DNA from: Lysinibacillus contaminans
GTDB lineage: Bacteria; Bacillota; Bacilli; Bacillales_A; Planococcaceae
Assembly (NCBI RefSeq): GCF_001278945.1
Contig: NZ_LGRV01000003.1
Coordinates: 1,736,001 to 1,800,000 of the forward strand
Direction: 5' to 3'
DNA: 64,000 nt
In this document: one piece after another, positions 1 through 64,000 of the stretch
Layout of the letters: each line of letters opens with the position of its first letter
Position numbering within the stretch: position 1 is the first letter of the stretch
Made by a program: the position numbers and the translations under genes
Notes under the pieces: model-generated
What the model was told of the DNA's origin: nothing
The model's database searches: none
Seen by the model: the letters and a program-made list of their open reading frames with translations, nothing else

Positions 1-918
1 AAACGTAAAGATTTTATCAATCGTTGGTTTAATCTTCCTTGATTCCAGAAGTTCTGTTAATACTTGTAACTGTTGTCCGCTATGCTTCATGAAAAGAAAA
101 GTGTATTCCACATCGTGCTTTTTTTCTAAACTAGTTAACTTAGCACTTGCTAATGAGAGTAACATTTTTTTAAAATGTCCCAGTCCCATTTCCTTTGCAA
201 AACGACCATTTGGGGTACCAGAGATTGAAACAATCTTCCCACCTTTTTTTATTGTCAGAAATGACTTCTCTAATGTTGATCCCCCAATAGTATCAATTAC
301 TGCATCATAATTCTTTATAATGTCTTCAAAGTTTTCTGTTTTATAATTAATAACTTCATCTGCACCAAGTGATTTTGCTAAATTGCTTCCCTCACTAGCT
401 GTAGTTGCAACATAGGCTCCCATTTCTTTTGCAAGTTGTATAGCGAAAGTTCCTACACCACCAGAACCAGCATGAATTAAGATTTTTTGATTATTTTTAA
501 CCTTCAAGATGTCGTAAAGAGCCTGGTAAGAAGTTAAACCAACCAAAGGGATAGATGCAGCTTCTTCAAAGCTAAGATTTTTAGGTTTTATCGCAATATC
601 ATCTTCATGAACTGATAGGTACTCTGCAAATGTGCCAATCTTGTTAGAGCGGGGACGACCATAAACTTCATCGCCTACACTGAATTTTGTTACATCTTTT
701 CCCACTTCAATAATCGTTCCCGCAAAATCGTTTCCTAATGTCAATGGCATATCGTAATGCAGCAGTAGTTTCAATTCGCCCTTTCGTATTTTTGTATCAA
801 GTGGGTTAATACTCGCTGCATGTATTTTAACTAATACTTCATTATTACCTACTTTGGGTACTGGTCGCTCAATAAAAGTAGGCTCTTTCTTGTATGCTTC
901 TATTGCAAATGCTCTCAT
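1..918 (-). CDS. Zinc-type MDR family NADP-dependent oxidoreductase (quinone reductase-like), partial
   Basis: The gene runs off the left edge, so its C-terminus is missing. The start is the ATG at 916-918, behind an AGGAG site. The visible protein has the GroES-like N-terminal half (MRAFAIEAYKKEP, then GNDFAGTIIEVGKDV) followed by a Rossmann half with the motif HAGSGGVGTFAIQLAKEMG and a later DAVIDTIGG segment. This is the medium-chain dehydrogenase/reductase layout of NADPH:quinone or enone reductases. No cysteine/histidine catalytic-zinc signature is visible in the N-terminal half, so a zinc-free quinone-reductase-type enzyme is more likely than an alcohol dehydrogenase. It lies 162 bp downstream of the Old Yellow Enzyme gene on the same strand, which suits a shared role in reducing electrophilic alkenes or quinones. 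The substrate is not known. Confidence 0.85.
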   Translation of the reverse strand, partial: MRAFAIEAYKKEPTFIERPVPKVGNNEVLVKIHAASINPLDTKIRKGELKLLLHYDMPLTLGNDFAGTIIEVGKDVTKFSVGDEVYGRPRSNKIGTFAEYLSVHEDDIAIKPKNLSFEEAASIPLVGLTSYQALYDILKVKNNQKILIHAGSGGVGTFAIQLAKEMGAYVATTASEGSNLAKSLGADEVINYKTENFEDIIKNYDAVIDTIGGSTLEKSFLTIKKGGKIVSISGTPNGRFAKEMGLGHFKKMLLSLASAKLTSLEKKHDVEYTFLFMKHSGQQLQVLTELLESRKIKPTIDKIFTF

Positions 919-1023
919 CACAAAACTCCTTTTTACTTGAATGAAATTACTGTTTACATAATTCTTATTTCCTTAAGTTTTAACGATTCCGGATTTCTTT
1001 TTTCATCCTTCAAGGAGGAACAA

Positions 1024-1055
1024 TTTCCCCTAAACATTTTTTAGTTTAGGGGAAA
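1024..1055. terminator. Stem-loop between the OYE and MDR genes
   Basis: Perfect 12-bp inverted repeat with arms TTTCCCCTAAAC and GTTTAGGGGAAA and an 8-nt A/T loop. It lies 26 bp past the stop of the OYE gene. The run of U after the stem is short in both directions, so it may be a partial terminator or an mRNA-stabilising hairpin. Confidence 0.55.
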
Positions 1056-1080
1056 CTTAATTGATTATTACGGCTGATTT

Positions 1081-2154
1081 TTAATCATGTTCTTCATTCA
1101 AGAACGGGTAATCCGTATATCCTTCCGCCCCACCTGTATACATTGTATTTCGGTCAGGTTCGTTTAATTGCGCATTGACTTTCAAGCGCTTCACAAAATC
1201 CGGGTTTGCGATCAACCAAGTTCCTACAGTTACAACGTCAGCCAGTTCATTATCCAAGTCTACTGTTAATTTATCTAAAGGGCGTTCTGCTCGGTTAACG
1301 AGAAGTGCTTGTGACCAAAGCTTACGTATTTCTTGTAGTAATGGTTCGTTTCCAAAGTGCATGACGTGAAGATAGGCGAGCTTGAGCTTATTTAACTCCG
1401 CAATTAGATAATGGTACATATCAATACTTGTTTCTCCCTCTTCTATACCGTTTAGTGTACCTTGAGGTGAAAAACGAATACCCGTACGTTCGGCCCCAAT
1501 TTCTTCAACAACCGCTTTAGCTACTTCAATAGCAAATCGAGATCGGTTTGCTATTGAACCACCGTACGCATCTTGACGATGATTAGAGTTTTCGCTTAGG
1601 AACTGCTGAATTAGGTAACCGTTAGCCCCATGAATTTCGACACCATCGGCACCTGCTTCAATGGCTGCTCGTGCTGCCAAACGAAATTCATTGATTACAT
1701 CTTTAATTTCTCCTTCTGTTAACTCTCTAGGAGTAGGAATTTGCTTCATGCCTTGTGCAGTGAAAATTTCCACATTAGGAGCAATGGCTGAAGGAGCAAT
1801 GGCTTGACGGTGATGTGGTGTGTTATCTGGGTGTGATACACGCCCTACATGCATCAGTTGAATAAATATTTTACCACCTTCGCTATGAACTTTAGATGTT
1901 ACTTTTTTCCACCCTTCAATGTGAGCTTTCGTATAAATGCCTGGTGTATTTGTATACCCTTGCCCATCATCAGAAGGTTGAGTACCTTCACTTATAATTA
2001 AGCCAACAGACGCACGTTGACCGTAATACTCAACTGCTAAATTACTAGGTGTACCATCTTTTAAGGCACGACTTCTTGTCATAGGTGCCATGCCTATACG
2101 GTTCTTTAAATTAATATTTCCAATACGCACTTCATCAAATAGCTTACTCATCAT
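1081..2154 (-). CDS. Old Yellow Enzyme family alkene reductase (NemA-like)
   Basis: FMN-dependent ene-reductase of 357 residues, the usual family length. It would use NADPH to reduce activated C=C bonds or nitro groups of electrophiles such as maleimides, enones and nitro-esters. The N-terminal MAPMTRSRA segment is the FMN-binding start of the TIM barrel. The substrate-binding His/Asn pair is visible as H175-x-x-N178 in IHGANGYL, followed by the YGGS loop. A start at either of two adjacent ATG codons is possible behind an AAGGGTGG site. The gene is 28 bp downstream of the alpha/beta hydrolase gene and probably co-transcribed with it. A TetR gene and two matching operators sit upstream. In E. 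coli the nemRA pair has the same logic, a TetR repressor controlling an OYE. The family call is firm; the physiological substrate is not known. Confidence 0.9.
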   Translation of the reverse strand: MMSKLFDEVRIGNINLKNRIGMAPMTRSRALKDGTPSNLAVEYYGQRASVGLIISEGTQPSDDGQGYTNTPGIYTKAHIEGWKKVTSKVHSEGGKIFIQLMHVGRVSHPDNTPHHRQAIAPSAIAPNVEIFTAQGMKQIPTPRELTEGEIKDVINEFRLAARAAIEAGADGVEIHGANGYLIQQFLSENSNHRQDAYGGSIANRSRFAIEVAKAVVEEIGAERTGIRFSPQGTLNGIEEGETSIDMYHYLIAELNKLKLAYLHVMHFGNEPLLQEIRKLWSQALLVNRAERPLDKLTVDLDNELADVVTVGTWLIANPDFVKRLKVNAQLNEPDRNTMYTGGAEGYTDYPFLNEEHD

Positions 2155-2182
2155 TAATCCACCCTTCTGTTTGTTATGACAC

Positions 2183-3031
2183 TTATAGCGATGTAGTATC
2201 TAAAAATGAATTAACATTTTCAGCAAATAATTCTGAGAACTGAAACAGGTGACCATGACCAGAATCAGGATAAATAATCAACTGAGCATTTGGTAAATGT
2301 TCAGCTAGAATATAACTATTTTTTGTTGGTACCATTATATCTTCAATCCCGTTGGTCACAAGTACAGGATGAGGAATATTTTGCAACCACTCGTAATTAT
2401 GATCAGTCTTCGGTTGGGCCCATTTTGCAATGGCTTTTAGTTGAGCTGCTTGTACTTGATCTGAGCTTTCAACCTGTTTCTGATTCATGATTCGTTGTAG
2501 AGACTCCATTCCAGCAGCTTTACTTGTTTCAGTTGAACGGTAGAAGAAGAACATGAAATCATCTAAAGCATCGTTTGCATTACCTCCGTGACGATTCATT
2601 CTCTCAAATATTACTGGATCTGGATTTACTCCAGCTTCTGGAGACGAACCAGCTATAATAATACGGCGAATGAGGTGTCCTTCTTGTAAGGCTAATTCTT
2701 GAGCCACCATCCCACCAATTGAGAAACCTAGAAGATCCACTTGATTTAGACCAAGTGCTTTAATAAAAGTAGCAGCGTCTTGTGCCATTTCTGTTATCGT
2801 TTCTGGTGTTCTACCATTTGTCTCTCCAACTCCTTTATTATCAAAAAGGATCACTGGTCTTTCTTTTGCAATTGGAGCAAGCATGCTAGGATCCCAATTT
2901 TCCATCGTCCCTCTAAAATGAACAAGGAATACGACAGGTGTACCTGATTCTGCACCAAATTTTCTATATGCAAAACGTGTTCCATTCGCCTCAATAAATG
3001 TTGATTCTGTTGGAATTGTAAATGTTGTCAT
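2183..3031 (-). CDS. Alpha/beta-fold hydrolase
   Basis: A 282-residue hydrolase of the haloperoxidase/esterase type. The nucleophile elbow is GFSIGGM with Ser104. The HFRGTMENWD segment (His38 onward) forms the oxyanion region. A late Asp (GIEDIMVP) and the terminal His in DSGHGH complete the triad. The ATG start follows AAGGAG with 7 nt spacing. A 16-bp dyad identical in layout to the one upstream of the TetR gene lies 46 bp before the start codon, so this gene and the OYE behind it are probably the regulated transcription unit. The substrate cannot be read from the sequence. Confidence 0.88.
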   Translation of the reverse strand: MTTFTIPTESTFIEANGTRFAYRKFGAESGTPVVFLVHFRGTMENWDPSMLAPIAKERPVILFDNKGVGETNGRTPETITEMAQDAATFIKALGLNQVDLLGFSIGGMVAQELALQEGHLIRRIIIAGSSPEAGVNPDPVIFERMNRHGGNANDALDDFMFFFYRSTETSKAAGMESLQRIMNQKQVESSDQVQAAQLKAIAKWAQPKTDHNYEWLQNIPHPVLVTNGIEDIMVPTKNSYILAEHLPNAQLIIYPDSGHGHLFQFSELFAENVNSFLDTTSL

Positions 3032-3076
3032 ATAAATTCTCCTTAAATTTTTTATTTTTTATAAAAAAGTCTTTTT

Positions 3077-3092
3077 TAGAACGAACATTCTA
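3077..3092. promoter_or_regulatory. Probable TetR operator upstream of the hydrolase-OYE unit
   Basis: TAGAACGAACATTCTA is an imperfect palindrome, with 12 of 16 positions symmetric. It shares TAGA-n-CGAAC-r-TTCTA with the element at 3744-3759, upstream of the TetR gene. The shared position and sequence suggest that one regulator binds both. As I recall it, the NemR box of E. coli is TAGACC-n4-GGTCTA, which has the same outer arms. Confidence 0.65.
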
Positions 3093-3115
3093 GAATGGAG
3101 AAAGAAAAAAGAAAG

Positions 3116-3697
3116 CTATTCTAACACTTTCAAAATTAAATCAATAATGCTTTCTAATTCCTTTTTTGTATAATTGGTTTTAACTAATACTCTTAAACCA
3201 ATAAGGTTATTATGCAGAAATTGAGCAGTAACTTGAGTATTAAAATCATTTTTAAATTCGCCTTTATTTTGCCCCTCTTTTAAAAGTTTATTGAATATCT
3301 CTTCTGTATCGTTAAACATTTTAGTAGTTAAAAGCTGTATGTCTTTATCTAACAAAGACAACTCTACAGCCGTATTAACTGCAAAACAACCTGCTGGATA
3401 GATTTCTAATTCAGCTAAATTGACTACATACTCAAAAATCTTTCTAATAGCTATCTTCACTGTTGAAGAATTGCTTATAATTTTAGTTAATTCTTCTGCA
3501 ACAAACACTTCATAAGATTTTAAAGAAGCTAGGAATAACGAGTGCTTGTCACCAAATGTATCATAGATACTTCTACGATGGATCCCCATGTGGTTAACCA
3601 AATCTTGCATCGATGTTTTTTCATATCCTTGCTTCCAAAAAAGTTCCATCGCTTTTTTTAGAACTACTTTTTCATCAAATTCTTTATTTCTAGCCAT
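3116..3697 (-). CDS. TetR/AcrR family transcriptional regulator, NemR-like
   Basis: A 193-residue repressor. The N-terminal helix-turn-helix is typical (AMELFWKQGYEKTSMQDLV, then GIHRRSIYDTFGDKHSLF). The ligand domain has one cysteine in the whole protein, Cys104, in PAGCFAVNTAVEL. In E. coli NemR the redox-active Cys106 lies in a similar S-G-C-L segment; that correspondence comes from memory and is an inference here. It is encoded upstream of the hydrolase and OYE genes on the same strand, with an 84-bp gap holding a second operator. This suggests autoregulation plus control of the detoxification genes, with release by reactive electrophiles or hypochlorite. The ATG start follows AAGGAATTGAG. 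Confidence 0.88.
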   Translation of the reverse strand: MARNKEFDEKVVLKKAMELFWKQGYEKTSMQDLVNHMGIHRRSIYDTFGDKHSLFLASLKSYEVFVAEELTKIISNSSTVKIAIRKIFEYVVNLAELEIYPAGCFAVNTAVELSLLDKDIQLLTTKMFNDTEEIFNKLLKEGQNKGEFKNDFNTQVTAQFLHNNLIGLRVLVKTNYTKKELESIIDLILKVLE

Positions 3698-3743
3698 CTC
3701 AATTCCTTCTCCCTAAAGAATAAAAAATCTTTAACAGTCTTTT

Positions 3744-3759
3744 TAGACCGAACGTTCTA
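3744..3759. promoter_or_regulatory. Probable autoregulatory operator of the TetR gene
   Basis: TAGACCGAACGTTCTA, 12 of 16 positions symmetric, 46 bp upstream of the TetR start codon. It matches the element at 3077-3092, which lies the same distance from the hydrolase start. The left arm TAGACC equals the arm I recall for NemR boxes. Confidence 0.65.
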
Positions 3760-3779
3760 CAAAGCACACTACACTATAT

Positions 3780-4113
3780 AGAATGATTAGTAAAGTATTG
3801 AGTTTTGGATAGTATCTTTTGAAATATACAAATTATCTCTTGTCATACAGAGAGGTAGACCTTTGAATTTTTTCGCCAGTATCAGTTTTTTTGTGGATCT
3901 TTCCACATCTTCACCATATTCCTTCAACTCAAGCATAATGATTTACATCACCTACGAGGCTAGGCTTTCGTCAGCCGAACTGTTACGGTAAAATCTTACG
4001 CATTTTCGCCGAACTTATAACATTTTCTTATCAACCCAAGTGCTATTCGACTAAGATATACCCCTTCCATAAGCAACAGACCGTCGCACCATATAAACGC
4101 TCAAATGACACAC
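3780..4113 (-). other. Possible 5' remnant of a group II intron
   Basis: No gene is seen between 3760 and 4321. Read on the minus strand from 4113, the sequence begins GTGTGTC, which fits the group II intron 5' consensus GUGYG. It continues through a G-rich, structured stretch (GGTGCGAC, AGTTCGGCGAAAATGCG, CTGACGAAAGC) and fades near 3780. There is no reverse transcriptase ORF and no domain V in the window. It would be a fragment cut off on its 3' side. The call rests on recollected intron shape and is tentative. Confidence 0.3.
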
Positions 4114-4321
4114 TAACGGTGATTCATCTCTTTCAAAAAGACTTTTACCATAGGCGTTTCTGTGGACGTTTATTCAGCTGCTATACTTTTTGTCAGACCG
4201 GCAATACATTATTTGTATGCAGAATAGGCTACAATGGGATCCTGACTGAGGAAGCCCGCACTTGATACCAATACTTTTTCTTATTTCTTCAAACTCTTGC
4301 CTTTGGACACCAGCATTCTAT

Positions 4322-4981
4322 TTAATTCGCATATAATTTATTCAGGTCAAGCTGCCTTTTCGTCCATACAAGCGTAAATAATAAGATTAACTCAAAAGCA
4401 TTTGTAATTGCATTACTTCCAATATCAAATGAAACAGCACTGCCAATTGTCATGATTACTGTACCAATGAACATCCATGGCCATTTTGTCTTCCACCATA
4501 GCATAATGCCAACAATTAATAGGGCCATTAATACCATAAGAATCATAATCGGAGGACCGCTTGCTTCTTCGGCCGAGGAATAACTTAATGCTCCGTATTC
4601 TTCCGAAGCCTGTAAAACCAGTCCGTTCAATTCTGTCGTATATTCAATAATCATAGCGGAAATTGTATATAGGACGCCAATCAATAGAACCCATGATTGT
4701 TGGGCCCATTTAATTTTTGCCTCCCCCATAGACGTTATAGAGAATAATATGAGGGTCGGTGTAAAGAGGGCGTGGAACCAAAAACGTAGTAAGTTTAAGG
4801 TTTCAAGAAAAGTTCCTTCTCCAATAAAAGTGCCAAGTGCATAAATAGCATTATCGTAAATAAGTGCTGCTACTACAAAAAAGATTACACTCGATAAAGT
4901 CCATCTTCTATGTGTCCGTAAGCCCCAAAAAAGTAAAATTACGTAAGCTATCGCAAATAAACCGAAAATTATCGAATCCAT
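4322..4981 (-). CDS. Polytopic membrane protein of unknown function
   Basis: A 219-residue protein with about seven hydrophobic segments, including one at the extreme N-terminus (IIFGLFAIAYVILLFWGL) and a last one near residues 195-207. Short cytoplasmic loops such as RTHRRW and the basic tail TKRQLDLNKLYAN fit the positive-inside rule. I recognise no family motif or active-site signature. The gene is alone: decayed DNA lies on both sides. The start is an ATG behind AGGTGG. Confidence 0.7.
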   Translation of the reverse strand: MDSIIFGLFAIAYVILLFWGLRTHRRWTLSSVIFFVVAALIYDNAIYALGTFIGEGTFLETLNLLRFWFHALFTPTLILFSITSMGEAKIKWAQQSWVLLIGVLYTISAMIIEYTTELNGLVLQASEEYGALSYSSAEEASGPPIMILMVLMALLIVGIMLWWKTKWPWMFIGTVIMTIGSAVSFDIGSNAITNAFELILLFTLVWTKRQLDLNKLYAN

Positions 4982-5100
4982 CTAACCACCTCCAATATCT
5001 ATATACCCAATGAAAGCCTGTTTCTGCTTATAGAGAGCTACACTTTGTACATTGATATTTCTCTTCAACTGCTTTTATGTATCAATAAGCCAAATAGTCA

Positions 5101-5310
5101 AATGATAAAAATGAATATCAGCGAAAATTAGATCGTTTGTTTGTATCCGACCCAATTAATAAAGATGTAGTTATTTTAATATCAAAATTAGTAAAGTCCT
5201 TAGATTTAAAATTAATTATTGAGGGTGTAGAAAAAATTGAACAAATAGGGGCATCGGTTGGTATTGTACTTCTTATTGAAACCTTGATTTGGAGAAAAAC
5301 AAAAAAGTAA
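5101..5310 (+). pseudogene. EAL-domain (cyclic-di-GMP phosphodiesterase) C-terminal fragment
   Basis: An open stretch of 69 codons with no start codon context; an in-frame stop lies just upstream. It encodes LDRLFVSDPINKDVV, then SKLVKSLDLKLIIEGVEKIEQ. This aligns with the conserved late EAL-domain pattern of D-x-S-F-v-x-D-i, then A-x-s-L-x-l-k-v-I-A-E-G-V-E. The Ala of AEGVE has become Ile, and the protein leaves the family pattern after GAS, ending in an unrelated hydrophobic tail. It is a relic of a longer signalling gene and is probably not expressed. Confidence 0.7.
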
Positions 5311-5383
5311 TTTTGTTAAGTTAACAGGGGCGTTCGTATTTGTTGAATACCTGACAATTTAGTACAGTTACTTAATCAGTACC

Positions 5384-5587
5384 TTATTTTCTCCCCCATT
5401 TATGCATAATAAGATTAGAGTGTATAACTCCTATAATAGGATTTTCTAAAATATCTATAGTTACCTCTGTATCATGAGGGATTAAATACAATCCAAAGGA
5501 ATCTCCATCTTGATAGTTTAATCCAGCTGTACCAGACTCGTATATTTTTAAAGTAAAAAGGTCGTCTACCCTTACGTTTAACGACAC
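5384..5587 (-). CDS. Small hypothetical protein
   Basis: A 67-residue open frame with a GTG start at 5585-5587 and only a weak upstream purine stretch (AAAAGAACG). The sequence alternates polar and hydrophobic residues as in beta strands and ends KWGRK. No family is recognised. It sits between an EAL relic and a regulator gene, so it may itself be a fragment. Confidence 0.35.
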   Translation of the reverse strand: MSLNVRVDDLFTLKIYESGTAGLNYQDGDSFGLYLIPHDTEVTIDILENPIIGVIHSNLIMHKWGRK

Positions 5588-5683
5588 CGTTCTTTTAAGG
5601 TATATTTAATGAGAAAGAGGCACCAATTAACTATCTGTTAAAATGAACTATAAAAAATTATCCCATTTTGTTGAGGTGAAAGA

Positions 5684-6826
5684 ATGGAGAAGATCAAGTT
5701 TTCCAACACGGGTTTTAAAGTAACATACCGTTCCGAAGAAATAATTTTTTTACCGAGGGAATATCGATTATTTAAATTTTTATATCAAAATCCCTCCCGA
5801 ATTTTTTCAAGGGAAGAACTCTTGGACGCTGTTTGGTCAATGGAAGATCCAGTCGATAGAACTGTAGATGACCATATTTATAGAGTTAGAAAAAAAATTG
5901 AATACCTTTCATCCGTGGTTGAAATTGAAACAATCAGAGGTCAAGGATACCTTCTGTCAATGAAAGAGGTACATGAAAGTCCATTATTAAAGGACAACGA
6001 GGTATCCACACAAGTTAAAAGCCTTTTTCACAAATATCATCTCTACGGACAGGGCGATGCCCTAAAGCTTTTAGAAGAAAATCAGAATGTATTCGGCTTC
6101 CACATCGATTTGCCTAACCTCCTTTATCTCCACTTCATGAAAGGAGATTTCAGCTGGTTCCTTGAGGCACAGGAAATCACATTTTGGGAAAAATGCTTTT
6201 ATTTATTACACATCTATTCATTTATTGAATTAGATAAGATGAAATGCCTTGATTACTTTACGTGTGCTTTATCTGCCGAAGAAATACCTGAATATCAACG
6301 ATTAGAAATGAAATTGTTAAGTCGCCTATCATTATTAATTTACACAAAACAGCTCGATGAAGCAGCTACCCTTCTTCATCAATCTAAAAAAGAGATTGAT
6401 GAAAAAAACATCGAAGGATTCATACCGTTGATCTTCCTTTCAGAACTATATCTTGCCTTACTTCAAAAGGACCTTCAAGAGATAGAGGTAAGGATGGAAG
6501 AAACGAAAAAATACCTCGTAAATTATCCTTATCTAAGAGAAAATGCGAATTTTTCAATTGTTAAAGGTATTTATTGCCTTCTTAAAAATAATGAATCTAA
6601 AGCTGAAGATCATTTTGATGAAGGATTTCAGCTACTCCAGAAGGCTAAATTCATACCTGGGGTGTTAATGAATATAAATATGATTCTGTTTTACTTAGAC
6701 GAGTTTGGATTGCATGGAAGACTACAAACTTACTATCTAGAATTAAAGAAAAAGCATCTACAAGAGTACAAATTAAATGAATTACATAGCAAAATCGAAC
6801 TTCAGTTAAAATATCACTTAAAATAA
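5684..6826 (+). CDS. Winged-helix (OmpR/PhoB-type) regulator with a helical C-terminal domain
   Basis: A 380-residue one-component regulator. Residues 1-95 form an OmpR/PhoB-type winged helix: LPREYRLFKFLYQNPSRIFSREELLDAVW, the recognition helix VDRTVDDHIYRVRKKI, and the wing ETIRGQGYLL. There is no receiver domain. Residues 105-380 are all-helical with repeated hydrophobic heptads, resembling TPR or bacterial transcriptional-activator (BTAD-like) repeats that bind proteins or small ligands. The ATG follows TTGAGGTG. The disrupted MFS pump gene begins 96 bp downstream on the same strand, so it is a plausible target. The signal it senses is unknown. Confidence 0.8.
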   Translation: MEKIKFSNTGFKVTYRSEEIIFLPREYRLFKFLYQNPSRIFSREELLDAVWSMEDPVDRTVDDHIYRVRKKIEYLSSVVEIETIRGQGYLLSMKEVHESPLLKDNEVSTQVKSLFHKYHLYGQGDALKLLEENQNVFGFHIDLPNLLYLHFMKGDFSWFLEAQEITFWEKCFYLLHIYSFIELDKMKCLDYFTCALSAEEIPEYQRLEMKLLSRLSLLIYTKQLDEAATLLHQSKKEIDEKNIEGFIPLIFLSELYLALLQKDLQEIEVRMEETKKYLVNYPYLRENANFSIVKGIYCLLKNNESKAEDHFDEGFQLLQKAKFIPGVLMNINMILFYLDEFGLHGRLQTYYLELKKKHLQEYKLNELHSKIELQLKYHLK

Positions 6827-6922
6827 TTGCTCCAAATTTTTTTATTTCCGTTTCCTCTGATAGTCCTCTGATAATTACTCGTTATGCTCATTATTAGAGA
6901 CACTAACGTGGGAGGATTATTT

Positions 6923-8205
6923 ATGAATAAAGAAATATCAATATGGCGCAATGGCAATTTTATTAAATTCTTTTCTGCTAATACTTTAGCCAACTTAGGA
7001 AACTGGTTTGATTTTGTTGGGGTACTTATCTTATTCAGGTATACATGGAAGGCTGACCCGATGCTGATTGCTCTAATCCCTATCATGTATGCCATTCCTA
7101 GTATACTTTTAGGACAATTTGCAGGCGTATTTGCAGACCGAAGAAATAAGCGAAAAATCCTTATCTATTCTAACTGGTTTCGTGCAGTGTCAACTTTATT
7201 GCTTGTCTTTACACCTACACCCTGCTTGCTTTGCCAATCCTGTTTTTACGAAACACTGCGGGAGTGATAAGCCTTCCTGCACAGCAGGGATTGATGAGAA
7301 ATATTGTTGATGAAAAAAACATCATGCAAGCAATTACTATTAATGGAAGTCTGTTTCAATTGGTTAAAGTGATTGGCCCGCTAATGGGAGGTTCAGTGGC
7401 AGGAATATTTTCTCCAAATGTTTCCATTTCATTAAATGCTATAGCTTTCATGATTTCTGGAATACTCCTTACACGAATCAAGGTACAAGAAATCGAAACA
7501 AGTGTAGAAATAGAAGCTACACAATCAGGGTTTCTAAGTTCTTGGAAGGAAGGTTGGCAGATTGTTTTAAATAGCAAAACTCTTTTGGCAAGTATCATAT
7601 TTGGGATATTCAGTGTCCTCACAATACAAATGATCGACGCACAGATTGTAACTTTGTTCAGTGAAGTGTTCCCTAACAAACCTGGGTTTACCGGTTGGGC
7701 TATTTCAGCTATTGGCATCGGATCGCTCTTTGTGGTCATACTTCTAAACAAACTTAAAAAAATCTCAAAATTTGGTTGGTTTTTCGGTACCGGGAGCCTT
7801 CTAATCGGTGTCATGACTGTAGGTTTTGGATTCCTATCGGACTACAATTTCATAGTACTTGCAATCTTTCTTTCTATTATTGGCGGGATTGGAAATGGGT
7901 TAACTTTTACTGCCGTAAATTACATTATTCAAACTGAACCACCCAAGGAAGCTATAGGAAGGGTTACCGGTATAATAGATTCCTTAATGAGTATCCTTTT
8001 TATTGCCGGACCGCTTCTCGGCGGACTATTAATAACACAATTAGGGGTACTAACCGCCTTTAAAACAATCGGTCTGGCACTATCCATTATTGGTATGGCT
8101 GGTATATTCCTGCAAAATCTCATCTGGAAGCAAAACAAATCTGCAAAAGTACAAATTGAAGTTAAAGTTAAAGTTAAAGTTAAAGAGGGAAATGAATCGT
8201 GTTGA
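6923..8205 (+). pseudogene. MFS transporter, split by a frameshift
   Basis: The ATG at 6923 (GGAGG 7 nt upstream) starts MNKEISIWRNGNFIKFF, with the family motif GQFAGVFADRRNKRKI at about residue 80. The reading frame is lost close to 7205-7222, within the sequence for FTPTP. The neighbouring frame then continues with LPILFLRNTAGVISLPAQQG to 8205. Joined, the product would be about 427 residues with 12 membrane segments, normal for an MFS exporter of the macrolide/tetracycline type. As written, the gene yields a truncated peptide of about 114 residues. A sequencing error cannot be excluded, because no homopolymer or slippery heptamer is at the break. Confidence 0.8.
8161..8184 (+). repeat. 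Hexanucleotide microsatellite in the MFS C-terminus
   Basis: Four perfect copies of GTTAAA, encoding Val-Lys repeats just before the stop of the broken MFS gene. The unit length is a multiple of three, so slippage would change the length of the basic tail without shifting the frame. Confidence 0.9.
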
Positions 8206-8454
8206 AGTGTGGGAATGTTTTCAATAATATTGAAAATGACCTGTACCGGATACAAACACAATTCAGACAATCAACTATTTTACTTTTTAAACTAACTTCA
8301 ACCAAGCGACAGCTTCACAATGTTTGGAGTGTATGAACACGGTTAGTTAATTATACAGATCTGGCTCCTATTAAGCGTGGTTTTAGGAGGTATTTAATTA
8401 TTGAAAGGTAACCTTTCATAAAAGAATGTTATTCAATAATATGACCCTATAATG

Positions 8455-8495
8455 AAAACGAGCGCTGATTCTTGTTACAGAATCGCGCCCGTTTT
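8455..8495. terminator. Intrinsic terminator of the lipoprotein gene
   Basis: Stem with inner arms GATTC and GAATC and an outer GCGC pair, flanked by AAAACG on one side and CGTTTT on the other. It can act in both directions. Its right flank (8487-8500) carries GCCCGTTTTGCGGA, the best second match in the window to the predicted target of the IS110 element located 500 bp away. Confidence 0.85.
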
Positions 8496-8514
8496 GCGGA
8501 TATATGAAAATTGA

Positions 8515-8925
8515 TTAACCCTCAACAAGCCCATAGTATTTATAAAGTTTATCTTCTGATTCTACGAGTAAAATTGGTCCTCCAATTTCTTCTTTTTCTT
8601 TAACCGAAAAGACTTTTGCACCAACAGGCAATTTGTTCGACATTTCGTCTTCAAAGTTTGTATCAGTATCGTTTTTTGTTTTTATTTCTCCTACCTGCTC
8701 GTCTTTTGTTAATGTTGTTTCTTCAACCCAATCAATTCCAGTCTGATAAATCACTCCATTGAACTGAAATATATCGGCTTCAGGATCTAATTTTAAAATC
8801 TCTTCCGCATTAGGATTTTCAGGTGTATAAATCTCTACTTTACCTTTATCCGATGAATTAGAACATCCAACAGCAGTTAATAAAACGAAAATAACCAAAC
8901 CAAAAAATAATCTTGACACTTTCAC
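8515..8925 (-). CDS. Small lipoprotein of unknown function
   Basis: A 136-residue protein with a type II signal peptide: MKVSRLFFGLVIFVLL, then the lipobox TAVGC with the lipidated Cys at about residue 21. A charged mature domain contains NPNAEEILKLDPEADIFQFNGVIY. It would be anchored on the outer face of the membrane. The start is a GTG with an AAGGAGGG site 6 nt upstream. No enzymatic motif is seen. Small lipoproteins of this kind are common in Bacillales, with unknown roles. The IS110 element sits just upstream of its promoter region. Confidence 0.82.
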   Translation of the reverse strand: MKVSRLFFGLVIFVLLTAVGCSNSSDKGKVEIYTPENPNAEEILKLDPEADIFQFNGVIYQTGIDWVEETTLTKDEQVGEIKTKNDTDTNFEDEMSNKLPVGAKVFSVKEKEEIGGPILLVESEDKLYKYYGLVEG

Positions 8926-9002
8926 GTTATCCCTCCTTGGATTGTTAGACGGATAAAGGTTAATTAAGTTACCTATTTGTTCTGTTAAATGGCCCGATCG
9001 TA

Positions 9003-9190
9003 ATATGAGGTTAGCCAGATTTTTCTGGTTGACCTTTTTCTTTTAGGTCTTATTATAACGGTAGTCGGGGTAGAACGTCTGGCCCGTGGGACTTGATCCC
9101 GTCCGCAAAACTGTTCACCCCCTACTTGTATAAACATGTTTCGAGCTGGTTGGGACAAGGATCCCGTTTAACAAGCGAACCTATGACATT
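9003..9190 (+). ncRNA. Candidate bridge RNA of the IS110 element
   Basis: The non-coding left end folds into three parts. The first is a 5' hairpin (9008-9035, 11 bp with two wobble pairs, T4 loop). Loop A (9061-9125) has an outer stem GTAG/CTAC, GGGGT/ACCCC, AAC/GTT and an inner GGGA/TCCC helix. Loop B (9138-9180) has an outer GTT-t-CG/CG-AAC stem and a second GGGA/TCCC helix. Loop A carries TGGCCCG on its left strand, equal to the left flank. Its right strand GTCCGCAAAAC is complementary to the right flank GTTTTGTGG with one G-T wobble. Loop B carries AGCTGG(TT), equal to the end of the element at 10610-10615. This matches target- and donor-binding loops of the IS621-type bridge RNA. The right donor guide pairs less well. 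Expression is not shown. Confidence 0.65.
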
Positions 9191-9247
9191 ACAAGCAGCT
9201 TTAGGGGTTACCGACGAATTTAGTTTTCTTAAGGAGGAGATTTGATT

Positions 9248-10486
9248 ATGAATCCAGTCGTAGGTCTGGATGTTTCAAAAGGAGAAAGTCAGGTTCAAGC
9301 CTTTTTAGATAAAGGCAAACCATATCGTAAGAGCTTTAGTATTAAACATACTCTTGATGGTTTGGATGGTTTATTAGGATTTCTAAGGGATATAGAGAAA
9401 GTGGCTGATGGTAAGCAACCTTCGGTTATTTTAGAATCTACAGGTCAATATCATATGCCTATCATTCAATTTTTGGAGGAGCAACAATACGTCTATATTA
9501 TTGTAAACCCACTTATCTCTCATCGTGCTAGAAGTACAAATTTACGCAAAGTAAAGACCGATGCCATTGATGCCTATCATCTATGTGAACTATATTACAA
9601 GGAAGAGTTAGAACCATATAAAAAAAGAGGCATACAACTCTTAAATCTTCGTAATCTCACTAGACAACAAGAAACCGTATCAAGTACGGCTGCACAAACA
9701 AAGTTACAGCTACAATCAATATTAGATCAGGTATTTCCTGAATATAGAGGTGTCTTTGGGAATCTCTACTCAAAAATCTCGTTACAGATTCTATCAATCT
9801 TCCCAACCTCCAAAGAGGTTTTAAGTGTTAACGAATTAGATCTTACTAATAAAATTGCGGAATTATGTACAACCCGTTCAGAAAAATGGGCAAAAGAAAA
9901 AGCAATTAAATTGAGAGAAGCTGCATTACGTAATCCATTTCAAAACAACTTATACCAAAGCCATATCTTTAACCTAAGAATGTTTATTAACATTGTTCTT
10001 CAATATCAAGAGCATCTATCAAAGTTAGCAGCAGAAATAGATGCCCTCGCTAAAGAAATTGAAGAATATGAAATAATCCAGTCTATCCCTGGAGTTGGAG
10101 AAAAGATTGCGGCAACAATCATCTCCGAAATAGGAGAGATAGAGCGGTTTAATCATCCTAAAAAGCTAGTAGCATTCGCTGGGATAGATCCTAGCGTTTA
10201 CTCTTCTGGTAGGTTTACTGCTTCAATAAATCGCATAACCAAAAGAGGTTCTAGCAGGTTAAGACAAGCGTTGTTTATGGCTGTACAATGCGGTATAAGA
10301 GATGCACGTAAGCAAAAAACAAGTGATGAAATAATCCCTAGAAATAAGAAATTAAGAGAGTTCTACGATAAAAAACGCGAAGAAGGAAAACCTTTTAGAG
10401 TAGCAATAATTGCTTGTGCTAATAAGCTTTTACATTGGATTTATGCCCTACTTAAAAGGAAGATGACCTTCCAAAATACAGATTAA
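9248..10486 (+). CDS. IS110-family transposase (DEDD recombinase)
   Basis: A protein of 412 residues counted from the ATG at 9248, 8 nt after AAGGAGGAG; a TTG six bases earlier is too close to that site. The N-terminal RuvC-like DEDD domain shows GLDVSKGES, then VILESTGQYH, then KVKTDAIDAYHLCEL, giving the Asp, Glu, Asp, Asp ligands. The C-terminal Tnp20 domain shows IIQSIPGVGEKIAATIISEIG, then FAGIDPSVYSSGRF with the conserved catalytic Ser region, and KRGSSRLRQAL. Length and domain order are intact, so the element may be active. In this family the enzyme is directed by the element's own bridge RNA, which is the likely role of the region directly upstream. Confidence 0.95.
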   Translation: MNPVVGLDVSKGESQVQAFLDKGKPYRKSFSIKHTLDGLDGLLGFLRDIEKVADGKQPSVILESTGQYHMPIIQFLEEQQYVYIIVNPLISHRARSTNLRKVKTDAIDAYHLCELYYKEELEPYKKRGIQLLNLRNLTRQQETVSSTAAQTKLQLQSILDQVFPEYRGVFGNLYSKISLQILSIFPTSKEVLSVNELDLTNKIAELCTTRSEKWAKEKAIKLREAALRNPFQNNLYQSHIFNLRMFINIVLQYQEHLSKLAAEIDALAKEIEEYEIIQSIPGVGEKIAATIISEIGEIERFNHPKKLVAFAGIDPSVYSSGRFTASINRITKRGSSRLRQALFMAVQCGIRDARKQKTSDEIIPRNKKLREFYDKKREEGKPFRVAIIACANKLLHWIYALLKRKMTFQNTD

Positions 10487-10515
10487 AAAGAAATAACTAA
10501 TTACATTAAATAAAA

Positions 10516-10536
10516 CCTTCCAATTTTATAGGAAGG
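10516..10536. terminator. Hairpin in the right end of the IS110 element
   Basis: CCTTCC and GGAAGG arms around a 9-nt A/T loop, 30 bp after the transposase stop. It probably terminates the transposase mRNA. The following DNA to 10864 is A/T-rich and shows no gene. Confidence 0.65.
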
Positions 10537-10864
10537 CTTATTTGGTATACCCTTTTTTAGTATATCATGTAGGTTTTAATTTTTTTATTGAAAAATCTTG
10601 ACAACTATTAGCTGGTTTTGTGGTACAAAAAAATTTGCAATACTAGATTTTTGATCCGACCTTATTATAAAAAATCATACTTTTTTATTAATGATAGAAC
10701 TTTCTTTCAAAGCCAAAAAGGACTGTACATATTTGATGTGTATAATATCTCCAATCCTTTTATTTTCATATACTAAAGCATTATGACCCTAAGATAATAT
10801 CAATATAGGATTTTTAATCAAACTTTATTATAAATGATCAATCTTTTTTATAAAACTATAATAA

Positions 10865-12385
10865 TTACACTTGTTGTTCTCGTAGTACGTGCTTTAATAC
10901 TTTCCCAGACGGATTTCGGGGTAAGTCTTTTACGATTTCTACAATATGAGGCACCTTATATTTGGCTAATTTAGTTTTCGCAAAATCGATCACTTCTTGT
11001 TCTGTGATTGACCCCTCATCTACAAGTGCAATAATAGCTTTCGGGACTTCTCCATATACTTCATGCGGTATACCAATAACTGCTGCATCTAACACTTGAG
11101 GGATTTGATATAGTACATTTTCCACCTCTATTGGATAAATATTTTCGCCACCACGAATAATCATATCCTTTTTTCGATCGACGATATATAAATAACCATC
11201 GTCATCTAAACGCCCTAAATCCCCCGTATATAGCCAGCCATCTATGATTACTTTTTTCGTTTCTTCTTCATTCTTCAAATAACCCTTCATAATTTGAGGC
11301 CCTTTAATACAAATTTCCCCAACTTGATTTGAAGGTAATTCTTGACCCTCAATATCTACTATTTTTATCTGTGTCCGTGCTAACGCTTTACCGACTGAAC
11401 CTACCCGTTCTAAAGCTGCATCATCCGTTAATGAAGTGCCTCCTGGGGTACTTTCTGTCTGACCATAAAGGTTTTGAATTTCAATGTTTGGAAATGATTC
11501 TTTTAATTGTTTAATAACTTCATGTGGCATCGGCGCTGAGCCATACGCAAACTTTCTCACATGCTCGAATTGGTAATTAGCCATATCCTTTTTCCCTAAA
11601 AGGATAGAGTACATTGTTGGCACACCTGTAAAGATTGTAACTCTTTCTTTAGTGATGTTCTGTAATGTTCGATCTGGAGAGAACGCTTCGTCAATTACAA
11701 GCGCTGCACCACCACACATTGTCCCGACACCAATGACATGTAAACCTGCACAATGGAATAAAGGAATGGAGATATACACGCGATCTGTAGGTCGATATTG
11801 AAGGGCTTCACTCCAAATTTCTACTGCATTTACAATATTGGCATGTGATAACATAACTCCCTTAGGCCGTCCTGTCGTTCCTGATGTATATAAGATAGAA
11901 GCTGTATCTTGTGAATCAATTTCTATAGGCGTAAACGTATTTGGTCCATCGATGATTTCTCGAACCTGTTGACGATTCAATTTCAATTCAAAATCATAAT
12001 CAATTTGCTCAATCGTTTCACTTAATCTTTCATCATAGATCAAACCTTTAATTTCTGAATGATTAAAAATATAATCTAACTCAGGAGGTGCTAGTTTTGT
12101 ATTAATCGGTAGAATAGTAAGGCCAGCTAATTGCACACCATAATATACGGTCATAAAAAGATCGGAATTTAATAACATTAAACCGATGACATCACCTTTT
12201 TTATAGCCTTTTTGCTGAAAGTACCCTGCAATTTTTTGGACATTTGTATACAAGGAATCATAGCTTGTTTCAATACCTTCAAAAACAAGTGCCGTTGCTT
12301 GTGGTGTCTGCACTGCATGATTTTTCAAAATATCCGTAACCAAATTCGAGCGACTTGTTATACTAACAGTGTTATCTTTTAACAT
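10865..12385 (-). CDS. Class I adenylate-forming acyl-CoA synthetase
   Basis: A protein of 506 residues counted from the ATG at 12383-12385, which has AGGAGGGG 7 nt upstream; a longer in-frame extension begins inside the promoter region and lacks a site. ATP-binding signature YTSGTTGRPKGVML lies at residues 166-179. The later QNLYGQTEST, the hinge Asp in YTGDLGRLDDDGYLYIVDRKKD and the C-terminal catalytic Lys in RNPSGKVLKHVL are all present. It would activate a carboxylic acid with ATP and join it to CoA. Fatty acyl-CoA and o-succinylbenzoyl-CoA ligases share these motifs, so the substrate is open, but a medium- or long-chain fatty acid is most likely. It is a single-gene unit. Confidence 0.9.
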   Translation of the reverse strand: MLKDNTVSITSRSNLVTDILKNHAVQTPQATALVFEGIETSYDSLYTNVQKIAGYFQQKGYKKGDVIGLMLLNSDLFMTVYYGVQLAGLTILPINTKLAPPELDYIFNHSEIKGLIYDERLSETIEQIDYDFELKLNRQQVREIIDGPNTFTPIEIDSQDTASILYTSGTTGRPKGVMLSHANIVNAVEIWSEALQYRPTDRVYISIPLFHCAGLHVIGVGTMCGGAALVIDEAFSPDRTLQNITKERVTIFTGVPTMYSILLGKKDMANYQFEHVRKFAYGSAPMPHEVIKQLKESFPNIEIQNLYGQTESTPGGTSLTDDAALERVGSVGKALARTQIKIVDIEGQELPSNQVGEICIKGPQIMKGYLKNEEETKKVIIDGWLYTGDLGRLDDDGYLYIVDRKKDMIIRGGENIYPIEVENVLYQIPQVLDAAVIGIPHEVYGEVPKAIIALVDEGSITEQEVIDFAKTKLAKYKVPHIVEIVKDLPRNPSGKVLKHVLREQQV

Positions 12386-12689
12386 CCGTACCCCTCCTAG
12401 TAAAAAATACCAACAAATTAAAATTAACACATAAAATAGAGAATAGTAAACACTATGTAGAAATATTTAGATTTTTCCTGAAAAAGCAATTCATCATCTA
12501 AATTCCTCTGAGTGATTTCATATGTGTTAATTAAACAATTTTAACCATTGCTATTAAAGAGGGATTTTCTTTAATGAAATAAAGCATACAAGCAATGTTC
12601 TTAATGATTTGAAAACTTATGCAAAAGTTAACTATCGAAATGAAATAAATTATGTACTAGAGCAAGCAGTTTCTGAGGGGAAAATTAAT

Positions 12690-12726
12690 AAAAAGGCATC
12701 AAGAATAATCTTCTCGATGCCTTTTT
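12690..12726. terminator. Bidirectional terminator
   Basis: AAAAAGGCATC and GATGCCTTTTT arms with a 15-nt spacer. It is a strong hairpin with U-tracts for both strands. It lies beyond the 3' end of the azoreductase operon. Confidence 0.8.
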
Positions 12727-12737
12727 GTCGACACTCT

Positions 12738-12774
12738 GAGCAGTACCACCACTATAACTTTGATGGTACTGCTC
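12738..12774. terminator. Long hairpin after the azoreductase gene
   Basis: An 11-bp perfect stem, GAGCAGTACCA paired with TGGTACTGCTC, 26 bp past the azoreductase stop. It has no U-tract, so it more likely protects the mRNA 3' end, with termination at the next hairpin. Confidence 0.55.
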
Positions 12775-12799
12775 TATTGAGTGACAAGTGTTTTGCTAA

Positions 12800-13426
12800 T
12801 TAGAACGTACTTGCTAACTTAATAGCTTTTTCAAGCCCTGCAGCAATAATTTCTTCTGCTTTATCTGGGAATTGGTTGTGACCTTCAATCACTACTTTCT
12901 CAATATCTTTTATACCGAAAAAGCCCATCATATTTGCTACATATTTAACGGCCATTTCCATTTCAGATGCTGGTCCCGTAGAATATACACCGCCACTTGC
13001 ATTTAGTAATGCAATTTTCTTATTTCCTAGAAGACCTACTGGACCCTCTGGCGTATATTTAAATGTTTTGCCCGCACGATTTAAGTAATCAATATATGTG
13101 TGTAGGACAGCTGGGATTGTTAAATTCCATAATGGGAAACCAAAAACAACTTTATCAGCTGCAAGGAATTGATCTAGATATTTATCAGCAACAGCTACTG
13201 CTTTTGCTTCCTCTTCTGTTAAATCAAGTTCTCTACTAGCTTTAAATGTACCGTTAATCATATCTACGCCTACATAAGGCAATTCTTCATTATACAAATC
13301 CAACTCTACTATTTTATCAGTTGGATGTGATTCTTTATAGCTCGCTAAAAAAGCATCATATAGTTTCACACTCACTGATTGTTCTGCTGGACGATTGTTT
13401 GCTTTTACAAATAAAACTGTTGTCAT
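12800..13426 (-). CDS. azoR: FMN-dependent NADH:azoreductase / quinone reductase (AzoR family)
   Basis: A 208-residue flavodoxin-like enzyme. The N-terminal strand-loop TTVLFVKANNRPAEQSVSVKLYDAF binds the FMN phosphate. FGFPLWNLTIPAVLHTYIDYLNRAGKTFKYTPEG is the family core. ALLNASGGVYSTGP is the second flavin loop. It reduces azo compounds and quinones by two-electron transfer with NADH. The ATG follows AGGAGGAAAAAAG. It is the last gene of a three-gene unit with two paralogous proteins, transcribed divergently from a MarR regulator. That is the typical setting of quinone- or azo-inducible reductases in Bacillales. Confidence 0.92.
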   Translation of the reverse strand: MTTVLFVKANNRPAEQSVSVKLYDAFLASYKESHPTDKIVELDLYNEELPYVGVDMINGTFKASRELDLTEEEAKAVAVADKYLDQFLAADKVVFGFPLWNLTIPAVLHTYIDYLNRAGKTFKYTPEGPVGLLGNKKIALLNASGGVYSTGPASEMEMAVKYVANMMGFFGIKDIEKVVIEGHNQFPDKAEEIIAAGLEKAIKLASTF

Positions 13427-13483
13427 TCTTTTTTCCTCCTGTTGTTAACTCTTATGTTGTGTTATTTTGATTTCTTATTATGT

Positions 13484-14068
13484 TTACAATTTCTTTTTAA
13501 AACTATACTCCATATCACCATCCATGGCTGCAGGTGTATCACCGGTTTTTCTAAAATCATGTGTATGAATTTCTTCAAACGGACCAAAATTTACTTGCTT
13601 ATAAATTTCATAACAAGGGAATCCGTCATGTGTACCGTGAATATCGCCAGTACCATCTTTTTTGACATGTACAGTTAATAGATAATCAGCGGGAGGTGCA
13701 TATACGTTTAGTGGGTTGCTCGCACTAGCACTCATTTGGAACGTGACGTCATCCTCTCCCCATACAATATCTGTACACAAAATCCGTTCCGTACTAGCTT
13801 GTCCTGTTCTTTTAGTAACAGACCCATCTGGAGTTGTGATTCTTTCTGTTGTTATGCCGGTATTCGCATATGTGAAAATTTCTTTTTTATAAAAATCTAC
13901 AACGACTTCTTGTTCAATTCTAGAACGCATAGTGTTGACAGCAAATGGTGTAAATTCACGTGAGTCACCTTCGAATTCGATTATGTTTCCTGTTTGAGTA
14001 TCTTTCTTCGGTTCAGTCCATGCCATTGGAATAAATGCACTTGCTCTAAATTTAACGATAGTATTCAT
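13484..14068 (-). CDS. Conserved protein, DUF3238-like (copy 2)
   Basis: A protein of 194 residues counted from the ATG at 14066-14068 behind GAGGTG; a longer upstream extension lacks a site. It is clearly paralogous to the next gene upstream. Both share RASAFIPMAW / RGSVFAPYAW, REFTP-AVNTMRSR-EQEV, STE-I-CT--VWG, SA-A-NPLN and GTHDGFPCYE-YKQ-FGPFE. The repeated beta-strand pattern and lack of a signal peptide suggest a soluble cytoplasmic protein. I associate this with the uncharacterised DUF3238 family, from memory. Its operon with azoreductase suggests a role in the same stress response. Confidence 0.78.
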   Translation of the reverse strand: MNTIVKFRASAFIPMAWTEPKKDTQTGNIIEFEGDSREFTPFAVNTMRSRIEQEVVVDFYKKEIFTYANTGITTERITTPDGSVTKRTGQASTERILCTDIVWGEDDVTFQMSASASNPLNVYAPPADYLLTVHVKKDGTGDIHGTHDGFPCYEIYKQVNFGPFEEIHTHDFRKTGDTPAAMDGDMEYSFKKKL

Positions 14069-14209
14069 GAGATACACCTCTATAATTTTCAATATTTTCT
14101 TGGATAATCATATTGATCCATTTAGCAAAACAGATTGCAATTTCTTTTGTATAAATAAAGCTTTACTTTTAATATTTTCTGCTTGTAAACTGCTACTTAG
14201 TATATATAT

Positions 14210-14794
14210 CTAGATTGTCGTTTTAAAACTGTATTCCATTTCCCCAGCTAGTGCTGCTGGAGTGTCATTAGTTTTTCTGAAATCATGTGTATATATTAAT
14301 TCAAATGGACCAAAATCTGTTTGTTTATAAAATTCATAGCATGGGAACCCATCATGTGTACCTTTGATTTGTGCAACACCACTCTTGTTAACATGTATAG
14401 TTAACAAATAATCAGCCGCAGGTGCTGCTGCATTTAAAGGATTGTTTGCACTTGCACTCATTTCAAAAGTAACTTCATCTGTGCCCCACACAACATTGGT
14501 ACATACTATATTTTCCGTACTTGTTTTCCCTTTTTTATAATCAATAGAACCATCTGGATTTGTAACTTTTACAGTTACGATACAAGCACTTTCAAATGTG
14601 AAAATTTCCTTTTTATAAAAATCAATAATCACTTCTTGCTCTAATCTTGAGCGCATTGTGTTTACAGCATATGGTGTAAATTCTCGTGCATCACCTGTAT
14701 ATTCAAAAAGCTTTCCTGTTGTAGGATCTTTAATAGGTTCCAACCAAGCATACGGTGCAAATACGCTACCTCTAATTTTGACGATGTTAACCAT
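14210..14794 (-). CDS. Conserved protein, DUF3238-like (copy 1)
   Basis: A 194-residue protein starting at the ATG behind TTTGGAGG with 7 nt spacing. It is the first gene of the unit with its paralog and the azoreductase. A 141-bp gap separates the two paralogs. The conserved core is the same as in copy 2, with residues near the C-terminus (THDFRKT-DTPAA) almost invariant. The promoter lies in the 150-bp divergent region with two palindromes, so the MarR protein probably represses it. No catalytic motif can be named. Confidence 0.8.
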   Translation of the reverse strand: MVNIVKIRGSVFAPYAWLEPIKDPTTGKLFEYTGDAREFTPYAVNTMRSRLEQEVIIDFYKKEIFTFESACIVTVKVTNPDGSIDYKKGKTSTENIVCTNVVWGTDEVTFEMSASANNPLNAAAPAADYLLTIHVNKSGVAQIKGTHDGFPCYEFYKQTDFGPFELIYTHDFRKTNDTPAALAGEMEYSFKTTI

Positions 14795-14853
14795 GTGAAA
14801 CCTCCAAAATTTATTAAATTTGTTACGGTGAAGCCGATTTCTTTCAAACTCAA

Positions 14854-14880
14854 AATATAGTCAACTTGATTGACTATATT
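14854..14880. promoter_or_regulatory. MarR operator 1 (27-bp perfect dyad)
   Basis: Perfect 11-bp arms AATATAGTCAA and TTGACTATATT around CTTGA. It is placed between the divergent start codons, 60 bp before the DUF3238-like gene. Confidence 0.75.
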
Positions 14881-14908
14881 TCGTATAGTAGAATAACATT
14901 CGAATAAA

Positions 14909-14923
14909 GTCAACCAAGTTGAC
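14909..14923. promoter_or_regulatory. MarR operator 2
   Basis: GTCAAC and GTTGAC arms around CAA, sharing GTCAA/TTGAC with operator 1. The centres of the two dyads are 49 bp apart, about five helical turns. It lies 22 bp before the MarR start codon, where binding would block its own transcription. Confidence 0.75.
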
Positions 14924-14945
14924 CTTATTTAAGGAGGCTTTATGT

Positions 14946-15419
14946 ATGAATCATAGTGTATTTAATGAATTAGATCTTACATCACTTTTATCATTATCCT
15001 TTAGTGCATCAATTAATGAACTACATGTCAGATTGAGTGAATTGGGATTTGGAGATATTAGACCTGTCCATGGTTTTATGTTTAAATGCATGACTCCAAA
15101 TGGAGCAACAGGTATAGAAATAGCTGAATACTTAGGAATTACAAAGCAAGCTGTAAGTAAAATGGTGGATTATCTTGAGAAAAGTGGTTATGTGATGAAA
15201 CAAGCTCACCCCACTGATAAAAGAGGAAAAATTATTGTTTTGACTGAACGAGGTTGGTTAGTAGTGAAAGCAAAGGAGGAGATCCTAACTGAGATGGAAC
15301 AACGCTTGATTGAAAACATAGGTGCTGAACGACTGCACATGCTCAAAGAAGATTTAAAAAAATTAGTTTATGAAACAAATGAAGGAAAATTACCATCGAT
15401 GTTCAAACCCATTTGGTAA
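14946..15419 (+). CDS. MarR family transcriptional regulator
   Basis: A protein of 157 residues counted from the ATG at 14946, with AAGGAGGC 7 nt upstream. The winged helix is visible as GATGIEIAEYLGITKQAVSKMVDYLEKSGYVMKQAHPTDKRGKIIVLTERG, including the wing Asp-Lys-Arg. The helices at each end form the dimer interface. Cys34 in MFKCMT is the only cysteine and could be a redox or electrophile sensor, as in other MarR repressors of quinone reductases; this is inference. It is transcribed away from the paralog-azoreductase unit across a region with two matching dyads. Confidence 0.9.
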   Translation: MNHSVFNELDLTSLLSLSFSASINELHVRLSELGFGDIRPVHGFMFKCMTPNGATGIEIAEYLGITKQAVSKMVDYLEKSGYVMKQAHPTDKRGKIIVLTERGWLVVKAKEEILTEMEQRLIENIGAERLHMLKEDLKKLVYETNEGKLPSMFKPIW

Positions 15420-15660
15420 CAATAGATCTTATAAAGTGAATTTGAATCTGAACACTTTAAAAGCACAACAAATCACATTTCCAAACGTGGCTCAACTAGG
15501 ATTCGTCACATGCTTTACACAGCCGTTCGCTGTTCGATTCGAGATAGTCGTATAAAGTAGCCATTATAACTTGTGTTAATAAGCTTTCACACTGAATTTA
15601 TGCACTATTAAAAACAAAAAAAACGTTCCAAGAAACTATTTAGCAACAGCATTTTCAAAC

Positions 15661-15705
15661 AACACAAAAAACCTTCCGCACTGAATGAGGAAGGTTTCTT
15701 GTGTT
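15661..15705. terminator. Long bidirectional terminator
   Basis: AACACAA-n-AAACCTTCC pairs with GGAAGGTTT-n-TTGTGTT around an 11-nt loop. It lies in the 418-bp space between the MarR gene and the convergent anti-sigma-like gene. Apart from this hairpin I see nothing in 15420-15837. Confidence 0.8.
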
Positions 15706-15837
15706 GTGCATTTTAGTATAACATTCTATTAGCTGATTAGTTGAATAGGAACAATCTTTTAGAAAACACCCATCGTGTTTTCAATCTTTCATGATAGTAC
15801 TAAGCTAGTAAAACATTTGTACCATTAGAACCTTCTT

Positions 15838-16971
15838 TTAATTGACCTGGTCAATAATTTCTTTGATTTTTTCTGCAGATGAAATTGTGTAAATTGTATG
15901 CGTTTCATTAGCATTCATAATCGCTGCTGTATCATCTTCATTGAACCATAAGAAATAGAGGTCGTTTTCCAATTGGATGCGGTATTGTGGATCTACTATG
16001 TTCGCGATTCCAATGAGCTTCACAGCATCCTTAAATAGTTCTTTCAACAGTGCCAGTTCATCAGGGTTCGTGATTGTCAGGAATGGGCTTGGCTTCCCTT
16101 TTGATAAATCAGTTGTTTCTTTTTTATCAGTTAGTAAGTACGCCTTCAGGACTTCCTCATTCTCCCCCGTAAGCTCTCCATAACCATCATCTCCTATAAC
16201 CTCAACCTTGCCATTTTCTAGCCAAAAATAATAATTCAATAAATATTCTGGTTGATTTTCATCATAGTCGATTAATAATGTCATCTGAGCATCTGGTTCT
16301 GTTAGTTGTTCCTTCTTTACGCCAACTTGCCACTCTACTTGCCCAAATATCCTTTGAAATGCTAATTTATCCGCTGCTTTAAAACTTCGTTCCTCATCTC
16401 GGATTATTGCACCGTCTAAAAAACGCAAATCCTTCTTTTTATCTGACTTGTCAAATACCTTAGCAATTTGCTTCTTCACCTTTACTTCGCTATTTTTCAC
16501 AATCTGACCGGCCATTTCATCTGCAGTGACAACGGTTAAGGGCTCATTTCGTACAACGATTTTCTGTACATCATCGATTACCTCATTACCCACCACATTA
16601 TAATAACCTGATGTCAATTTTGTTTGAACGTACGTGCCATCAGTTAAATAATAATCGGCAATCATTTGTAGTTCCGTTACAATTTGCTCCCCATTTTTCG
16701 TAATTTTCATTAGCGAGTTACCGTACAAATACCCATCATCTGTTTGTGTCATAAATGACTCAACTTCAGTCGTCGAGTCCAAGGCAACGTTTTGGGGCGA
16801 GTCCTCTGTAAGGGCAAATACACCGATGCAAGTAAGAATTAACACAAAGCTGAGTAAAACGGCTCGACATTTCCAAGGATTCGGCTTTCTCTTACTTTTT
16901 AATATCTGCTCCTTAAGCTCACGGTTATACGGTTCTCGTTGCTCAAGTTCTTTCTCCAATTGCTTCTTCAT
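15838..16971 (-). CDS. Anti-sigma-factor-like membrane protein
   Basis: A 377-residue bitopic protein. Residues 1-34 are charged and cytoplasmic (KKQLEKELEQREPYNRELKEQILK). Residues 35-54 form one membrane helix (CRAVLLSFVLILTCIGVFAL). The rest, about 320 residues, is extracytoplasmic and rich in beta and acidic segments. This is the layout of ECF anti-sigma factors. The start codon overlaps the stop of a truncated sigma-factor gene as ATGA, the standard translational coupling of sigma/anti-sigma pairs. Because that partner is reduced to its last 43 codons, this gene is probably an orphan and may be poorly expressed. There is no zinc-binding HxxxCxxC motif. Confidence 0.72.
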   Translation of the reverse strand: MKKQLEKELEQREPYNRELKEQILKSKRKPNPWKCRAVLLSFVLILTCIGVFALTEDSPQNVALDSTTEVESFMTQTDDGYLYGNSLMKITKNGEQIVTELQMIADYYLTDGTYVQTKLTSGYYNVVGNEVIDDVQKIVVRNEPLTVVTADEMAGQIVKNSEVKVKKQIAKVFDKSDKKKDLRFLDGAIIRDEERSFKAADKLAFQRIFGQVEWQVGVKKEQLTEPDAQMTLLIDYDENQPEYLLNYYFWLENGKVEVIGDDGYGELTGENEEVLKAYLLTDKKETTDLSKGKPSPFLTITNPDELALLKELFKDAVKLIGIANIVDPQYRIQLENDLYFLWFNEDDTAAIMNANETHTIYTISSAEKIKEIIDQVN

Positions 16972-17099
16972 ACAAATCCCCCCTCTCCTCCAACGAATTC
17001 CTTACCTATTTGCTCCTTCGCGCGCTTTAATCGTGTATGTACGATGTTCTCAGAGGATTGTAAAATAACCGAAATCTCTCTCCCTTTTGACTCATTGAA
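16968..17099 (-). pseudogene. C-terminal remnant of an ECF sigma factor
   Basis: 43 codons from an in-frame TAA to a TGA overlapping the next start codon. The translation, with SKGREISVILQSSENIVHTR followed by LKRAKEQIGKEF, is sigma region 4.2 with its helix-turn-helix. Regions 2 and 4.1, about 120 residues, are absent. The junction lies at about 17100; the DNA beyond it is unrelated. Confidence 0.8.
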
Positions 17100-17377
17100 T
17101 TAGGCTGTTTTCGTATAGATTGTTGCTCTCTTAAAAATACTGATTCTGGTTGAATATAATGCATTTTCAGGAGGCGTTAGGGGCATTTTCGATTCATCCG
17201 GCTACATACGAGAACGGCTGCAAATCTGATAAAGAGGTTATTCGGCCATTAGAGATATGTACATTCCGTTTGCCAGAAGGCGCGTATCGTTGGATTAAGT
17301 TGTGGGATTACTGCGATAAAGGGCGAGTATCTTAGTCATACCTGAGAGAGATGAATGACATTCCCTTAGAAGTGACC
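17100..17377. other. Unexplained DNA replacing the sigma-factor 5' end
   Basis: A 278-bp insert-like stretch. It has one plus-strand open frame (about 17174-17335) reading FSIHPATYENGCKSDKEVIR and ending DYCDKGRVS. It has no start with a ribosome site and no family I recognise. It could be a fragment carried in when the sigma gene was broken. Confidence 0.4.
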
Positions 17378-18379
17378 TCAATACTCGTTATTTTGATAGG
17401 GATTACCATTCCCATAGATGTACGATTCCAATTCTTTAACCTTGTTCCCATCTAATTGTCGTGTGATTCCGAATGTTTCGCCCTTCCCATCGTAATTTAT
17501 TACAATGTCGAGATCGTGAAGTAATTCAGTGAAATACTTGAAAGTCTGTTTTAAGTCGTCGTTAAACCTTGTTCTATCAGATTCTAGCGTGTCCTGTCTC
17601 GATAAAACATACTCAAGATGTCCCATCCAAGCTCGAACCCCGTGCAAGTTATCAATGTCCTTTTGAAGGTCGCCGCCTTGAATCCGAAAATATTTCATTT
17701 CCGAAGCGAATTGGCTTGCCTTTGTATAATATTCGTTCACGTCGGTTGTTTTGACTATATCTTCGGCGTGATAGGCAATCCAAGCTTCCAAGGTTGGTTC
17801 GATTCCATAATTGTTGAAACCTTCAGGAGTTGAAATGTCCTTCCACAACTTCGGGTTGTTGACTTTAGTTTCTTCTTTTTCATCCGAAGCAATGCCTGCC
17901 GTTACAAAATAAATTTTTTCCCCTTGAATACGCTTCAAAGTATTATAGTCATCATCAACTGTTGAAAAATCACCTTTTTCCCAACGTTTTAGTATCTCTA
18001 AATATGTTTCATCGTGCTCGAATTCATAATCATTATTTTCTTCTACTATTTGTATCAAAATGTCGATTCTTTCTGGTGTTGCCCAAATTGAACCTTCTTT
18101 TATATCAGGAACGATCTTTTGGTGTATCATCTTTTGCATCACTTCTTGTACTAGATTCTCATCAAACGTTCTATCTCCACTTTTCCATTCGTCAATCATC
18201 TTGGCCTGAATAGCATCTACCCAAGATAAGTCTGTACCCTCTGATACAAGCTTTTCTTTTTCATTCTCCGCAACTTTAGAAACTTCTTTTCCGTATTTCT
18301 TTTCCATAATCAAAAACGTACCACCTATACTCAACAACGCCGTTAAAACAACTACACCTATAACATAAGTCCACTTCAT
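17378..18379 (-). CDS. Membrane-anchored extracytoplasmic protein (DUF6241-like)
   Basis: A protein of 333 residues counted from the ATG at 18377-18379 behind GGGCGGTGGG; an earlier TTG/ATA-rich extension lacks a site. Residues 4-24 form an N-terminal membrane anchor (YVIGVVVLTALLSIGGTFLI), followed by a charged linker. An outer helical domain contains DLSWVDAIQAKMIDEWKSGDR and LHGVRAWMGHLEYVL. I associate this with the Bacillus DUF6241 family, from memory. No catalytic residues stand out. It has no obvious operon partner. Confidence 0.7.
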   Translation of the reverse strand: MKWTYVIGVVVLTALLSIGGTFLIMEKKYGKEVSKVAENEKEKLVSEGTDLSWVDAIQAKMIDEWKSGDRTFDENLVQEVMQKMIHQKIVPDIKEGSIWATPERIDILIQIVEENNDYEFEHDETYLEILKRWEKGDFSTVDDDYNTLKRIQGEKIYFVTAGIASDEKEETKVNNPKLWKDISTPEGFNNYGIEPTLEAWIAYHAEDIVKTTDVNEYYTKASQFASEMKYFRIQGGDLQKDIDNLHGVRAWMGHLEYVLSRQDTLESDRTRFNDDLKQTFKYFTELLHDLDIVINYDGKGETFGITRQLDGNKVKELESYIYGNGNPYQNNEY

Positions 18380-18997
18380 TTTTCCCACCGCCCATATTAA
18401 CAATTTACACCAAATTATCATATATGCTCCATTGTGTAAACAACAAAAGTTTTATTCACTCTCATACACTATAGGTCACATAACAACGGAATCAGGCGGT
18501 AACAATCCTTGTCGTACCGAATATAAAGGAGAACAACTCCCTTTTAGCTCTGTTCATATAATTTGTTGTCTTTCAATGTTTTATTTAGCAACAAACTTTA
18601 AGAAAACAGCCTTGAATTAATATAAAATAACAGGTGTGTTGATTATGAAAATAGTAGATTGTTACTTACTGAAAAAATGGTTATTTTTATATTCACTACT
18701 AACATAAGTACCTACATTTTTTTGTTGATTGTAGCGGAGGGTGCTCGAGTACTCCTGCCGCTTCGCTTTCGTTGTAGAGCAAAACTCCCTGTTGGTATGC
18801 AAGCAGCCGAGACCCTAGACGGAAAGCGAGCATCCAGTAGCGGAAATCACTTTTAATAGTAATGGTGAAATAGTAGAAAAGTGCATTTAACTTGCTAAAA
18901 ACATACTTATTTTACCAGTAAATCCATATACAAAGATTGTTAAAAACTAATTCTTCACTTAAAAGTACGTTTCTTTGACTTATTATTTCAAATAAAG
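18380..18997. other. Intergenic region with one degenerate repeat
   Basis: No supported gene in 618 bp. It holds a dispersed-repeat relic (18727-18850) and an A/T-rich promoter zone at its right end. Confidence 0.6.
18727..18850. repeat. Degenerate dispersed intergenic repeat, about 125 bp
   Basis: A GC-rich island in A/T-rich DNA. It opens GATTGTAGCGGAGGGTGC, contains ACTCCTGCCGCTTCG and GCAGCCGAGACCCTAGACGG, and closes with GTAGCGGAAATC. The GATT...AATC ends and internal ACTCCTG / GAGACCC blocks are those of a repeat family I recall as common between genes of Bacillaceae and Planococcaceae. It has no coding capacity. Confidence 0.55.
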
Positions 18998-19013
18998 TAC
19001 TTTAATTAAAGTA
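18998..19013. promoter_or_regulatory. Candidate PadR operator
   Basis: TACTTTAATTAAAGTA, a perfect 16-bp palindrome 28 bp before the start of the permease gene. It would suit binding by the PadR regulator encoded at the end of the same unit. Confidence 0.5.
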
Positions 19014-19041
19014 GTTAAATTTAATTAAGGTGGAATTTGTT

Positions 19042-20181
19042 TTGAAAATGTTTTTAAAAAATAAAACGATAACAGGCGGAATTTTCATGCTTGTGTTTTA
19101 CCAGATTGTCATGATAGGCATTTTTATGTACGGTTATAGTGCAGTGCCTAAAAATGTAACAGAATTAACAGTTGCGATCGTCAATGAAGATACAGTCATG
19201 GGTGACTCGTTCGTTCAACAATTAGAACAAGGTCTTCCATTTAACGTCAAAAAAAATCTAACGCTTAGTGAAGCACAAACTGATTTAGAAAACCGTGACA
19301 TTCATTTAGTCGTTCATATCCCAGCAGATTTTTCGGAAAATATAAAAGAAGATGGGAAACAAGGAAATCTTGAATTCTTTATAAACGAATCCAATCCAAC
19401 ACTTGTGGCAAGCTCGATGCAGTCAATTGCAGCTGAAGTCGGCGCACAAATTACAACTCAGGTACAGACGCAAAGCTTTGTCGGGGCGTTTACTGCGATG
19501 AATGTACCAGCTGAACAAGCTACTCAAATGGTAACAGGAATCATGGAGAAAATTTCAGTCGATGTAGAAAAAACAAACAAGCAGCCACTCGGGATGCATA
19601 ATCAAATGGCACCAATGTTCCTAACGATGGCTATGTATGTTGGGGCAATGATTTATTCAATGATGAGCGTAACAGCATTAAATGAAGTACGCCAATCTGT
19701 AGGTAAATGGAGAGCATTCTTCTCATTACAGCTAACGAATATCGTCATTGCAATAGTTGCACCACTTGTTGGTGTGTCGATTTACTTTATTGTACAAGGT
19801 TATGGAATCGAAACATTCTTGGGCGTTTGGATGGTACACGCACTGCAAATATTCGCATCCATTCAATTTACAACGATTGCCTGCTTATTACTTGGCCCAA
19901 GTGGTATGTTGCTAAATATTCCTTTGCTTCTTACACAAACGATTGCCAACGGTGCAACAATCCCATACGAAATGATGCCTGGTGTCTTTAAGTTCGTTAG
20001 CCATATTTCACCTATGTTCTATTCGGTTCACCTAGACTATAATTTATTCTTTGGTGGTGGGACTACAGGTTCATATGCAGTGGGTCTCGTGCTCGTTGCT
20101 CTTGGGGCACTCGCTATTAATGCGATGATCCACCAGTATAGACACTACAAACCAGTAACAAAGCCAGCTCAAATCATGTAA
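19042..20181 (+). CDS. ABC-2 type permease / YhgE-Pip-like membrane protein
   Basis: The most likely start is the TTG at 19042, 8 nt after AAGGTGG; a GTG at 19030 overlaps that site. The product is about 379 residues. One N-terminal membrane helix is followed by an extracytoplasmic domain of about 160 residues (TVAIVNEDTVMGDSFV...IHLVVHIPADFS...). Five or six C-terminal helices end before a basic tail. This is the YhgE/ABC-2 export layout. There is no ATPase gene nearby, which is usual for this branch. A PadR gene follows 55 bp downstream. A drug- or lipid-export role is likely, but the cargo is unknown. Confidence 0.82.
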   Translation: MKMFLKNKTITGGIFMLVFYQIVMIGIFMYGYSAVPKNVTELTVAIVNEDTVMGDSFVQQLEQGLPFNVKKNLTLSEAQTDLENRDIHLVVHIPADFSENIKEDGKQGNLEFFINESNPTLVASSMQSIAAEVGAQITTQVQTQSFVGAFTAMNVPAEQATQMVTGIMEKISVDVEKTNKQPLGMHNQMAPMFLTMAMYVGAMIYSMMSVTALNEVRQSVGKWRAFFSLQLTNIVIAIVAPLVGVSIYFIVQGYGIETFLGVWMVHALQIFASIQFTTIACLLLGPSGMLLNIPLLLTQTIANGATIPYEMMPGVFKFVSHISPMFYSVHLDYNLFFGGGTTGSYAVGLVLVALGALAINAMIHQYRHYKPVTKPAQIM

Positions 20182-20236
20182 AATAGACGATATAGTCATT
20201 TTATGAAAGTTGTTTGATGAGAGGGGTAAAATCTAA

Positions 20237-20770
20237 ATGTCTATCCAAATATTTATTCTCGGTGCCTTAACTGAAGGGGAACATAGCCCGTACGATGTTA
20301 AGAAGAAAATTGTAGAGGTCCTCAATAACAAAATTGAAAAAGCGAGTGAAGGTTCGCTTTATTACCAATTTGATGTGCTATGTAAAAAAGGATATATTGA
20401 AAAAAAAGAGGTCGTACACAGCGACAATCGCCCGAATAAAACCCTCTATGGTATTACAGCTGCAGGTCGAGATAAACTGATAGAAGATATTTATGCCGAA
20501 TTTCAAAACTTTACGAGCGTACCTGCTCTCTACACATCTTTATTATTTTCAGATGTAGTAGACAAACAAAAGCTTAGTTATTTAGTTGAAGAATGTATTC
20601 AGAAGTTAAAGAAAAGATCTAACGATTCGGTCATCAGTAATGCCCATTTAATCCCAGAAAATAAAAAGAAATCGATTGAATTGATTTCAAATCATATATT
20701 GGATTATCTAGAAAAGGACATTCACTGGATGGAAAATTTGTTACTCTACCTCAGAGAGCAAGAAGATTAA
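20237..20770 (+). CDS. PadR family transcriptional regulator
   Basis: A 177-residue protein starting at the ATG behind GAGAGGGG. The N-terminal winged helix has the PadR pattern IQIFILGALTEGEHSPYDVKKKI, then SEGSLYYQFDVLCKKGYIEKKEV, then RPNKTLYGITAAGRDKL. The C-terminal helical dimerisation domain ends LLYLREQED. It is the second gene of a unit with the ABC-2-type permease and probably represses it from the 16-bp palindrome upstream. A strong terminator follows. Confidence 0.9.
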   Translation: MSIQIFILGALTEGEHSPYDVKKKIVEVLNNKIEKASEGSLYYQFDVLCKKGYIEKKEVVHSDNRPNKTLYGITAAGRDKLIEDIYAEFQNFTSVPALYTSLLFSDVVDKQKLSYLVEECIQKLKKRSNDSVISNAHLIPENKKKSIELISNHILDYLEKDIHWMENLLLYLREQED

Positions 20771-20787
20771 ACCACATTATTTCCAAT

Positions 20788-20835
20788 AAAAAAGGACAAC
20801 TCTCAGTTTGCGCGAACTGATGGTTGTCCTTTTTT
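20788..20835 (+). terminator. Terminator of the permease-PadR unit
   Basis: AAAAAAGGACAAC and GTTGTCCTTTTTT arms around a 22-nt spacer, 18 bp after the PadR stop. Confidence 0.88.
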
Positions 20836-20981
20836 GCTATTTCTATCGGAATGGATATATGTATATGTAAATTCAGTCACTCGGAAAAATAACTAATGTC
20901 ATAATAATGCATAAATTCACTTCAAATACCTACCAAGAGGAAAACTATCGGCCATTTCCGTGTACAGATTAGCTACTTTAC

Positions 20982-21263
20982 GATGAGGTTGAGCGACTTG
21001 GCGCCGAGGTTGAGCGACTTGACATCGTGGTTGAGCGACTTGAGGTCGAGGTTGAGCGACTTGACGATGAGGTTGAGCGACTTGGGGCCGAGGTTGAGCG
21101 ACTTGGCACCGAGGTTGAGCGACTTGGCGCTGAGGTTGAGCGACTTGGCGCCGAGGTTGAGCGACTTGGCACCGAGGTTGAGCGACTTGGCACCGAGGTT
21201 GAGCGACTTGGCACCAAGGTTGAGCGACTTGGCACCAAGGTTGAGCGACTTGGCGCTGAGGTT
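20982..21263. repeat. 21-bp minisatellite, 13 full units
   Basis: The core TTGAGCGACTTG recurs 13 times at exactly 21-bp intervals with a partial 14th. The joining 9 bases vary (GCACCGAGG, GCGCCGAGG, ACATCGTGG and others). Because 21 is a multiple of three, several frames on both strands stay open and give seven-residue repeats such as EVERLGA, RLSDLAP and QVAQPRC. None has a ribosome site or a recognisable non-repeat domain, so I do not call a gene. Confidence 0.9.
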
Positions 21264-21313
21264 GTGTGAGAACTTTCATTTTAACCAAAATGCAGAATGT
21301 GTCTTGTCATTCT

Positions 21314-22420
21314 TCACTCAAATAGTTTGATACTATAATGCCTCATTGATTTTGGTATTCCTTTCAACTCAAGTACCCCACTATATACTAAATGCCTCAC
21401 CCTATATTCTAAAAACCAAATATTAATGATCTCATCCATTTGTGTTACTAGTTCCCCAAGTACTGTTCCAGTCTTTATAAAATCTTTGGTTATTTGCTCA
21501 TTATGTAACTTTTCTACGGTACGGATAATGTGTGTATCATAGTGATTTTCTGGAACTCCTATTATTTCCTCATTCACCCATAGACGTAGAACTTCTTCCG
21601 TTTTCGACAATGTTTCCCATTCCTTCTGAAAAATTAGACGCTCTTGATCTGTTAATGGTTTAGAACCATTGTTAAATACTAATCTTAAATCCTTCGACTC
21701 CATCTGACTTGTATGGAAAATAGGCTGCTCTTCATTTTTCGAAGTGCTAAGTTCAGTAGTGTTTACCAAAAAGATGTCATTTTCTTTATTACGCAATACG
21801 TATAGGAAAAAACGAAGGCCTACTTGTTCATCGACATTATCCCCATACCAAATGTAAATCGGCACTTCACCTGAGATATCCTCTATCTCACGCAATGTGT
21901 TTGCAAATTTATTTTGATATTCATAATCATCCTGCTCGTCGTTGATATTTTCAACTAACCATTCATTGCGGGATGCTTGACCTATTTTTTCATCCAGTTT
22001 CCATAATGGTCCAATTGAAAAAGTGTCTGGAAATCCAATCACCTGTTTAGGCGGGGCAAGTGCTGCTCTTACTGAACCCGCTGCCGACTCGGAAGAAACG
22101 ATATGAACCGCACTTGTTGCTCCTTGGTGTTGAGAGGCAGTTTGAGAATGACGATATTGTTGAATGTGATGATTGATAACTTCTACCATTTTGTTCATAT
22201 CCTCTTGTCTAAACCAGTAACTTCTTCCTTCACGTGGTTTACTTTCTTTATGATGAAACGTTTCAAAATCTTCACCTGGATTCAATTCAAACGTCTCCCA
22301 TTTATCACTTTCACTCAAATTCGATACACTTAAATAATTTTGCACTTCAATTTCATAAACCAAAACTATACTTGGCTCCATCGAAAAATAAATGAATGGA
22401 AAATTTGCTTTAAATTTCAT
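21314..22420 (-). CDS. DUF1835/DUF3658-type protein
   Basis: A protein of 368 residues counted from the ATG at 22418-22420 behind GGAG. Residues 1-95 are a less conserved lead-in. Residues about 103-225 match the DUF1835 pattern: VHIVSSESAAGSVRAAL, then VIGFPDTFSIGPLWKL, then YIWYGDNVDEQVGLRFFLYVL. The C-terminal part from about 265 (PLTDQERLIFQKEWETLS, then ENHYDTHI) resembles DUF3658. These two domains occur together in Firmicutes in proteins of unknown role. No membrane segments are seen. The minisatellite begins 50 bp past its stop. Confidence 0.8.
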   Translation of the reverse strand: MKFKANFPFIYFSMEPSIVLVYEIEVQNYLSVSNLSESDKWETFELNPGEDFETFHHKESKPREGRSYWFRQEDMNKMVEVINHHIQQYRHSQTASQHQGATSAVHIVSSESAAGSVRAALAPPKQVIGFPDTFSIGPLWKLDEKIGQASRNEWLVENINDEQDDYEYQNKFANTLREIEDISGEVPIYIWYGDNVDEQVGLRFFLYVLRNKENDIFLVNTTELSTSKNEEQPIFHTSQMESKDLRLVFNNGSKPLTDQERLIFQKEWETLSKTEEVLRLWVNEEIIGVPENHYDTHIIRTVEKLHNEQITKDFIKTGTVLGELVTQMDEIINIWFLEYRVRHLVYSGVLELKGIPKSMRHYSIKLFE

Positions 22421-22468
22421 AATAATCAACTCCGTATTTTCAATATTTTTATAGCGAGTGCTGAATTA

Positions 22469-22876
22469 TCACTCTGAACGCTGATATCTCTTCCCGAGTA
22501 CTGAATGTAATGAGCTTGCTTTAGCTATTTTGAACGCCGATAACAAATACAATATCCCCGTATATATCGTGATGCCTACCATGTAATAAATTGCTTTTAT
22601 TGTTGGATTAAAGGTCATTTCGCCGCCACCATGATTATCGTTATGCCATTTAAGTTGTGAATATCCTAGCCAAACACAAACCAATGTAACGATCAGCATA
22701 ACAAGGGCAAGAATGAACTTTTTGTGCTTCATCCCACCAAGTAAACTTGCCAAAAAGTCATCTCTAAACGAATTACCCTTGTTTCTTTGAATAGACTTGC
22801 TTTTGAATGGCGTTAAGAAGTAGAACATTAACCCTCCCCAGATTACGCCAATAACAATGATTTCTGAAAACTGCAT
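22469..22876 (-). CDS. Small membrane protein of unknown function
   Basis: A 135-residue protein with three hydrophobic segments: about 5-22 (EIIVIGVIWGGLMFYFL), 53-70 and 93-112. A cytoplasmic basic loop and a tail HSVLGKRYQRSE are also seen. The ATG follows a GGAGGGGG site. It lies 48 bp upstream of the DUF1835 gene on the same strand and may share its transcript. No family motif is recognised. Confidence 0.7.
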   Translation of the reverse strand: MQFSEIIVIGVIWGGLMFYFLTPFKSKSIQRNKGNSFRDDFLASLLGGMKHKKFILALVMLIVTLVCVWLGYSQLKWHNDNHGGGEMTFNPTIKAIYYMVGITIYTGILYLLSAFKIAKASSLHSVLGKRYQRSE

Positions 22877-22943
22877 AAAAACCCCCTCCTTTTTCCAATA
22901 TAACGGTAGTATACTTTGGAAGTTCCTTTTTGCATAAGTAAGA

Positions 22944-23486
22944 TTACTCAGTTAGTTTCACATTATTCAGTTTTTCCACTTTTGAAATCCGTTCAAAATC
23001 TCTACTGATACAGGCTTGCTTTAGCTTTTTTGTTTTCAGTAAATATTTTAAATCAGAGCTATTATCATATGAAAGTTGGACATGGAAATAGTTGATATAC
23101 TCCAAAATTGCAAATATATAAATACATCCAACAAATATTAATCCAGCTAAAGGCAATGCAGGATACCATTTAATGAAGTCAATAATAAACATCATAATTG
23201 GAGCAATAATTAATCCTAGATTCAATTTCCTCAAGCTCTTAAATTGTTGAACAACCCTAGTGGGCGTTACCGACGTATGTTCAATTCTTAATCTCTTCAA
23301 TTTCGAATACCAGTAGACAGACCCTTGTAATAAAAGTATCTCTAATAGAAGAAATGATGCCCAAAAAGAAGTAAGTGAATATAACTGGAGATTCGGGTAT
23401 CCACGATTAAGTGCATAACTCATAAATATAAACATGATTACCGAAGTTAATTCGCCTGAATATAAGTATACGAGCCTTTTTTCCAT
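22944..23486 (-). CDS. Membrane protein of unknown function
   Basis: A protein of 180 residues counted from the ATG at 23484-23486, 6 nt after GGTGAGG; a GTG seven codons earlier is also possible. Four membrane segments lie at about 10-25, 38-56, 92-108 and 112-130, followed by a soluble charged C-terminus (SSDLKYLLKTKKLKQACISRDFERI). It is the first gene of a possible three-gene unit of membrane and DUF1835 proteins. The function cannot be inferred. Confidence 0.68.
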   Translation of the reverse strand: MEKRLVYLYSGELTSVIMFIFMSYALNRGYPNLQLYSLTSFWASFLLLEILLLQGSVYWYSKLKRLRIEHTSVTPTRVVQQFKSLRKLNLGLIIAPIMMFIIDFIKWYPALPLAGLIFVGCIYIFAILEYINYFHVQLSYDNSSDLKYLLKTKKLKQACISRDFERISKVEKLNNVKLTE

Positions 23487-23610
23487 CCTTTTCCTCACCT
23501 TTATCACTTCCCTCTGACCATTTATTTAACACTATAACCATATAACACCTTAGATTAATGAGTTTTCAGATCCAACTAGTTCCTTTTATTTTACCTATCT
23601 ACGAATTTGA

Positions 23611-23644
23611 AAAGCCCTAAGCTAGTATTCGCTTAGGGCTTTCT
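23611..23644. terminator. Terminator after the DinB gene
   Basis: AAAAGCCCTAAGC and GCTTAGGGCTTT arms around an 8-nt loop, immediately beyond the DinB stop. Confidence 0.88.
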
Positions 23645-23645
23645 T

Positions 23646-24113
23646 TTACTTCGTTTGCATCTCTTTTGTCGGCCCCATAACCGGCGGGACTTTTAAACCT
23701 GATTGTCGTAATAATACAGTCATTTGCCCAAGATGATGGGTTTGATGATTAATTAAAATTCGTAATAATTTACCACGTGGCATTTGGCCACCAAATGCAG
23801 GAACATCTTCTAAAAGTTGCTCATCTGTATATGTTGCTACCTGTTCACTATAGGCTACTGCTACTTTTTGATAAGCTTCAACTGTTTCTTCAATATTTGT
23901 ATACTGTTGTATGTAGGCTGGCATAGTTAATCCTGCTGATTGACCGAAATCAATCGCGACCTCAACCAAGTGCGAAGCAAGCCATCCCAGTGTATTGTGT
24001 CCTTCTACAATTGCTACATCCATCGAATCATTTGAAATTGCTTGAATAGCCTTTGTAGTCCCCTTTGCAGACACTTGCCAATCTGTTAAAAAATCTTCTA
24101 CTTTGCGATACAT
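23646..24113 (-). CDS. DinB superfamily protein
   Basis: A 155-residue four-helix-bundle protein. The three metal-ligand histidines of the DinB/YfiT fold are visible: H in VEGHNTLGWLASHLVEV, then the pair in ILINHQTHHLGQMTVLL. Family members bind a divalent metal, and some are bacillithiol- or mycothiol-dependent transferases; a thiol-S-transferase role here is inference. The ATG follows GGGGAGTGAG. It is a single-gene unit. Confidence 0.85.
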   Translation of the reverse strand: MYRKVEDFLTDWQVSAKGTTKAIQAISNDSMDVAIVEGHNTLGWLASHLVEVAIDFGQSAGLTMPAYIQQYTNIEETVEAYQKVAVAYSEQVATYTDEQLLEDVPAFGGQMPRGKLLRILINHQTHHLGQMTVLLRQSGLKVPPVMGPTKEMQTK

Positions 24114-24579
24114 AAACTCACTCCCCTTTTTGTAATAGCTTAATTATAAATCATACTATTAGCTTCTGTCACAAAATGTAAAGGGAGATTATCGCCTTTA
24201 AAAAATAAACGATTTTATTATTCTGCTCAGATTAAGCAATTTTATATATTAGCTTGTTAAGGAATGTACTTAAAGTAACGAGATACTGTAGTTTAATAAG
24301 AGACAGTAAAAACGCTCTCTTTTATTATGAGCCAATCAGCAATATGAAAAAACACAACCAATCTATTTTGCATTACTTCATAACAAAACTTAGACAACTG
24401 AACTAGCAGCGCAAAAAACAATTGGATTAAATAATCGTTTTATTTAACGACTGAGACATACTGTATATTTTGAGAGACTAGAAAAAAAGCCAATTTTTAT
24501 TTATGACAAATTCAATGCATTTTTTAGTTAGAACCACAAACAATAAGATATAAATAAATTGTGTGTGGGGAGTGAAAAT
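24114..24579. other. A/T-rich intergenic region
   Basis: 466 bp between divergent genes. I see no ORF with a ribosome site and no strong hairpin. It must hold the promoters of the DinB and polysaccharide deacetylase genes. Confidence 0.6.
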
Positions 24580-25311
24580 TTGAAACGTATTCATCTTCTG
24601 ATGTTGTCAGTATGTGTTATTTTTATCTCAATATTTTATGTTACATTGACTACTTCTGCAGATAAAGGAAGAAAGTATTACGAAGAAGCAGGACAGATTG
24701 TTTGGGAGATTGACACAAACGAAAAAATTATTGCTTTGACGTTTGATGATGGCCCTCATAAAAAATACACGCCTGAGATTTTAGATTTATTTGCCAAATA
24801 TAATGCCAAAGCAACTTTCTTTGTCGTGGGCGAAAATGCAGAAAAGAATCCCGAAGTTGTTTTACGAATGTATGAAGAGGGTCACGAATTAGCCATTCAC
24901 ACATATACACATCCATTAAGAACTAATGTTCCAAATTTACTGAAGGAAATAAAACAAACCCATGAAACAATTTATGGTATTAGTGGGTATTCTCCCGTTT
25001 TATTCAGACCTGTAGAAGGGCAATACACGGATGGGATGATCGAGGCAATTGTAAAAGAAGGATATAAAGTCGTTATGTGGTCGTGGCATCAAGATACAAT
25101 GGATTGGAAAAATCCAGGTGCTAATAAAATTGTAGATACTGTGTTAAAAGGTGCAAAGGAAGGAAATATAGTTCTTTTTCATGATGGCGGTGGAAATCGC
25201 GAACAAACCATTAAGGCCCTGGAAAAAATCCTACCACAGCTCGAAAAGAAGGGATATAAATTTGTCACTATTTCCGAGCTCCTTGAAGTGCAAAAAGCAA
25301 ATAAAAAATAA
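24580..25311 (+). CDS. Membrane-anchored polysaccharide deacetylase (NodB family)
   Basis: A protein of 243 residues from the TTG at 24580, 9 nt after GGGGAG. An N-terminal signal anchor (residues 4-26) is followed by a NodB domain. Motif 1 is TFDDGP at 54-59, with catalytic Asp56 and metal Asp57. Motif 2 is H107-T-Y-T-H111. Motif 3 keeps Arg142, but the usual RPPYG reads RPVEG. Motif 4 is WSWHQDTMDW and motif 5 is VLFHDGGG with the catalytic His. It would remove acetyl groups from N-acetylglucosamine or N-acetylmuramic acid of peptidoglycan outside the membrane. Changed motif 3 may affect substrate choice. Monocistronic. Confidence 0.9.
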   Translation: MKRIHLLMLSVCVIFISIFYVTLTTSADKGRKYYEEAGQIVWEIDTNEKIIALTFDDGPHKKYTPEILDLFAKYNAKATFFVVGENAEKNPEVVLRMYEEGHELAIHTYTHPLRTNVPNLLKEIKQTHETIYGISGYSPVLFRPVEGQYTDGMIEAIVKEGYKVVMWSWHQDTMDWKNPGANKIVDTVLKGAKEGNIVLFHDGGGNREQTIKALEKILPQLEKKGYKFVTISELLEVQKANKK

Positions 25312-25325
25312 AAGAAGATGAAGCT

Positions 25326-25370
25326 TCCCAATCGAATAATATATCTTGTATTTTTCGATTAGGGATTTTT
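25326..25370 (+). terminator. Terminator of the deacetylase gene
   Basis: TCCC-a-ATCGAA pairs with TTCGAT-t-AGGGA and is followed by TTTTT. It may also serve the convergent small gene. Confidence 0.75.
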
Positions 25371-25390
25371 CAAGCTTAGAGAAACGCGTT

Positions 25391-25657
25391 TTATTTCATC
25401 ATCCTTTTGATTTGTTTTAATTCATTTATGATATAGTCTATCTGCTTTTGCATGCTTTCTGACTGTTTTGATTGTTCATTCGAACTTTGAGAACTTTGAT
25501 TACTTGATTTTTCTAAAGCTTCTAGTGCAAGACCTGCAGCAACAGCTTGTATACCATCACCTAATGTAGAAATAGTAGCTCCGATAAATGCTAGTCTGGC
25601 GATTTGAATATCTTGTGAATCTGAGGTTTGTTTTGAATTTCTTTTATTGTCATTCAT
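25391..25657 (-). CDS. Small protein, paralog A (hydrophobic core plus coiled-coil tail)
   Basis: An 88-residue protein with the ATG behind an AGGAGG site. It has three parts: a polar lead (residues 1-18), a moderately hydrophobic Gly/Ala-rich segment (QIARLAFIGATISTLGDGIQ, then AVAAGLALEALE; about 18-50), a Ser/Gln/Asn-rich linker, and an amphipathic helix (MQKQIDYIINELKQIKRMMK). It is about 65% identical to its neighbour paralog B. No family with known function is recognised. The single hydrophobic segment with helix-kinking glycines could insert in the membrane. Confidence 0.75.
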   Translation of the reverse strand: MNDNKRNSKQTSDSQDIQIARLAFIGATISTLGDGIQAVAAGLALEALEKSSNQSSQSSNEQSKQSESMQKQIDYIINELKQIKRMMK

Positions 25658-25786
25658 TATTACATCCTCCTGTCAAAGTAATAAGTAAATTGACTTACCT
25701 GCATCATATGTGTTTTTTTAGAGAAAAGTGAGAGGATTAAACAATTTAAATTATTTAGTTTGTGATTAGGACCAAATAAAAAAGCC

Positions 25787-25814
25787 ACAGCGTTTTTATA
25801 CGCTACAGCTTTTG
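25787..25814. terminator. Terminator of paralog B
   Basis: AAAAGC-n3-AGCGT pairs with ACGCT-n2-AGCTTTT, 70 bp past the stop of paralog B. Confidence 0.6.
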
Positions 25815-25884
25815 AATTGGATAATACCTATTGTGCTATTCACTTAAGGAATATTTAGCTTTTCAAACCTATTACCACTAAAAT

Positions 25885-26145
25885 TTATCTCATCATCCTT
25901 TTCACTTGTTTTAATTCTTTTATGATATTATCTATTTGCTTTTGCATGTTTTCTGATTGTTTGGATTGCTCATGCTGACTTTGAGAACTTTGCTTATTTG
26001 AATTCTCTAGCACATCTATGGCAAGGCCAGCAGCAATCAGTTGGATGCCCCCTCCAAGTGCAGAGATGGAGGCTCCAATATATGCAAGTTTAGCAATTTG
26101 AATATCTAGTGAATCAGAGGTTGTTTTTATTTTATTGTCATCCAA
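25885..26145 (-). CDS. Small protein, paralog B
   Basis: An 86-residue protein with the same architecture as paralog A: DDNKIKTTSDSLDIQIAKLA, then YIGASISALGGGIQLIAAGL, then a QSSQSQHEQSKQSE linker and the tail IDNIIKELKQVKRMMR. The ATG follows an AGGGAGG site. Each copy has its own promoter gap (about 230 bp) and terminator, so they arose by duplication and are expressed separately. The conserved ends and diverged middle indicate selection rather than decay. Confidence 0.75.
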   Translation of the reverse strand: MDDNKIKTTSDSLDIQIAKLAYIGASISALGGGIQLIAAGLAIDVLENSNKQSSQSQHEQSKQSENMQKQIDNIIKELKQVKRMMR

Positions 26146-26430
26146 TAGTAAATCCTCCCTACCATCAAAGTAAAAAATTAATTATCTAAGTTTCATTTTA
26201 TGAATTTAATAGAGAAAAATGAGAGATGGAATGGAGAAGTTTAAAAATATGTCTACCTCAACGTTAGATGGCATGCCTACTCCTCACCAAAGCGGATCAA
26301 AATTTCGAAAAAAATTGTATTCTCAGTCACAATAGTTCAAAAAAAAAGTAAGAAATATGACTAAATATGCTATATTATAGTTAGAAAATTTAGAATTTAT
26401 AACTTTCAAAGTAGAGGGGATCGATTATTT

Positions 26431-27588
26431 ATGTATGAAAATGTTCTAAGACATCCGGGGCCGACGCCTATTCCAAAAAAAGTTCAGCTTGCTATGAATC
26501 AGGATATCTATAGCCATCGAAGCAATGAATTTGTTGAGCTATACCGTGAAACGACTGAACTTGTGAAACCTATTTTCGGGACAAAACAGGATATTTTACT
26601 GCTCCCTTCTGGTGGTACAGCTGCTTTAGAAGCTGCAGCGGTTAATACCGTTTCTGCTGGTGAAGATGTTGTAGTCATTACAGTTGGGGCGTTTGGTGAT
26701 TACTTTGTTTCTATTTGTGAAAAATATGGCTTTAACGTACATAAGCTTGAAAAAGAATGGGGACAGGCATGTACGGCTGAGGAATTACAACAATTTTTAA
26801 AGCCATTAACAAATATTAAAGCTGTTTTTGTCACTTACTGTGAAACTTCAACAGGGATTTTAAACCCGATTGCTGAGTTAGCACAAGTTGTTCGTAACGA
26901 AACAGATGCATTATTGATCGTTGACGGGGTAAGTTGCATTGGCGGTGCACCTGCTGAAATGGATGCATGGGGAATTGACATTCTCGTTACTGGTTCTCAA
27001 AAAGCTATGATGCTTCCTCCTGGCCTTTCTCTTGTTAGCGTGAGTGACAGAGCGTGGAAAGTAATTGAAGAAAATAAAGCGCCATCTTATTACTTAAACT
27101 TACAAAGCTATCGTAGCTGGGCAGAAAAAGGCATGACTCCAAATACCCCTGCTATCACGCTTATTTATGGACTGAACGAGGTGTGTAAGCTGATTGAGGA
27201 AGAAGGAGGCTTTGCCAAAACTGTTTCACGTCATGAACTGATGAAAAACATGGTGCGCAGTGCGATGAAAGCACTCAATATCGGACTTTTGACAGATGAT
27301 GAGCACGCTTCACCTACTATTACAGCCATCATGGCGCCAGAAGGAATTGTACTAGGCGATTTCTTGACGCATCTAAAACAGCAGTATCATTTAGATTTTG
27401 CTGGTGCACTCGGGCATTTACAAGGGAAAGTATTCAGATTTGGCCATATGGGCTATTGCTTCCCAAGCGACGTATTACAAGCTGTTTCATTAATGGAAGC
27501 TGGTCTGCAAGACTTCTCTTATAATTTTGAACCAGGTGCAGGTGTACGCGCAGCACATGAAGTATTTTTGGCTGCACAACGCAAATAA
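26431..27588 (+). CDS. Class V pyridoxal-phosphate aminotransferase (alanine-glyoxylate type)
   Basis: A 385-residue fold-type I enzyme. The PLP lysine is K191 in VTGSQKAMMLPPG, the ring-binding Asp is D165 in IVDGVSC, and the phosphate-binding turn is PSGGTAALEAA. The N-terminal HPGPTPIP and SHRSNEF are typical of the alanine-glyoxylate / serine-pyruvate / purine-catabolic (PucG-like) branch. It would transfer an amino group from an amino acid, probably alanine or serine, to glyoxylate or another keto acid. The ATG follows AGAGGGG. Monocistronic, with a strong terminator. The exact substrate is open. Confidence 0.88.
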   Translation: MYENVLRHPGPTPIPKKVQLAMNQDIYSHRSNEFVELYRETTELVKPIFGTKQDILLLPSGGTAALEAAAVNTVSAGEDVVVITVGAFGDYFVSICEKYGFNVHKLEKEWGQACTAEELQQFLKPLTNIKAVFVTYCETSTGILNPIAELAQVVRNETDALLIVDGVSCIGGAPAEMDAWGIDILVTGSQKAMMLPPGLSLVSVSDRAWKVIEENKAPSYYLNLQSYRSWAEKGMTPNTPAITLIYGLNEVCKLIEEEGGFAKTVSRHELMKNMVRSAMKALNIGLLTDDEHASPTITAIMAPEGIVLGDFLTHLKQQYHLDFAGALGHLQGKVFRFGHMGYCFPSDVLQAVSLMEAGLQDFSYNFEPGAGVRAAHEVFLAAQRK

Positions 27589-27720
27589 TTGATGATGGTC
27601 ATTCGATGTAAGTTGAACCAATGAATTTGCTCCTAAGATAGAGGTTATCAGCGATACTTTGGCCACTCTTGGCAATATGTGCACATTTACCGTAATATAT
27701 AAGAATTTCTAGAAAGTCAA

Positions 27721-27764
27721 AACACAAGCAAGCTGATTTCATTCAGCTTGCTTGTGTTTTTTTA
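27721..27764 (+). terminator. Terminator of the aminotransferase gene
   Basis: AACACAAGCAAGCTGA and CAGCTTGCTTGTGTT arms with a T-run. Confidence 0.88.
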
Positions 27765-27961
27765 TGCTCGTTGGCATTTATGTTGGGACTTCTCCCAGTT
27801 GCCGACACAAGATGCTTAGTTTCCACCATTTTATCAAGTAATAGAAGAACAATTCACTGAACAGCTAGAGCAAGAACTTCACCACCGTCAAGACCGATTG
27901 GTGGAGTGAATGACCTCTTATTATGAATTACAAAGGCTTCCTTCTCAAGAGGAGACTATCA

Positions 27962-28750
27962 TCATTTACATGGCGTTGAGCACAGTTTTATCGGAGTAAA
28001 GACCGGATATCCGCCTTGCATATAAATTTCAGCATCAATTTCAAAAATTGATTGGAACATTTCTTTACATAATACACAATGTGGTAAACCATCATAATGT
28101 ATTTTTCCTTTCTTTAGTACAATCAGACGCTCGCTATTTTGTGCAGCTTGGTTAATATCATGTAGCACCATAATAACTGTCATATTGTATTTATGATTTA
28201 ACTCTTTTACGAGTTCCATCACTTCTAATTGGTGTGCAATATCTAAATACGTTGTTGGTTCATCTAGTAGCAACACTTTTGGATGCTGTGCTACAGTCAT
28301 TGCAATCCAGGCACGTTGGCGTTCTCCTCCAGACATCGAAGGTAATACCCGATTTTGCAAGTGTGTTAATCCAGTTACTTCAATTGCCCAATCGACAATC
28401 TCTATATCCTCTTTTGATAGGACCATTTTTCCACCGCTATGCGGATGACGCCCAAACTCTACTAGCTCACGCACAGTTAAATCTAGTTGATAATTATTCA
28501 TTTGTGGGAGCATCGTTAGTGTTTTAGCCACTTCTTTAGACTTCATCTCACGAATGTTTTGCCCGTCTAAATATACTGTCCCACGATTCGGTTTAACAAG
28601 ACGTGAAATCACTCGTAATAATGTTGATTTACCTGAGCCATTCGGTCCTATTAAACTAACAACTTCTCCCTCATTGATTTCCAAGTTAATATCATCTAAC
28701 TGGAAATTGGTGAAATCATGTTGATAATTAATGTGCTCAATTCGCAGCAA
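27962..28750 (-). CDS. Iron-siderophore/haem ABC transporter ATP-binding protein
   Basis: A 262-residue FecE/FhuC-type ATPase. Walker A is GPNGSGKS (about residue 36), the signature is MSGGERQRAWIA, and Walker B is LLLDEPTTYLDI, followed by the H-loop MVLHDINQA. The TTG start follows AAAGGGG and overlaps the permease gene by 14 bp, showing translational coupling. The C-terminus carries an unusual cysteine set (CVLCKEMFQ and CSTPCK). It powers the permease encoded just upstream in a Fur-controlled operon of substrate-binding protein, permease and ATPase. Confidence 0.92.
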   Translation of the reverse strand: MLRIEHINYQHDFTNFQLDDINLEINEGEVVSLIGPNGSGKSTLLRVISRLVKPNRGTVYLDGQNIREMKSKEVAKTLTMLPQMNNYQLDLTVRELVEFGRHPHSGGKMVLSKEDIEIVDWAIEVTGLTHLQNRVLPSMSGGERQRAWIAMTVAQHPKVLLLDEPTTYLDIAHQLEVMELVKELNHKYNMTVIMVLHDINQAAQNSERLIVLKKGKIHYDGLPHCVLCKEMFQSIFEIDAEIYMQGGYPVFTPIKLCSTPCK

Positions 28751-29765
28751 TGGAATTCCCCTTTCTATGTATTAAATATAGGAAATACGGTCCTCCAAAA
28801 AATGCTAGTAAAATCCCGACAGGAACCTCAATAGGATCGAATACAGTTCTCGCAATTGCATCAGCAAACACAACAAGCAAGCCCCCACCCAAGGCCGAAG
28901 CTGGTATTAAATACTTATAATCTCCACCAATAATCAGTCTTAAAATATGCGGTACAACTAAACCAACAAAACCTATTAAACCAGCAACACTTACTGCAAT
29001 CCCTGCTAGTAACGTGCTTAATACGATTAAAAAGAATCGGCTGCGTTCAACATTGTGTCCTAAAAGTCTCGCCATTTCATCTCCAAGACGCATTATACGA
29101 ATATGTTTGATGGCATAAATCGATAATATAATTGCTATAATGACATAATAAATAATCATATCAAATTGCACCCAACCAACACCTGTTAAACCTCCAGACA
29201 ACCATGGCAGTACAGATTGTACACGATCACTATAGAGAATCATTAGTGCATTTGTTCCCGCTCCACAAATCGCGTTGACGGCTACCCCTACTAAAATAAT
29301 TCGCATTGGGGATGTACCACCTTTTTTCACCGATAATGAATACACAATCATTGCAGCTACAAAAGCGCCTAAAAAAGCAGCAATAGGTAGATATAAAATA
29401 TAGCCAGGAAATACAACCATAACTGCTACGGCCATAACTCCAGCGCCAGAAGTAATCCCAATAACTCCTGGATCAGCTAATGGATTTTGCATAACCCCTT
29501 GTAAAATCGAACCTGCAATAGCCAAACAAACCCCAACAATGATGCCCGTTATTATACGAGGCATACGGATTTCCCATACTATTCGTCGTGCCATTGTATC
29601 TTCCGTACTAAAAATCCCACTAAACACTTCACTTACTGTAAACGAAACTTGCCCCATCATAAGGCTACCGACACTTACAATTAATAAGAGTATCGGTAAC
29701 ACAATTAGGATCATTCTTCGTTTTTTAGCAAGAGGGTGCGCATATTTTTTCTCTTCTTCTGTCAT
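28737..29765 (-). CDS. FecCD-family iron/haem ABC transporter permease
   Basis: A 342-residue permease with about ten membrane segments and the FecCD/BtuC pattern: RMPRIITGIIVGVCLAIAGS, then MQNPLADPGVIGITSGAGV, and GLIGFVGLVVPHILRLIIGG, which contacts the ATPase. The start follows GAGGAAG. It lies 23 bp downstream of the lipoprotein gene. The permease would carry haem or a ferric siderophore across the membrane. Neighbouring IsdG and NEAT genes favour haem. Confidence 0.92.
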   Translation of the reverse strand: MTEEEKKYAHPLAKKRRMILIVLPILLLIVSVGSLMMGQVSFTVSEVFSGIFSTEDTMARRIVWEIRMPRIITGIIVGVCLAIAGSILQGVMQNPLADPGVIGITSGAGVMAVAVMVVFPGYILYLPIAAFLGAFVAAMIVYSLSVKKGGTSPMRIILVGVAVNAICGAGTNALMILYSDRVQSVLPWLSGGLTGVGWVQFDMIIYYVIIAIILSIYAIKHIRIMRLGDEMARLLGHNVERSRFFLIVLSTLLAGIAVSVAGLIGFVGLVVPHILRLIIGGDYKYLIPASALGGGLLVVFADAIARTVFDPIEVPVGILLAFFGGPYFLYLIHRKGNSIAAN

Positions 29766-29788
29766 CGCTACTTCCTCACTATAAAAAA

Positions 29789-30772
29789 TTATTTAACTGC
29801 TTCTTCAGCTGTCTTTAATACTCCACGCATATAGTCGATTGCTTCTACTACTTGCGTACCAGGATTGTCAAACAAATCCGCTGGTAAAATAATAATTTGA
29901 TTATTTTTTACCGCATCTAAATTTTTCCAAGCAGCATTTTCTTTCATTTGTTTTTCAAACCCTTCTTTTACCGAAGCAGGGTTAGCGTGCGTAATCAGCA
30001 TAATTACTTTTGGGTTACGCTCAACAATTTTCTCAACACTTAAATTCGCATAAGTTGGGTATTTATCTGTCGCTGGCAAATCGGCTGCGATATTTTTACC
30101 ACCTGCTTTATTTAAAATATCTCCGTATAACGAATTTTCAAGTGCTGCTAAATATGTCCCTGGTGCACCATATACGATTAAAGCGTCTAACGTTGATTCT
30201 GTTGCACTTTCTGCAATTTTCGAATCAATTTGCGCAACTAGTTTCTCTGCTGTCGCTGTGTTATTAAATAACACTCCATACTTTTCAATCGTTGTTTTAA
30301 TATCATCTACCGAATTCATGTTTGAATAGATTATTTTCGTACCTGTTGCTTCTACGGTAGCAGCAAACCGCTGGAAGCTTGGTGGTACAATAAGCATTTC
30401 CGCATTTAATGCAGCAATTTGCTCAAAAGATGGTTCATGCGGGTTACCGATCTCTTGAATAGCTTCTACTTCTGCATCCATATCTGATGTAATCGTAGGT
30501 CGACCAGTAACGTTTGCGCCTAACTCAAGTAAAATATCCATCATTCCTGGGTTTAACGTTGCGACTGAACCTGGTGTTGCCTCAAACTCAATCTTATTTC
30601 CTAGGTCATCTACTAATGTTAACGCACCCACTGTTTCAACTTTTGCTTGTTCTTTTTGTTCTATTTCCACCTGTTCTGTTGAAGCATTTGCATCATCAGT
30701 TTTACTTTCCTCCCCACATGCTGCTAATGATAATGCTAACGCACCTACTAATAAAAACTTAAACTTTTTCAT
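29789..30772 (-). CDS. Haem/siderophore-binding lipoprotein (IsdE-like)
   Basis: A 327-residue type III substrate-binding protein. The type II signal peptide ends at the lipobox LAAC, with Cys19, followed by an acidic linker. The mature fold has the two-lobe pattern VDDLGNKIEFEATPGSVATL and NPKVIMLITHANP. The late Gly/Glu pairs that dock to the permease are in ESTLDALIVYGAPG and in GDILNKAGGKN. Closest in layout to IsdE/FepB-type proteins; whether the cargo is haem or a siderophore is not decided by the sequence. It is the first gene of the operon, behind a TTGACA/TAGAAT promoter overlapped by a Fur box. Confidence 0.88.
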   Translation of the reverse strand: MKKFKFLLVGALALSLAACGEESKTDDANASTEQVEIEQKEQAKVETVGALTLVDDLGNKIEFEATPGSVATLNPGMMDILLELGANVTGRPTITSDMDAEVEAIQEIGNPHEPSFEQIAALNAEMLIVPPSFQRFAATVEATGTKIIYSNMNSVDDIKTTIEKYGVLFNNTATAEKLVAQIDSKIAESATESTLDALIVYGAPGTYLAALENSLYGDILNKAGGKNIAADLPATDKYPTYANLSVEKIVERNPKVIMLITHANPASVKEGFEKQMKENAAWKNLDAVKNNQIIILPADLFDNPGTQVVEAIDYMRGVLKTAEEAVK

Positions 30773-30803
30773 TTTACTACCAACCTTCTTTTTTATTTAA
30801 ATT

Positions 30804-30822
30804 GAAAATGATAATCATTCTC
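30804..30822. promoter_or_regulatory. Fur box of the IsdE-like operon
   Basis: GAAAATGATAATCATTCTC matches the Fur consensus GATAATGATAATCATTATC at 17 of 19 positions. It lies just downstream of the -10 element, where Fur binding blocks transcription. Confidence 0.88.
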
Positions 30823-30837
30823 ACGAAGCTGTTTATG

Positions 30838-30866
30838 ATTCTATTTTAAATAAGATTGATTGTCAA
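30838..30866 (-). promoter_or_regulatory. SigA promoter of the IsdE-like operon
   Basis: Minus-strand TTGACA (30861-30866), a 17-bp spacer and TAGAAT (30838-30843). Confidence 0.8.
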
Positions 30867-30931
30867 CAAACGTTTTTATTTCCGTTCTTATTAATTTTGT
30901 ATTGCATAACCAAATAATGTATGTTTTAATT

Positions 30932-30950
30932 GATAATGAAAATCAATATC
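30932..30950. promoter_or_regulatory. Fur box of isdG
   Basis: GATAATGAAAATCAATATC matches 16 of 19 consensus positions and lies 33 bp before the isdG start. A plausible plus-strand promoter is TTGCAT, 17 bp, TTTAAT directly upstream. Confidence 0.8.
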
Positions 30951-30982
30951 AATTAAATTGAATTATAAAGGGGAAAATATAA

Positions 30983-31309
30983 ATGATTACAGTTACAAAC
31001 CGTTTTTTAATAAAAAAAGGATTCGGTCAAAAAATGGCACCATTATTCATCTCTGATGAAGCTTTATTGAACTGGGAAGGATTTAATAAAGTTGAAGTAA
31101 ACGTTTGCTCAGAACCAGAAGATCACGATGAAATGAACGTTATGATGTTCTGGGATACAATCGAACACTTCAACGCTTGGCGCGTATCTGATGACTTTAA
31201 AAAATTACACAGCCGTGAAGAGGCTGGTAACAAAGAAAACAGCGGATCTTCTCCAATTATCAGTAACCGAGTTGTTATTTCTGAACTTGTTGCTACTTTA
31301 GTAAAGTAA
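30983..31309 (+). CDS. isdG: IsdG-type haem-degrading monooxygenase
   Basis: A 108-residue antibiotic-biosynthesis-monooxygenase-fold protein. The catalytic triad of the IsdG/IsdI family is intact: Asn6, Trp66 and His76 (the axial haem ligand), matching N7/W67/H77 of the staphylococcal enzyme by one-residue offset. It opens cytoplasmic haem and releases iron. The ATG follows AAAGGGG. It is transcribed divergently from the IsdE-like operon, each side having its own Fur box, so both are induced by iron starvation. Confidence 0.95.
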   Translation: MITVTNRFLIKKGFGQKMAPLFISDEALLNWEGFNKVEVNVCSEPEDHDEMNVMMFWDTIEHFNAWRVSDDFKKLHSREEAGNKENSGSSPIISNRVVISELVATLVK

Positions 31310-31567
31310 TTTAAGAGCATGGATCTCTTAAAAGGTGGAAGATGTTCCAATCCCTAAATCAATCTTTGGGATTCATTACACAAAAAGTAATAATACTAGA
31401 ATAATAACTATGCGTTCTCAGACGTTATTTTTCATCGAGTTTACAAGCGAAAAACCTAACTCGATTCATCTAAGAACGCTTTTAAAATTTTCTTTTTTAA
31501 TTCAGAGCGCTTCCTCTTCACAGAGGTAAAATAAATTAATTTCTGACATGCTCTTTCCATAAACTTA

Positions 31568-31618
31568 GCCTAGAAAAGTACACACTTAAATAGAAGTGTA
31601 CTTTTCTAGGCTTTTTTC
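31568..31618. terminator. Strong bidirectional terminator after isdG
   Basis: CCTAGAAAAGTACAC and GTGTACTTTTCTAGG, a 15-bp perfect stem with flanking A and T runs. Confidence 0.88.
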
Positions 31619-31654
31619 CAAATGCACAAAAAAACTGGGCTATTCAAAAAGTAT

Positions 31655-31691
31655 AAAAATGCAATTCAATTTAAACTTGAATTGCATTTTT
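31655..31691. terminator. A/T-rich terminator-like hairpin
   Basis: AAAAATGCAATTCAA and TTGAATTGCATTTTT arms around a 7-nt loop. Confidence 0.7.
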
Positions 31692-31698
31692 CTCTATT

Positions 31699-31779
31699 GG
31701 ATGAGGCGACGAGAATCCTGTGGGAATAGCTTGAACTGAATACCTTACAGGAACACAAGAAAGCTTAGTCACCTCATCC
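31699..31779. repeat. 81-bp element with terminal inverted repeats
   Basis: Ends GGATGAGGCGAC and GTCACCTCATCC are inverted repeats with 11 of 12 positions matching. The inside (AATCCTGTGGGAATAGC, then ACAGGAACACAAGAAAGC) is GC-richer than its surroundings. It lies between the NEAT-SLH gene stop and the isdG terminator. It may be a small dispersed element or a folded RNA 3' end. Confidence 0.6.
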
Positions 31780-31801
31780 GATTTTTACTATTCTTTAATT
31801 A

Positions 31802-34800
31802 TTAATCGATTAAATCTACTAATTCTAATGATCGTTTTAAAATTTTCGCCATTTGTGCACGTGTTAAATTATTTTGTGGGTTTAAATAGCCATTAGACCC
31901 TGTCATAATGTCTAGTGCTTGTAACTCTGATACTGCTTGCTTTGCATAGTCAAATACTTTGCTTGCATCTTTGTATGATAAAGCATTTTCATCAACTGTT
32001 ACTTTATAGCCTTTGTATTCAAGCATACGTACTATCATTGCAGCCGCTTGCTGACGTGTAATATTTGCCGTTGGGTTAAATGTTTTTGCATTTACACCCG
32101 TTACAATACCGACCTCTGCAAGTGCTTGTACTTCATTTTCATACCACTTACCTTTAACATCCGTAAACGCAGTTTCTTTATTTGCTTTAATATTTAGAGC
32201 TCGAGCAATCATCACTGCAAATTGTGCACGAGTTATATTTTTATTCGGGCTAAATGTTGTTGCTGTCGTACCTGTTGTAATCCCAGCAGCGTATAAAACT
32301 AAAATTTCATCCTTACTGAATATATTATCGATATCTGTAAAAGGGTTATCGATAATACTAGGTTTAGTAGGACTAGTAGGTTTATTTGTTTCTTCCTCTA
32401 GAACAGGCACATCAAACGTAAAGAATAATGTGTACGCCCCATAACCTAAATCCCCTGAATCTACGAAGATTTTAGTTACGCCATTGCTATCTTGAACTAA
32501 AGGCAGACGAACAACACGTACTTGATCCATTTTTTCACCTTTAGAACTAATAATTTCAATATTTTGTTGCTTACCATTTCCATCAATGTAAGCAAGAGTC
32601 GCAAAGCCATAAGCTTTACCAATTAGCGTCATTTCGATATAACGTTTACCGTCAATCGTAACTAATTCTGCTTTCGTGAAGTATGGTGCTAAGTAGTTCG
32701 TAATAAATTCAGCCATTTGACCATTTGGATCAGCCTGCATTTTATACGTAATTGACTGACGTGAATTCTTTTCATTTGTCGTAGTTGTTGTTACATTTGT
32801 CGTAGTTGCTGTTACATTTGTGGAAATTGTCTTATCAGTCGTTACTGCTTCAAAAACAAGGTTATCTAATGTATCAACTTCAAATGAAAGTGTTGCTGTT
32901 TTTCCATTCGCAACAGGTACTAATGAAGCTACATTATTAGACCATTTTGCAATTTCTTTACCATTCTGTTTCACAATAAATCCTTGTAATTTATTTACAA
33001 TATTTAATGAAAGAGTAACTTTATATTTGTTACCTTCAAATACTGTTTTTGCCTTTTGTAGGAATACCGCTATTTCTTTTGCATTCTGAGCAAATGCAAA
33101 TCTAACTATTCCTTCTTGATTAAAGTTTCCTGTAACCCCTTCTATATTTGTTCCGTTATTATTTGAACCGTCATTACTCGGGAACGTTGTGCTATCACTT
33201 ATCTTTGAAAGTGAAGCTTCATCAAATTTTAAAAGAATATTATAGTCATGATGATAGTTAAGATCCGCAATATCTACTTTTACCCACGCGTTTTGAAGCG
33301 CAGCTAAACTCGATACTGTAAATTGAACTACTCGTACATCATTTTTATCGCTAATTACACTTGGTGTTGCGACATTCACTGTAAATCCAGTAATCCATGA
33401 ACTATTTTTTAATGTTAATTGAACTTGATATGATGAGCCATTTTTCACAACATATGCCTGACTATTTACATACGTGTTCATCATAGAAATTCCAGTACCC
33501 GATTCATTTAAGAACGAAATGTTCACTGAATGTAATCCATTAGTTGATGGCGTTGAACCACCATTAGTTGAACCATCTGCACTCGGGAAAGTTGTACTAT
33601 CACTTATCTTTGAAAGTGAAGCTTCATCAAATTTTAAAAGAATATTATAATCATGATGATAATTAATATCCGCAATATCTACTTTTACCCACGCATTTTG
33701 AAGCGCAGCTAAACTCGGTACTGTAAATTGAACTACTCTCACATCATTTTTGTCACTTATCGTTCTAGGTGTTGCGCCATTTACTGTAAATCCAGTAATC
33801 CATGAACTATTTTTAAGTGTTAATTGAACTTGATATGAAGAACCATTTTTCACAACATATGCCTGACTATTTACATACGTGTTCATCATAGAAATTCCAG
33901 TACCAGATTCATTTAAGAACGAAATGTTCACTGAATGCAGCCCATTAGTTGATTGTTCTGTGTTTTCAGTGTTAGAATTGTTATTGCCATCGGTATTTGA
34001 ATTATTATTGTTCTCCCCAGAACCTGATTCACTGCCGTTGGTATTTCCTTCTGATCCATTCTCTTCTTGCTTCGCAATTTCGCCTGTTAATAGCACTTTT
34101 GCTACTGTCGTACTCATTGTTGAAGCAATTCCATTTCGTTCAGTTGTTAATTTGAAAGCTAAATTTTCAAATGAATCTACTGTAAATGTAATTACATTTT
34201 TAGCTGTAATTACACTTCTAGCGCTTCCTGCTGTCCATTCTGCAACTGTTACATTTCCTTGTTGTACAGCAAAGCCCTTCATCGAATCATTTACAACTAA
34301 ATTCATTGTTACAGCAATTTTATTGTCTGCAGTTTTTGTTGCATATGCTTGTCCTAAACGTGATGCGATTACTGTATGAGCAGGTGCACCAACATTGACA
34401 GGAGTCAGTCCGAACTCAATTACTTGATTGTTTGTGTTGAAATGCTCAGGTGAATTTACAACTGTTTCCTCTACCGGTGCAAAATCAAATGTAAACGGTG
34501 TTGCTGCATATTTTTCACCTGACATAATTACTGTAGCCTTTAAATCAGCGTCTAATTTTATTTTTATGACGCGTACTAATGAATTTCCTTCTCCTTCAGA
34601 GCTTACGATTTTTACGTCTTCTCCGTTTTCATTGCCTACTTTTAGTGTAGTAAATGCATATGTGTGACCTGTTAGTTTAATATATGCATATTTTTCTTCA
34701 CCAACAGTGGCTAAATTAGCATAGTTAATATAGCTTTTAAAATACGTATCATATGACTTATTATCTGTTAAAAATGTGAAAGGAACATTTTCTGTGATAA

Positions 34801-35821
34801 CTTCATCTGTATTTTCTTCTGGTTGTTCTGGAACTTCTGATGCTTCTTCACACACACGATTAGTTTCCGTAACATCTGTAATATCTAGATAAACAATATA
34901 GTCATGGTCGTATGATATAAATGGAATGTAAACATCAACCCATGCTTGTATTGTCTCCTCATATTGATCGACTACAAATGTGTAAATATCATCACCAGCA
35001 TCGTTTGTCGTTTTTTTAGTAGCTTCTTTTAATTCGCCACCTGATTCAACCTTAAAGTCTTGGTACCACGTTGTATAAGCTTGTGGGACTGTAATATCTA
35101 CTGTATATTGACCATTTTCTTGTTTAACAGTAGCTTCCTTTTGAACATAGGTATTCATCATTGAATCTTTTGTTTGTGACTCGTCTAGAATTTTGATATT
35201 TGCTGAATAGTCAATTGTACAGCTTGTTTCTGCTGGTTGTTCTGGCACTTCTACTTCTGGTACTTCTACTTCCGGTACTTCTACGTCTGGTACTTCTACT
35301 TCCGGTACTTCTACGTCTGGTACTTCTACTTCTGGTACTTCTTCACACACGCGGTTATTTTCCACAACATCTGTAATATCTAGGTAAACAATATAATCAT
35401 GGTCGTAATTTATAAAATCAATATAAACATCAACCCATGCTTTTATTGTTTCCTCATATTGATCGACTACAAATGTGTAAACATCATCACCAGCAGCGTT
35501 TTGTACTATTTTAATAGCATTTTGTAAGTTGCCATCTGATTCAACCTGAAAACCCTGGTACCAAGTTGCATTAGCTTTTGGTACTGTAATATCTACTGTA
35601 TATTGACCATTTTCTTGTTTAACAGTAGCTTCCTTTTTTACATAGGTATTCATCATTGAATCTTTTGTTTGTGACTCGTCTAGAATTTTGATATTTGCTG
35701 AATAGTCAATTGTACAGCTTGCATCGGTATTCTCCGCTGCCTTTACTTCCATTCCAAGGCTTGGTAAAATCGTGCCTAAAATTAGCATAACCATTACTAC
35801 ATATTGTAAAAATTTCTTCAC
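31802..35821 (-). CDS. Giant multi-NEAT, SLH-anchored haem-binding surface protein
   Basis: A 1339-residue exported protein. The GTG start has AGGAGG upstream, and the signal peptide is about residues 1-29. NEAT 1 (about 33-165) and NEAT 2 (200-335) are near duplicates, each with DSMMNTYV and the haem-tyrosine motif YDHDY, joined by a VPEVEVPDVE repeat linker. Two variant NEAT-like domains without the Y-x-x-x-Y motif follow (345-455, 460-580). After a Gly/Asn/Ser linker, NEAT 5 (624-740) and NEAT 6 (760-870) are almost identical and carry SMMNTYV and YHHDY. Two more variant domains (894-1000, 1021-1130) precede three SLH domains (about 1158-1339) that bind pyruvylated cell-wall polymer. It would strip haem and pass it inward. 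It has its own consensus promoter and two Fur boxes. Confidence 0.93.
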   Translation of the reverse strand: MKKFLQYVVMVMLILGTILPSLGMEVKAAENTDASCTIDYSANIKILDESQTKDSMMNTYVKKEATVKQENGQYTVDITVPKANATWYQGFQVESDGNLQNAIKIVQNAAGDDVYTFVVDQYEETIKAWVDVYIDFINYDHDYIVYLDITDVVENNRVCEEVPEVEVPDVEVPEVEVPDVEVPEVEVPEVEVPEQPAETSCTIDYSANIKILDESQTKDSMMNTYVQKEATVKQENGQYTVDITVPQAYTTWYQDFKVESGGELKEATKKTTNDAGDDIYTFVVDQYEETIQAWVDVYIPFISYDHDYIVYLDITDVTETNRVCEEASEVPEQPEENTDEVITENVPFTFLTDNKSYDTYFKSYINYANLATVGEEKYAYIKLTGHTYAFTTLKVGNENGEDVKIVSSEGEGNSLVRVIKIKLDADLKATVIMSGEKYAATPFTFDFAPVEETVVNSPEHFNTNNQVIEFGLTPVNVGAPAHTVIASRLGQAYATKTADNKIAVTMNLVVNDSMKGFAVQQGNVTVAEWTAGSARSVITAKNVITFTVDSFENLAFKLTTERNGIASTMSTTVAKVLLTGEIAKQEENGSEGNTNGSESGSGENNNNSNTDGNNNSNTENTEQSTNGLHSVNISFLNESGTGISMMNTYVNSQAYVVKNGSSYQVQLTLKNSSWITGFTVNGATPRTISDKNDVRVVQFTVPSLAALQNAWVKVDIADINYHHDYNILLKFDEASLSKISDSTTFPSADGSTNGGSTPSTNGLHSVNISFLNESGTGISMMNTYVNSQAYVVKNGSSYQVQLTLKNSSWITGFTVNVATPSVISDKNDVRVVQFTVSSLAALQNAWVKVDIADLNYHHDYNILLKFDEASLSKISDSTTFPSNDGSNNNGTNIEGVTGNFNQEGIVRFAFAQNAKEIAVFLQKAKTVFEGNKYKVTLSLNIVNKLQGFIVKQNGKEIAKWSNNVASLVPVANGKTATLSFEVDTLDNLVFEAVTTDKTISTNVTATTTNVTTTTTNEKNSRQSITYKMQADPNGQMAEFITNYLAPYFTKAELVTIDGKRYIEMTLIGKAYGFATLAYIDGNGKQQNIEIISSKGEKMDQVRVVRLPLVQDSNGVTKIFVDSGDLGYGAYTLFFTFDVPVLEEETNKPTSPTKPSIIDNPFTDIDNIFSKDEILVLYAAGITTGTTATTFSPNKNITRAQFAVMIARALNIKANKETAFTDVKGKWYENEVQALAEVGIVTGVNAKTFNPTANITRQQAAAMIVRMLEYKGYKVTVDENALSYKDASKVFDYAKQAVSELQALDIMTGSNGYLNPQNNLTRAQMAKILKRSLELVDLID

Positions 35822-35921
35822 TGCCTTACCTCCTGAGTTTTTTCTTATCTTGACCTAACCTGTACGTACCTCCTTCCTTTATGTATTAAACAATCATACT
35901 AGTACTGCACCAAACTAGAAT

Positions 35922-35940
35922 GATTATGATTCTCATTATC
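35922..35940. promoter_or_regulatory. Second Fur box in the NEAT-SLH leader
   Basis: GATTATGATTCTCATTATC, 16 of 19 consensus positions. It is about 100 bp before the start codon and inside the transcribed leader of the upstream promoter; it may serve a second promoter or looping. Confidence 0.75.
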
Positions 35941-36010
35941 AATTAAAAAATAAAAGATAAAACATCTATTACTTACATGGATGTTCCAAAGTATAGCTCC
36001 CTCTTTAATT

Positions 36011-36061
36011 GATTATGATTCTCATTCTCATTTATTATAACCTACGCACTTTAATTGTCAA
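36011..36061 (-). promoter_or_regulatory. Promoter and Fur box of the NEAT-SLH gene
   Basis: Minus-strand TTGACA (36056-36061), a 16-bp spacer and TATAAT (36034-36039), both perfect consensus hexamers. The Fur box GATTATGATTCTCATTCTC (36011-36029) follows immediately. The leader is about 205 nt. The 450-bp gap 35822-36269 holds nothing else that I can see. Confidence 0.85.
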
Positions 36062-36269
36062 TAAAGACAAAATTTTATAATGTGAAAAAAGAGCTTTAGT
36101 AAAGAATATTCCCTTCTAAAGTTCTTTTAATTTTATTTTCTTTTTAATGTCAATAATCTCAAACAAAAGTATGGACATCGAAAAGTCACTAAATGTGTAT
36201 ATATACTATTAGTAGTTTAGCTCAAATAAATTCAAGGTATCCCCCCTACTATTTCCATACGTCATATCT

Positions 36270-37040
36270 CTAAATACTTACTGGAACCATATACGTACCA
36301 GCACTTTCATGCGTTTCAATGATGACCTCTACACCATACACTTCTTTCACACGGTCCACTGTTACTGTTTCTATCGGTGAGCCTTCACATAATATTTTAC
36401 CGTCTTTCATCAAAATGATATGATCACTATATTTGATTGCTTGATTAATATCGTGCAACACCATGACAATAGTCAAAGAGTTTTCTTCGTTTAATTTCTT
36501 CACTAGCTCCAACAGTTCAATTTGATAAAAAATGTCTAAATATGTTGTAGGCTCATCTAGACAAAGGATGGACGATTTTTGTGCAAGTGCCATGGCAATC
36601 CAAACACGCTGACGTTCACCACCCGATAATGCCTCCAATTTACATGTGCGTTTTTGCATTAAATTCGTAGCTGTAAGTGCCCAATTTACTGCCTCCTCAT
36701 CTTCTTCAGCATTTTTTTTCATCAATTGTTGATGTGGTACTCGTCCATAAGCAACTAGTTTTTCAATCGTGATATCTTGAGGCACCGTATTTTGTTGATA
36801 TACAATGGCCAGTTTTTTCGCAAATTCCTTCGCCTTGTATGCCATGATATCCTTCTGTTCTAACGTTACTGACCCTTGTTGTGGCGCATTATTACGTGAA
36901 ATAACACTTAGTAATGTAGATTTACCACAACCATTCGGGCCAATAATCGTCGTGATTTTCCCCTTTTCAAGACTTGTCGTAACCCCATCTAAATGATTTT
37001 TCTTTTGATCATAAGACAGTTCAATTTGAGAAACCTTCAA
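36270..37040 (-). CDS. Haem/siderophore ABC transporter ATP-binding protein (second system)
   Basis: About 256 residues from the TTG at 37040, 6 nt after AGAGAGGTG; a GTG three codons earlier overlaps that site. Walker A is GPNGCGKST, the signature LSGGERQRVWIA, and Walker B LCLDEPTTYLD, with the H-loop MVLHDINQAI. It is a paralog of the ATPase at 27962-28750 and last gene of the IsdC-SBP-permease-ATPase unit, 15 bp after the permease. It energises the second importer. Confidence 0.92.
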   Translation of the reverse strand: MKVSQIELSYDQKKNHLDGVTTSLEKGKITTIIGPNGCGKSTLLSVISRNNAPQQGSVTLEQKDIMAYKAKEFAKKLAIVYQQNTVPQDITIEKLVAYGRVPHQQLMKKNAEEDEEAVNWALTATNLMQKRTCKLEALSGGERQRVWIAMALAQKSSILCLDEPTTYLDIFYQIELLELVKKLNEENSLTIVMVLHDINQAIKYSDHIILMKDGKILCEGSPIETVTVDRVKEVYGVEVIIETHESAGTYMVPVSI

Positions 37041-37055
37041 TGCACTCACCTCTCT

Positions 37056-38024
37056 TTATTTATCTTTTCGAATTAAGAAGATTAAGAACGGCCCACCAAT
37101 TATAGCCATTATTGTCGACGCTGGAATTTCTAACGGTGAAACTAATATTCTGCCTAACGTATCTGCAGTCAAAATCAGCAAGGCGCCTGCTAATGCTGTA
37201 AATGGAATCAACCATTTATGATCAGAACCTACTAACCTTCTTGAAATATGCGGAATTAATAACCCGACAAATGCAATAACCCCTGCTGTAGCAGTTGAAA
37301 TAGCAGCAAGTAATACCGCTATTGCAGCAATAATCAGTCGTGCACGTGTTACGTTAAAGCCTAAACTCTTTGCCGTTTTGTCTTGCAAAGTCAATAAATT
37401 ACACCAGGAAGCTACTATTAGAGAAGCTAGTAAACCAATCACACCGTAAAATGATATTAAACGTACATCACTCCAAGTACGCATCGACAAATTAGAACCC
37501 CCTACACCACCAACCATTACATTCATATAACTACATAACGTAACAAATGCTTCCGTTAGACCCGTAAACATTGCATTAATAGCAATACCTACTAAAATAA
37601 TTTTCAAAGGATTTAAGCCTGACTTCCATGACAACATAAATACTAAAAAACAAGCAATTGCTCCTCCAAAAAAAGCTAATAATGGTGTAAAGAAAAACAT
37701 CATTGGAAATAATGTAATGACAAATAATTGTACAAACGATGCCCCTGCTGAAATACCAATTACACCCGCATCAGCTAATGGATTACGCATAACTGCCTGT
37801 AATAATACGCCGGCAACTGATAATGCTGCCCCAGCAAACAAAGCGACAATAATCCGTGGGAACCGTAAATCTTTAATAACTGAGTAATTTTGATTATCTT
37901 CACCAAAAAAAGCTCTAATAAATTCCATCATCCCCATTTTGACGGATCCTGTAATTGCAGAATATATAATAACCACTAAAAGTAATATGCTTACAACTAA
38001 AAAACTACTTACTTTTTTATTCAT
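37056..38024 (-). CDS. FecCD-family haem/siderophore permease (second system, IsdF-like)
   Basis: A 322-residue protein with about ten membrane segments and family motifs LRFPRIIVALFAGAALSVAG, then MRNPLADAGVIGISAGASF, and GVIAFVGLLIPHISRRLVGS as the ATPase-coupling loop. The ATG follows AGAGGACTC. It is 21 bp after the binding-protein gene. Position in an IsdC-headed operon supports haem import, equivalent to IsdF. Confidence 0.92.
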   Translation of the reverse strand: MNKKVSSFLVVSILLLVVIIYSAITGSVKMGMMEFIRAFFGEDNQNYSVIKDLRFPRIIVALFAGAALSVAGVLLQAVMRNPLADAGVIGISAGASFVQLFVITLFPMMFFFTPLLAFFGGAIACFLVFMLSWKSGLNPLKIILVGIAINAMFTGLTEAFVTLCSYMNVMVGGVGGSNLSMRTWSDVRLISFYGVIGLLASLIVASWCNLLTLQDKTAKSLGFNVTRARLIIAAIAVLLAAISTATAGVIAFVGLLIPHISRRLVGSDHKWLIPFTALAGALLILTADTLGRILVSPLEIPASTIMAIIGGPFLIFLIRKDK

Positions 38025-38045
38025 CTGAGTCCTCTACATTTCTCA

Positions 38046-38975
38046 TTATGGATACATAATGTTAATAAGTTCTTCTAGTGCTTGAGGAACAGCAAGCGTT
38101 GCTGTTGTTCCAAATAGTGGTTCCTCCACATCATACACACGTTTATTTTTCACTGCGTCAAAATGCTTCCAAATATCATTTGTAACAAATTCCTCATCAA
38201 ACATTTCCACAACTTGTTCGGGCATACCATGTGACAAACGAATAATAATATCTGGATTGCTTTGTTGTAAAAATTCCGTATTAGACGGTAAATACTCAGG
38301 CTCTTGACCGATCATCACATTTTGACCTCCAGCCATTCTCACTAAGTCTCCAATATATGAATTTTCTGTTGCCACCAAATAGCTACCTGGAATACCTAGT
38401 AAAATTAAAACTTTTGGTGATTCATGCGATTCTGCTTTCAATCGGATGGCTGAAATCTTTCCTTCAAGCTCCGACACTAGCTTAGTTGCCTCCGTAGTAC
38501 GATCGTATTTATCACCTATCTCTAAAATGGCAGCTTTCATATTATCAATACTTTGTAAATTCACAAATGAAGCATTGATACCAACTTCCTCGAATGTCTT
38601 TTTCAAATCTGCCTCCAATGTTGTCACTGATAAAACCTCTGTTGGATTCAGAGATTTTACAATCTCCATATCCGGAGACATTGGATTACCGATTTCAGGT
38701 AATTTTTTGTATCGTTCTGGTAAATCATATCCAGTTGTAGGAATAGCAATAGCATCTAAATTCAGTGCATCTAAAATTTGAGTAACTGCAACTGTCGTTG
38801 GAATTATTCGATTTTCATCTTGAACTGCTGTATTGCTTTCATTATTTTTTTCTTCTGCCTTATTTTCATTTTCCCTAATTGAATTACTGCATGCTGAAAG
38901 AATGATAATAAGACTACATAGCCCTACTATCTGTAACAATCTATTAAATATTTTCGTATCTTTTATCTTCTTAAT
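38046..38975 (-). CDS. Haem-binding lipoprotein (IsdE-like), probable AUU start
   Basis: A substrate-binding protein of about 309 residues. The lipobox is LSAC in LLQIVGLCSLIIILSACSN. A TTG at 38937-38939 would cut off the basic part of the signal peptide and has no ribosome site. Upstream in frame, AAGGAG is followed 9 nt later by ATT at 38973-38975, then codons for KKIKDTKIFNRL, a normal signal-peptide head. A TGA three codons further up rules out a longer frame. I therefore propose AUU initiation. The body shows VAVTQILDALNLDAIAIPTT, then VLILLGIPGSYLVATENSYI and GDLVRMAGGQNV. It works with the permease and ATPase that follow. Confidence 0.85.
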   Translation of the reverse strand: MKKIKDTKIFNRLLQIVGLCSLIIILSACSNSIRENENKAEEKNNESNTAVQDENRIIPTTVAVTQILDALNLDAIAIPTTGYDLPERYKKLPEIGNPMSPDMEIVKSLNPTEVLSVTTLEADLKKTFEEVGINASFVNLQSIDNMKAAILEIGDKYDRTTEATKLVSELEGKISAIRLKAESHESPKVLILLGIPGSYLVATENSYIGDLVRMAGGQNVMIGQEPEYLPSNTEFLQQSNPDIIIRLSHGMPEQVVEMFDEEFVTNDIWKHFDAVKNKRVYDVEEPLFGTTATLAVPQALEELINIMYP

Positions 38976-39047
38976 GTCTGCTCACTCCTTTTAAAAAACA
39001 CCCTGCTCCTACCTAAGTTAAGTAGATGTGGGTGCTTCCGAAATATT

Positions 39048-39701
39048 TTAAATGATTTCTTCTTCCTTCATGCGTTTTTTAAAATTAAATAATATAAATC
39101 CACTAACACAGAATAATAAAAGTATAACAAGTGGAAAAGTATCATTTGTTTGAGGATTTGATACCTTTTCTTTAACTGACGAAGTATTTGTTTCACCAGT
39201 ATTATCTGTTTCTATATCCGTGTTACTATCATTCTTTACTGTTGGAGCTACAACTGCACTACCATCTTCATTTTTCAATGACGCCGCATCCCATACAAAA
39301 TCTACTGTGTATTCATGATGATAATTTAAGTCATCAATATCCACCTTCATAGTAACAGCAGTCGGTGATGTATATGTAGGAAGTGCAAATTGGACGATAC
39401 GTGTATCCTCTGCCTTATTTTCACTAATAACTTTATTACCACCTGTGCTAGATTCAAATTTCGTCATCCACGAACTATTTTTCAGCTTCAGCTGTATTAC
39501 CGAAGAGCCATTTTTAACAATAATTGTCCCAGGTTTCAAAAAATAATCATTTGCCATTGAAGCAGATGAAGAATCTGGTTTATTCACTTGATAATTGATT
39601 GTGTACTTTCCATCTGCAAGTGCAGCAGAAGCGTTTAAATTTGGTGTAACTAAAATTGATAATAATGCTACTAACATTGAAACTAAAAATAACTTTTTGA
39701 T
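39048..39701 (-). CDS. isdC: IsdC-like NEAT protein with NPQTN (sortase B) signal, probable AUC start
   Basis: About 217 residues. A signal peptide is followed by one NEAT domain (about residues 30-155) with SASMANDYF and the haem-tyrosine motif NYHHEY. Then come a polar linker and a C-terminal sorting signal NPQTN, a hydrophobic span (FPLVILLLFCVSGFILF) and a basic tail. NPQTN is the signal used by sortase B for IsdC. The first in-frame ATG (39675-39677) lacks a ribosome site. Upstream, AAAGGGGG is followed 7 nt later by ATC (39699-39701) and codons for KKLFLVSML, a normal signal-peptide start, so AUC initiation is likely. It heads the second haem operon behind a Fur-controlled promoter. Confidence 0.87.
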   Translation of the reverse strand: MKKLFLVSMLVALLSILVTPNLNASAALADGKYTINYQVNKPDSSSASMANDYFLKPGTIIVKNGSSVIQLKLKNSSWMTKFESSTGGNKVISENKAEDTRIVQFALPTYTSPTAVTMKVDIDDLNYHHEYTVDFVWDAASLKNEDGSAVVAPTVKNDSNTDIETDNTGETNTSSVKEKVSNPQTNDTFPLVILLLFCVSGFILFNFKKRMKEEEII

Positions 39702-39745
39702 AGTAGAACCCCCTTTTAATTGATAAACATTCTCAACACTTTATA

Positions 39746-39781
39746 AATAAAAAGGGATATTAGTATATATCCCTTTTTATT
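39746..39781 (-). terminator. Intrinsic-terminator hairpin inside the isdC leader
   Basis: A perfect 15-bp stem, AATAAAAAGGGATAT with ATATCCCTTTTTATT, and a 6-nt loop. It lies between the isdC promoter and its ribosome site, so transcripts must read through it. Followed on the minus strand by a U-rich stretch. There is no gene upstream on this strand that it could plainly terminate. Confidence 0.75.
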
Positions 39782-39799
39782 CTGCGTGTTCGATGTATT

Positions 39800-39818
39800 G
39801 ATATTGATAATCATTATC
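39800..39818. promoter_or_regulatory. Fur box of the isdC operon
   Basis: GATATTGATAATCATTATC, 17 of 19 consensus positions, set within a wider inverted repeat with GATGTATTGATA and TATCAATACATC arms. Confidence 0.88.
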
Positions 39819-39829
39819 AATACATCTAA

Positions 39830-39858
39830 ATGATAGTATGTATAAATTAATTTGTCAA
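39830..39858 (-). promoter_or_regulatory. SigA promoter of the isdC operon
   Basis: Minus-strand TTGACA (39853-39858), a 17-bp spacer and TATCAT (39830-39835), directly upstream of the Fur box. Confidence 0.82.
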
Positions 39859-40200
39859 TACTAATATAAAATACATTATTTTTCCTAAACAAAACCGTCT
39901 CCCTCTTAAAGGTCTTTTTCTATAAAAAATTCAATTTATAAGTAGGATTGAAAAAAAGTATAGAATAAATTTAACTGATTAACACCTTAATATATATGGT
40001 TCTTTAAGTTAACTAGATAAGAAGCAATAATAATAACATATTGTACATAAAGGCTCTTTCACATGTAGTAGCGCAATGGTAAAAGCCAAGCCTCAGCATG
40101 TTTTGAGAGATTGTCTATATTATTAAAACAAAATAAAATGAATAGGTTTTAAATTATATGATCTTGTTTCTTTATCCGATGTAAATGAGACAAAGCATCT
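39859..40200. other. A/T-rich intergenic region
   Basis: 342 bp between the isdC promoter and the MATE remnant. I see no ORF, RNA gene or strong hairpin. Confidence 0.6.
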
Positions 40201-40833
40201 TCAATCTAAGACTATCACTCTATAAAAGTACGTTTTAGTTTTCCTGTATACATCCCTAAGAAAACAGAACGGCCTAGAGAAAATAAAGTAAATGCTAACC
40301 ATAATAAACAACCATGTTGCGATTAAAAATATGAGCAGTGCGTACACTAAAGAATTGCGAATCGGTGCAAAATCCGTTGCCCCTGTAAACACACCATTTA
40401 AAATTAAACCCCAAAAGCCCACTAACGGATAAATGGCAATCCAAATACTATAATCGATTGCCAGCGCCAATACCTCATCAATATTCGTGAAATATTGTAA
40501 GAGTTTTTCATCAAACAATACGAAGAACAATCCGAGTCCGATGGAGATACCTAAATTCCAATGAAAAGAGAGCTTCATCGTTTGTTGATATAACGCCAAA
40601 TCTTTTTTCCCTTTAGCGTTGCCAATTAAAATACTAGATGCATTCGCTAATCCATCAAAAATATAGGCAAAAATCAGATGCATTTGAAATAGAATTGTGT
40701 TTGCTGCTAAAACCGATACGCCTAACTTTGAGCTTAAGGAAGTGAATAATGTAAAAGTCGTTACTAAACAGATTGTACGAATGAAGAAATCACGATTCAT
40801 ACTAAACATTTTTTTCATAATATTTGCATCCAA
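40201..40833 (-). pseudogene. Truncated MATE family efflux pump
   Basis: Only the C-terminal half of a MATE/DinF-type pump is present: six membrane segments starting at RTICLVTTFTLFTSLSSKLG and including AANTILFQMHLIFAYIFDGL and NGVFTGATDF. The first six segments are missing. The 3' end is frameshifted. The last 27 codons read an alien tail, while the neighbouring frame gives GRSVFLGMYTGKLKRTFIE and a stop, the expected family end. Both lesions indicate a dead gene. Confidence 0.82.
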
Positions 40834-40968
40834 CCTCGTAAAAGGAGAAAACTCTGTTTTTATTTACGATCTTATGGAGCAACAATCTTTGAGAACACAC
40901 CCTATGTTAATAATATGAATTTCACTAATAGATTTACAAAAACAGAAATTATATATATAATTTTAAAA

Positions 40969-40982
40969 ACTGACTATTCAGT
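40969..40982. promoter_or_regulatory. TetR operator upstream of its own gene
   Basis: ACTGACTATTCAGT: perfect ACTGA/TCAGT arms, 45 bp before the TetR start. It differs from the element at 41686-41699 only in the central bases. Confidence 0.75.
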
Positions 40983-41027
40983 TAGTTTTTTCTAAAAAGC
41001 TTCAGTTCACAGTAAAGAGGGATTAAA

Positions 41028-41660
41028 ATGAGCGGAACACACACAGAAGAATACATCGTAGCGACTTCAGTAAAAAATCCGAAACGGGTTGAGGAGAGAA
41101 GAGCTGAAATCATCAATGCAGCCGTTATGATTTTTTCAGAGAAAGGCTATCATGCAACAACAACAAAGGAAATAGCGGAAGCATCAGGAATGAATGTTGG
41201 GACCATGTTTCAATATGTAAAAACTAAACAAGATATTTTGTATCTGGTGTGCTGCCATATTCATTCATTAATTGAAGAAGCTTTATATGCCGTTACATCA
41301 GAGAACTCTACTCCTATGAAAGCGATCGAGAAAGATATTACTGCTCTTTTCGAGATTGTGGATCAAGTTTCAGATAATGTTGTCTTAATGTATCAAGAAA
41401 CAGCATCCTTAGATAAAGAGGCAAGAAGGTCGTTCCTTCAAAGAGAACAAAGGCTTTGCAATCATCTCGAGAAACAAATTCAAAGGGGAATCAATTCAGG
41501 CGTTTTTAAGGTTTCACAGGAATCAGTACCTCTAATAGCAGAAGATATTCTCGTCCAATCGCAAATGTGGGCCTTCAGAAGATGGTCCTTATCCAAAAAA
41601 TTCACCCTAGAACAATATATAGCGACAAGAATTGACCTATTAGAAACTCTTTTTACCTAA
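41028..41660 (+). CDS. TetR family transcriptional regulator
   Basis: A 210-residue protein. The N-terminal HTH reads RRAEIINAAVMIFSEKGYHATTTKEIAEASGMNVGTMFQYVKTKQDILYLVC. The C-terminal ligand domain (AVTSENSTPMKAIEKDITALFEIVDQVSDNV...) resembles fatty-acid or acyl-CoA sensing TetR proteins of the FadR type, which is only a resemblance. The start follows AAAGAGGG. The 4-hydroxyphenylacetate-hydroxylase-like gene begins 78 bp downstream on the same strand. A perfect 14-bp palindrome lies in that gap and a matching one lies before this gene, so it probably represses both. Confidence 0.9.
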   Translation: MSGTHTEEYIVATSVKNPKRVEERRAEIINAAVMIFSEKGYHATTTKEIAEASGMNVGTMFQYVKTKQDILYLVCCHIHSLIEEALYAVTSENSTPMKAIEKDITALFEIVDQVSDNVVLMYQETASLDKEARRSFLQREQRLCNHLEKQIQRGINSGVFKVSQESVPLIAEDILVQSQMWAFRRWSLSKKFTLEQYIATRIDLLETLFT

Positions 41661-41685
41661 AGGGTTCTTTTACAACCAAAAACCG

Positions 41686-41699
41686 ACTGACTAGTCAGT
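41686..41699. promoter_or_regulatory. TetR operator upstream of the hydroxylase-like gene
   Basis: ACTGACTAGTCAGT, a perfect 14-bp palindrome 40 bp before the start codon at 41739. Confidence 0.78.
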
Positions 41700-41738
41700 T
41701 TTTAATTCTTCAATATAATTGAGAGGAGCAATTTAAAG

Positions 41739-43241
41739 ATGAAACTCATGAATGGGATGGAGTATGTTGAGAGTTTAAGAGCGTATCACCCTGATATACA
41801 GGTGAAGGGGAAAAAGGTAACCAGTGTTGCGGATGAGCCATTATTTAAACCAGGAATTAACGCAGTTGCCGTCACGTATGAACTAGCGCATATGGAGAAA
41901 CACAAAGATATCATGCTCGCAACTTTGCCAGATGGCACGAAAATCAATCGTATGAATGCACTTGATTTTAGCAAAGACGATTTGTTAAAAAAGCTTGAGG
42001 CAACACGCTTAATCTGTAAATGGACGGGGTGCGGACAGCGTTATCTTATGCATGATGCCCTGGGTGCTTTAGCTGAAATTACAGCGATGATGGATGCTGA
42101 AAAGAACACCGATCATTTTTCCGTATTAAAGGGGTATCTCGACCATGTTCAAAAACATGATTTAACCTGTGGTGCGGCTGTGACAGACCCAAAAGGTGAT
42201 CGCAGCAAACGACCTCACCAACAAGAGAATCCAGATTTATATGTACGTGTTGTGGAAAAAAATCAGAAAGGTATTGTCGTGCGCGGGGCCAAAGCGAACA
42301 TCACAGGCGCACCCTATATGCATGAATTGATCGTGCTGCCAACCCGTGCCATGCAACAAGAAGATGTGGATTATGCCGTATCTTTTGCAGTACGTGTGGA
42401 TGCACCAGGCCTTCGAATGATTGCGAAGCCAGCAGGTAGACCGGATGACGCAGAAGCTCCTTTTAGCTCCAATTACGGCCAATCAACCGCCCTTGTGATT
42501 TTTAATGATGTCTTCATTCCATGGGATAAAGTGTTCTTATGTGGTGAATGGGAATACACAGGTAAATTAGCAGAAGCCTTTGCCAACCATCATCGTCAAT
42601 CCTGTATTGGCGCGCGTGCTGGACTTGGCGATATGATTATTGGTGCCTCTGCCTTGATGTCCGAGTATAACGGTGCTCCTCATAACGAAGTCAGTCACAT
42701 CCGTAGAAGCATGGCCGAACTCATTCGCATTACAGAAGGCTTTTTTGCAACAGGGGTAGCCGCAGCGGTTTATGGTCATCAAACCGTGGCGGGCAACTAT
42801 GTACCGAACGCAGTTCAATCTAATATCGGGAAATGGATGCTAGCAGAGCAAATTTATGATATTTTTAGAATCGCACATGAGATTAGTGGTGGCATCGTCG
42901 TAACGGCACCAACAGCAGAAGATATGGCGCTACCAGAGTCGGGTGAATTAATTAACCATTACTTAGGCGGTAAGCACGGTGTCACAGCAAATGAACGTAT
43001 CCAAATGGCACGCTTTATTGAAGATTTAACAGCCTCTAAAGAAGGTGGCTTCTATTCTGTCATAAGTCTTCATGGCGGTGGTTCACCAGAGGCTATGCGT
43101 ATGTCAACCGTTCGTAATTATGATTTTGAAAGTCAAAAGGAGCATATCCTTCATAAGCTGAAGTGTTTTGCTAAAATTGAAGGCACGTGTAAAGAGTGTG
43201 TTACATGTTTAAATGACGAGCTCAGTGAACAGGAATGTTAG
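41739..43241 (+). CDS. 4-hydroxyphenylacetate 3-hydroxylase / 4-hydroxybutyryl-CoA dehydratase family protein
   Basis: A 500-residue flavoprotein of the acyl-CoA-dehydrogenase-like HpaB fold. The pattern is closer to 4-hydroxybutyryl-CoA dehydratase (AbfD) than to HpaB, but its iron-sulfur ligands are incomplete. In AbfD the cluster is held by Cys99, Cys103, His292 and Cys299. Here C98-G-Q-R-Y102 keeps only the first Cys, and H285-R-Q-S-C289-I-G-A292 keeps the His but not the last Cys. A [4Fe-4S]-independent FAD reaction is therefore likely. The C-terminus is Cys-rich (GTCKECVTC). The ATG follows GAGAGGAGC. It is controlled by the adjacent TetR. Substrate unknown: an aromatic or a hydroxyacyl-CoA. 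Confidence 0.85.
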   Translation: MKLMNGMEYVESLRAYHPDIQVKGKKVTSVADEPLFKPGINAVAVTYELAHMEKHKDIMLATLPDGTKINRMNALDFSKDDLLKKLEATRLICKWTGCGQRYLMHDALGALAEITAMMDAEKNTDHFSVLKGYLDHVQKHDLTCGAAVTDPKGDRSKRPHQQENPDLYVRVVEKNQKGIVVRGAKANITGAPYMHELIVLPTRAMQQEDVDYAVSFAVRVDAPGLRMIAKPAGRPDDAEAPFSSNYGQSTALVIFNDVFIPWDKVFLCGEWEYTGKLAEAFANHHRQSCIGARAGLGDMIIGASALMSEYNGAPHNEVSHIRRSMAELIRITEGFFATGVAAAVYGHQTVAGNYVPNAVQSNIGKWMLAEQIYDIFRIAHEISGGIVVTAPTAEDMALPESGELINHYLGGKHGVTANERIQMARFIEDLTASKEGGFYSVISLHGGGSPEAMRMSTVRNYDFESQKEHILHKLKCFAKIEGTCKECVTCLNDELSEQEC

Positions 43242-43316
43242 CTAGAAATCGTTATTGAGAGAAAATGTCACGCTAAGGGAAGAACAGATGGTATTTTGGC
43301 TAAGGGAAACTGGCGC

Positions 43317-43357
43317 AAAAGGCGTAAGGTAAATTCAAAATTTACCTTACGCCTTTT
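43317..43357 (+). terminator. Strong terminator of the hydroxylase-like gene
   Basis: AAAAGGCGTAAGGTAAATT pairs with AATTTACCTTACGCCTTTT around a 3-nt loop. Confidence 0.9.
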
Positions 43358-43565
43358 CATACTGATGTTGCGTGACTAAACCAATAAGAGTTGATGCACA
43401 TGATTTAAATTCATATACATCATCCCTATTTACATAAGATTCATAACTTAAAAAATACGCGCCCCCAGTTCATATTAAACGACTACCAATGAATTCCGGC
43501 TTGAAACTCTATAAAGCTATTAAAGTAAGCAGTAGCATTACTGTAAATGAGTTTTAACAATTTCT

Positions 43566-43640
43566 AACTTATAACAATAACTTATAACTCCGGGCTATAA
43601 CTGTGTTATGAGTTATTGTTATAGATCTTTGTTATAAGTC
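43566..43640. repeat. Cluster of TATAAC direct and inverted repeats
   Basis: In 75 bp the motif TTATAAC/GTTATAA and its one-base variants occur about six times. The 12-bp arms ATAACAATAACT and AGTTATTGTTAT are perfect inverses. It lies in the 540-bp gene-free gap 43242-43781, downstream of both neighbouring genes. Other than this and the terminator, the gap shows nothing. Confidence 0.6.
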
Positions 43641-43781
43641 GCATGCTCTTCCTTAAATATTTTCACTTCAGCAAAAATCTATAAAACCACCCTGTCATAA
43701 CATATTGAGATTGCCTTTTTTATGAAGTTAAATATTTCAGTGCTCTTTAGCATATTCACTGTGAATAAATTCCTCAGTACA

Positions 43782-44099
43782 TCATGCTTTTAATCCATCA
43801 ATAAACGCTTCGATTTCTTGCTGAGTTTTGCGATCCTTACTCACAAATCGGCCAACTTCTTTACCTTTTGCATATGCAAGAAAGCTTGGAATACCATATA
43901 CATCTAACTCGATACACAGATCGATGAATTGATCGCGATCAATTTTAACAAAATGATAATCGGCATACTTTTCTTCTATTGCCGGTAATATAGGATCAAT
44001 GACACGACAATCTACACACCAATCTGCTGAAAAAACAAATATCGTATGCTCACCTTTTTTTAGTTCTTCAAATTGCTCAATCGATTGTAAATTTTCCAT
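43782..44099 (-). CDS. Thioredoxin family protein
   Basis: A 105-residue single-domain thioredoxin-fold protein. The redox motif is WCVDC (SADWCVDCRVIDPIL) instead of the thioredoxin WCGPC, and the cis-proline is in YGIPSF. No signal peptide, so it acts in the cytosol as a disulfide reductase or thiol exchanger. B. subtilis has similar small thioredoxin-like proteins (YdbP type). The ATG follows AAGGAG. Monocistronic, next to the cysteine synthase gene but on the opposite strand. Confidence 0.9.
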   Translation of the reverse strand: MENLQSIEQFEELKKGEHTIFVFSADWCVDCRVIDPILPAIEEKYADYHFVKIDRDQFIDLCIELDVYGIPSFLAYAKGKEVGRFVSKDRKTQQEIEAFIDGLKA

Positions 44100-44231
44100 T
44101 TAAAAATCTCCTTCATATCTGTTTTTTTTTCTAATAATACCATATTACAAAAAAATGATATTTATTATTTCACGAATTTACAAACGAAATAGATGCAACA
44201 TTCTAACAAACAAGTTCAAATTCTTTGTAAA

Positions 44232-44259
44232 CAAGTAAGAATAGTTTTATTCTTACTTG
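44232..44259. promoter_or_regulatory. Dyad in the cysK upstream region
   Basis: Perfect 11-bp arms CAAGTAAGAAT and ATTCTTACTTG with a 6-nt centre, 49 bp before the cysK start. It could be an operator or a 5' leader hairpin. Confidence 0.5.
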
Positions 44260-44307
44260 AAAGAGTTGTCATTTAGTTGAGTAAAATAATACATTGGAAG
44301 TGATTAG

Positions 44308-45243
44308 ATGAAAAACAAATTGTATAATTCAATACTAGAATTGGTTGGAAATACACCAGTTGTTCGCTTAAATCGTCTTATAGATGAAACGTATTCAGAA
44401 GTACTCGTTAAATTGGAGTATTTTAATCCAAGTGGTAGCGTAAAAGATCGTGCAGCCTACTCTTTAATACAAGAAGCTGAGCGTCAAGGATTCATCGGAA
44501 AAGGTGCTACGATTATTGAGCCCACTAGTGGTAATACAGGTATAGGGCTAGCAATGAATGCGGCCGCTAAAGGATATAAAGCGATATTTGTTATGCCTGA
44601 TAATATGACGCAAGAACGAATATCCTTATTAAAGGCTTATGGTGCTCAAGTTATTTTAACACCCGCTGTCGAAAAAATGTCGGGAGCTGTAAAAAAAGCG
44701 CTTGAATTACATAATCAAATAGAAAACAGTTTTGTTCCGCAACAATTCGAAAATCCAGCCAATCCAGCAATTCATCGAATAACAACTGCGCCAGAAATTC
44801 TTAAACAAACAGAGGGACGATTAGATGTCTTTGTTGCTACTGCTGGAACAGGCGGTACAATTACTGGAACTGGTGAGGTATTGAAAGAAGCATTACCTAA
44901 TCTAGAAGTGATTGTTGTTGAGCCAAAGGGTTCCCCGGTCCTCTCAGGCGGACAACCGGGCCAACATAAACTCGTAGGCACAAGTCCAGGATTCATTCCC
45001 TCTATTTTAAATACGGATGTTTATGATGAAATTGTACAAGTATCAGATGAAAATGCATTGCAAACAACACGTGATTTAGCGAGATTAGAAGGGATTTTAG
45101 TGGGGCCTTCTTCAGGGGCAGCCGTATGGACAGCGATTCAAAAAGCTCGCGAGTTAGGTCCTGGCAAACGGGTTCTTTGCATTGCTCCTGATAGCGGTGA
45201 GCGTTACTTAAGTATGGACGGGTTGTTTGGCGTTTCTAAATAA
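44308..45243 (+). CDS. cysK: Cysteine synthase (O-acetylserine thiol-lyase)
   Basis: A 311-residue fold-type II PLP enzyme. The PLP lysine is K46 in PSGSVKDRAA, the substrate loop is TSGNTG, the phosphate loop is TAGTGGTITGTG, and the PLP-nitrogen Ser region is VGPSSGAA. It makes cysteine from O-acetylserine and sulfide. Cystathionine-beta-synthase-like MccA enzymes share most motifs, so a reverse-transsulfuration role cannot be excluded. The ATG follows GGAAGTG. Monocistronic. Confidence 0.9.
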   Translation: MKNKLYNSILELVGNTPVVRLNRLIDETYSEVLVKLEYFNPSGSVKDRAAYSLIQEAERQGFIGKGATIIEPTSGNTGIGLAMNAAAKGYKAIFVMPDNMTQERISLLKAYGAQVILTPAVEKMSGAVKKALELHNQIENSFVPQQFENPANPAIHRITTAPEILKQTEGRLDVFVATAGTGGTITGTGEVLKEALPNLEVIVVEPKGSPVLSGGQPGQHKLVGTSPGFIPSILNTDVYDEIVQVSDENALQTTRDLARLEGILVGPSSGAAVWTAIQKARELGPGKRVLCIAPDSGERYLSMDGLFGVSK

Positions 45244-45703
45244 GTTAGGGCGTTTTTATGAAAATTATCAATCACTCAAGGTTTGCGTGGCGCCGAATGT
45301 TACGTTCTTGAGTGCACATACCATTCAAAAAGTGAGTGTTCTAACAATCATTTTTCTGGCTATAAACACCGAATCGAAGCAATGGATTGCCACCTGCCCA
45401 ATTATTTCAAGGCTTATTTGCTAATTTCACTGTGTGAAGTTTGAGTTAAGTATTCTTGTTCTAGGAATGCTATCTACAACACAAAATTTGTTTTGAAACA
45501 GATGAATCACTTAGCGAACTCATATTATCAACAATAATTGAAGATGATAAGTAACAACAATATTTAGTGAGATTAATCGAAAGACTCTTTTAAATTTGGT
45601 CGCTTTAGTTAAATCCTATGTAACAATAACCTTTGAGAAAACAGCTTGTATTTTTGTCATTATTTTCACTAATGACTGATGTTCAATTTAAAAATCCTGC
45701 ATG
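45244..45703. other. Gene-free region
   Basis: 460 bp with only short frames lacking ribosome sites. A plus-strand piece ending at about 45555 reads DESLSELILSTIIEDDK and then a stop, which may be a gene relic. No family is recognisable. Confidence 0.5.
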
Positions 45704-45783
45704 AAAATACCCTCCACTATTCCACCAGTCGTCATAGAGCAGCACGCTCATTTTCACTAGTGGTAAGTGAAGGGTTTTTATCA
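45704..45783. terminator. Long imperfect terminator hairpin
   Basis: ACCCT-c-CACT and AGTG-a-AGGGT outer arms and CCAC-c-AGT / ACT-a-GTGG inner arms. A T-run follows. It ends the dsdA transcript or the upstream region, or both. Confidence 0.7.
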
Positions 45784-45820
45784 TCAAAATTTATCTATAT
45801 GGAAGCATTTAATGCAATCT

Positions 45821-47137
45821 TCATGCCTTTTTCAAATACTCCTCTCGCATCTCTTGTGGCACCATACTCCCACCTGTTGCCCAAATAAGATGTGTCGCAT
45901 GTTCCATTTTGTCCGCTAAGTTATGCTTTTCCAAATAACTTTGACCATTTTTCATCAATTGAATAGGCCCGAACATACCCGCATGTGCAGATGGCTCTAA
46001 AAATAGTCCCTCTGACTCCATAGCTAATCCTAGTGAAGTGAATAATTCCTCATCTTTCACTGTATAACATCCGCTAATGTACGTTTCCATAACTTTCCCA
46101 ACGAATTTAGAAGCGCGACCTACTGCTAGACCATCTGCTTCCGTTTTATTATCTAAGCCGATATCTTCTACGCTAATTTCATCATGCAAATCTGTCATCA
46201 GCCCAATCGTCATACAAGGAGATGCCACTGGTTCGGCAAAGAAAATATGGACGTGTTCGCCGAAAATTTCACGTAAACCATACGCTACCCCACCAGGTCC
46301 CCCACCAACGCCACATGGTAAATAAACGAACAATGGATGCGCTTCATCGACTAGAATGTTCGCCTTTTCAAATTGAACTTTTAAACGCTTTGCTGCCACT
46401 GCATAACCCGAAAATAAGTCTTTAGAGTTCTCATCATCAATAAAATGGCACATCGGATCTTGTTCAGCTTCCTTACGACCATTTTCAACAGCTACACTAT
46501 AATCAGCTTCATATTCAATAACCGTTGCACCTTTTTCACGAAGCAGTGCTTTTTTCCATTCCTTCGCGTCACTCGACATATGTACAACGACATTAAAGCC
46601 GAGTTTCTTGCCCATAATGCCGATACTTAAGCCTAAATTCCCTGTAGAACCTACGGCAATCGTATACTGTTGGAAGAACGCACGTAACTTTTCCGTTGCT
46701 AAAACAGCATAATCATCCTCTTTTTTGAGCAAACTATTTGCAATGGCAAGACGTTCCGCATGCTTGAGCACTTCATAAATGCCGCCTCGTGCTTTAATAG
46801 AGCCTGAGATTGGTAATGCGTAATCGCATTTCAAGATGAATTGGCCAGCAATCGATGTCCCAAACTCTTTTTCAAGTGCCACTTTCATATTTGGTATCGC
46901 TTGAATAGATGATTCTATAAAACCGTCACTTTCTTCAAGTTCTGGAAATGCTACTTTTAAATAGGAAGAAAAGCGTTTAAGCGTTTCTTCCGCATCATCT
47001 ACTTCTTCCATCGAAAAGAGATCAGTTTTCGCCTTTTTCATCCATTTTGTATTTTCCCAAAAGATAGTATCTTTATTTGTTATTTTTTTCAGCATCGGAT
47101 GTAGCTTAAATAGTTCGTGTTTTAGTTCATTTTCCAT
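45821..47137 (-). CDS. dsdA: D-serine dehydratase (ammonia-lyase)
   Basis: A 438-residue fold-type II PLP enzyme. The PLP lysine is K116 in [17 protein letters not shown], the phosphate-binding glycine loop is the [15 protein letters not shown] segment, and [12 protein letters not shown] is the substrate loop. Length and motifs match DsdA. It turns D-serine into pyruvate and ammonia. Its start overlaps the end of the YqxD-like gene by 11 bp, so the two are translationally coupled. Confidence 0.93.
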
Positions 47138-47600
47138 CTGTTGATTCCTCCATTTTTTGCGCTAAAATAGCTCGTTCACAAATTTGTCGAAAATTCAATT
47201 CGAACGCAATATTGTTTTCTTGTGTTCGTTTTTTCGGACCTTTCGTACGTCCACCTGCACGCCGTATTTTCTGTCCAACATGTCTCATATCGAGCAAACG
47301 TTCGATGTTTTCATGTGTCATTTCCCGCCCATTTTGATCGATTGGATACCCTCCACGCGCCAAAACCATGGCAGCTAAACCATAATCCTGTGTAATGACA
47401 ATATCGTGTTTTGAAAGCGCGTTCACTAGCGTGAAATCAACCGAATCTGGACCCTTCGGAACCATAATTGTTATTACATTATCACGTTCAATACGGTGTG
47501 ATGTATCGCAAAACAAGATCGTTTCAATCTCAAACTCAGATGATACAGATAGCGACAAATCCACGACTGGACAGGCATCAGCGTCTATTAATACCTTCAC
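47127..47600 (-). CDS. YaiI/YqxD family protein (UPF0178)
   Basis: A 157-residue PIN-like fold protein. The family signature [14 protein letters not shown] carries the two acidic residues, followed by [35 protein letters not shown]. Function is unknown; the acidic cluster suggests metal-dependent nuclease activity, which is inference. The GTG/ATG start zone is preceded by a weak AAGGAATGATG site. It is the first gene of a pair with dsdA. Confidence 0.9.
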
Positions 47601-47786
47601 AATAAAGCATCATTCCTTTCTCATAATTAGATCAATCACACATCCACATATTATATCATTATAATAATTTCCATGCTCCTCTTGCTCAATTTTTCACAAA
47701 CTTTCGGTCTTTGGAAAAAGTATTTTATTGAATAGTAAGAAAAATAGATATACGATACACCTATCAAACATTTGGAGGTTTTCATT

Positions 47787-49160
47787 ATGACAACAACAAC
47801 TGTAAGCAACGAGCAATTAGCAAAAGAATACGTAGATGGCGTATTTGAACAACTGAAAAAACAAAATAGTCACCAAGCAGAATTTTTACAAGCTGCTGAA
47901 GAAATCTTCCTTTCACTAGTGCCTGTGTTCGTACAACATCCTGAATATATTAAAGCAAATATCCTTTCACGTATCGTTGAGCCAGACCGCATTATTTCTT
48001 TCCGTGTAGCATGGCAAGATGATCAAAATCAAGTACAAGTAAATCGTGGATACCGCGTACAGTATAGCAATGTAATGGGTCCTTACAAAGGTGGTCTACG
48101 TTTCCATCCTACAGTAAACGAATCAATCATTAAATTCCTAGGTTTCGAACAAATTTTCAAAAACGCTTTAACTGGCCAACCAATTGGTGGTGGTAAAGGT
48201 GGTTCTAACTTCGATCCGAAAGGCAAATCAGATGCAGAAATCATGCGTTTCTGTCAAGCGTTCATGACTGAATTATACAGCTATCTAGGTCCAGATGTCG
48301 ATGTTCCTGCTGGCGACATCGGTGTTGGGGCACGTGAAATTGGCTATCTTTGGGGACAATATAAACGTTTAACAAAAGCACATGAAGCTGGTGTATTAAC
48401 AGGTAAAAAACCTGTTTATGGTGGTTCATTAGCTCGTAAAGAAGCGACAGGCTACGGTACTGTATACTTCGTAAATGAAATGTTAAAAGACGCAAATGAC
48501 TCATTCGAAGGCAAAACAGTGGTTGTATCTGGCTCTGGTAACGTATCAACTTACGCTATCGAAAAGGCACAACAATACGGTGCAAAAGTTGTAGCATGTT
48601 CGGATTCTTCAGGCTATATCTACGACGCTGAAGGTTTAGACCTTGATGCGATTAAAGAAATCAAAGAAGTTAAAGGCGATCGCATTTCTACTTACTTAAA
48701 CTATCGTCCAAATGCTTCTTTCACTGAAGGTTGCACAGGAATCTGGACAATTCCATGTGATATCGCACTTCCATGTGCTACACAAAATGAAATCGATGGC
48801 GATTCTGCTCGTACTTTACTCGCTAACGGCGTTAAAGCAATCGGTGAAGGTGCAAACATGCCATCTGACCTTGAAGCAATCAACGAATTCTTAGATGCTG
48901 GCATATTATTTGGTCCTGGTAAAGCTGCTAATGCTGGTGGTGTAGCAGTATCTGCTCTTGAAATGGCGCAAAATTCAAGCCGTGTATATTGGACATTCGA
49001 AGAAGTAGACGCTAAATTAAACCAAATTATGAAAAACATTTATTCTGAAAGCAAAGCTGCTGCTGACAAATATGGCTACCCGGGTAACCTTGTGGTTGGT
49101 GCTAACATCGCTGGCTTTGTAAAAGTTGCAAATGGTATGCTATCTGAAGGCGTATATTAA
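47787..49160 (+). CDS. gdhA: NADP-specific glutamate dehydrogenase
   Basis: A protein of 457 residues from the ATG at 47787, 7 nt after TGGAGG. The hexameric small-type GDH motifs are present: YKGGLRFHP, then the catalytic lysine loop GGGKGGSNFDPKGKSD, DVPAGDIGVGAREIGYL, and the Rossmann turn VSGSGNVSTYA. This length and motif set belong to the NADPH-dependent assimilatory branch, unlike the shorter NAD-type RocG/GudB. It makes glutamate from 2-oxoglutarate and ammonium. Monocistronic. Confidence 0.95.
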   Translation: MTTTTVSNEQLAKEYVDGVFEQLKKQNSHQAEFLQAAEEIFLSLVPVFVQHPEYIKANILSRIVEPDRIISFRVAWQDDQNQVQVNRGYRVQYSNVMGPYKGGLRFHPTVNESIIKFLGFEQIFKNALTGQPIGGGKGGSNFDPKGKSDAEIMRFCQAFMTELYSYLGPDVDVPAGDIGVGAREIGYLWGQYKRLTKAHEAGVLTGKKPVYGGSLARKEATGYGTVYFVNEMLKDANDSFEGKTVVVSGSGNVSTYAIEKAQQYGAKVVACSDSSGYIYDAEGLDLDAIKEIKEVKGDRISTYLNYRPNASFTEGCTGIWTIPCDIALPCATQNEIDGDSARTLLANGVKAIGEGANMPSDLEAINEFLDAGILFGPGKAANAGGVAVSALEMAQNSSRVYWTFEEVDAKLNQIMKNIYSESKAAADKYGYPGNLVVGANIAGFVKVANGMLSEGVY

Positions 49161-49193
49161 AATCCCCTTTATAGAATAGATTTCTTAATTCCA

Positions 49194-49226
49194 CTTAGAT
49201 GATGGCGAACATTCGTCATCATCTTC
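49194..49226 (+). terminator. Hairpin after gdhA
   Basis: AGATGATG-n-CGA pairs with TCG-n-CATCATCT around a short loop, followed by a T-rich run. Confidence 0.65.
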
Positions 49227-49268
49227 AATTTTGCTATTTTTTATAGAAAAAAACGTTATATATTCGTT

Positions 49269-49317
49269 AAAAACGAACATTTTAGTTATTAATTATTTTA
49301 AACATTCGTGTTATAAT
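49269..49317 (+). promoter_or_regulatory. purC promoter region with PurBox-like sites
   Basis: A -10 box TATAAT lies at 49312-49317. AAAAACGAACATT (49269-49281) matches the B. subtilis PurBox AWWWCCGAACWWT at 12 of 13 positions. AACATTCGTGTTA (49301-49313), in inverse orientation, is a weaker second half. Two inverted PurBoxes are the usual PurR operator. Confidence 0.5.
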
Positions 49318-49350
49318 ACTGATGTATTTCGAAATATTGGAGGGTTAATT

Positions 49351-50037
49351 GTGGAATTATTGTATACAGGTAAAACGAAAGATGTATTTAAATTAGAAGA
49401 TGGACATTACTTATTAAAATTCAAAGATGATGTTACTGGTGAAAACGGCGTTTTTGACCCAGGTGCTAATACTGTTGGCTTAACAATCGACGGCGCTGGA
49501 CTTGCAGGTCTTCGTTTAACTTCTTATTTCTACTCAAAACTAAATGAACAAGGGGTTCCAACTCACTACGTAGATGCAAACTTCGACGACGCTACAATGA
49601 CTGTCAAACCCGCTACTGTATTCGGTAAAGGTTTAGAAGTAATTTGCCGTTTCAAAGCAGTAGGTTCTTTCCTACGTCGCTACGGTGCTTACGTACAAGA
49701 AGGTCAAGCATTGGATTCTTTCGTTGAAGTTACAATTAAAGATGACGAACGCCTAGACCCCCCTATTTCTGAAGATGCTTTAGCCATGTTAAACTTACTT
49801 ACTCATGAAGAATATGCAATCTTAAAACAACGTACGATCGAAATTTCTAAATTCGTAGGCGCTGAACTAGCGAAAAAAGGTTTAACACTATACGATATTA
49901 AGTTAGAATTTGGCCGCGATGCAAAAACAAACGAAATTTTATTAATCGATGAAATTTCTGGTGGTAACATGCGCGCTTACAAAGGTGACGAGTACATAGA
50001 GCCTTTAGAACTTGAAAAAATCATGCTTGCTGACTAA
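49351..50037 (+). CDS. purC: Phosphoribosylaminoimidazole-succinocarboxamide synthase
   Basis: 229 residues from the GTG at 49351 behind TGGAGGG; a longer upstream frame overlaps the promoter. SAICAR-synthetase motifs are YTGKTKDVFKLEDG at the N-terminus, then VICRFKAVGSFLRRYG, and the nucleotide-metal segment LYDIKLEFGRD...LLIDEISGGNMRAYK. It joins aspartate to CAIR in purine synthesis. The other pur genes are not here, so this is a detached purC, probably with its own PurR control. Confidence 0.93.
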   Translation: MELLYTGKTKDVFKLEDGHYLLKFKDDVTGENGVFDPGANTVGLTIDGAGLAGLRLTSYFYSKLNEQGVPTHYVDANFDDATMTVKPATVFGKGLEVICRFKAVGSFLRRYGAYVQEGQALDSFVEVTIKDDERLDPPISEDALAMLNLLTHEEYAILKQRTIEISKFVGAELAKKGLTLYDIKLEFGRDAKTNEILLIDEISGGNMRAYKGDEYIEPLELEKIMLAD

Positions 50038-50046
50038 AATAAGCTG

Positions 50047-50076
50047 AAAAGAGCCAATTAATATGGCTCTTTTTTA
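50047..50076 (+). terminator. Terminator of purC
   Basis: AAAAGAGCCA and TGGCTCTTTT arms around a 7-nt loop. Confidence 0.88.
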
Positions 50077-50155
50077 TTTTTGAAACTTTATAAATTTCAT
50101 ACGTTATAATGATTATACGCATCATGGTCTTATTTTATTTTATGGAGGTTTTTTA

Positions 50156-50809
50156 TTGGACAATTTTAGTGATCTGCATCAAAAAGATGAACAGCAGACA
50201 GTTAAACTAAATCCGTTTACATCGGTTTGGTTACACCCAAAGAAAACTGCTCGTTACATGATTGATGTAAAATCAATAGGTTATGTAATTCTTATCTTAT
50301 CAATCAGCAACATTGGGGTATTATTATCTAATGTCATGGAAATCGGTTTACCTGTTTGGTTAATCATTCTATTATGTATTTTTCTTGCACCGATTGCTGG
50401 TTTATTCGGTTCTGCTATTTTCACATGTGCTACATGGCTGTTCGGTAAGCTTTTCAAAGGAACCGCTACATTCTCTGAATTATTTAAGGCGTTGAGTTTA
50501 ACTGCTATTCCATATATTGCACTGATTCCTTTTTATTTAATTTGGCTGTATGTTTCTCCAGAATCCTTACTAATTGCCGACTATATAGGGCCAACACCGT
50601 GGATTTTCTGGCTAACTACACTAGCGACGATTATAATCAGTATTTGGTCCTTTGTAATTACAGTAGCTGCAGTAGCTGAAGCTCATCAAATTTCAAATTG
50701 GAAAGCATTCTTCACAGTATTTATCCCTTCTATTTTACTAGTTGTTTTCATTACTATTATTGTTGTTTTATTCATGATTATTACATTAATTAGTATTGGT
50801 ATGTTATAA
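50156..50809 (+). CDS. Yip1-domain-like membrane protein
   Basis: A protein of 217 residues from the TTG at 50156, 7 nt after ATGGAGG. A polar N-terminal 40 residues (NPFTSVWLHPKKTARYMID) is the usual lead of Yip1-family bacterial proteins, followed by five membrane segments. The function is unknown. It faces the malic enzyme gene across a large cruciform terminator. Confidence 0.78.
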   Translation: MDNFSDLHQKDEQQTVKLNPFTSVWLHPKKTARYMIDVKSIGYVILILSISNIGVLLSNVMEIGLPVWLIILLCIFLAPIAGLFGSAIFTCATWLFGKLFKGTATFSELFKALSLTAIPYIALIPFYLIWLYVSPESLLIADYIGPTPWIFWLTTLATIIISIWSFVITVAAVAEAHQISNWKAFFTVFIPSILLVVFITIIVVLFMIITLISIGML

Positions 50810-50900
50810 AAAAACTCCCCTCTCAATATGAACTGCACCTCCAATTGTTAGATTGTGTCTAACAATTGGGGTGCAGTTCACAATAAGGGGAGTTTTTTAT
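50808..50900. terminator. 93-bp nested cruciform, bidirectional terminator
   Basis: The outer arms are AAAAAACTCCCCT and AGGGGAGTTTTTT. The middle arms are GAACTGCAC and TGCAGTTC, and the inner arms CCAATTGTTAGA and TCTAACAATTGG. The convergent Yip1-like and malic enzyme genes both end here. Confidence 0.85.
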
Positions 50901-50969
50901 TTGACTCTAAATTTTATGCTCCACATCAAGCATGTTATTGGCTACTCGCTTTCTTGTCGATGAAAGATA

Positions 50970-52172
50970 TTAAACCGAAACAGATGTTGTTTGTTGGAAT
51001 AGCTCTGATACGCCAGACTCAACCGCCGCACCACTAACTGCACGTGAAACAATTTCTACAACGCGTTCATCAAATGATTTTGGCACGATGAATTCTTCTG
51101 ATAATTCCTCATCGCTTACTAGTGATGCAATTGCCTCAACAGCAGCCAATTTCATCGCTTCATTAATATCAGTAGCACGTACATCAAGTGCTCCGCGGAA
51201 AATACCTGGGAAAGCAAGCACATTATTAATTTGGTTTGGATAATCAGAACGTCCTGTACCCATAATACGTACGCCCCATGCCTTCGCATTTTCATACGTA
51301 ATTTCAGGGTTTGGATTTGCTAGAGCAAAAACAATAGGGTCTTCATTCATGGACTCAATATGTGCTTGTGTCAATAAATTTGCGACAGAAACACCGATAA
51401 AGACATCAGCTCCTACTAAAGCATCTTCAAGTGTACCGTGTTGTTTTTCTGGATTCGTTAAATGCGCGACTGCTTCTTTAATCGGGTTCATGCCTTCTGC
51501 ACGGCCTTCATAAATGATGCCTTTTGTATCGCACATATAAATGTTTTTATAACCCATTTGCACAAGAATTCGTAAAATCGCAATACCAGCAGCACCCGCA
51601 CCGTTAATAACAATTTTCATCGTTTCAATATCTTTTTTCACGATACGATTTGCATTAATCATCCCCGCACCTACCACGATTGCCGTGCCGTGCTGGTCAT
51701 CATGGAATACAGGAATATCACATTCTTGGCGCAGGCGATCTTCGATTTCAAAGCAACGTGGAGCAGAAATATCTTCTAAGTTGATCGCACCAAACGTAGG
51801 GGCAAGCGCCTTCACAATGCTGACGATTTCATCTGTACTTTTTGTATCTAAACAAATTGGAAATGCATCAACATTGGCAAAGCGCTTTAATAAAATCGCT
51901 TTTCCTTCCATAACTGGTAGTGCTGCTTTTGGCCCAATATCCCCTAAACCTAAAACTGCTGTACCGTCCGAAACAATTGCCACCATATTGCCCTTCATCG
52001 TGTAGTCATACACAAGGGATGGGTTTTTTTCAATTTCCACACACGGTGCTGCTACTCCAGGTGAATAGGCTAAACTCAAATCATATGCATCCTGTACAGG
52101 CACCTTCGAAATAACCTCTAACTTCCCATTATAATATGCATGCATATCTAACGCCTTTTTCATAATGTCCAT
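50970..52172 (-). CDS. Malic enzyme (NAD(P)-dependent malate dehydrogenase, decarboxylating)
   Basis: A 400-residue short-type malic enzyme. The catalytic Tyr region is DLSLAYSPGVAAPC, the Lys is in FPICLDTKSTDE..., the metal motif is CDIPVFHDDQHGTAIV, and the dinucleotide turn is VINGAGAAGIAILRIL. It decarboxylates malate to pyruvate and NAD(P)H. The layout fits the B. subtilis YtsJ/MaeB group, which prefers NADP. The ATG follows AAGGATGGG. Its upstream region is unusually rich in TTTCACA motifs. Confidence 0.92.
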   Translation of the reverse strand: MDIMKKALDMHAYYNGKLEVISKVPVQDAYDLSLAYSPGVAAPCVEIEKNPSLVYDYTMKGNMVAIVSDGTAVLGLGDIGPKAALPVMEGKAILLKRFANVDAFPICLDTKSTDEIVSIVKALAPTFGAINLEDISAPRCFEIEDRLRQECDIPVFHDDQHGTAIVVGAGMINANRIVKKDIETMKIVINGAGAAGIAILRILVQMGYKNIYMCDTKGIIYEGRAEGMNPIKEAVAHLTNPEKQHGTLEDALVGADVFIGVSVANLLTQAHIESMNEDPIVFALANPNPEITYENAKAWGVRIMGTGRSDYPNQINNVLAFPGIFRGALDVRATDINEAMKLAAVEAIASLVSDEELSEEFIVPKSFDERVVEIVSRAVSGAAVESGVSELFQQTTSVSV

Positions 52173-52559
52173 TCAATCCCATCCTTTTCCTGTGAAATTT
52201 ACTTTCGTGTTTATATTTTAGAATCATAATACTTTGTGAAAACATAGTCAACAAAAAATCCGTTTAAATCGTATTATTTGTTAATTTCCACACATTTATT
52301 CTCTAAAATCCACATTTTATCTTGTGTTACGAATTTCACAATGTATTATATTGAAATAATGTTTTATTGTATACTATTTTTGTGAAATGTACAAATAGAG
52401 CCAAAAATGCTGTTCACCTTTTCACATAGTATTTTTTCCCGATAAATGAGAAGAATTTCACAAACTTTTGTAAGCGTATCCATTGTCAAATCTGACTCCG
52501 TCACATTTTCTACATATTTTTTCACAAAGTTTTTTATTATACAAGCAAAAAAAGAGCCC
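52173..52559. promoter_or_regulatory. Malic enzyme upstream region with repeated TTTCACA motifs
   Basis: 387 bp without a gene. TTTCACA or its complement TGTGAAA occurs at about 52190, 52234, 52329, 52380, 52421, 52458 and 52521, in both orientations. TTGTGAA half-sites are those of Rex or Crp/Fnr-type regulators, but no full spaced palindrome is present. Confidence 0.45.
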
Positions 52560-53393
52560 TTAGCGTAAGGACTCTTTCGAAAAATGTTTTATAAATGCAG
52601 AAATGATATGATTCGACGACCATTGTTCTCCTGAGACTTTTGTAATCGGGTAATCACGAGGGAATATGCTTTTTGCGATTTCCTTCATTGAATAACCTTG
52701 ATCGTAAAGGTTGCGAACATTCCCTTCCAATTCCTCTAAATACGTAATTTTTTCAATGATTTTCGCACGGCCGTCTGCTAAAAAGCCTGCATGACAGCAA
52801 TATACCGTTTCAAAATCATAGTTTAATAGATGCTTTAATGACGCCAGGGTATGTACGATATTTTCTTCATCCATCACGACCTTTGTTTTCGTTTGCACAT
52901 ATAAATCGCCTGTAAACATCGCACCAGTTGAACGGTTATAAAAAGCTACATGATCCGTCGTATGACCTGGCGTCGCAATGACATCCCACGTCGCCTGATT
53001 GGTTTGTAGCGTGTCCCCTAGTGGCTTGGCAACAAACGCTGGGCGCTCACCCCAAAGAACCTTACGATAAAATGGAAACTCCCCGTCCTTCGCACTAACA
53101 TCTACTGAATCCCGATTAATATAGATCGGCACATCTTTATGTTGCTGAATCCAGCCAGCATTTCCAGCATGATCTTCATGCCCATGTGTCAACGCTACTT
53201 GCTGAATATCAACCTCGTTAAAAAATGATTGAAACTCCTGTGCAAGCGAGCTAGATCCTGTGTCAATCAGTAATCCATCAACATAAAAACTATATACACT
53301 CATCGCGATTCCCTGAACGGCAACCTTCCCCTGTACCCACTGCACATCTTGATTTCTGTCGATAACTACGCTTTTTTCTAGCTTATACATCAT
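52560..53393 (-). CDS. MBL-fold metallo-hydrolase
   Basis: A 277-residue metallo-beta-lactamase-fold protein. The metal motif THGHEDHAGN gives His-x-His-x-Asp-His. A further His is in ATPGHTTDHVAFY, an Asp in FTGDLY and a His in YCCHAGF, so the dinuclear site is complete. The C-terminal 80 residues are helical. Hydrolysis of a thioester, lactone or phosphodiester is possible; the substrate is unknown. The start follows AAAGGGGGAG. Confidence 0.88.
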   Translation of the reverse strand: MMYKLEKSVVIDRNQDVQWVQGKVAVQGIAMSVYSFYVDGLLIDTGSSSLAQEFQSFFNEVDIQQVALTHGHEDHAGNAGWIQQHKDVPIYINRDSVDVSAKDGEFPFYRKVLWGERPAFVAKPLGDTLQTNQATWDVIATPGHTTDHVAFYNRSTGAMFTGDLYVQTKTKVVMDEENIVHTLASLKHLLNYDFETVYCCHAGFLADGRAKIIEKITYLEELEGNVRNLYDQGYSMKEIAKSIFPRDYPITKVSGEQWSSNHIISAFIKHFSKESLR

Positions 53394-53450
53394 TTCTCCC
53401 CCTTTTCCCCTTTAACAAAGAGTTTACCATAAAATGAATAGCCAGTCATT

Positions 53451-54008
53451 TTATGAATACGTCACAAAATGCATCGTTGATTTAATATCTTTTTTTAGGA
53501 GGCGAAGGTGGAGCAGTAGCCTTGCATTGATCCCAAAAAGTAATACAGCACCAATAAATAATAATAAAACCTGTGTATCATATTTTAGATTCATTAAAAA
53601 TGTCCAGCTTATCATTACTACAAGGGCACTCCACAAATATTTTTTCATAATACGCGCAGTCGGGCCTATAGTCTTTTGCTCTTCTTCTATGATTTGTAAA
53701 ATTTTTAAAAATTCAAAGATGATGAGTATATCGATTGCCGCCGTCATAATCAGTAACCAATAATGTGAAAACAAACCGTCAGACAATAAATTAACCAACA
53801 GTACGCCAAATCCAATCCTAATGTAAATCTTTGCATGCGTTACACCATCATAATAAGATAAGCTTTTTATGAAGGCTACGTACATCAATAAATGTTGAAC
53901 AAAATTGGCACCTTGAAATACATCAAGATAGAAGAGCTTTAAAAAAAGAGCAAATGTTAGCCATTTCAATAATTTTAACTGCCGTTGCTTTTTCTCATAC
54001 TCCATCAT
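53451..54008 (-). CDS. Small polytopic membrane protein in a sigma-factor operon
   Basis: A 185-residue protein with four or five membrane segments (LLKWLTFALFLKLFYLDVF, then a YWLLIMTAAIDILIIFEFL helix, YLWSALVVMISWTFLM and VLLLFIGAVLLFGINARLLL). It overlaps the anti-sigma-like gene by 14 bp and is the third gene of the sigma operon. No family known to me; probably part of the same envelope response. Confidence 0.7.
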   Translation of the reverse strand: MMEYEKKQRQLKLLKWLTFALFLKLFYLDVFQGANFVQHLLMYVAFIKSLSYYDGVTHAKIYIRIGFGVLLVNLLSDGLFSHYWLLIMTAAIDILIIFEFLKILQIIEEEQKTIGPTARIMKKYLWSALVVMISWTFLMNLKYDTQVLLLFIGAVLLFGINARLLLHLRLLKKDIKSTMHFVTYS

Positions 54009-55113
54009 GTCGCAATAGCTCCTCTCGTAATTTTGTTACCCCCATGTCCGCCTTGCCATAAATCCTAATTGGAAACAAACCATTTGGACCACGGACACCA
54101 ACCATAGTATTTACATCAATCGGTGCTTTGTCGCCTGTGAAATAAAGTGTTACCTGTTGTCCCTTTTTAACGACTATTGGAAAATCTGATTTCAAATAAG
54201 TCACTTTATCAACAACCATTTTCTCAAAAGCCAAACTACCTTCAAGCATTTTAGGTATATACACTTCATCTAACACGACATCTCTCTCCATGACACCCGT
54301 CCTACCCATGTTCCCTTCAATATTACTTTCAGGCATATAAGTATCCTCTTTGAGAATCGGACCATAGTGGAAATCGAAATCAATTTGTAGCGTCGTTGGT
54401 AGTTTTTCGCCATCATCTAACACAAGAAACACCTCATCACTGTCAATCAGTACTTGCATTTCCTCGGTATTCCCTTGAAAAAAAGCCGAACGGATTAGTT
54501 GATAACTCCCTTCATCTGATGTATCGGTTGGGTAATAAAAAACATCTTCTTTCTGCAGTTCATCTCGATGTAACGCCTGTAATGTTAGCTCACCTGCTTG
54601 TAAATATCTAACCGAGCGATGGTCATTTTTATTAATGATATAGCGAATTTCTAGAGCATGTGCGACATTGCCGCCGAAAAAATCATGCACAAGTGGTACA
54701 GTAACGGGCTTTGTTAATTGATTTTGCAGAAATAAAGCACTATTACCAAGCATTAACACCAACATGACACACGAAGCAATGCCGAACTTCTGATGCATCC
54801 CCTTTTTTATGGCGCGTCGTATGACAATAATGCTAACTACCATAAGTACAATCGCAATAAGCCAATAAAACTGAGGTGAGAACGGGCTTTTCCCCATAAA
54901 ATCGCTCGCCTGCTGTTGTTGTTCTTCCCTTTCACCAACACTTAGTGCGATAAAGCCTATAGCTGCAAACGTAACGACCATCGCCACCACCTTTGGCAAC
55001 CAGTTACGAGGCTTCCGTTGCTCTTTTTGCGCCTGCTGAATCCCTTGTAAACTCCGTTGATGAAGGTTTTCTGGGATTTTAATATCATCCAATTGTCTTT
55101 TGAAGTCACTCAT
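53995..55113 (-). CDS. Anti-sigma-factor-like membrane protein
   Basis: A 372-residue protein. The cytoplasmic N-terminal 40 residues (SDFKRQLDDIKIPENLHQRS) resemble an ECF anti-sigma head. Three membrane segments follow at about 43-60, 83-100 and 112-130. An extracytoplasmic domain of about 240 residues then carries alternating beta strands and an SDFPIVVKKGQQVTLYF section. The start overlaps the sigma-factor stop (ATGA, 4 bp), which shows coupling. It should hold the sigma factor inactive at the membrane until a cell-envelope signal arrives. It differs in sequence from the orphan anti-sigma-like gene at 15838-16971. Confidence 0.8.
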   Translation of the reverse strand: MSDFKRQLDDIKIPENLHQRSLQGIQQAQKEQRKPRNWLPKVVAMVVTFAAIGFIALSVGEREEQQQQASDFMGKSPFSPQFYWLIAIVLMVVSIIVIRRAIKKGMHQKFGIASCVMLVLMLGNSALFLQNQLTKPVTVPLVHDFFGGNVAHALEIRYIINKNDHRSVRYLQAGELTLQALHRDELQKEDVFYYPTDTSDEGSYQLIRSAFFQGNTEEMQVLIDSDEVFLVLDDGEKLPTTLQIDFDFHYGPILKEDTYMPESNIEGNMGRTGVMERDVVLDEVYIPKMLEGSLAFEKMVVDKVTYLKSDFPIVVKKGQQVTLYFTGDKAPIDVNTMVGVRGPNGLFPIRIYGKADMGVTKLREELLRHDGV

Positions 55114-55625
55114 TCCTGCACCTCCTGTTCTAGAGCTTGCCTAAGTTTTCTAAGCGCACGGTATAAAATCGTTTTCGTTGTCCCAAGTCTTAATTGCAAA
55201 ATCGTAGCCGTTTGCTGAAGTGTATAATCATGATAAAACCTCAGTAAAATAACGTCCTTTTCTTCTTTCGTGAGCTTCGTCATGACATCCTCAAGCACCC
55301 ATTTATCAGATAGCTCTCCATAAGGCTCTTCGCTTTCCTCAAAATCATTCTCATATGACAGGATATGTCCACGCTTTGTCAACACATCTGTTGCACAATT
55401 TATCGTAATACGCATAAGCCAAGTTTTTATGTAAGTTGACCCTTGTAAGGAATGTATATATTTAAAGCTACGGTACGCAACCTCCTGCACAACATCGAGC
55501 GCATCCGCTTCATTGCCGACGTACACATACGCCATTTTATAAAGATCCACTTCAAATTGTGAAAAAAGCTGAGCGAAGGCTTCCGCATCTCCACCTTGTG
55601 CATGTTTGATGAGTTTTTCTAGCAA
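55110..55625 (-). CDS. ECF-type RNA polymerase sigma factor
   Basis: A 171-residue sigma-70 family protein. Region 2 is DLYKMAYVYVGNEADALDVVQEVAYRSFKYIHSLQGSTYIKTWLMRI, and region 4 is LTKEEKDVILLRFYHDYTLQQTATILQLRLGTTKTILYRALRKLRQ. The TTG start has AGGGAGG 8 nt upstream. It heads a three-gene operon with the anti-sigma-like protein and a membrane protein. Upstream (55706-55778) lie four evenly spaced copies of an 11-bp motif. Confidence 0.92.
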   Translation of the reverse strand: MLEKLIKHAQGGDAEAFAQLFSQFEVDLYKMAYVYVGNEADALDVVQEVAYRSFKYIHSLQGSTYIKTWLMRITINCATDVLTKRGHILSYENDFEESEEPYGELSDKWVLEDVMTKLTKEEKDVILLRFYHDYTLQQTATILQLRLGTTKTILYRALRKLRQALEQEVQE

Positions 55626-55705
55626 GAAACCACCTCCCTTTCCTATTAGACCGTAAAATATTGAATTTAGCTCTTCATTTTTAGGATTTTTTCAGCGCAT
55701 GCTAG

Positions 55706-55778
55706 TTATCCGTTTAATCTCAATTTTATCTGTCTAAATCCAAGTGTTATCCGTCTATTTTTACCTTTTATCCGTCTA
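55706..55778. repeat. Four 11-bp repeats at 20-21 bp spacing upstream of the sigma operon
   Basis: TTATCCGTTTA, TTATCTGTCTA, TTATCCGTCTA and TTATCCGTCTA begin at 55706, 55726, 55747 and 55768. The spacing is close to two helical turns, so all copies face the same side of the DNA. A lone copy, in reverse orientation (TAGACGGATAA), lies at 8946-8956 upstream of the lipoprotein gene. Confidence 0.85.
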
Positions 55779-55828
55779 CACCTAATAAACGCGAAAAACG
55801 CCCACCAAAGTGAGCGTTCCAATCAAAA

Positions 55829-56638
55829 CTATTCATTCGTTCCAGTTTCTACCTCATACTGCGTAATCCAATCGCTAAAGCTACCTACATATAATTGAAT
55901 ATTATCATAGCCTTCATCCGCTAACACCGCATATAAAGGTGAAGCTGTAACACCACTGCCACAATACACGACAACATGCTCATCCTTCGCAACTTTCGCA
56001 CGCAAGGCTTCACTCGCATGTAGCGTGCCGTCTGCCTTCAACTGCTCCCAGTCAAAGTTTTTCGCCGTCGGAATATGCCCAGCTACTTTATCTAGCGGCT
56101 CCACTTCACCACGGTAACGAGCCGCTGCACGTGCATCTAGCAACGTCGCTGCCACTTCTCCGTCAGCGATTGCTTTGACCGCTTCACGTGGTGCATACAG
56201 CTGTTCCTGCCATGCAAAATCAACTGTACTCGGTTCATAGACAGTCTGTTCGCTCGTAAAGTCTACTACTTTTTCTAACGCTCCTGCCCCACCATTTAAA
56301 ATATACACGTTCGGAAAGCCTGCGTATTTTAACATCCACCAAGCACGCGGTGCAAACGGCGCTGCCCCTTGGTCGTACACAACAATCGTATCTTCATATG
56401 TTAAACCAGATTTCTCAAATAGCGAAGCCAATTGCTCTTTACTTGGCATCGGGTGACGTCCATTGCCACTCGTCATGTCCGATAAATCTTTCTCTAAATC
56501 GAAATACACAGCTCCAGGTGCATGCCCCTTCGCAAATGCTTGCGGACCTGCAGCTTTATCTTGTAAGTCGAAACGTGCATCGATAAAGCGAACTTGATCT
56601 ACTTGTATTTCCTCAACCGTTTTAAATACTTTTCCCAT
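55829..56638 (-). CDS. Sulfurtransferase (tandem rhodanese)
   Basis: 269 residues from the ATG at 56636-56638, 7 nt after GAGGTG. Two rhodanese domains are present. The N-terminal inactive one is VRFIDARFDLQ...GAVYFDLEKDLSD, and the C-terminal one is LLDARAAARYRGE...HVVVYCGSGVTAS with the catalytic Cys in the CGSGVT loop. This loop is typical of 3-mercaptopyruvate or thiosulfate sulfurtransferases. It transfers sulfane sulfur to an acceptor such as thioredoxin or cyanide. Its start overlaps the end of dynA, so it is probably co-transcribed. Confidence 0.92.
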   Translation of the reverse strand: MGKVFKTVEEIQVDQVRFIDARFDLQDKAAGPQAFAKGHAPGAVYFDLEKDLSDMTSGNGRHPMPSKEQLASLFEKSGLTYEDTIVVYDQGAAPFAPRAWWMLKYAGFPNVYILNGGAGALEKVVDFTSEQTVYEPSTVDFAWQEQLYAPREAVKAIADGEVAATLLDARAAARYRGEVEPLDKVAGHIPTAKNFDWEQLKADGTLHASEALRAKVAKDEHVVVYCGSGVTASPLYAVLADEGYDNIQLYVGSFSDWITQYEVETGTNE

Positions 56639-56648
56639 TGGTTTCACC

Positions 56649-59600
56649 TCATGCATATTGTAATTGTGCGTAAATTGATTTCCACGTTGCTAAGCGACTT
56701 TCTTCTTGTAGCACAAGTCGTTCTGTCTCAATTTGCTCTAGTGCTTGTTGTAAAATATAGATGCGTAATTTCTCTGCTTCCTCTTGAATAAAGGCATTTG
56801 CCCACGTCATGAGTGAAGCTTTTTGTACATCTAAATAGTTTTGTGCATCTGGCTTCGTCAGTGCCTCAAGTGCTTCACTTAATTTTACTTTTTCATTTTT
56901 CTCAAAGAAAGCCTTTTGATTGCGGAAGTGTGATTTGACACTTGCGTATTTCGTACTTTCTGCAAATGGCCCTTCAAAGTTTAGTAAATCTGACTCGGAT
57001 GGCTCAAATCCTAAAAATGAGAAGCTGCGATTATATTCTTTTAGCTCACGTACTTCATCTTTAAAACGCATCTGCATTTTCTTGCCGATAAACTGCGATA
57101 GGCGGAAATTCGTTACGCGCATTTCCTGTGTAAAGTCAAAGTGTAAACTTTGAAGCACTTCTTTCAAAGCATGCTCCAGTGCTTGTTGGGCAGGCATTGC
57201 CGCAAAGGTAGATGGATTATAGCCTTCTTTAAAGAATTCTGGATAGCGGTAATACACACGTTGCAATACATAGTAAAGTAGCTCATCTAGTTCTTGCTTC
57301 GTTTCACTTTCCATCATACCTGTATTGAGTGCGCTAAACTTCGACTTCACATGCTTTTCGAGTGTTTCCAGTTCCGCTAATCGTTCGTCTTTACGTTTTA
57401 AGTTTTCTTCCGTCTGTGCGATTAAGTCGCCTAAACGTTGCTCCGTTTTGTCGACTTCCTCTGCAAGAGCTTGCACTGCTAATGCACTTAATTCTTCATT
57501 TAAGAACGTATAGAAGGCATCTTCGAATGGTGGCATGCCAGATGCAAAATCAGCACCCTCTACTTTTTCTTTTAATGCCATTAAGCTCGACACGCCGTGC
57601 AGACGTGGGAAACGAATACCGAAACGTTGTAACTCAGAACGCACGTAGCCTTTGACATCTTCTTGTTCTTCCTCTGTTGTCGCTAAATCAATTGCATTAA
57701 CAACAAAGAACATTTTATCAAGTTCAAATGCATCTTTCACACGACCAAGCTGGATTAAAAACTCACGGTCTGCCTTAGCAAATGCATGATTATAATACGT
57801 AATAAATAGAATTGCATCGGCATTACGGATATATTCAAAAGCCACTCCTGTATGACGCGCATTAATCGAGTCTGCCCCTGGTGTGTCTACTAGCGTCACT
57901 CCCATTCTTGTTAATGGGCTATCATAATAGAAGTCTATATTATCAACGAAGCATGATTTGTTTTCCTGTGCGACAAACTTTTCAAATTCCTCGCGCTCAA
58001 CACGCAGTATTTCACCAAGTTCTGATTTAAATGTCGGGTAGCCTTCCTTATAAGCACGAATAAATGATTTATGGACATTTAATCGTTCATCTGTCAGTTG
58101 CACCGCAAGTCCTTCATCTGCACGCTTAAATGCTTCTTCTAATGAAGAAACCGACAAACCAATCGCCGCATAAGACCCTTTAATATCTTCTAGCATTTGG
58201 GCTTCTGTTTTCAACAATACATCCGCCGTTTCATGTGGATGATTTGGTGTCACTGGACGGATTTTATTGATTGCTGCTGTAGTTGGATTTGGTGATACAG
58301 GTAAGACCTGTGCCCCCATTAATGCATTTGAAAAAGAGGATTTCCCCGCACTAAACGCACCAAATAAAGCAATCGTGAAATCTTTTTTCTGCAGTCGCTC
58401 CACTTTACTTTCCAGATAACGTGCCACTTCCGCAAAGCCTTGCACATCCTTCACCGCATGTGCCGTATGGAGTGCGCGTTTGATGACACCGTCAACCGGT
58501 AAGCTAGTCACACTAACTGCTTGTTGCACTTCTTCCTCTTGTACTGCAACTTCTTTTAGCTTTAACATGGACTCATCAAATACACGAATTTCTGCTAGTG
58601 CTTGCTCAAACGCTTTCTCCCACACTACTAATTGTGTATTCGCTTCTTTACGAATTTCATTACTAGCTTGGTGCATAACGCCAGCACTGTGTTTTTGGTA
58701 ACCTTCAATTTCTAGTACAGCATTAATGGCATCTACTTTTGCTTGCATACTTGCCATTTTCAGCTTTGATGGTGCAGATGTTTCGGTTGCAACTGCTTCA
58801 AGAGTTGCCGCCTGTGCATCTTTCCACGCATCCGTATTTTGAATATAATAACGTCTCGTCGCTTCTGCCACACGGTTTGCAAAGTTTAGGACAGCATCCC
58901 CAGTAAGAATAGCCCCTGTTTGAATTTGATCTTCTATTATTGAAAATGGCAAATCAAACGCATGTGCATCAACTGCTGCTGCTCGTTCGTCACTTAACGC
59001 CCCAACATCCTTTAACACTTTTTTCATGAGTGCTTTTAAATGTCCTGAAATTTGTGCGTGAACAACCGTTTGATACGTGCTATAGGCATCTTCTTTTCGA
59101 CGATTGCGCTCTTCCTCCGTCTTTTTCTTGGCAGAAAATAAACCGCCCACTTTAAAGCCATCCTGTTTACTTTCTAAATATAAACGTAATTTATCGCGTA
59201 AATCGGCTGGCATAATGGCTGCATTGGCAAGAAGCCCCTTACGCTCATCTTCAAACGTTTCATTCCATGCCTCAATCGAAAATAGCTCGACTTGACGACT
59301 TAGCTTATTGTATTGCTCTAAAATATCGGTATGATGTGCCCAATCATCCGCACTTAACATATCTTCATCAATATCAAGACGGTCCTGTCTTTCTTCACTT
59401 AAATACGTGTCATGCTCACTTTGAAGTAAACGCAGTGTATTGGTTGCTGTTAAAACAAGCTGATCTTGCCAGTCATCCATACTGTCCATAACAATTTTCT
59501 TCACTGTGTCAAAATCATTATGTGGATGGTCTAATTCTCGTAGTGATGTAAAGAATATGCCTTTTGGCTCAACACCCCACGCTGCAAATGAGTTATGCAC

Positions 59601-60260
59601 AGTTCCCTTAAATTCTTCAAAGCTTAGTTCATTATCCTTATGCTTATCAATCATATTGACGATTAAATAAACATTCGGATTATATTTCATTAGTTGTTTT
59701 GTAAATTGGAAGTTCAGTTCTGATTGCACATGATTGTAGTCCATCGTATAAAACACGACATCCGCAATATGAAGTGCTGATTCCGTGGACATACGGTGCG
59801 CATCGTCTGTTGAGTCAACCCCTGGTGTATCCATTACCGTAACACCAAGTGGCAACGTTGAAGCACTATGACCAATTTCAATTTGCGATACTAAATCCCC
59901 ATTTTTACTTAACTCTTTAACAGTTTTAAAGTCATAGCCCGCTTCAAACTTAACTGGTTTTTCATTATGCATGTAAACGATTGCAAAATCCTCTTCAGAT
60001 TTATGGACTTTTACAATGTTCGCACTTGTTGGAATTGGACTAGATGCCAGTAAATTTTCGCCCGACAATGCATTAATCATGCTCGACTTACCGGCAGAGA
60101 AATGGCCTGCAAAACCAATGACGTACTCTTTTTGCTGTAATTTACGTGCAAACAGTGAGGTCTTCTCCATCCGCTCCGTATCCCCGTTGTGCTGATAAAT
60201 TATGTATTGTAATGAAGCTTGCTTTAAAAGCCCCTCCAACTGCTGATCAAATTCATTCAT
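56649..60260 (-). CDS. dynA: Double dynamin-like GTPase
   Basis: A 1203-residue protein made of two fused dynamin-like units. Unit 1 has the P-loop GHFSAGKSSMINA at residues 53-65, the switch DTPGVD and the base motif NMIDKH. Unit 2 has the P-loop FGAFSAGKSSFSNAL at about 635, DTPGADS and NAIDLA. Long helical stalk and coiled-coil parts follow each GTPase. Length and order match B. subtilis DynA (about 1190 residues), which fuses membranes and protects against membrane damage and phage. The ATG follows AAAGGGG. The rhodanese gene follows with overlap. Confidence 0.95.
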   Translation of the reverse strand: MNEFDQQLEGLLKQASLQYIIYQHNGDTERMEKTSLFARKLQQKEYVIGFAGHFSAGKSSMINALSGENLLASSPIPTSANIVKVHKSEEDFAIVYMHNEKPVKFEAGYDFKTVKELSKNGDLVSQIEIGHSASTLPLGVTVMDTPGVDSTDDAHRMSTESALHIADVVFYTMDYNHVQSELNFQFTKQLMKYNPNVYLIVNMIDKHKDNELSFEEFKGTVHNSFAAWGVEPKGIFFTSLRELDHPHNDFDTVKKIVMDSMDDWQDQLVLTATNTLRLLQSEHDTYLSEERQDRLDIDEDMLSADDWAHHTDILEQYNKLSRQVELFSIEAWNETFEDERKGLLANAAIMPADLRDKLRLYLESKQDGFKVGGLFSAKKKTEEERNRRKEDAYSTYQTVVHAQISGHLKALMKKVLKDVGALSDERAAAVDAHAFDLPFSIIEDQIQTGAILTGDAVLNFANRVAEATRRYYIQNTDAWKDAQAATLEAVATETSAPSKLKMASMQAKVDAINAVLEIEGYQKHSAGVMHQASNEIRKEANTQLVVWEKAFEQALAEIRVFDESMLKLKEVAVQEEEVQQAVSVTSLPVDGVIKRALHTAHAVKDVQGFAEVARYLESKVERLQKKDFTIALFGAFSAGKSSFSNALMGAQVLPVSPNPTTAAINKIRPVTPNHPHETADVLLKTEAQMLEDIKGSYAAIGLSVSSLEEAFKRADEGLAVQLTDERLNVHKSFIRAYKEGYPTFKSELGEILRVEREEFEKFVAQENKSCFVDNIDFYYDSPLTRMGVTLVDTPGADSINARHTGVAFEYIRNADAILFITYYNHAFAKADREFLIQLGRVKDAFELDKMFFVVNAIDLATTEEEQEDVKGYVRSELQRFGIRFPRLHGVSSLMALKEKVEGADFASGMPPFEDAFYTFLNEELSALAVQALAEEVDKTEQRLGDLIAQTEENLKRKDERLAELETLEKHVKSKFSALNTGMMESETKQELDELLYYVLQRVYYRYPEFFKEGYNPSTFAAMPAQQALEHALKEVLQSLHFDFTQEMRVTNFRLSQFIGKKMQMRFKDEVRELKEYNRSFSFLGFEPSESDLLNFEGPFAESTKYASVKSHFRNQKAFFEKNEKVKLSEALEALTKPDAQNYLDVQKASLMTWANAFIQEEAEKLRIYILQQALEQIETERLVLQEESRLATWKSIYAQLQYA

Positions 60261-60371
60261 AAAACAGTAACCCCTTTACCTATTTATTATTCATAATTAG
60301 TATTCTACCATGATTTATGAATTGTCAGACTTAAATTTGAACATTTTTTGACGAAAAATACTTAATTGCTC

Positions 60372-60408
60372 AAAAAAAAAGCATACCTAGAAAACTAGAT
60401 ATGCTTGG
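60372..60408 (-). terminator. Terminator of the Fur-associated small gene
   Basis: AAGCATA-n-CTAG and CTAG-n-TATGCTT with a nine-base U-run on the minus strand, 5 bp past the small-gene stop. Confidence 0.82.
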
Positions 60409-60412
60409 CTAT

Positions 60413-60502
60413 TTATTTTAAATGGGCAGTCGCTTGATTCATGACATATTTCCCCACCCCAATATAGATTACTACTGTTGCTCCGATGAATAAAAATGCC
60501 AT
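60413..60502 (-). CDS. 29-residue membrane peptide behind a Fur box
   Basis: ATG at 60500-60502 with AAAAGGAG 9 nt upstream, and a TAA at 60413-60415. The peptide starts MAFLFIGATVVIYIGVGKYV and ends MNQATAHLK. It consists almost entirely of one membrane helix with a short polar tail. A Fur-type dyad lies 25 bp upstream and a strong terminator follows, so it forms a complete single-gene unit. No family is recognised. Small membrane subunits of oxidases or transporters look like this, but no partner is identifiable. Confidence 0.72.
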   Translation of the reverse strand: MAFLFIGATVVIYIGVGKYVMNQATAHLK

Positions 60503-60526
60503 TATTGACCGCTCCTTTTAATGAAC

Positions 60527-60541
60527 TTGAAAATCATTCTC
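60527..60541. promoter_or_regulatory. Fur box of the 29-residue peptide gene
   Basis: TGAAAATCATTCTCA fits the 7-1-7 Fur pattern TGATAAT-n-ATTATCA, with 12 of 14 arm positions matching. Confidence 0.72.
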
Positions 60542-60645
60542 AATAACTATCTTAATAATTTCTCGATGTTTCGTCAAGACATACTTTCATCTTACCCATT
60601 TGACATGGTAAGATATAGAAAAGTCGGGAAAAGGATGTGGTAATT

Positions 60646-61101
60646 ATGAGTAATTCGAAGCACTTCCAAACCATATTAAACGGTACTATTCATGCATTAA
60701 AATCGATACTACCTATGGACATCCAAGTGAAAGCACCCAGTATTGTCTCAGAACCTTTTGAACAACAAGAAATGGGCGTATTGATTGGGCTCATTGGTGA
60801 TTTGAAAGGTCGAGTGATTATTGATTCTTCCCCTGAAACTTTCGGTGGAATAGGAAACACAATGTTCGGCATGCCTTTAGAAGGTGAAATGCTTGAATCA
60901 TTTACAGGTGAGTTCGGAAATATGATTGCCGGTAATTTATGTACAGCTGTTGGACAAGAGAACTTAGAAATAGATATTACGCCACCAACAGTTATGGTCG
61001 GGAACACAAAGTTATACGGCTTTGACAAAGCTTTTGCCCTCCCTGTAGATATTCCAGGCGTTGGACCATTAACTGTCCTCCTAACAATTGAAGAAGAATA
61101 G
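60646..61101 (+). CDS. CheX-like chemotaxis phosphatase-family protein
   Basis: A protein of 151 residues from the ATG at 60646 behind AAGGATGTGG. The CheC/CheX/FliY fold is seen in GVLIGLIGDLKGRVIID, then SFTGEFGNMIAGNL, with the E-x-x-N phosphatase motif at GEFGNM. The late segment PVDIPGVGPLTVLLTIEEE closes the sheet. CheX proteins remove phosphate from CheY. No other chemotaxis gene is in the window. It is monocistronic, with a strong terminator. Confidence 0.88.
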   Translation: MSNSKHFQTILNGTIHALKSILPMDIQVKAPSIVSEPFEQQEMGVLIGLIGDLKGRVIIDSSPETFGGIGNTMFGMPLEGEMLESFTGEFGNMIAGNLCTAVGQENLEIDITPPTVMVGNTKLYGFDKAFALPVDIPGVGPLTVLLTIEEE

Positions 61102-61183
61102 GAAATCGTAAATTCTTCTGCCTTCACGAAAGCAAAGTGAAAGCTATACAAATCTATTTATACACGTTACATACTACGGATGT

Positions 61184-61229
61184 GGGTTGTGCCAAAAGTG
61201 ATTTTGATCACTTTTGGCACAACCCTTTT
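61184..61229 (+). terminator. Strong terminator of the CheX-like gene
   Basis: GGGTTGTGCCAAAAGTGAT and ATCACTTTTGGCACAACCC, a 19-bp perfect stem with a 4-nt loop, then TTTT. Confidence 0.92.
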
Positions 61230-61424
61230 CCACTTTTTTCTGTCCATAATCATAGCTTAGAGTTGATTTTTGTTCCGGCTGGGCGCTTTCCAGGGGCCGC
61301 CCATGAGCCGCTTCACTCTCTCCCAGCCTTCAATCAACCTCTATATAAGCAATTGTCATCCCCTCCTTTTGGCGAAAAAATTTTTAGGAATTTTCACAGT
61401 TTTTTCACACAATCTCTCTTGATG

Positions 61425-61440
61425 TGTGACTTTTTTCACA
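61425..61440. promoter_or_regulatory. Fnr/Crp-type dyad upstream of the ba3 oxidase operon
   Basis: TGTGA-n6-TCACA is a perfect Fnr-type spacing, 70 bp before the subunit IIa start. TTTTCACAG and TTTTCACAC half-sites lie 30-50 bp further upstream. It would fit oxygen or redox control of the oxidase. Confidence 0.6.
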
Positions 61441-61510
61441 TCAAAAGATAGGGAATTTTTATATGATGTCATTAAGAAAGTCCATTTTGTAATCGTAGGA
61501 GGGAGCAAGG

Positions 61511-61633
61511 ATGGCAAACAAAAAGAAATCCGAAGATAATCTTAAAGGAACATTCTATGCGGTAATGGGAGTCGGTATTTTTGTAATTTTAGTTTGGGTT
61601 TACTGCTTTAATTTATTCATTGATCGTTTCTAA
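61511..61633 (+). CDS. Cytochrome c oxidase subunit IIa (CbaD-like), 40 residues
   Basis: Starts at the ATG 61511 behind GTAGGAGGGAG. The sequence MANKKKSEDNLKGTFYAVMG is followed by a single membrane helix VGIFVILVWVYCFNLFIDRF. A basic head and one helix placed directly before subunit II is the gene order of ba3 oxidases, whose subunit IIa supplies the helix that the short subunit II lacks. Confidence 0.87.
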   Translation: MANKKKSEDNLKGTFYAVMGVGIFVILVWVYCFNLFIDRF

Positions 61634-61703
61634 AGCGCTGCATAGCGGCTAAGGCAGTTACGTCGAGACGTCACTAAATTTACAACAGAAGGGACAGAGA
61701 GAT

Positions 61704-62192
61704 ATGCATATACATAAATACGAGAAGTACTTTCTTGTGTTTGGAGTAGGTACGTTAGTAGCTTTCCTCATTATTCTCGGTATTGGTGCATTCCATCAAG
61801 GTTCACACCCTAACAGTGGAAAGAAAACACTAGATTATGAAAAAGTAAAAGAAATTGCACCATTTGACAATCCAGGTGTTCATAAAGTGGAAGGAAAAGA
61901 TTGGGACTATGAGGTTGTTATTTTAGCTTCTGCTTTCTACTATAACCCTCCTGAAATAGAAGTTCCACTTGGCGCAAAAGTAAAATTTATTGCAACGAGT
62001 GAAGATGTTATTCATGGTTTCGAAATCGCTGGGACAAACATTAATATGATGCTTGAGCCAGGATATGTATCTGAATATGTTGCTGAAATCAATCAAGCAG
62101 GTGAATTTTTAATTGTATGTAACGAGTACTGCGGTACAGGACATACACTTATGCACTCTATGCTAAAGGTGGTGGATCCTAATGAGTCTTAA
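61704..62192 (+). CDS. ba3-type cytochrome c oxidase subunit II
   Basis: 162 residues: one N-terminal membrane helix (residues 11-31) and a cupredoxin domain. The CuA ligands are visible: His in DVIHGFEI, and C-x-x-x-C-x-x-x-H in VCNEYCGTGHTLMHSM, with the Met also present. It takes electrons from cytochrome c outside the membrane. The ATG follows AAGGGACAG. It overlaps subunit I by 11 bp. Confidence 0.95.
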   Translation: MHIHKYEKYFLVFGVGTLVAFLIILGIGAFHQGSHPNSGKKTLDYEKVKEIAPFDNPGVHKVEGKDWDYEVVILASAFYYNPPEIEVPLGAKVKFIATSEDVIHGFEIAGTNINMMLEPGYVSEYVAEINQAGEFLIVCNEYCGTGHTLMHSMLKVVDPNES

Positions 62193-63840
62193 TAAATTGA
62201 CAACAGTGGATCGCCGTGATGCGAAGTTAGCACTTGCCCATATTTATGTGGCATTTATCGCATTATTACTAGGTGGTCTGGCTGGTTTATTACAAGTATT
62301 CGTACGTACAGGACAATTTACATTACCAGCGGGCATTGGTTATTATCAAGTTCTAACGGTTCACGGTGTCTTACTCGGCCTTATTTTAACAACATTTTTC
62401 ATTTTCGGCTTCCAAATTGCTAGTGTTAGCCGTACTTCTGGAACGTTTTCAGATTTACAACGTCGTCTTGGCTGGATTGGTTTCTGGTTAATGACAATCG
62501 GTACTACGGCTGCTGCAGTAATGGTTTTATTAAACAAAGCAACTGTATTATATACGTTCTATGCCCCTCTTCAAGCACACTGGATTTTCTACTTAGGCTT
62601 AACTTTAGTCGTTGTAGGTTCTTGGGTTGGTGGTGCAGGTCAGGTTTTACGCTATGTTCAATGGCGTAAAGAGAATAAAGGTAGTAAAGAACCTTCTCCT
62701 CTTCTAAGCTTCATGGTCGTAATTAACAACTTAATGTGGTTAGTAGCTACTTTAGGGGTTGCAGTTTCTGTCTTATTCCAACTTCTACCTTGGTCACTTG
62801 GCTTGATCGAACGTGTTGATGTGTTATTATCGCGGACATTATTCTGGTATTTCGGTCACGCATTAGTATACTTCTGGTTATTACCAGCTTATATGGTTTG
62901 GTATGTTATTATTCCAAAAGTAATCGGTGGGAAAATTTTCTCTGATTCATTAGCAAGACTTTCATTTATTCTATTTTTACTTTTCTCTGTACCGGTTGGT
63001 TTACATCACCAATTAACAGAGCCTGGTATCGACGGAACATGGAAATTTATTCAAGTTATTTTAACGATGGCAGTAGTTGTTCCATCCTTAATGACTGCCT
63101 TCTCGATGTTTGCAATGTTTGAATTACGTGGGCGTGAGCTTGGCGGTAAAGGTATTTTTGGCTGGATCAGAAAATTACCTTGGAATGATTCACGCTTCTT
63201 CGTACCATTCATTGGTATGCTAGCATTCATCCCTGGTGGCGCAGGCGGTATTGTCAACGCATCTTACCAAATGAACCAATTAGTGCATAATACAATTTGG
63301 GTACCTGGGCACTTCCACTTAACCTTTGCAAGTGCAGTTGTGTTAACATATTTCGGTGCAGCATTCTGGTTAATTCCGCATTTAACGGGTCGCAAGCTTA
63401 CAAAATCGATAAACAATCTTGCTAATATTTCAGGTATTTTATGGGCAATTGGTATGACGATTATGTCTGCTGCGATGCATATCGCAGGTTTACTTGGTGC
63501 ACCTCGTCGCTCGGATTACTCTGAATATGGCGGTGCTCAGCAAGCTTACGATTGGATTCCTTATCAAATCGCGCAAGCAGTTGGTGGAACTATCCTTTTC
63601 ATTGCTATTTTAGTCATTATGTATGTTGTCGTAAAATTAATCTGGTTCGCTCCTAAAGGCGAAGAAGAGTTCCCAGTTGGCGATGTACATGAAAGCAGTG
63701 GACCAACACCTCCATTATTAGAAAACTTTAAATTGTGGCTTGTTATTTTAGTAGCATTAATTTTATTTGCTTATACAGTTCCACTAATCGATATTATTTC
63801 GAATGCTCCACCTGGTGTAAAAGGCTATAAGCTTTGGTAA
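62182..63840 (+). CDS. ba3-type cytochrome c oxidase subunit I
   Basis: A 552-residue protein with 13 or so membrane segments. The low-spin haem ligand is in TVHGVLLGL. The CuB site is GHALVYFWLLPAY, with the His-Tyr crosslink pair, plus the two adjacent His in GLHHQLTEPG. The haem a3 and low-spin ligands are in VPGHFHLTFASA. The sequence lacks the D-channel motif of A-type oxidases and fits B-type (ba3) enzymes, which keep activity at low oxygen. It reduces O2 to water and pumps protons. The operon is IIa, II, I, with a terminator following. Confidence 0.95.
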   Translation: MSLNKLTTVDRRDAKLALAHIYVAFIALLLGGLAGLLQVFVRTGQFTLPAGIGYYQVLTVHGVLLGLILTTFFIFGFQIASVSRTSGTFSDLQRRLGWIGFWLMTIGTTAAAVMVLLNKATVLYTFYAPLQAHWIFYLGLTLVVVGSWVGGAGQVLRYVQWRKENKGSKEPSPLLSFMVVINNLMWLVATLGVAVSVLFQLLPWSLGLIERVDVLLSRTLFWYFGHALVYFWLLPAYMVWYVIIPKVIGGKIFSDSLARLSFILFLLFSVPVGLHHQLTEPGIDGTWKFIQVILTMAVVVPSLMTAFSMFAMFELRGRELGGKGIFGWIRKLPWNDSRFFVPFIGMLAFIPGGAGGIVNASYQMNQLVHNTIWVPGHFHLTFASAVVLTYFGAAFWLIPHLTGRKLTKSINNLANISGILWAIGMTIMSAAMHIAGLLGAPRRSDYSEYGGAQQAYDWIPYQIAQAVGGTILFIAILVIMYVVVKLIWFAPKGEEEFPVGDVHESSGPTPPLLENFKLWLVILVALILFAYTVPLIDIISNAPPGVKGYKLW

Positions 63841-63847
63841 TACGCCC

Positions 63848-63876
63848 ATCCCCTCCTTTTTTGGAGGGGATTTTTC
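63848..63876 (+). terminator. Terminator of the oxidase operon
   Basis: ATCCCCTCC and GGAGGGGAT around T6, then TTTTTC. Confidence 0.92.
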
Positions 63877-63881
63877 TTTAC

Positions 63882-63923
63882 AAAAAAAGTGATTTTGCAA
63901 ATTATCGCAAAATCACTTTTTTT
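63882..63923 (-). terminator. Terminator of the gene entering from the right edge
   Basis: AAAAAAAGTGATTTTGC and GCAAAATCACTTTTTTT, a perfect stem. On the minus strand it follows the stop codon at 63925-63927. Confidence 0.88.
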
Positions 63924-63924
63924 A

Positions 63925-64000
63925 TTACTTCATTTCAGGTGCTACTGCTAAAATGTTTTCGAATGCTGCACGTTGCTTCGCTTCATCTTCATTTAACAGA
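63925..64000 (-). CDS. C-terminal end of a gene entering from the right, unidentified
   Basis: An open frame from the window edge to a TAA, ending NEDEAKQRAAFENILAVAPE then Met-Lys-stop. Only 24 codons are visible. The charged helix-like end does not identify a family. A terminator directly downstream supports a real gene. Confidence 0.6.
   Translation of the reverse strand, partial: LLNEDEAKQRAAFENILAVAPEMK

Follow-up and report, generated by a model that had tools for sequence, protein, structure and literature searches.

The locus analysed here raises the question of whether the leader of an IS110 insertion sequence encodes a bridge RNA whose target and donor guides can be read directly from the flanks of the element. 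A preliminary description answered yes, following the logic of IS621, and that answer is borne out by flank covariation, helix covariation and the catalytic residues of the recombinase. The window is a stretch of 64,000 nt (G000:C1:1736001-1800000) in a host genome of 4.1 Mb, and its features are collected in Table 1. The 1620 bases at 8999-10618 match exactly at two further places in the same genome, which gives three copies in total. All three have the same inner flanks, TGGCCCG on the left and GGTTTTGT on the right (TTTTGT), and because the outer flanks differ, this agreement is not chance; the base directly after TGGCCCG is A, A and T in the three copies. The span 8990-10623, first given for the element, does hold an IS110 element but includes target bases, and the element itself runs from ∼8999 to ∼10618. 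Its layout is that of the IS110 group, with ∼250 bp to the left of the ATG versus 132 bp to the right of the ORF, and Pfam identifies the protein as an IS110 recombinase by both PF01548 (E = 1.6e-31) and PF02371 (E = 1.7e-24). The best solved relatives are IS621 (E = 2.8e-21) and the ISCro4 transposase (E = 4.6e-21), the latter being a solved IS110 recombinase with likeness at the protein level. All five catalytic residues of IS621, which passages of PMC11208158 number D11, E60, D102, D105 and S241, align with identical residues (D10, E65, D107, D110 and S322), and S322 sits in YSSG opposite YESG of IS621 in the alignment; the solved chain of IS621 has 328 aa, whereas the present recombinase has 414 aa. 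The nearest named relatives of the protein, at 95–96% identity, are from Ureibacillus, Rummeliibacillus and Lysinibacillus, although for a mobile element such kinship is a poor guide to its host.

Table 1. Features of the IS110 element and its target site (window coordinates)
Feature	Position	Strand	Basis or remark
Left half of target, positions 1-9 (TGGCCCG + A8T9), host-supplied	8990..8998	+	Common to three copies; word in uninterrupted repeats
IS110 element	8999..10618	+	Top-strand register, right donor CGTAATAT... to left donor AGCTGGT + core TT; one-T ambiguity
5′ stem-loop GGTTAGCCAG/CTGGTTGACC	9009..9034	+	98.0% of cells paired in 40 leaders; double-sided change at one pair
Predicted bridge-RNA promoter TTGACC-16-TATTAT	9029..9056	+	TTGA[CA]C-16-TA[T/A][T/G]AT in 68/72 leaders (not deduplicated)
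Target-binding loop, outer stem GGGGTAGAAC/GTTCACCCC, inner helix 9088-9091/9097-9100	9067..9121	+	Covariation
Left target guide TGGCCCGT (target positions 1-8)	9080..9087	+	Own-flank match across family
Right target guide CCGCAAA (pairs positions 14-8)	9103..9109	+	Right-flank covariation
Putative handshake bases AC facing donor T7 and G6	9110-9111	+	Analogy with passages of PMC11208158
Donor-binding loop, outer stem CTTGTA/TACAAG, inner helix 9152-9155/9162-9165	9125..9195	+	Covariation
Left donor guide AGCTGGTT = left donor positions 1-8 (10610-10617)	9144..9151	+	Sequence identity
Right donor guide GCGAA, pairs TTCG(T) with G-T wobble	9175..9179	+	Sequence
Handshake base C9180, facing target G7	9180	+	Adjoins right donor guide
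IS110 recombinase ORF (414 aa)	9242-10486, ATG at 9248	+	Pfam, solved relatives, catalytic residues
TTGACA, candidate junction promoter	10598..10603	+	17 nt from TAATAT (9001-9006) in predicted circle
Left donor AGCTGGT + donor core TT (positions 1-9)	10610..10618	+	GTTT at positions 6-9 in 78/80 right ends
Right half of target from position 10 (TGTGGTACA)	10619..10627	+	Pairs right target guide; homologous empty sites L119, L120, L160

The leader has the organization of the IS621 RNA, with a 5′ stem-loop, a target loop and a donor loop, and its left guides likewise read the bottom strand and its right guides the top strand. A structure of 36 pairs, derived from the sequence of the window copy, was paired in 97.9% of cells in 40 of 54 distinct leaders, and sliding the helix partners lowered pairing to 37–47%. 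Folding of related leaders had been proposed as a check, and the helices do covary: double-sided changes were present at 12 of the 36 pairs versus 4.3 in shuffles (0/500 shuffles reach the observed number), with four pairs in the outer stem and one in the inner helix of the target loop, and the same numbers in the donor loop. No Rfam 15 family matched up to E = 1 within 8800-10800. In the target loop, the left strand reads TGGCCCG at 9080-9086 followed by T9087, the inner helix is GGGA/TCCC and the right strand is GTCCGCAAAAC at 9101-9111, the loop words being TGGCCCGT and CCGCAAAAC; TGGCCCGT precedes one GGGA/TCCC helix of the leader and AGCTGGTT precedes the second. As claimed from the first inspection, the left flank at 8990-8996 is exactly TGGCCCG, the right flank pairs with the right strand with one wobble (at positions 10-14), and AGCTGG of the donor loop (9144-9149) equals the right end of the element at 10610-10615. 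The right donor guide had been considered the weak point with about five of eight matches, and is better than thought when read as GCGAA at 9175-9179. Across 79 leaders, located by the anchor [AG]GCTGG which fixes the first six bases, the left donor guide was GGCTGGTT in 69 and AGCTGGTT in 10. The right donor guide region read CGAAGC in 40/77 and CGAACC in 37/77 leaders, part of the counted word belonging to the anchor AACAAGCGA by which these leaders were located, and was not found in six rows. The donor loop matches both element ends. Donor loops and donor ends are nearly invariant, and target loops are highly variable.

To compare guides with flanks, we kept 80 of 519 relatives found, and together with the own copies these gave 83 rows; the target loop was readable in 78. 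The covariation set comprised 64 distinct rows in which neither a guide nor a flank was missing; the 19 of 83 rows dropped were two duplicates and 17 that lacked a flank or loop, were cut at a contig end or contained N. With a score that permits a one-base shift (used by 14 rows), the 16 left-guide classes matched their own flanks at 6.16/7, and reassigned classes gave 3.46 with a maximum of 4.80, so that 0/10,000 reached the observed match; without the shift, the values were 5.27 versus 3.14, again with 0/10,000. By row, positions 1-7 of the left guide matched the own flank with a mean of 6.33 over the 64 rows (7/7 in 37 rows, 6 in 15, 5 in 9, 4 in 2 and 3 in 1), and at least five of seven matched in 61/64, the non-matching rows being L020, L056 and L076. 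The 18 right-guide classes, scored over positions 10-15, reached 4.31/6 versus 3.07 for reassigned classes (maximum 3.91, 0/10,000 reach). The match by row was moderate here, with a mean of 4.25/6, 3/6 in 10 rows and 2/6 in one; examples of guide and flank are TCTTC/TCTTC in L087, TCTTC/TCTTG in L089 and CAGTG/CAGGA in L076. A failure of related loops to covary with their flanks had been named as one observation that would count against bridge-RNA guidance, and the loops do covary.

These matches could instead reflect chance or common ancestry, with similar leaders happening into similar repeats, since guides and flanks are short GC-rich words of few classes, the rows are related and class reassignment removes relatedness only in part. 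Nevertheless no reassignment reached the observed match, and covariation extends to a single base, as L072 has GCACCT in both guide and flank and L070 has GCACCC in both (guide position 6, C/T). Moreover, close relatives have been retargeted: L013, whose protein is 96% identical to that of the window, differs from it at 8/203 leader bases, three of them within guides and one beside the left guide, and is flanked by GCGCCC where the window element is flanked by TGGCCC. The guide GGGTGC, the reverse complement of GCACCC, is present in four rows, with a 7/7 flank match in L089 and poorer matches in L069, L078 and L087, and such guides with matching flanks suggest that the GCACCC-type repeat is used from the opposite strand. 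We therefore regard chance or shared descent as extremely improbable. The same pair of relatives bears on the proposal that the protein alone sets specificity, with the leader serving merely as a regulatory 5′ UTR. Leader helices could control expression, as is reported for ISPpu9, but the 96% identical protein of L013 uses another site and follows its own leader, and for this proposal we see next to no chance. In the reading that we prefer, the leader very probably makes a landing-site guide RNA as in IS621, and the guides track the sites used in each host (TGGCCC, GCGCCC, GCACCC, GCCTCC, CTGCCC and GGGTGC); because guides vary in step with host sites, the element appears to follow host repeats by rewriting few guide bases.

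The empty site had been predicted to run from TGGCCCG straight into TTTTGTGG, which proved one T too long, as uninterrupted words are shorter. The target site is read as TGGCCCG[A/T]T followed by TGTTG, and one T of the right end is donor DNA. In 951 kb of DNA, uninterrupted TGGCCCG was followed by ATTG in 25 cases, TTTG in 2, ATA in 1 and ATG in 1 (n = 29, one ATTG, in L014, being the left end of an element), and uninterrupted GCGCCCG by ATTG in 32, TTTG in 4, ATTA in 4 and TTTTG in 1 (n = 41). The sole TTTTG word is the window's own repeat at ∼8485-8499, and its homolog in L098 reads TTTG. After GCACCCG we found TTA in 17, TTTG in 4, ATA in 3, and TTG, ATTA and ATTG in one case each (n = 27), and never TTTA. 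An A-form pattern permitting either length gave 192 matches in 29/32 same-genus genomes and 0 in the backward control, and the short version was present in all 150 among the matches listed, of 192. The CTGCCC class has two loop lengths, and its 18 uninterrupted words neither support nor oppose the register. Homologous empty sites were seen in three genomes of other species, namely G021 (TGGTCCGTTTGTTG) and G068 (TGGCTCGATTCTTG) for the window copy and G030 (TGACCTATTTGTTG) for copy B. These sites (L119, L120 and L160) fit the register with one to three differences in positions 1-9, and a strain-level empty allele was not found. Among four loci homologous to the left flank of the window copy, only L119 and L120 are empty; L117 and L118, like a second homologous stretch in the genome of the window, diverge at the site, just past the TGG word, and are uninformative. 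The automatic alignment of L119 was shifted upstream by a one-base indel and is gapless from TGG onward. The left flank of copy A is part of a repeat with intact relatives reading GGCCCG[A/T]TTG (L173, L177, L178 and L180), and outside this genome no full-length homolog of the flank of copy A was found.

From these sequences, the target would be cut between LT(1-7)-[A/T]T and RT, such that the left junction keeps target positions 1-9 and the right junction reads AGCTGGT-TT followed by RT. By sequence, a cut after position 9 is indistinguishable from a cut one T earlier. We prefer the cut after position 9 because it places T9 in both partners and gives an 8-nt left donor guide, both as in IS621 (passages of PMC11208158), and because it allows a position-7 handshake in both loops, with A facing donor T7 and the donor-loop base C facing target G7 in 28/29 rows of the window's clade. 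G takes this place in the donor loop of the other clade, where target position 7 is mostly G as well (19/33 rows), and the two do not pair. A GT core common to both ends was also considered and was rejected, as inserted sites are one T longer than uninterrupted repeats; the core [A/T]T was adopted because it aligns inserted and intact sites without gaps. The CT core of IS621 was not found at either end: the donor core is TT, and the target core is TT in 55/69 and AT in 14/69 left ends, T9 being part of the left-end search anchor in this count. According to PMC11208158, GT, AT and TT cores support IS621 recombination, and thus a TT donor core with an [A/T]T target core is a variant, not an exclusion. 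Under the preferred register, the predicted circle junction is AGCTGGTTTCGTAATA with three T, AGCTGGTTCGTAATA would not fit, and TGGCCCGTTTGTGG is the predicted recombination target of this bridge RNA.

The register also allows the inheritance of the junctions to be read from genomes. At right ends, where the search anchor stopped at position 5 and positions 6-9 were free to vary, these positions read GTTT in 78/80 cases, ATTT in one (L061) and GGTT in one (L074). Left ends read CGTT in 34, CGAT in 11, CTTT in 6 and other words in the remainder, with GTTT only in L020, and position 7 was G in 53, T in 9, C in 4 and A in 3 (n = 69); these word counts are not deduplicated. For IS621, PMC11208158 places the top-strand cut behind position 9 and the bottom-strand cut at a distance of four bases, and its Discussion considers an exchange of bottom strands and repair possible. 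With such staggered cuts, positions 6-9 are expected to form a mismatch patch where donor and target differ, and the donor has G6 T7 T8 T9, whereas the target mostly has C6 G7 [A/T]8 T9. As the right junction is donor-type and the left junction target-like, the top-strand version nearly always wins. Whether the genomic copies thereby record a resolution favouring the exchanged top strand is, on this evidence, an evenly balanced matter; if general, natural IS110 insertions would be resolved by copying or repair from the exchanged top strand. In L074, the target-loop bases facing donor positions 6-9 are also GGTT, a matching handshake change, and as a single covarying element this is thin evidence for the handshake, since G7 could also be target-derived. 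L020:1740-1775 has a donor-like left flank (CTATTAGCTGGTT) with no element upstream. A circle or tandem junction (AGCTGGTTCG) was considered for L020 and rejected because the upstream sequence is not an element end, and possibly a donor-like sequence was used as target.

The preliminary description further held that the site was a rho-independent terminator, entered between stem and U-tract. Family sites offer some points in its favour: in 5/66 of them a hairpin has the target word as its 3′ arm (L024, L040, L067, L076 and L091, only L076 having a long GC-rich stem), at least five T occupy positions 8-15 in 22/66, and a terminator-like fold is formed by the GCGCCCGTTTT hairpin of the window itself, near 8455-8495. 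At the window site, however, the fold has no terminator stem, and a GC stem ending at the insertion point with a U-tract was not found. In the reconstructed sites, the 3′ arm holds 1/8 word bases for the window copy, 4/8 for copy A and 1/8 for copy B. An automated terminator scan, which sees the occupied site, returned none at the junctions. One T of TTTT is donor-derived, so part of the supposed U-tract was made by the insertion. The terminator claim for the window site is unsupported. Furthermore, the word lies in the loop in two of three folded uninterrupted repeats, L122 and L197, and not in L208; L197 is a perfect 14-bp palindrome (−20.1 kcal/mol), L122 is weaker and L208 is not palindromic. 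Arm pairing was 7.58 versus 7.33 for reassigned flanks (sd 0.12; maximum of 300 = 7.77), a weak excess, and hence palindromic arms rest on examples and not on this statistic. We thus consider a terminator target very unlikely and read the window site as a small dispersed repeat. A dispersed repeat at 8407-8499 has many partial copies in same-genus genomes and, in the window, ends in a terminator-like hairpin, GCGCCCGTTTTGCGG, the last nine bases of which, GTTTTGCGG, are the full right-guide complement of the IS110 element.

The conserved TTGACC-16-TATTAT or a close variant inside the leaders, which distinguishes them from IS621, suggests that the RNA may start near 9062, and a promoter scan of the whole window found 12 sites versus 10.1 expected, which is not above chance. 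The 5′ stem-loop followed by a T-run at 9007-9044 scores as terminator-like, and its 3′ arm holds the -35 box of this internal promoter-like site; stem-loop and T-run may insulate the RNA against outside transcription. A circular form of the element is predicted by analogy with IS621. A promoter rebuilt in IS110 circles is described in PMC11208160, and the possible circle-junction promoter here is a further likeness to IS621: right ends carried TTGACA in 81 and TTGACT in 1 of 82, and the junction spacer would be 17 or 18 nt with three T, or 16 or 17 nt with two T.

To the left of the element, two ORFs that overlap in different reading frames (6884-8205) resemble a single membrane transporter broken by a frameshift. 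Remnants of related elements were also observed. Positions 15432-15637 of the window hold a degenerate IS110 fragment that is interrupted by several stops and is related to the recombinase of the element. Leader-only matches to the same element type (L094:4761-4945, L226, L227, L228, L230, L231, L232, L233, L235 and L237) have 73–98% identity and scattered breakpoints. In the stretch that was read, neither a recombinase gene nor a right end could be recognised beside them, and they look like remnants in decay. In L017:1660-1770, the left end of a related element lies inside the apparent start of another IS110 recombinase gene (CCAGTGGTAGGTCTGGATG), and this insertion site does not match the L017 guide.

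Other elements share parts of this behaviour. IS621 also inserts into dispersed repeats, but targets REP, and the elements studied here use other repeats. ISPa11, ISPpu9, ISPpu10 and other REP-targeting IS110 elements also choose repeated extragenic palindromes (PMC1525189), in other hosts and other repeats, and the portion of that account available to us does not mention a guide RNA. The seekRNAs of IS1111 and IS110 types (PMC11187229) are likewise noncoding-region RNA guides with natural reprogramming between relatives; the excerpt seen describes subterminal inverted repeats for the IS1111 type and has ISEc21 as its IS110 case. The literature retrieved includes the founding papers and REP-targeting precedents, and among its titles and abstract openings none names this clade. 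Thousands of IS110 elements were mined in the founding paper (PMC11208160), and members of the clade may be in its tables.

Taken together, we consider it highly likely that the locus holds a working-looking IS110-group insertion sequence with a leader-encoded bridge RNA, repeat targeting and top-strand exchange. In the mechanism that we propose, the ∼200-nt leader of this element from a Bacillaceae-type host would encode a two-loop bridge RNA. The RNA-loaded recombinase would pair its target loop with the dispersed repeat TGGCCCG-[A/T]T-TGTTG; its donor loop would pair with AGCTGGT-TT-CGTAATA, the ends that are joined in the circular form. Both top strands would then be cut after position 9 and exchanged, leaving target 1-9 plus the element at the left junction and donor 1-9 plus target 10 onward at the right junction. 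Element ends, guides, guide/flank and helix covariation, catalytic residues and uninterrupted target words are read from the DNA, and RNA expression, the circle and the strand order of cutting are carried over from IS621.

The element is a well-supported natural ortholog of a known bridge-RNA system, and its interest lies in the data set. Bridge recombinases are under development for programmable DNA insertion, and the two founding papers derive their guide rules largely from IS621. The present clade is a compact natural data set, with a different core and with one scaffold type that carries 16 left-guide classes and 18 right-guide classes, in which retargeting by few bases has occurred naturally and junction inheritance is readable from genomes. 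It suggests that, in Bacillaceae, IS110 elements of this kind follow dispersed repeats, as others follow REP elsewhere.
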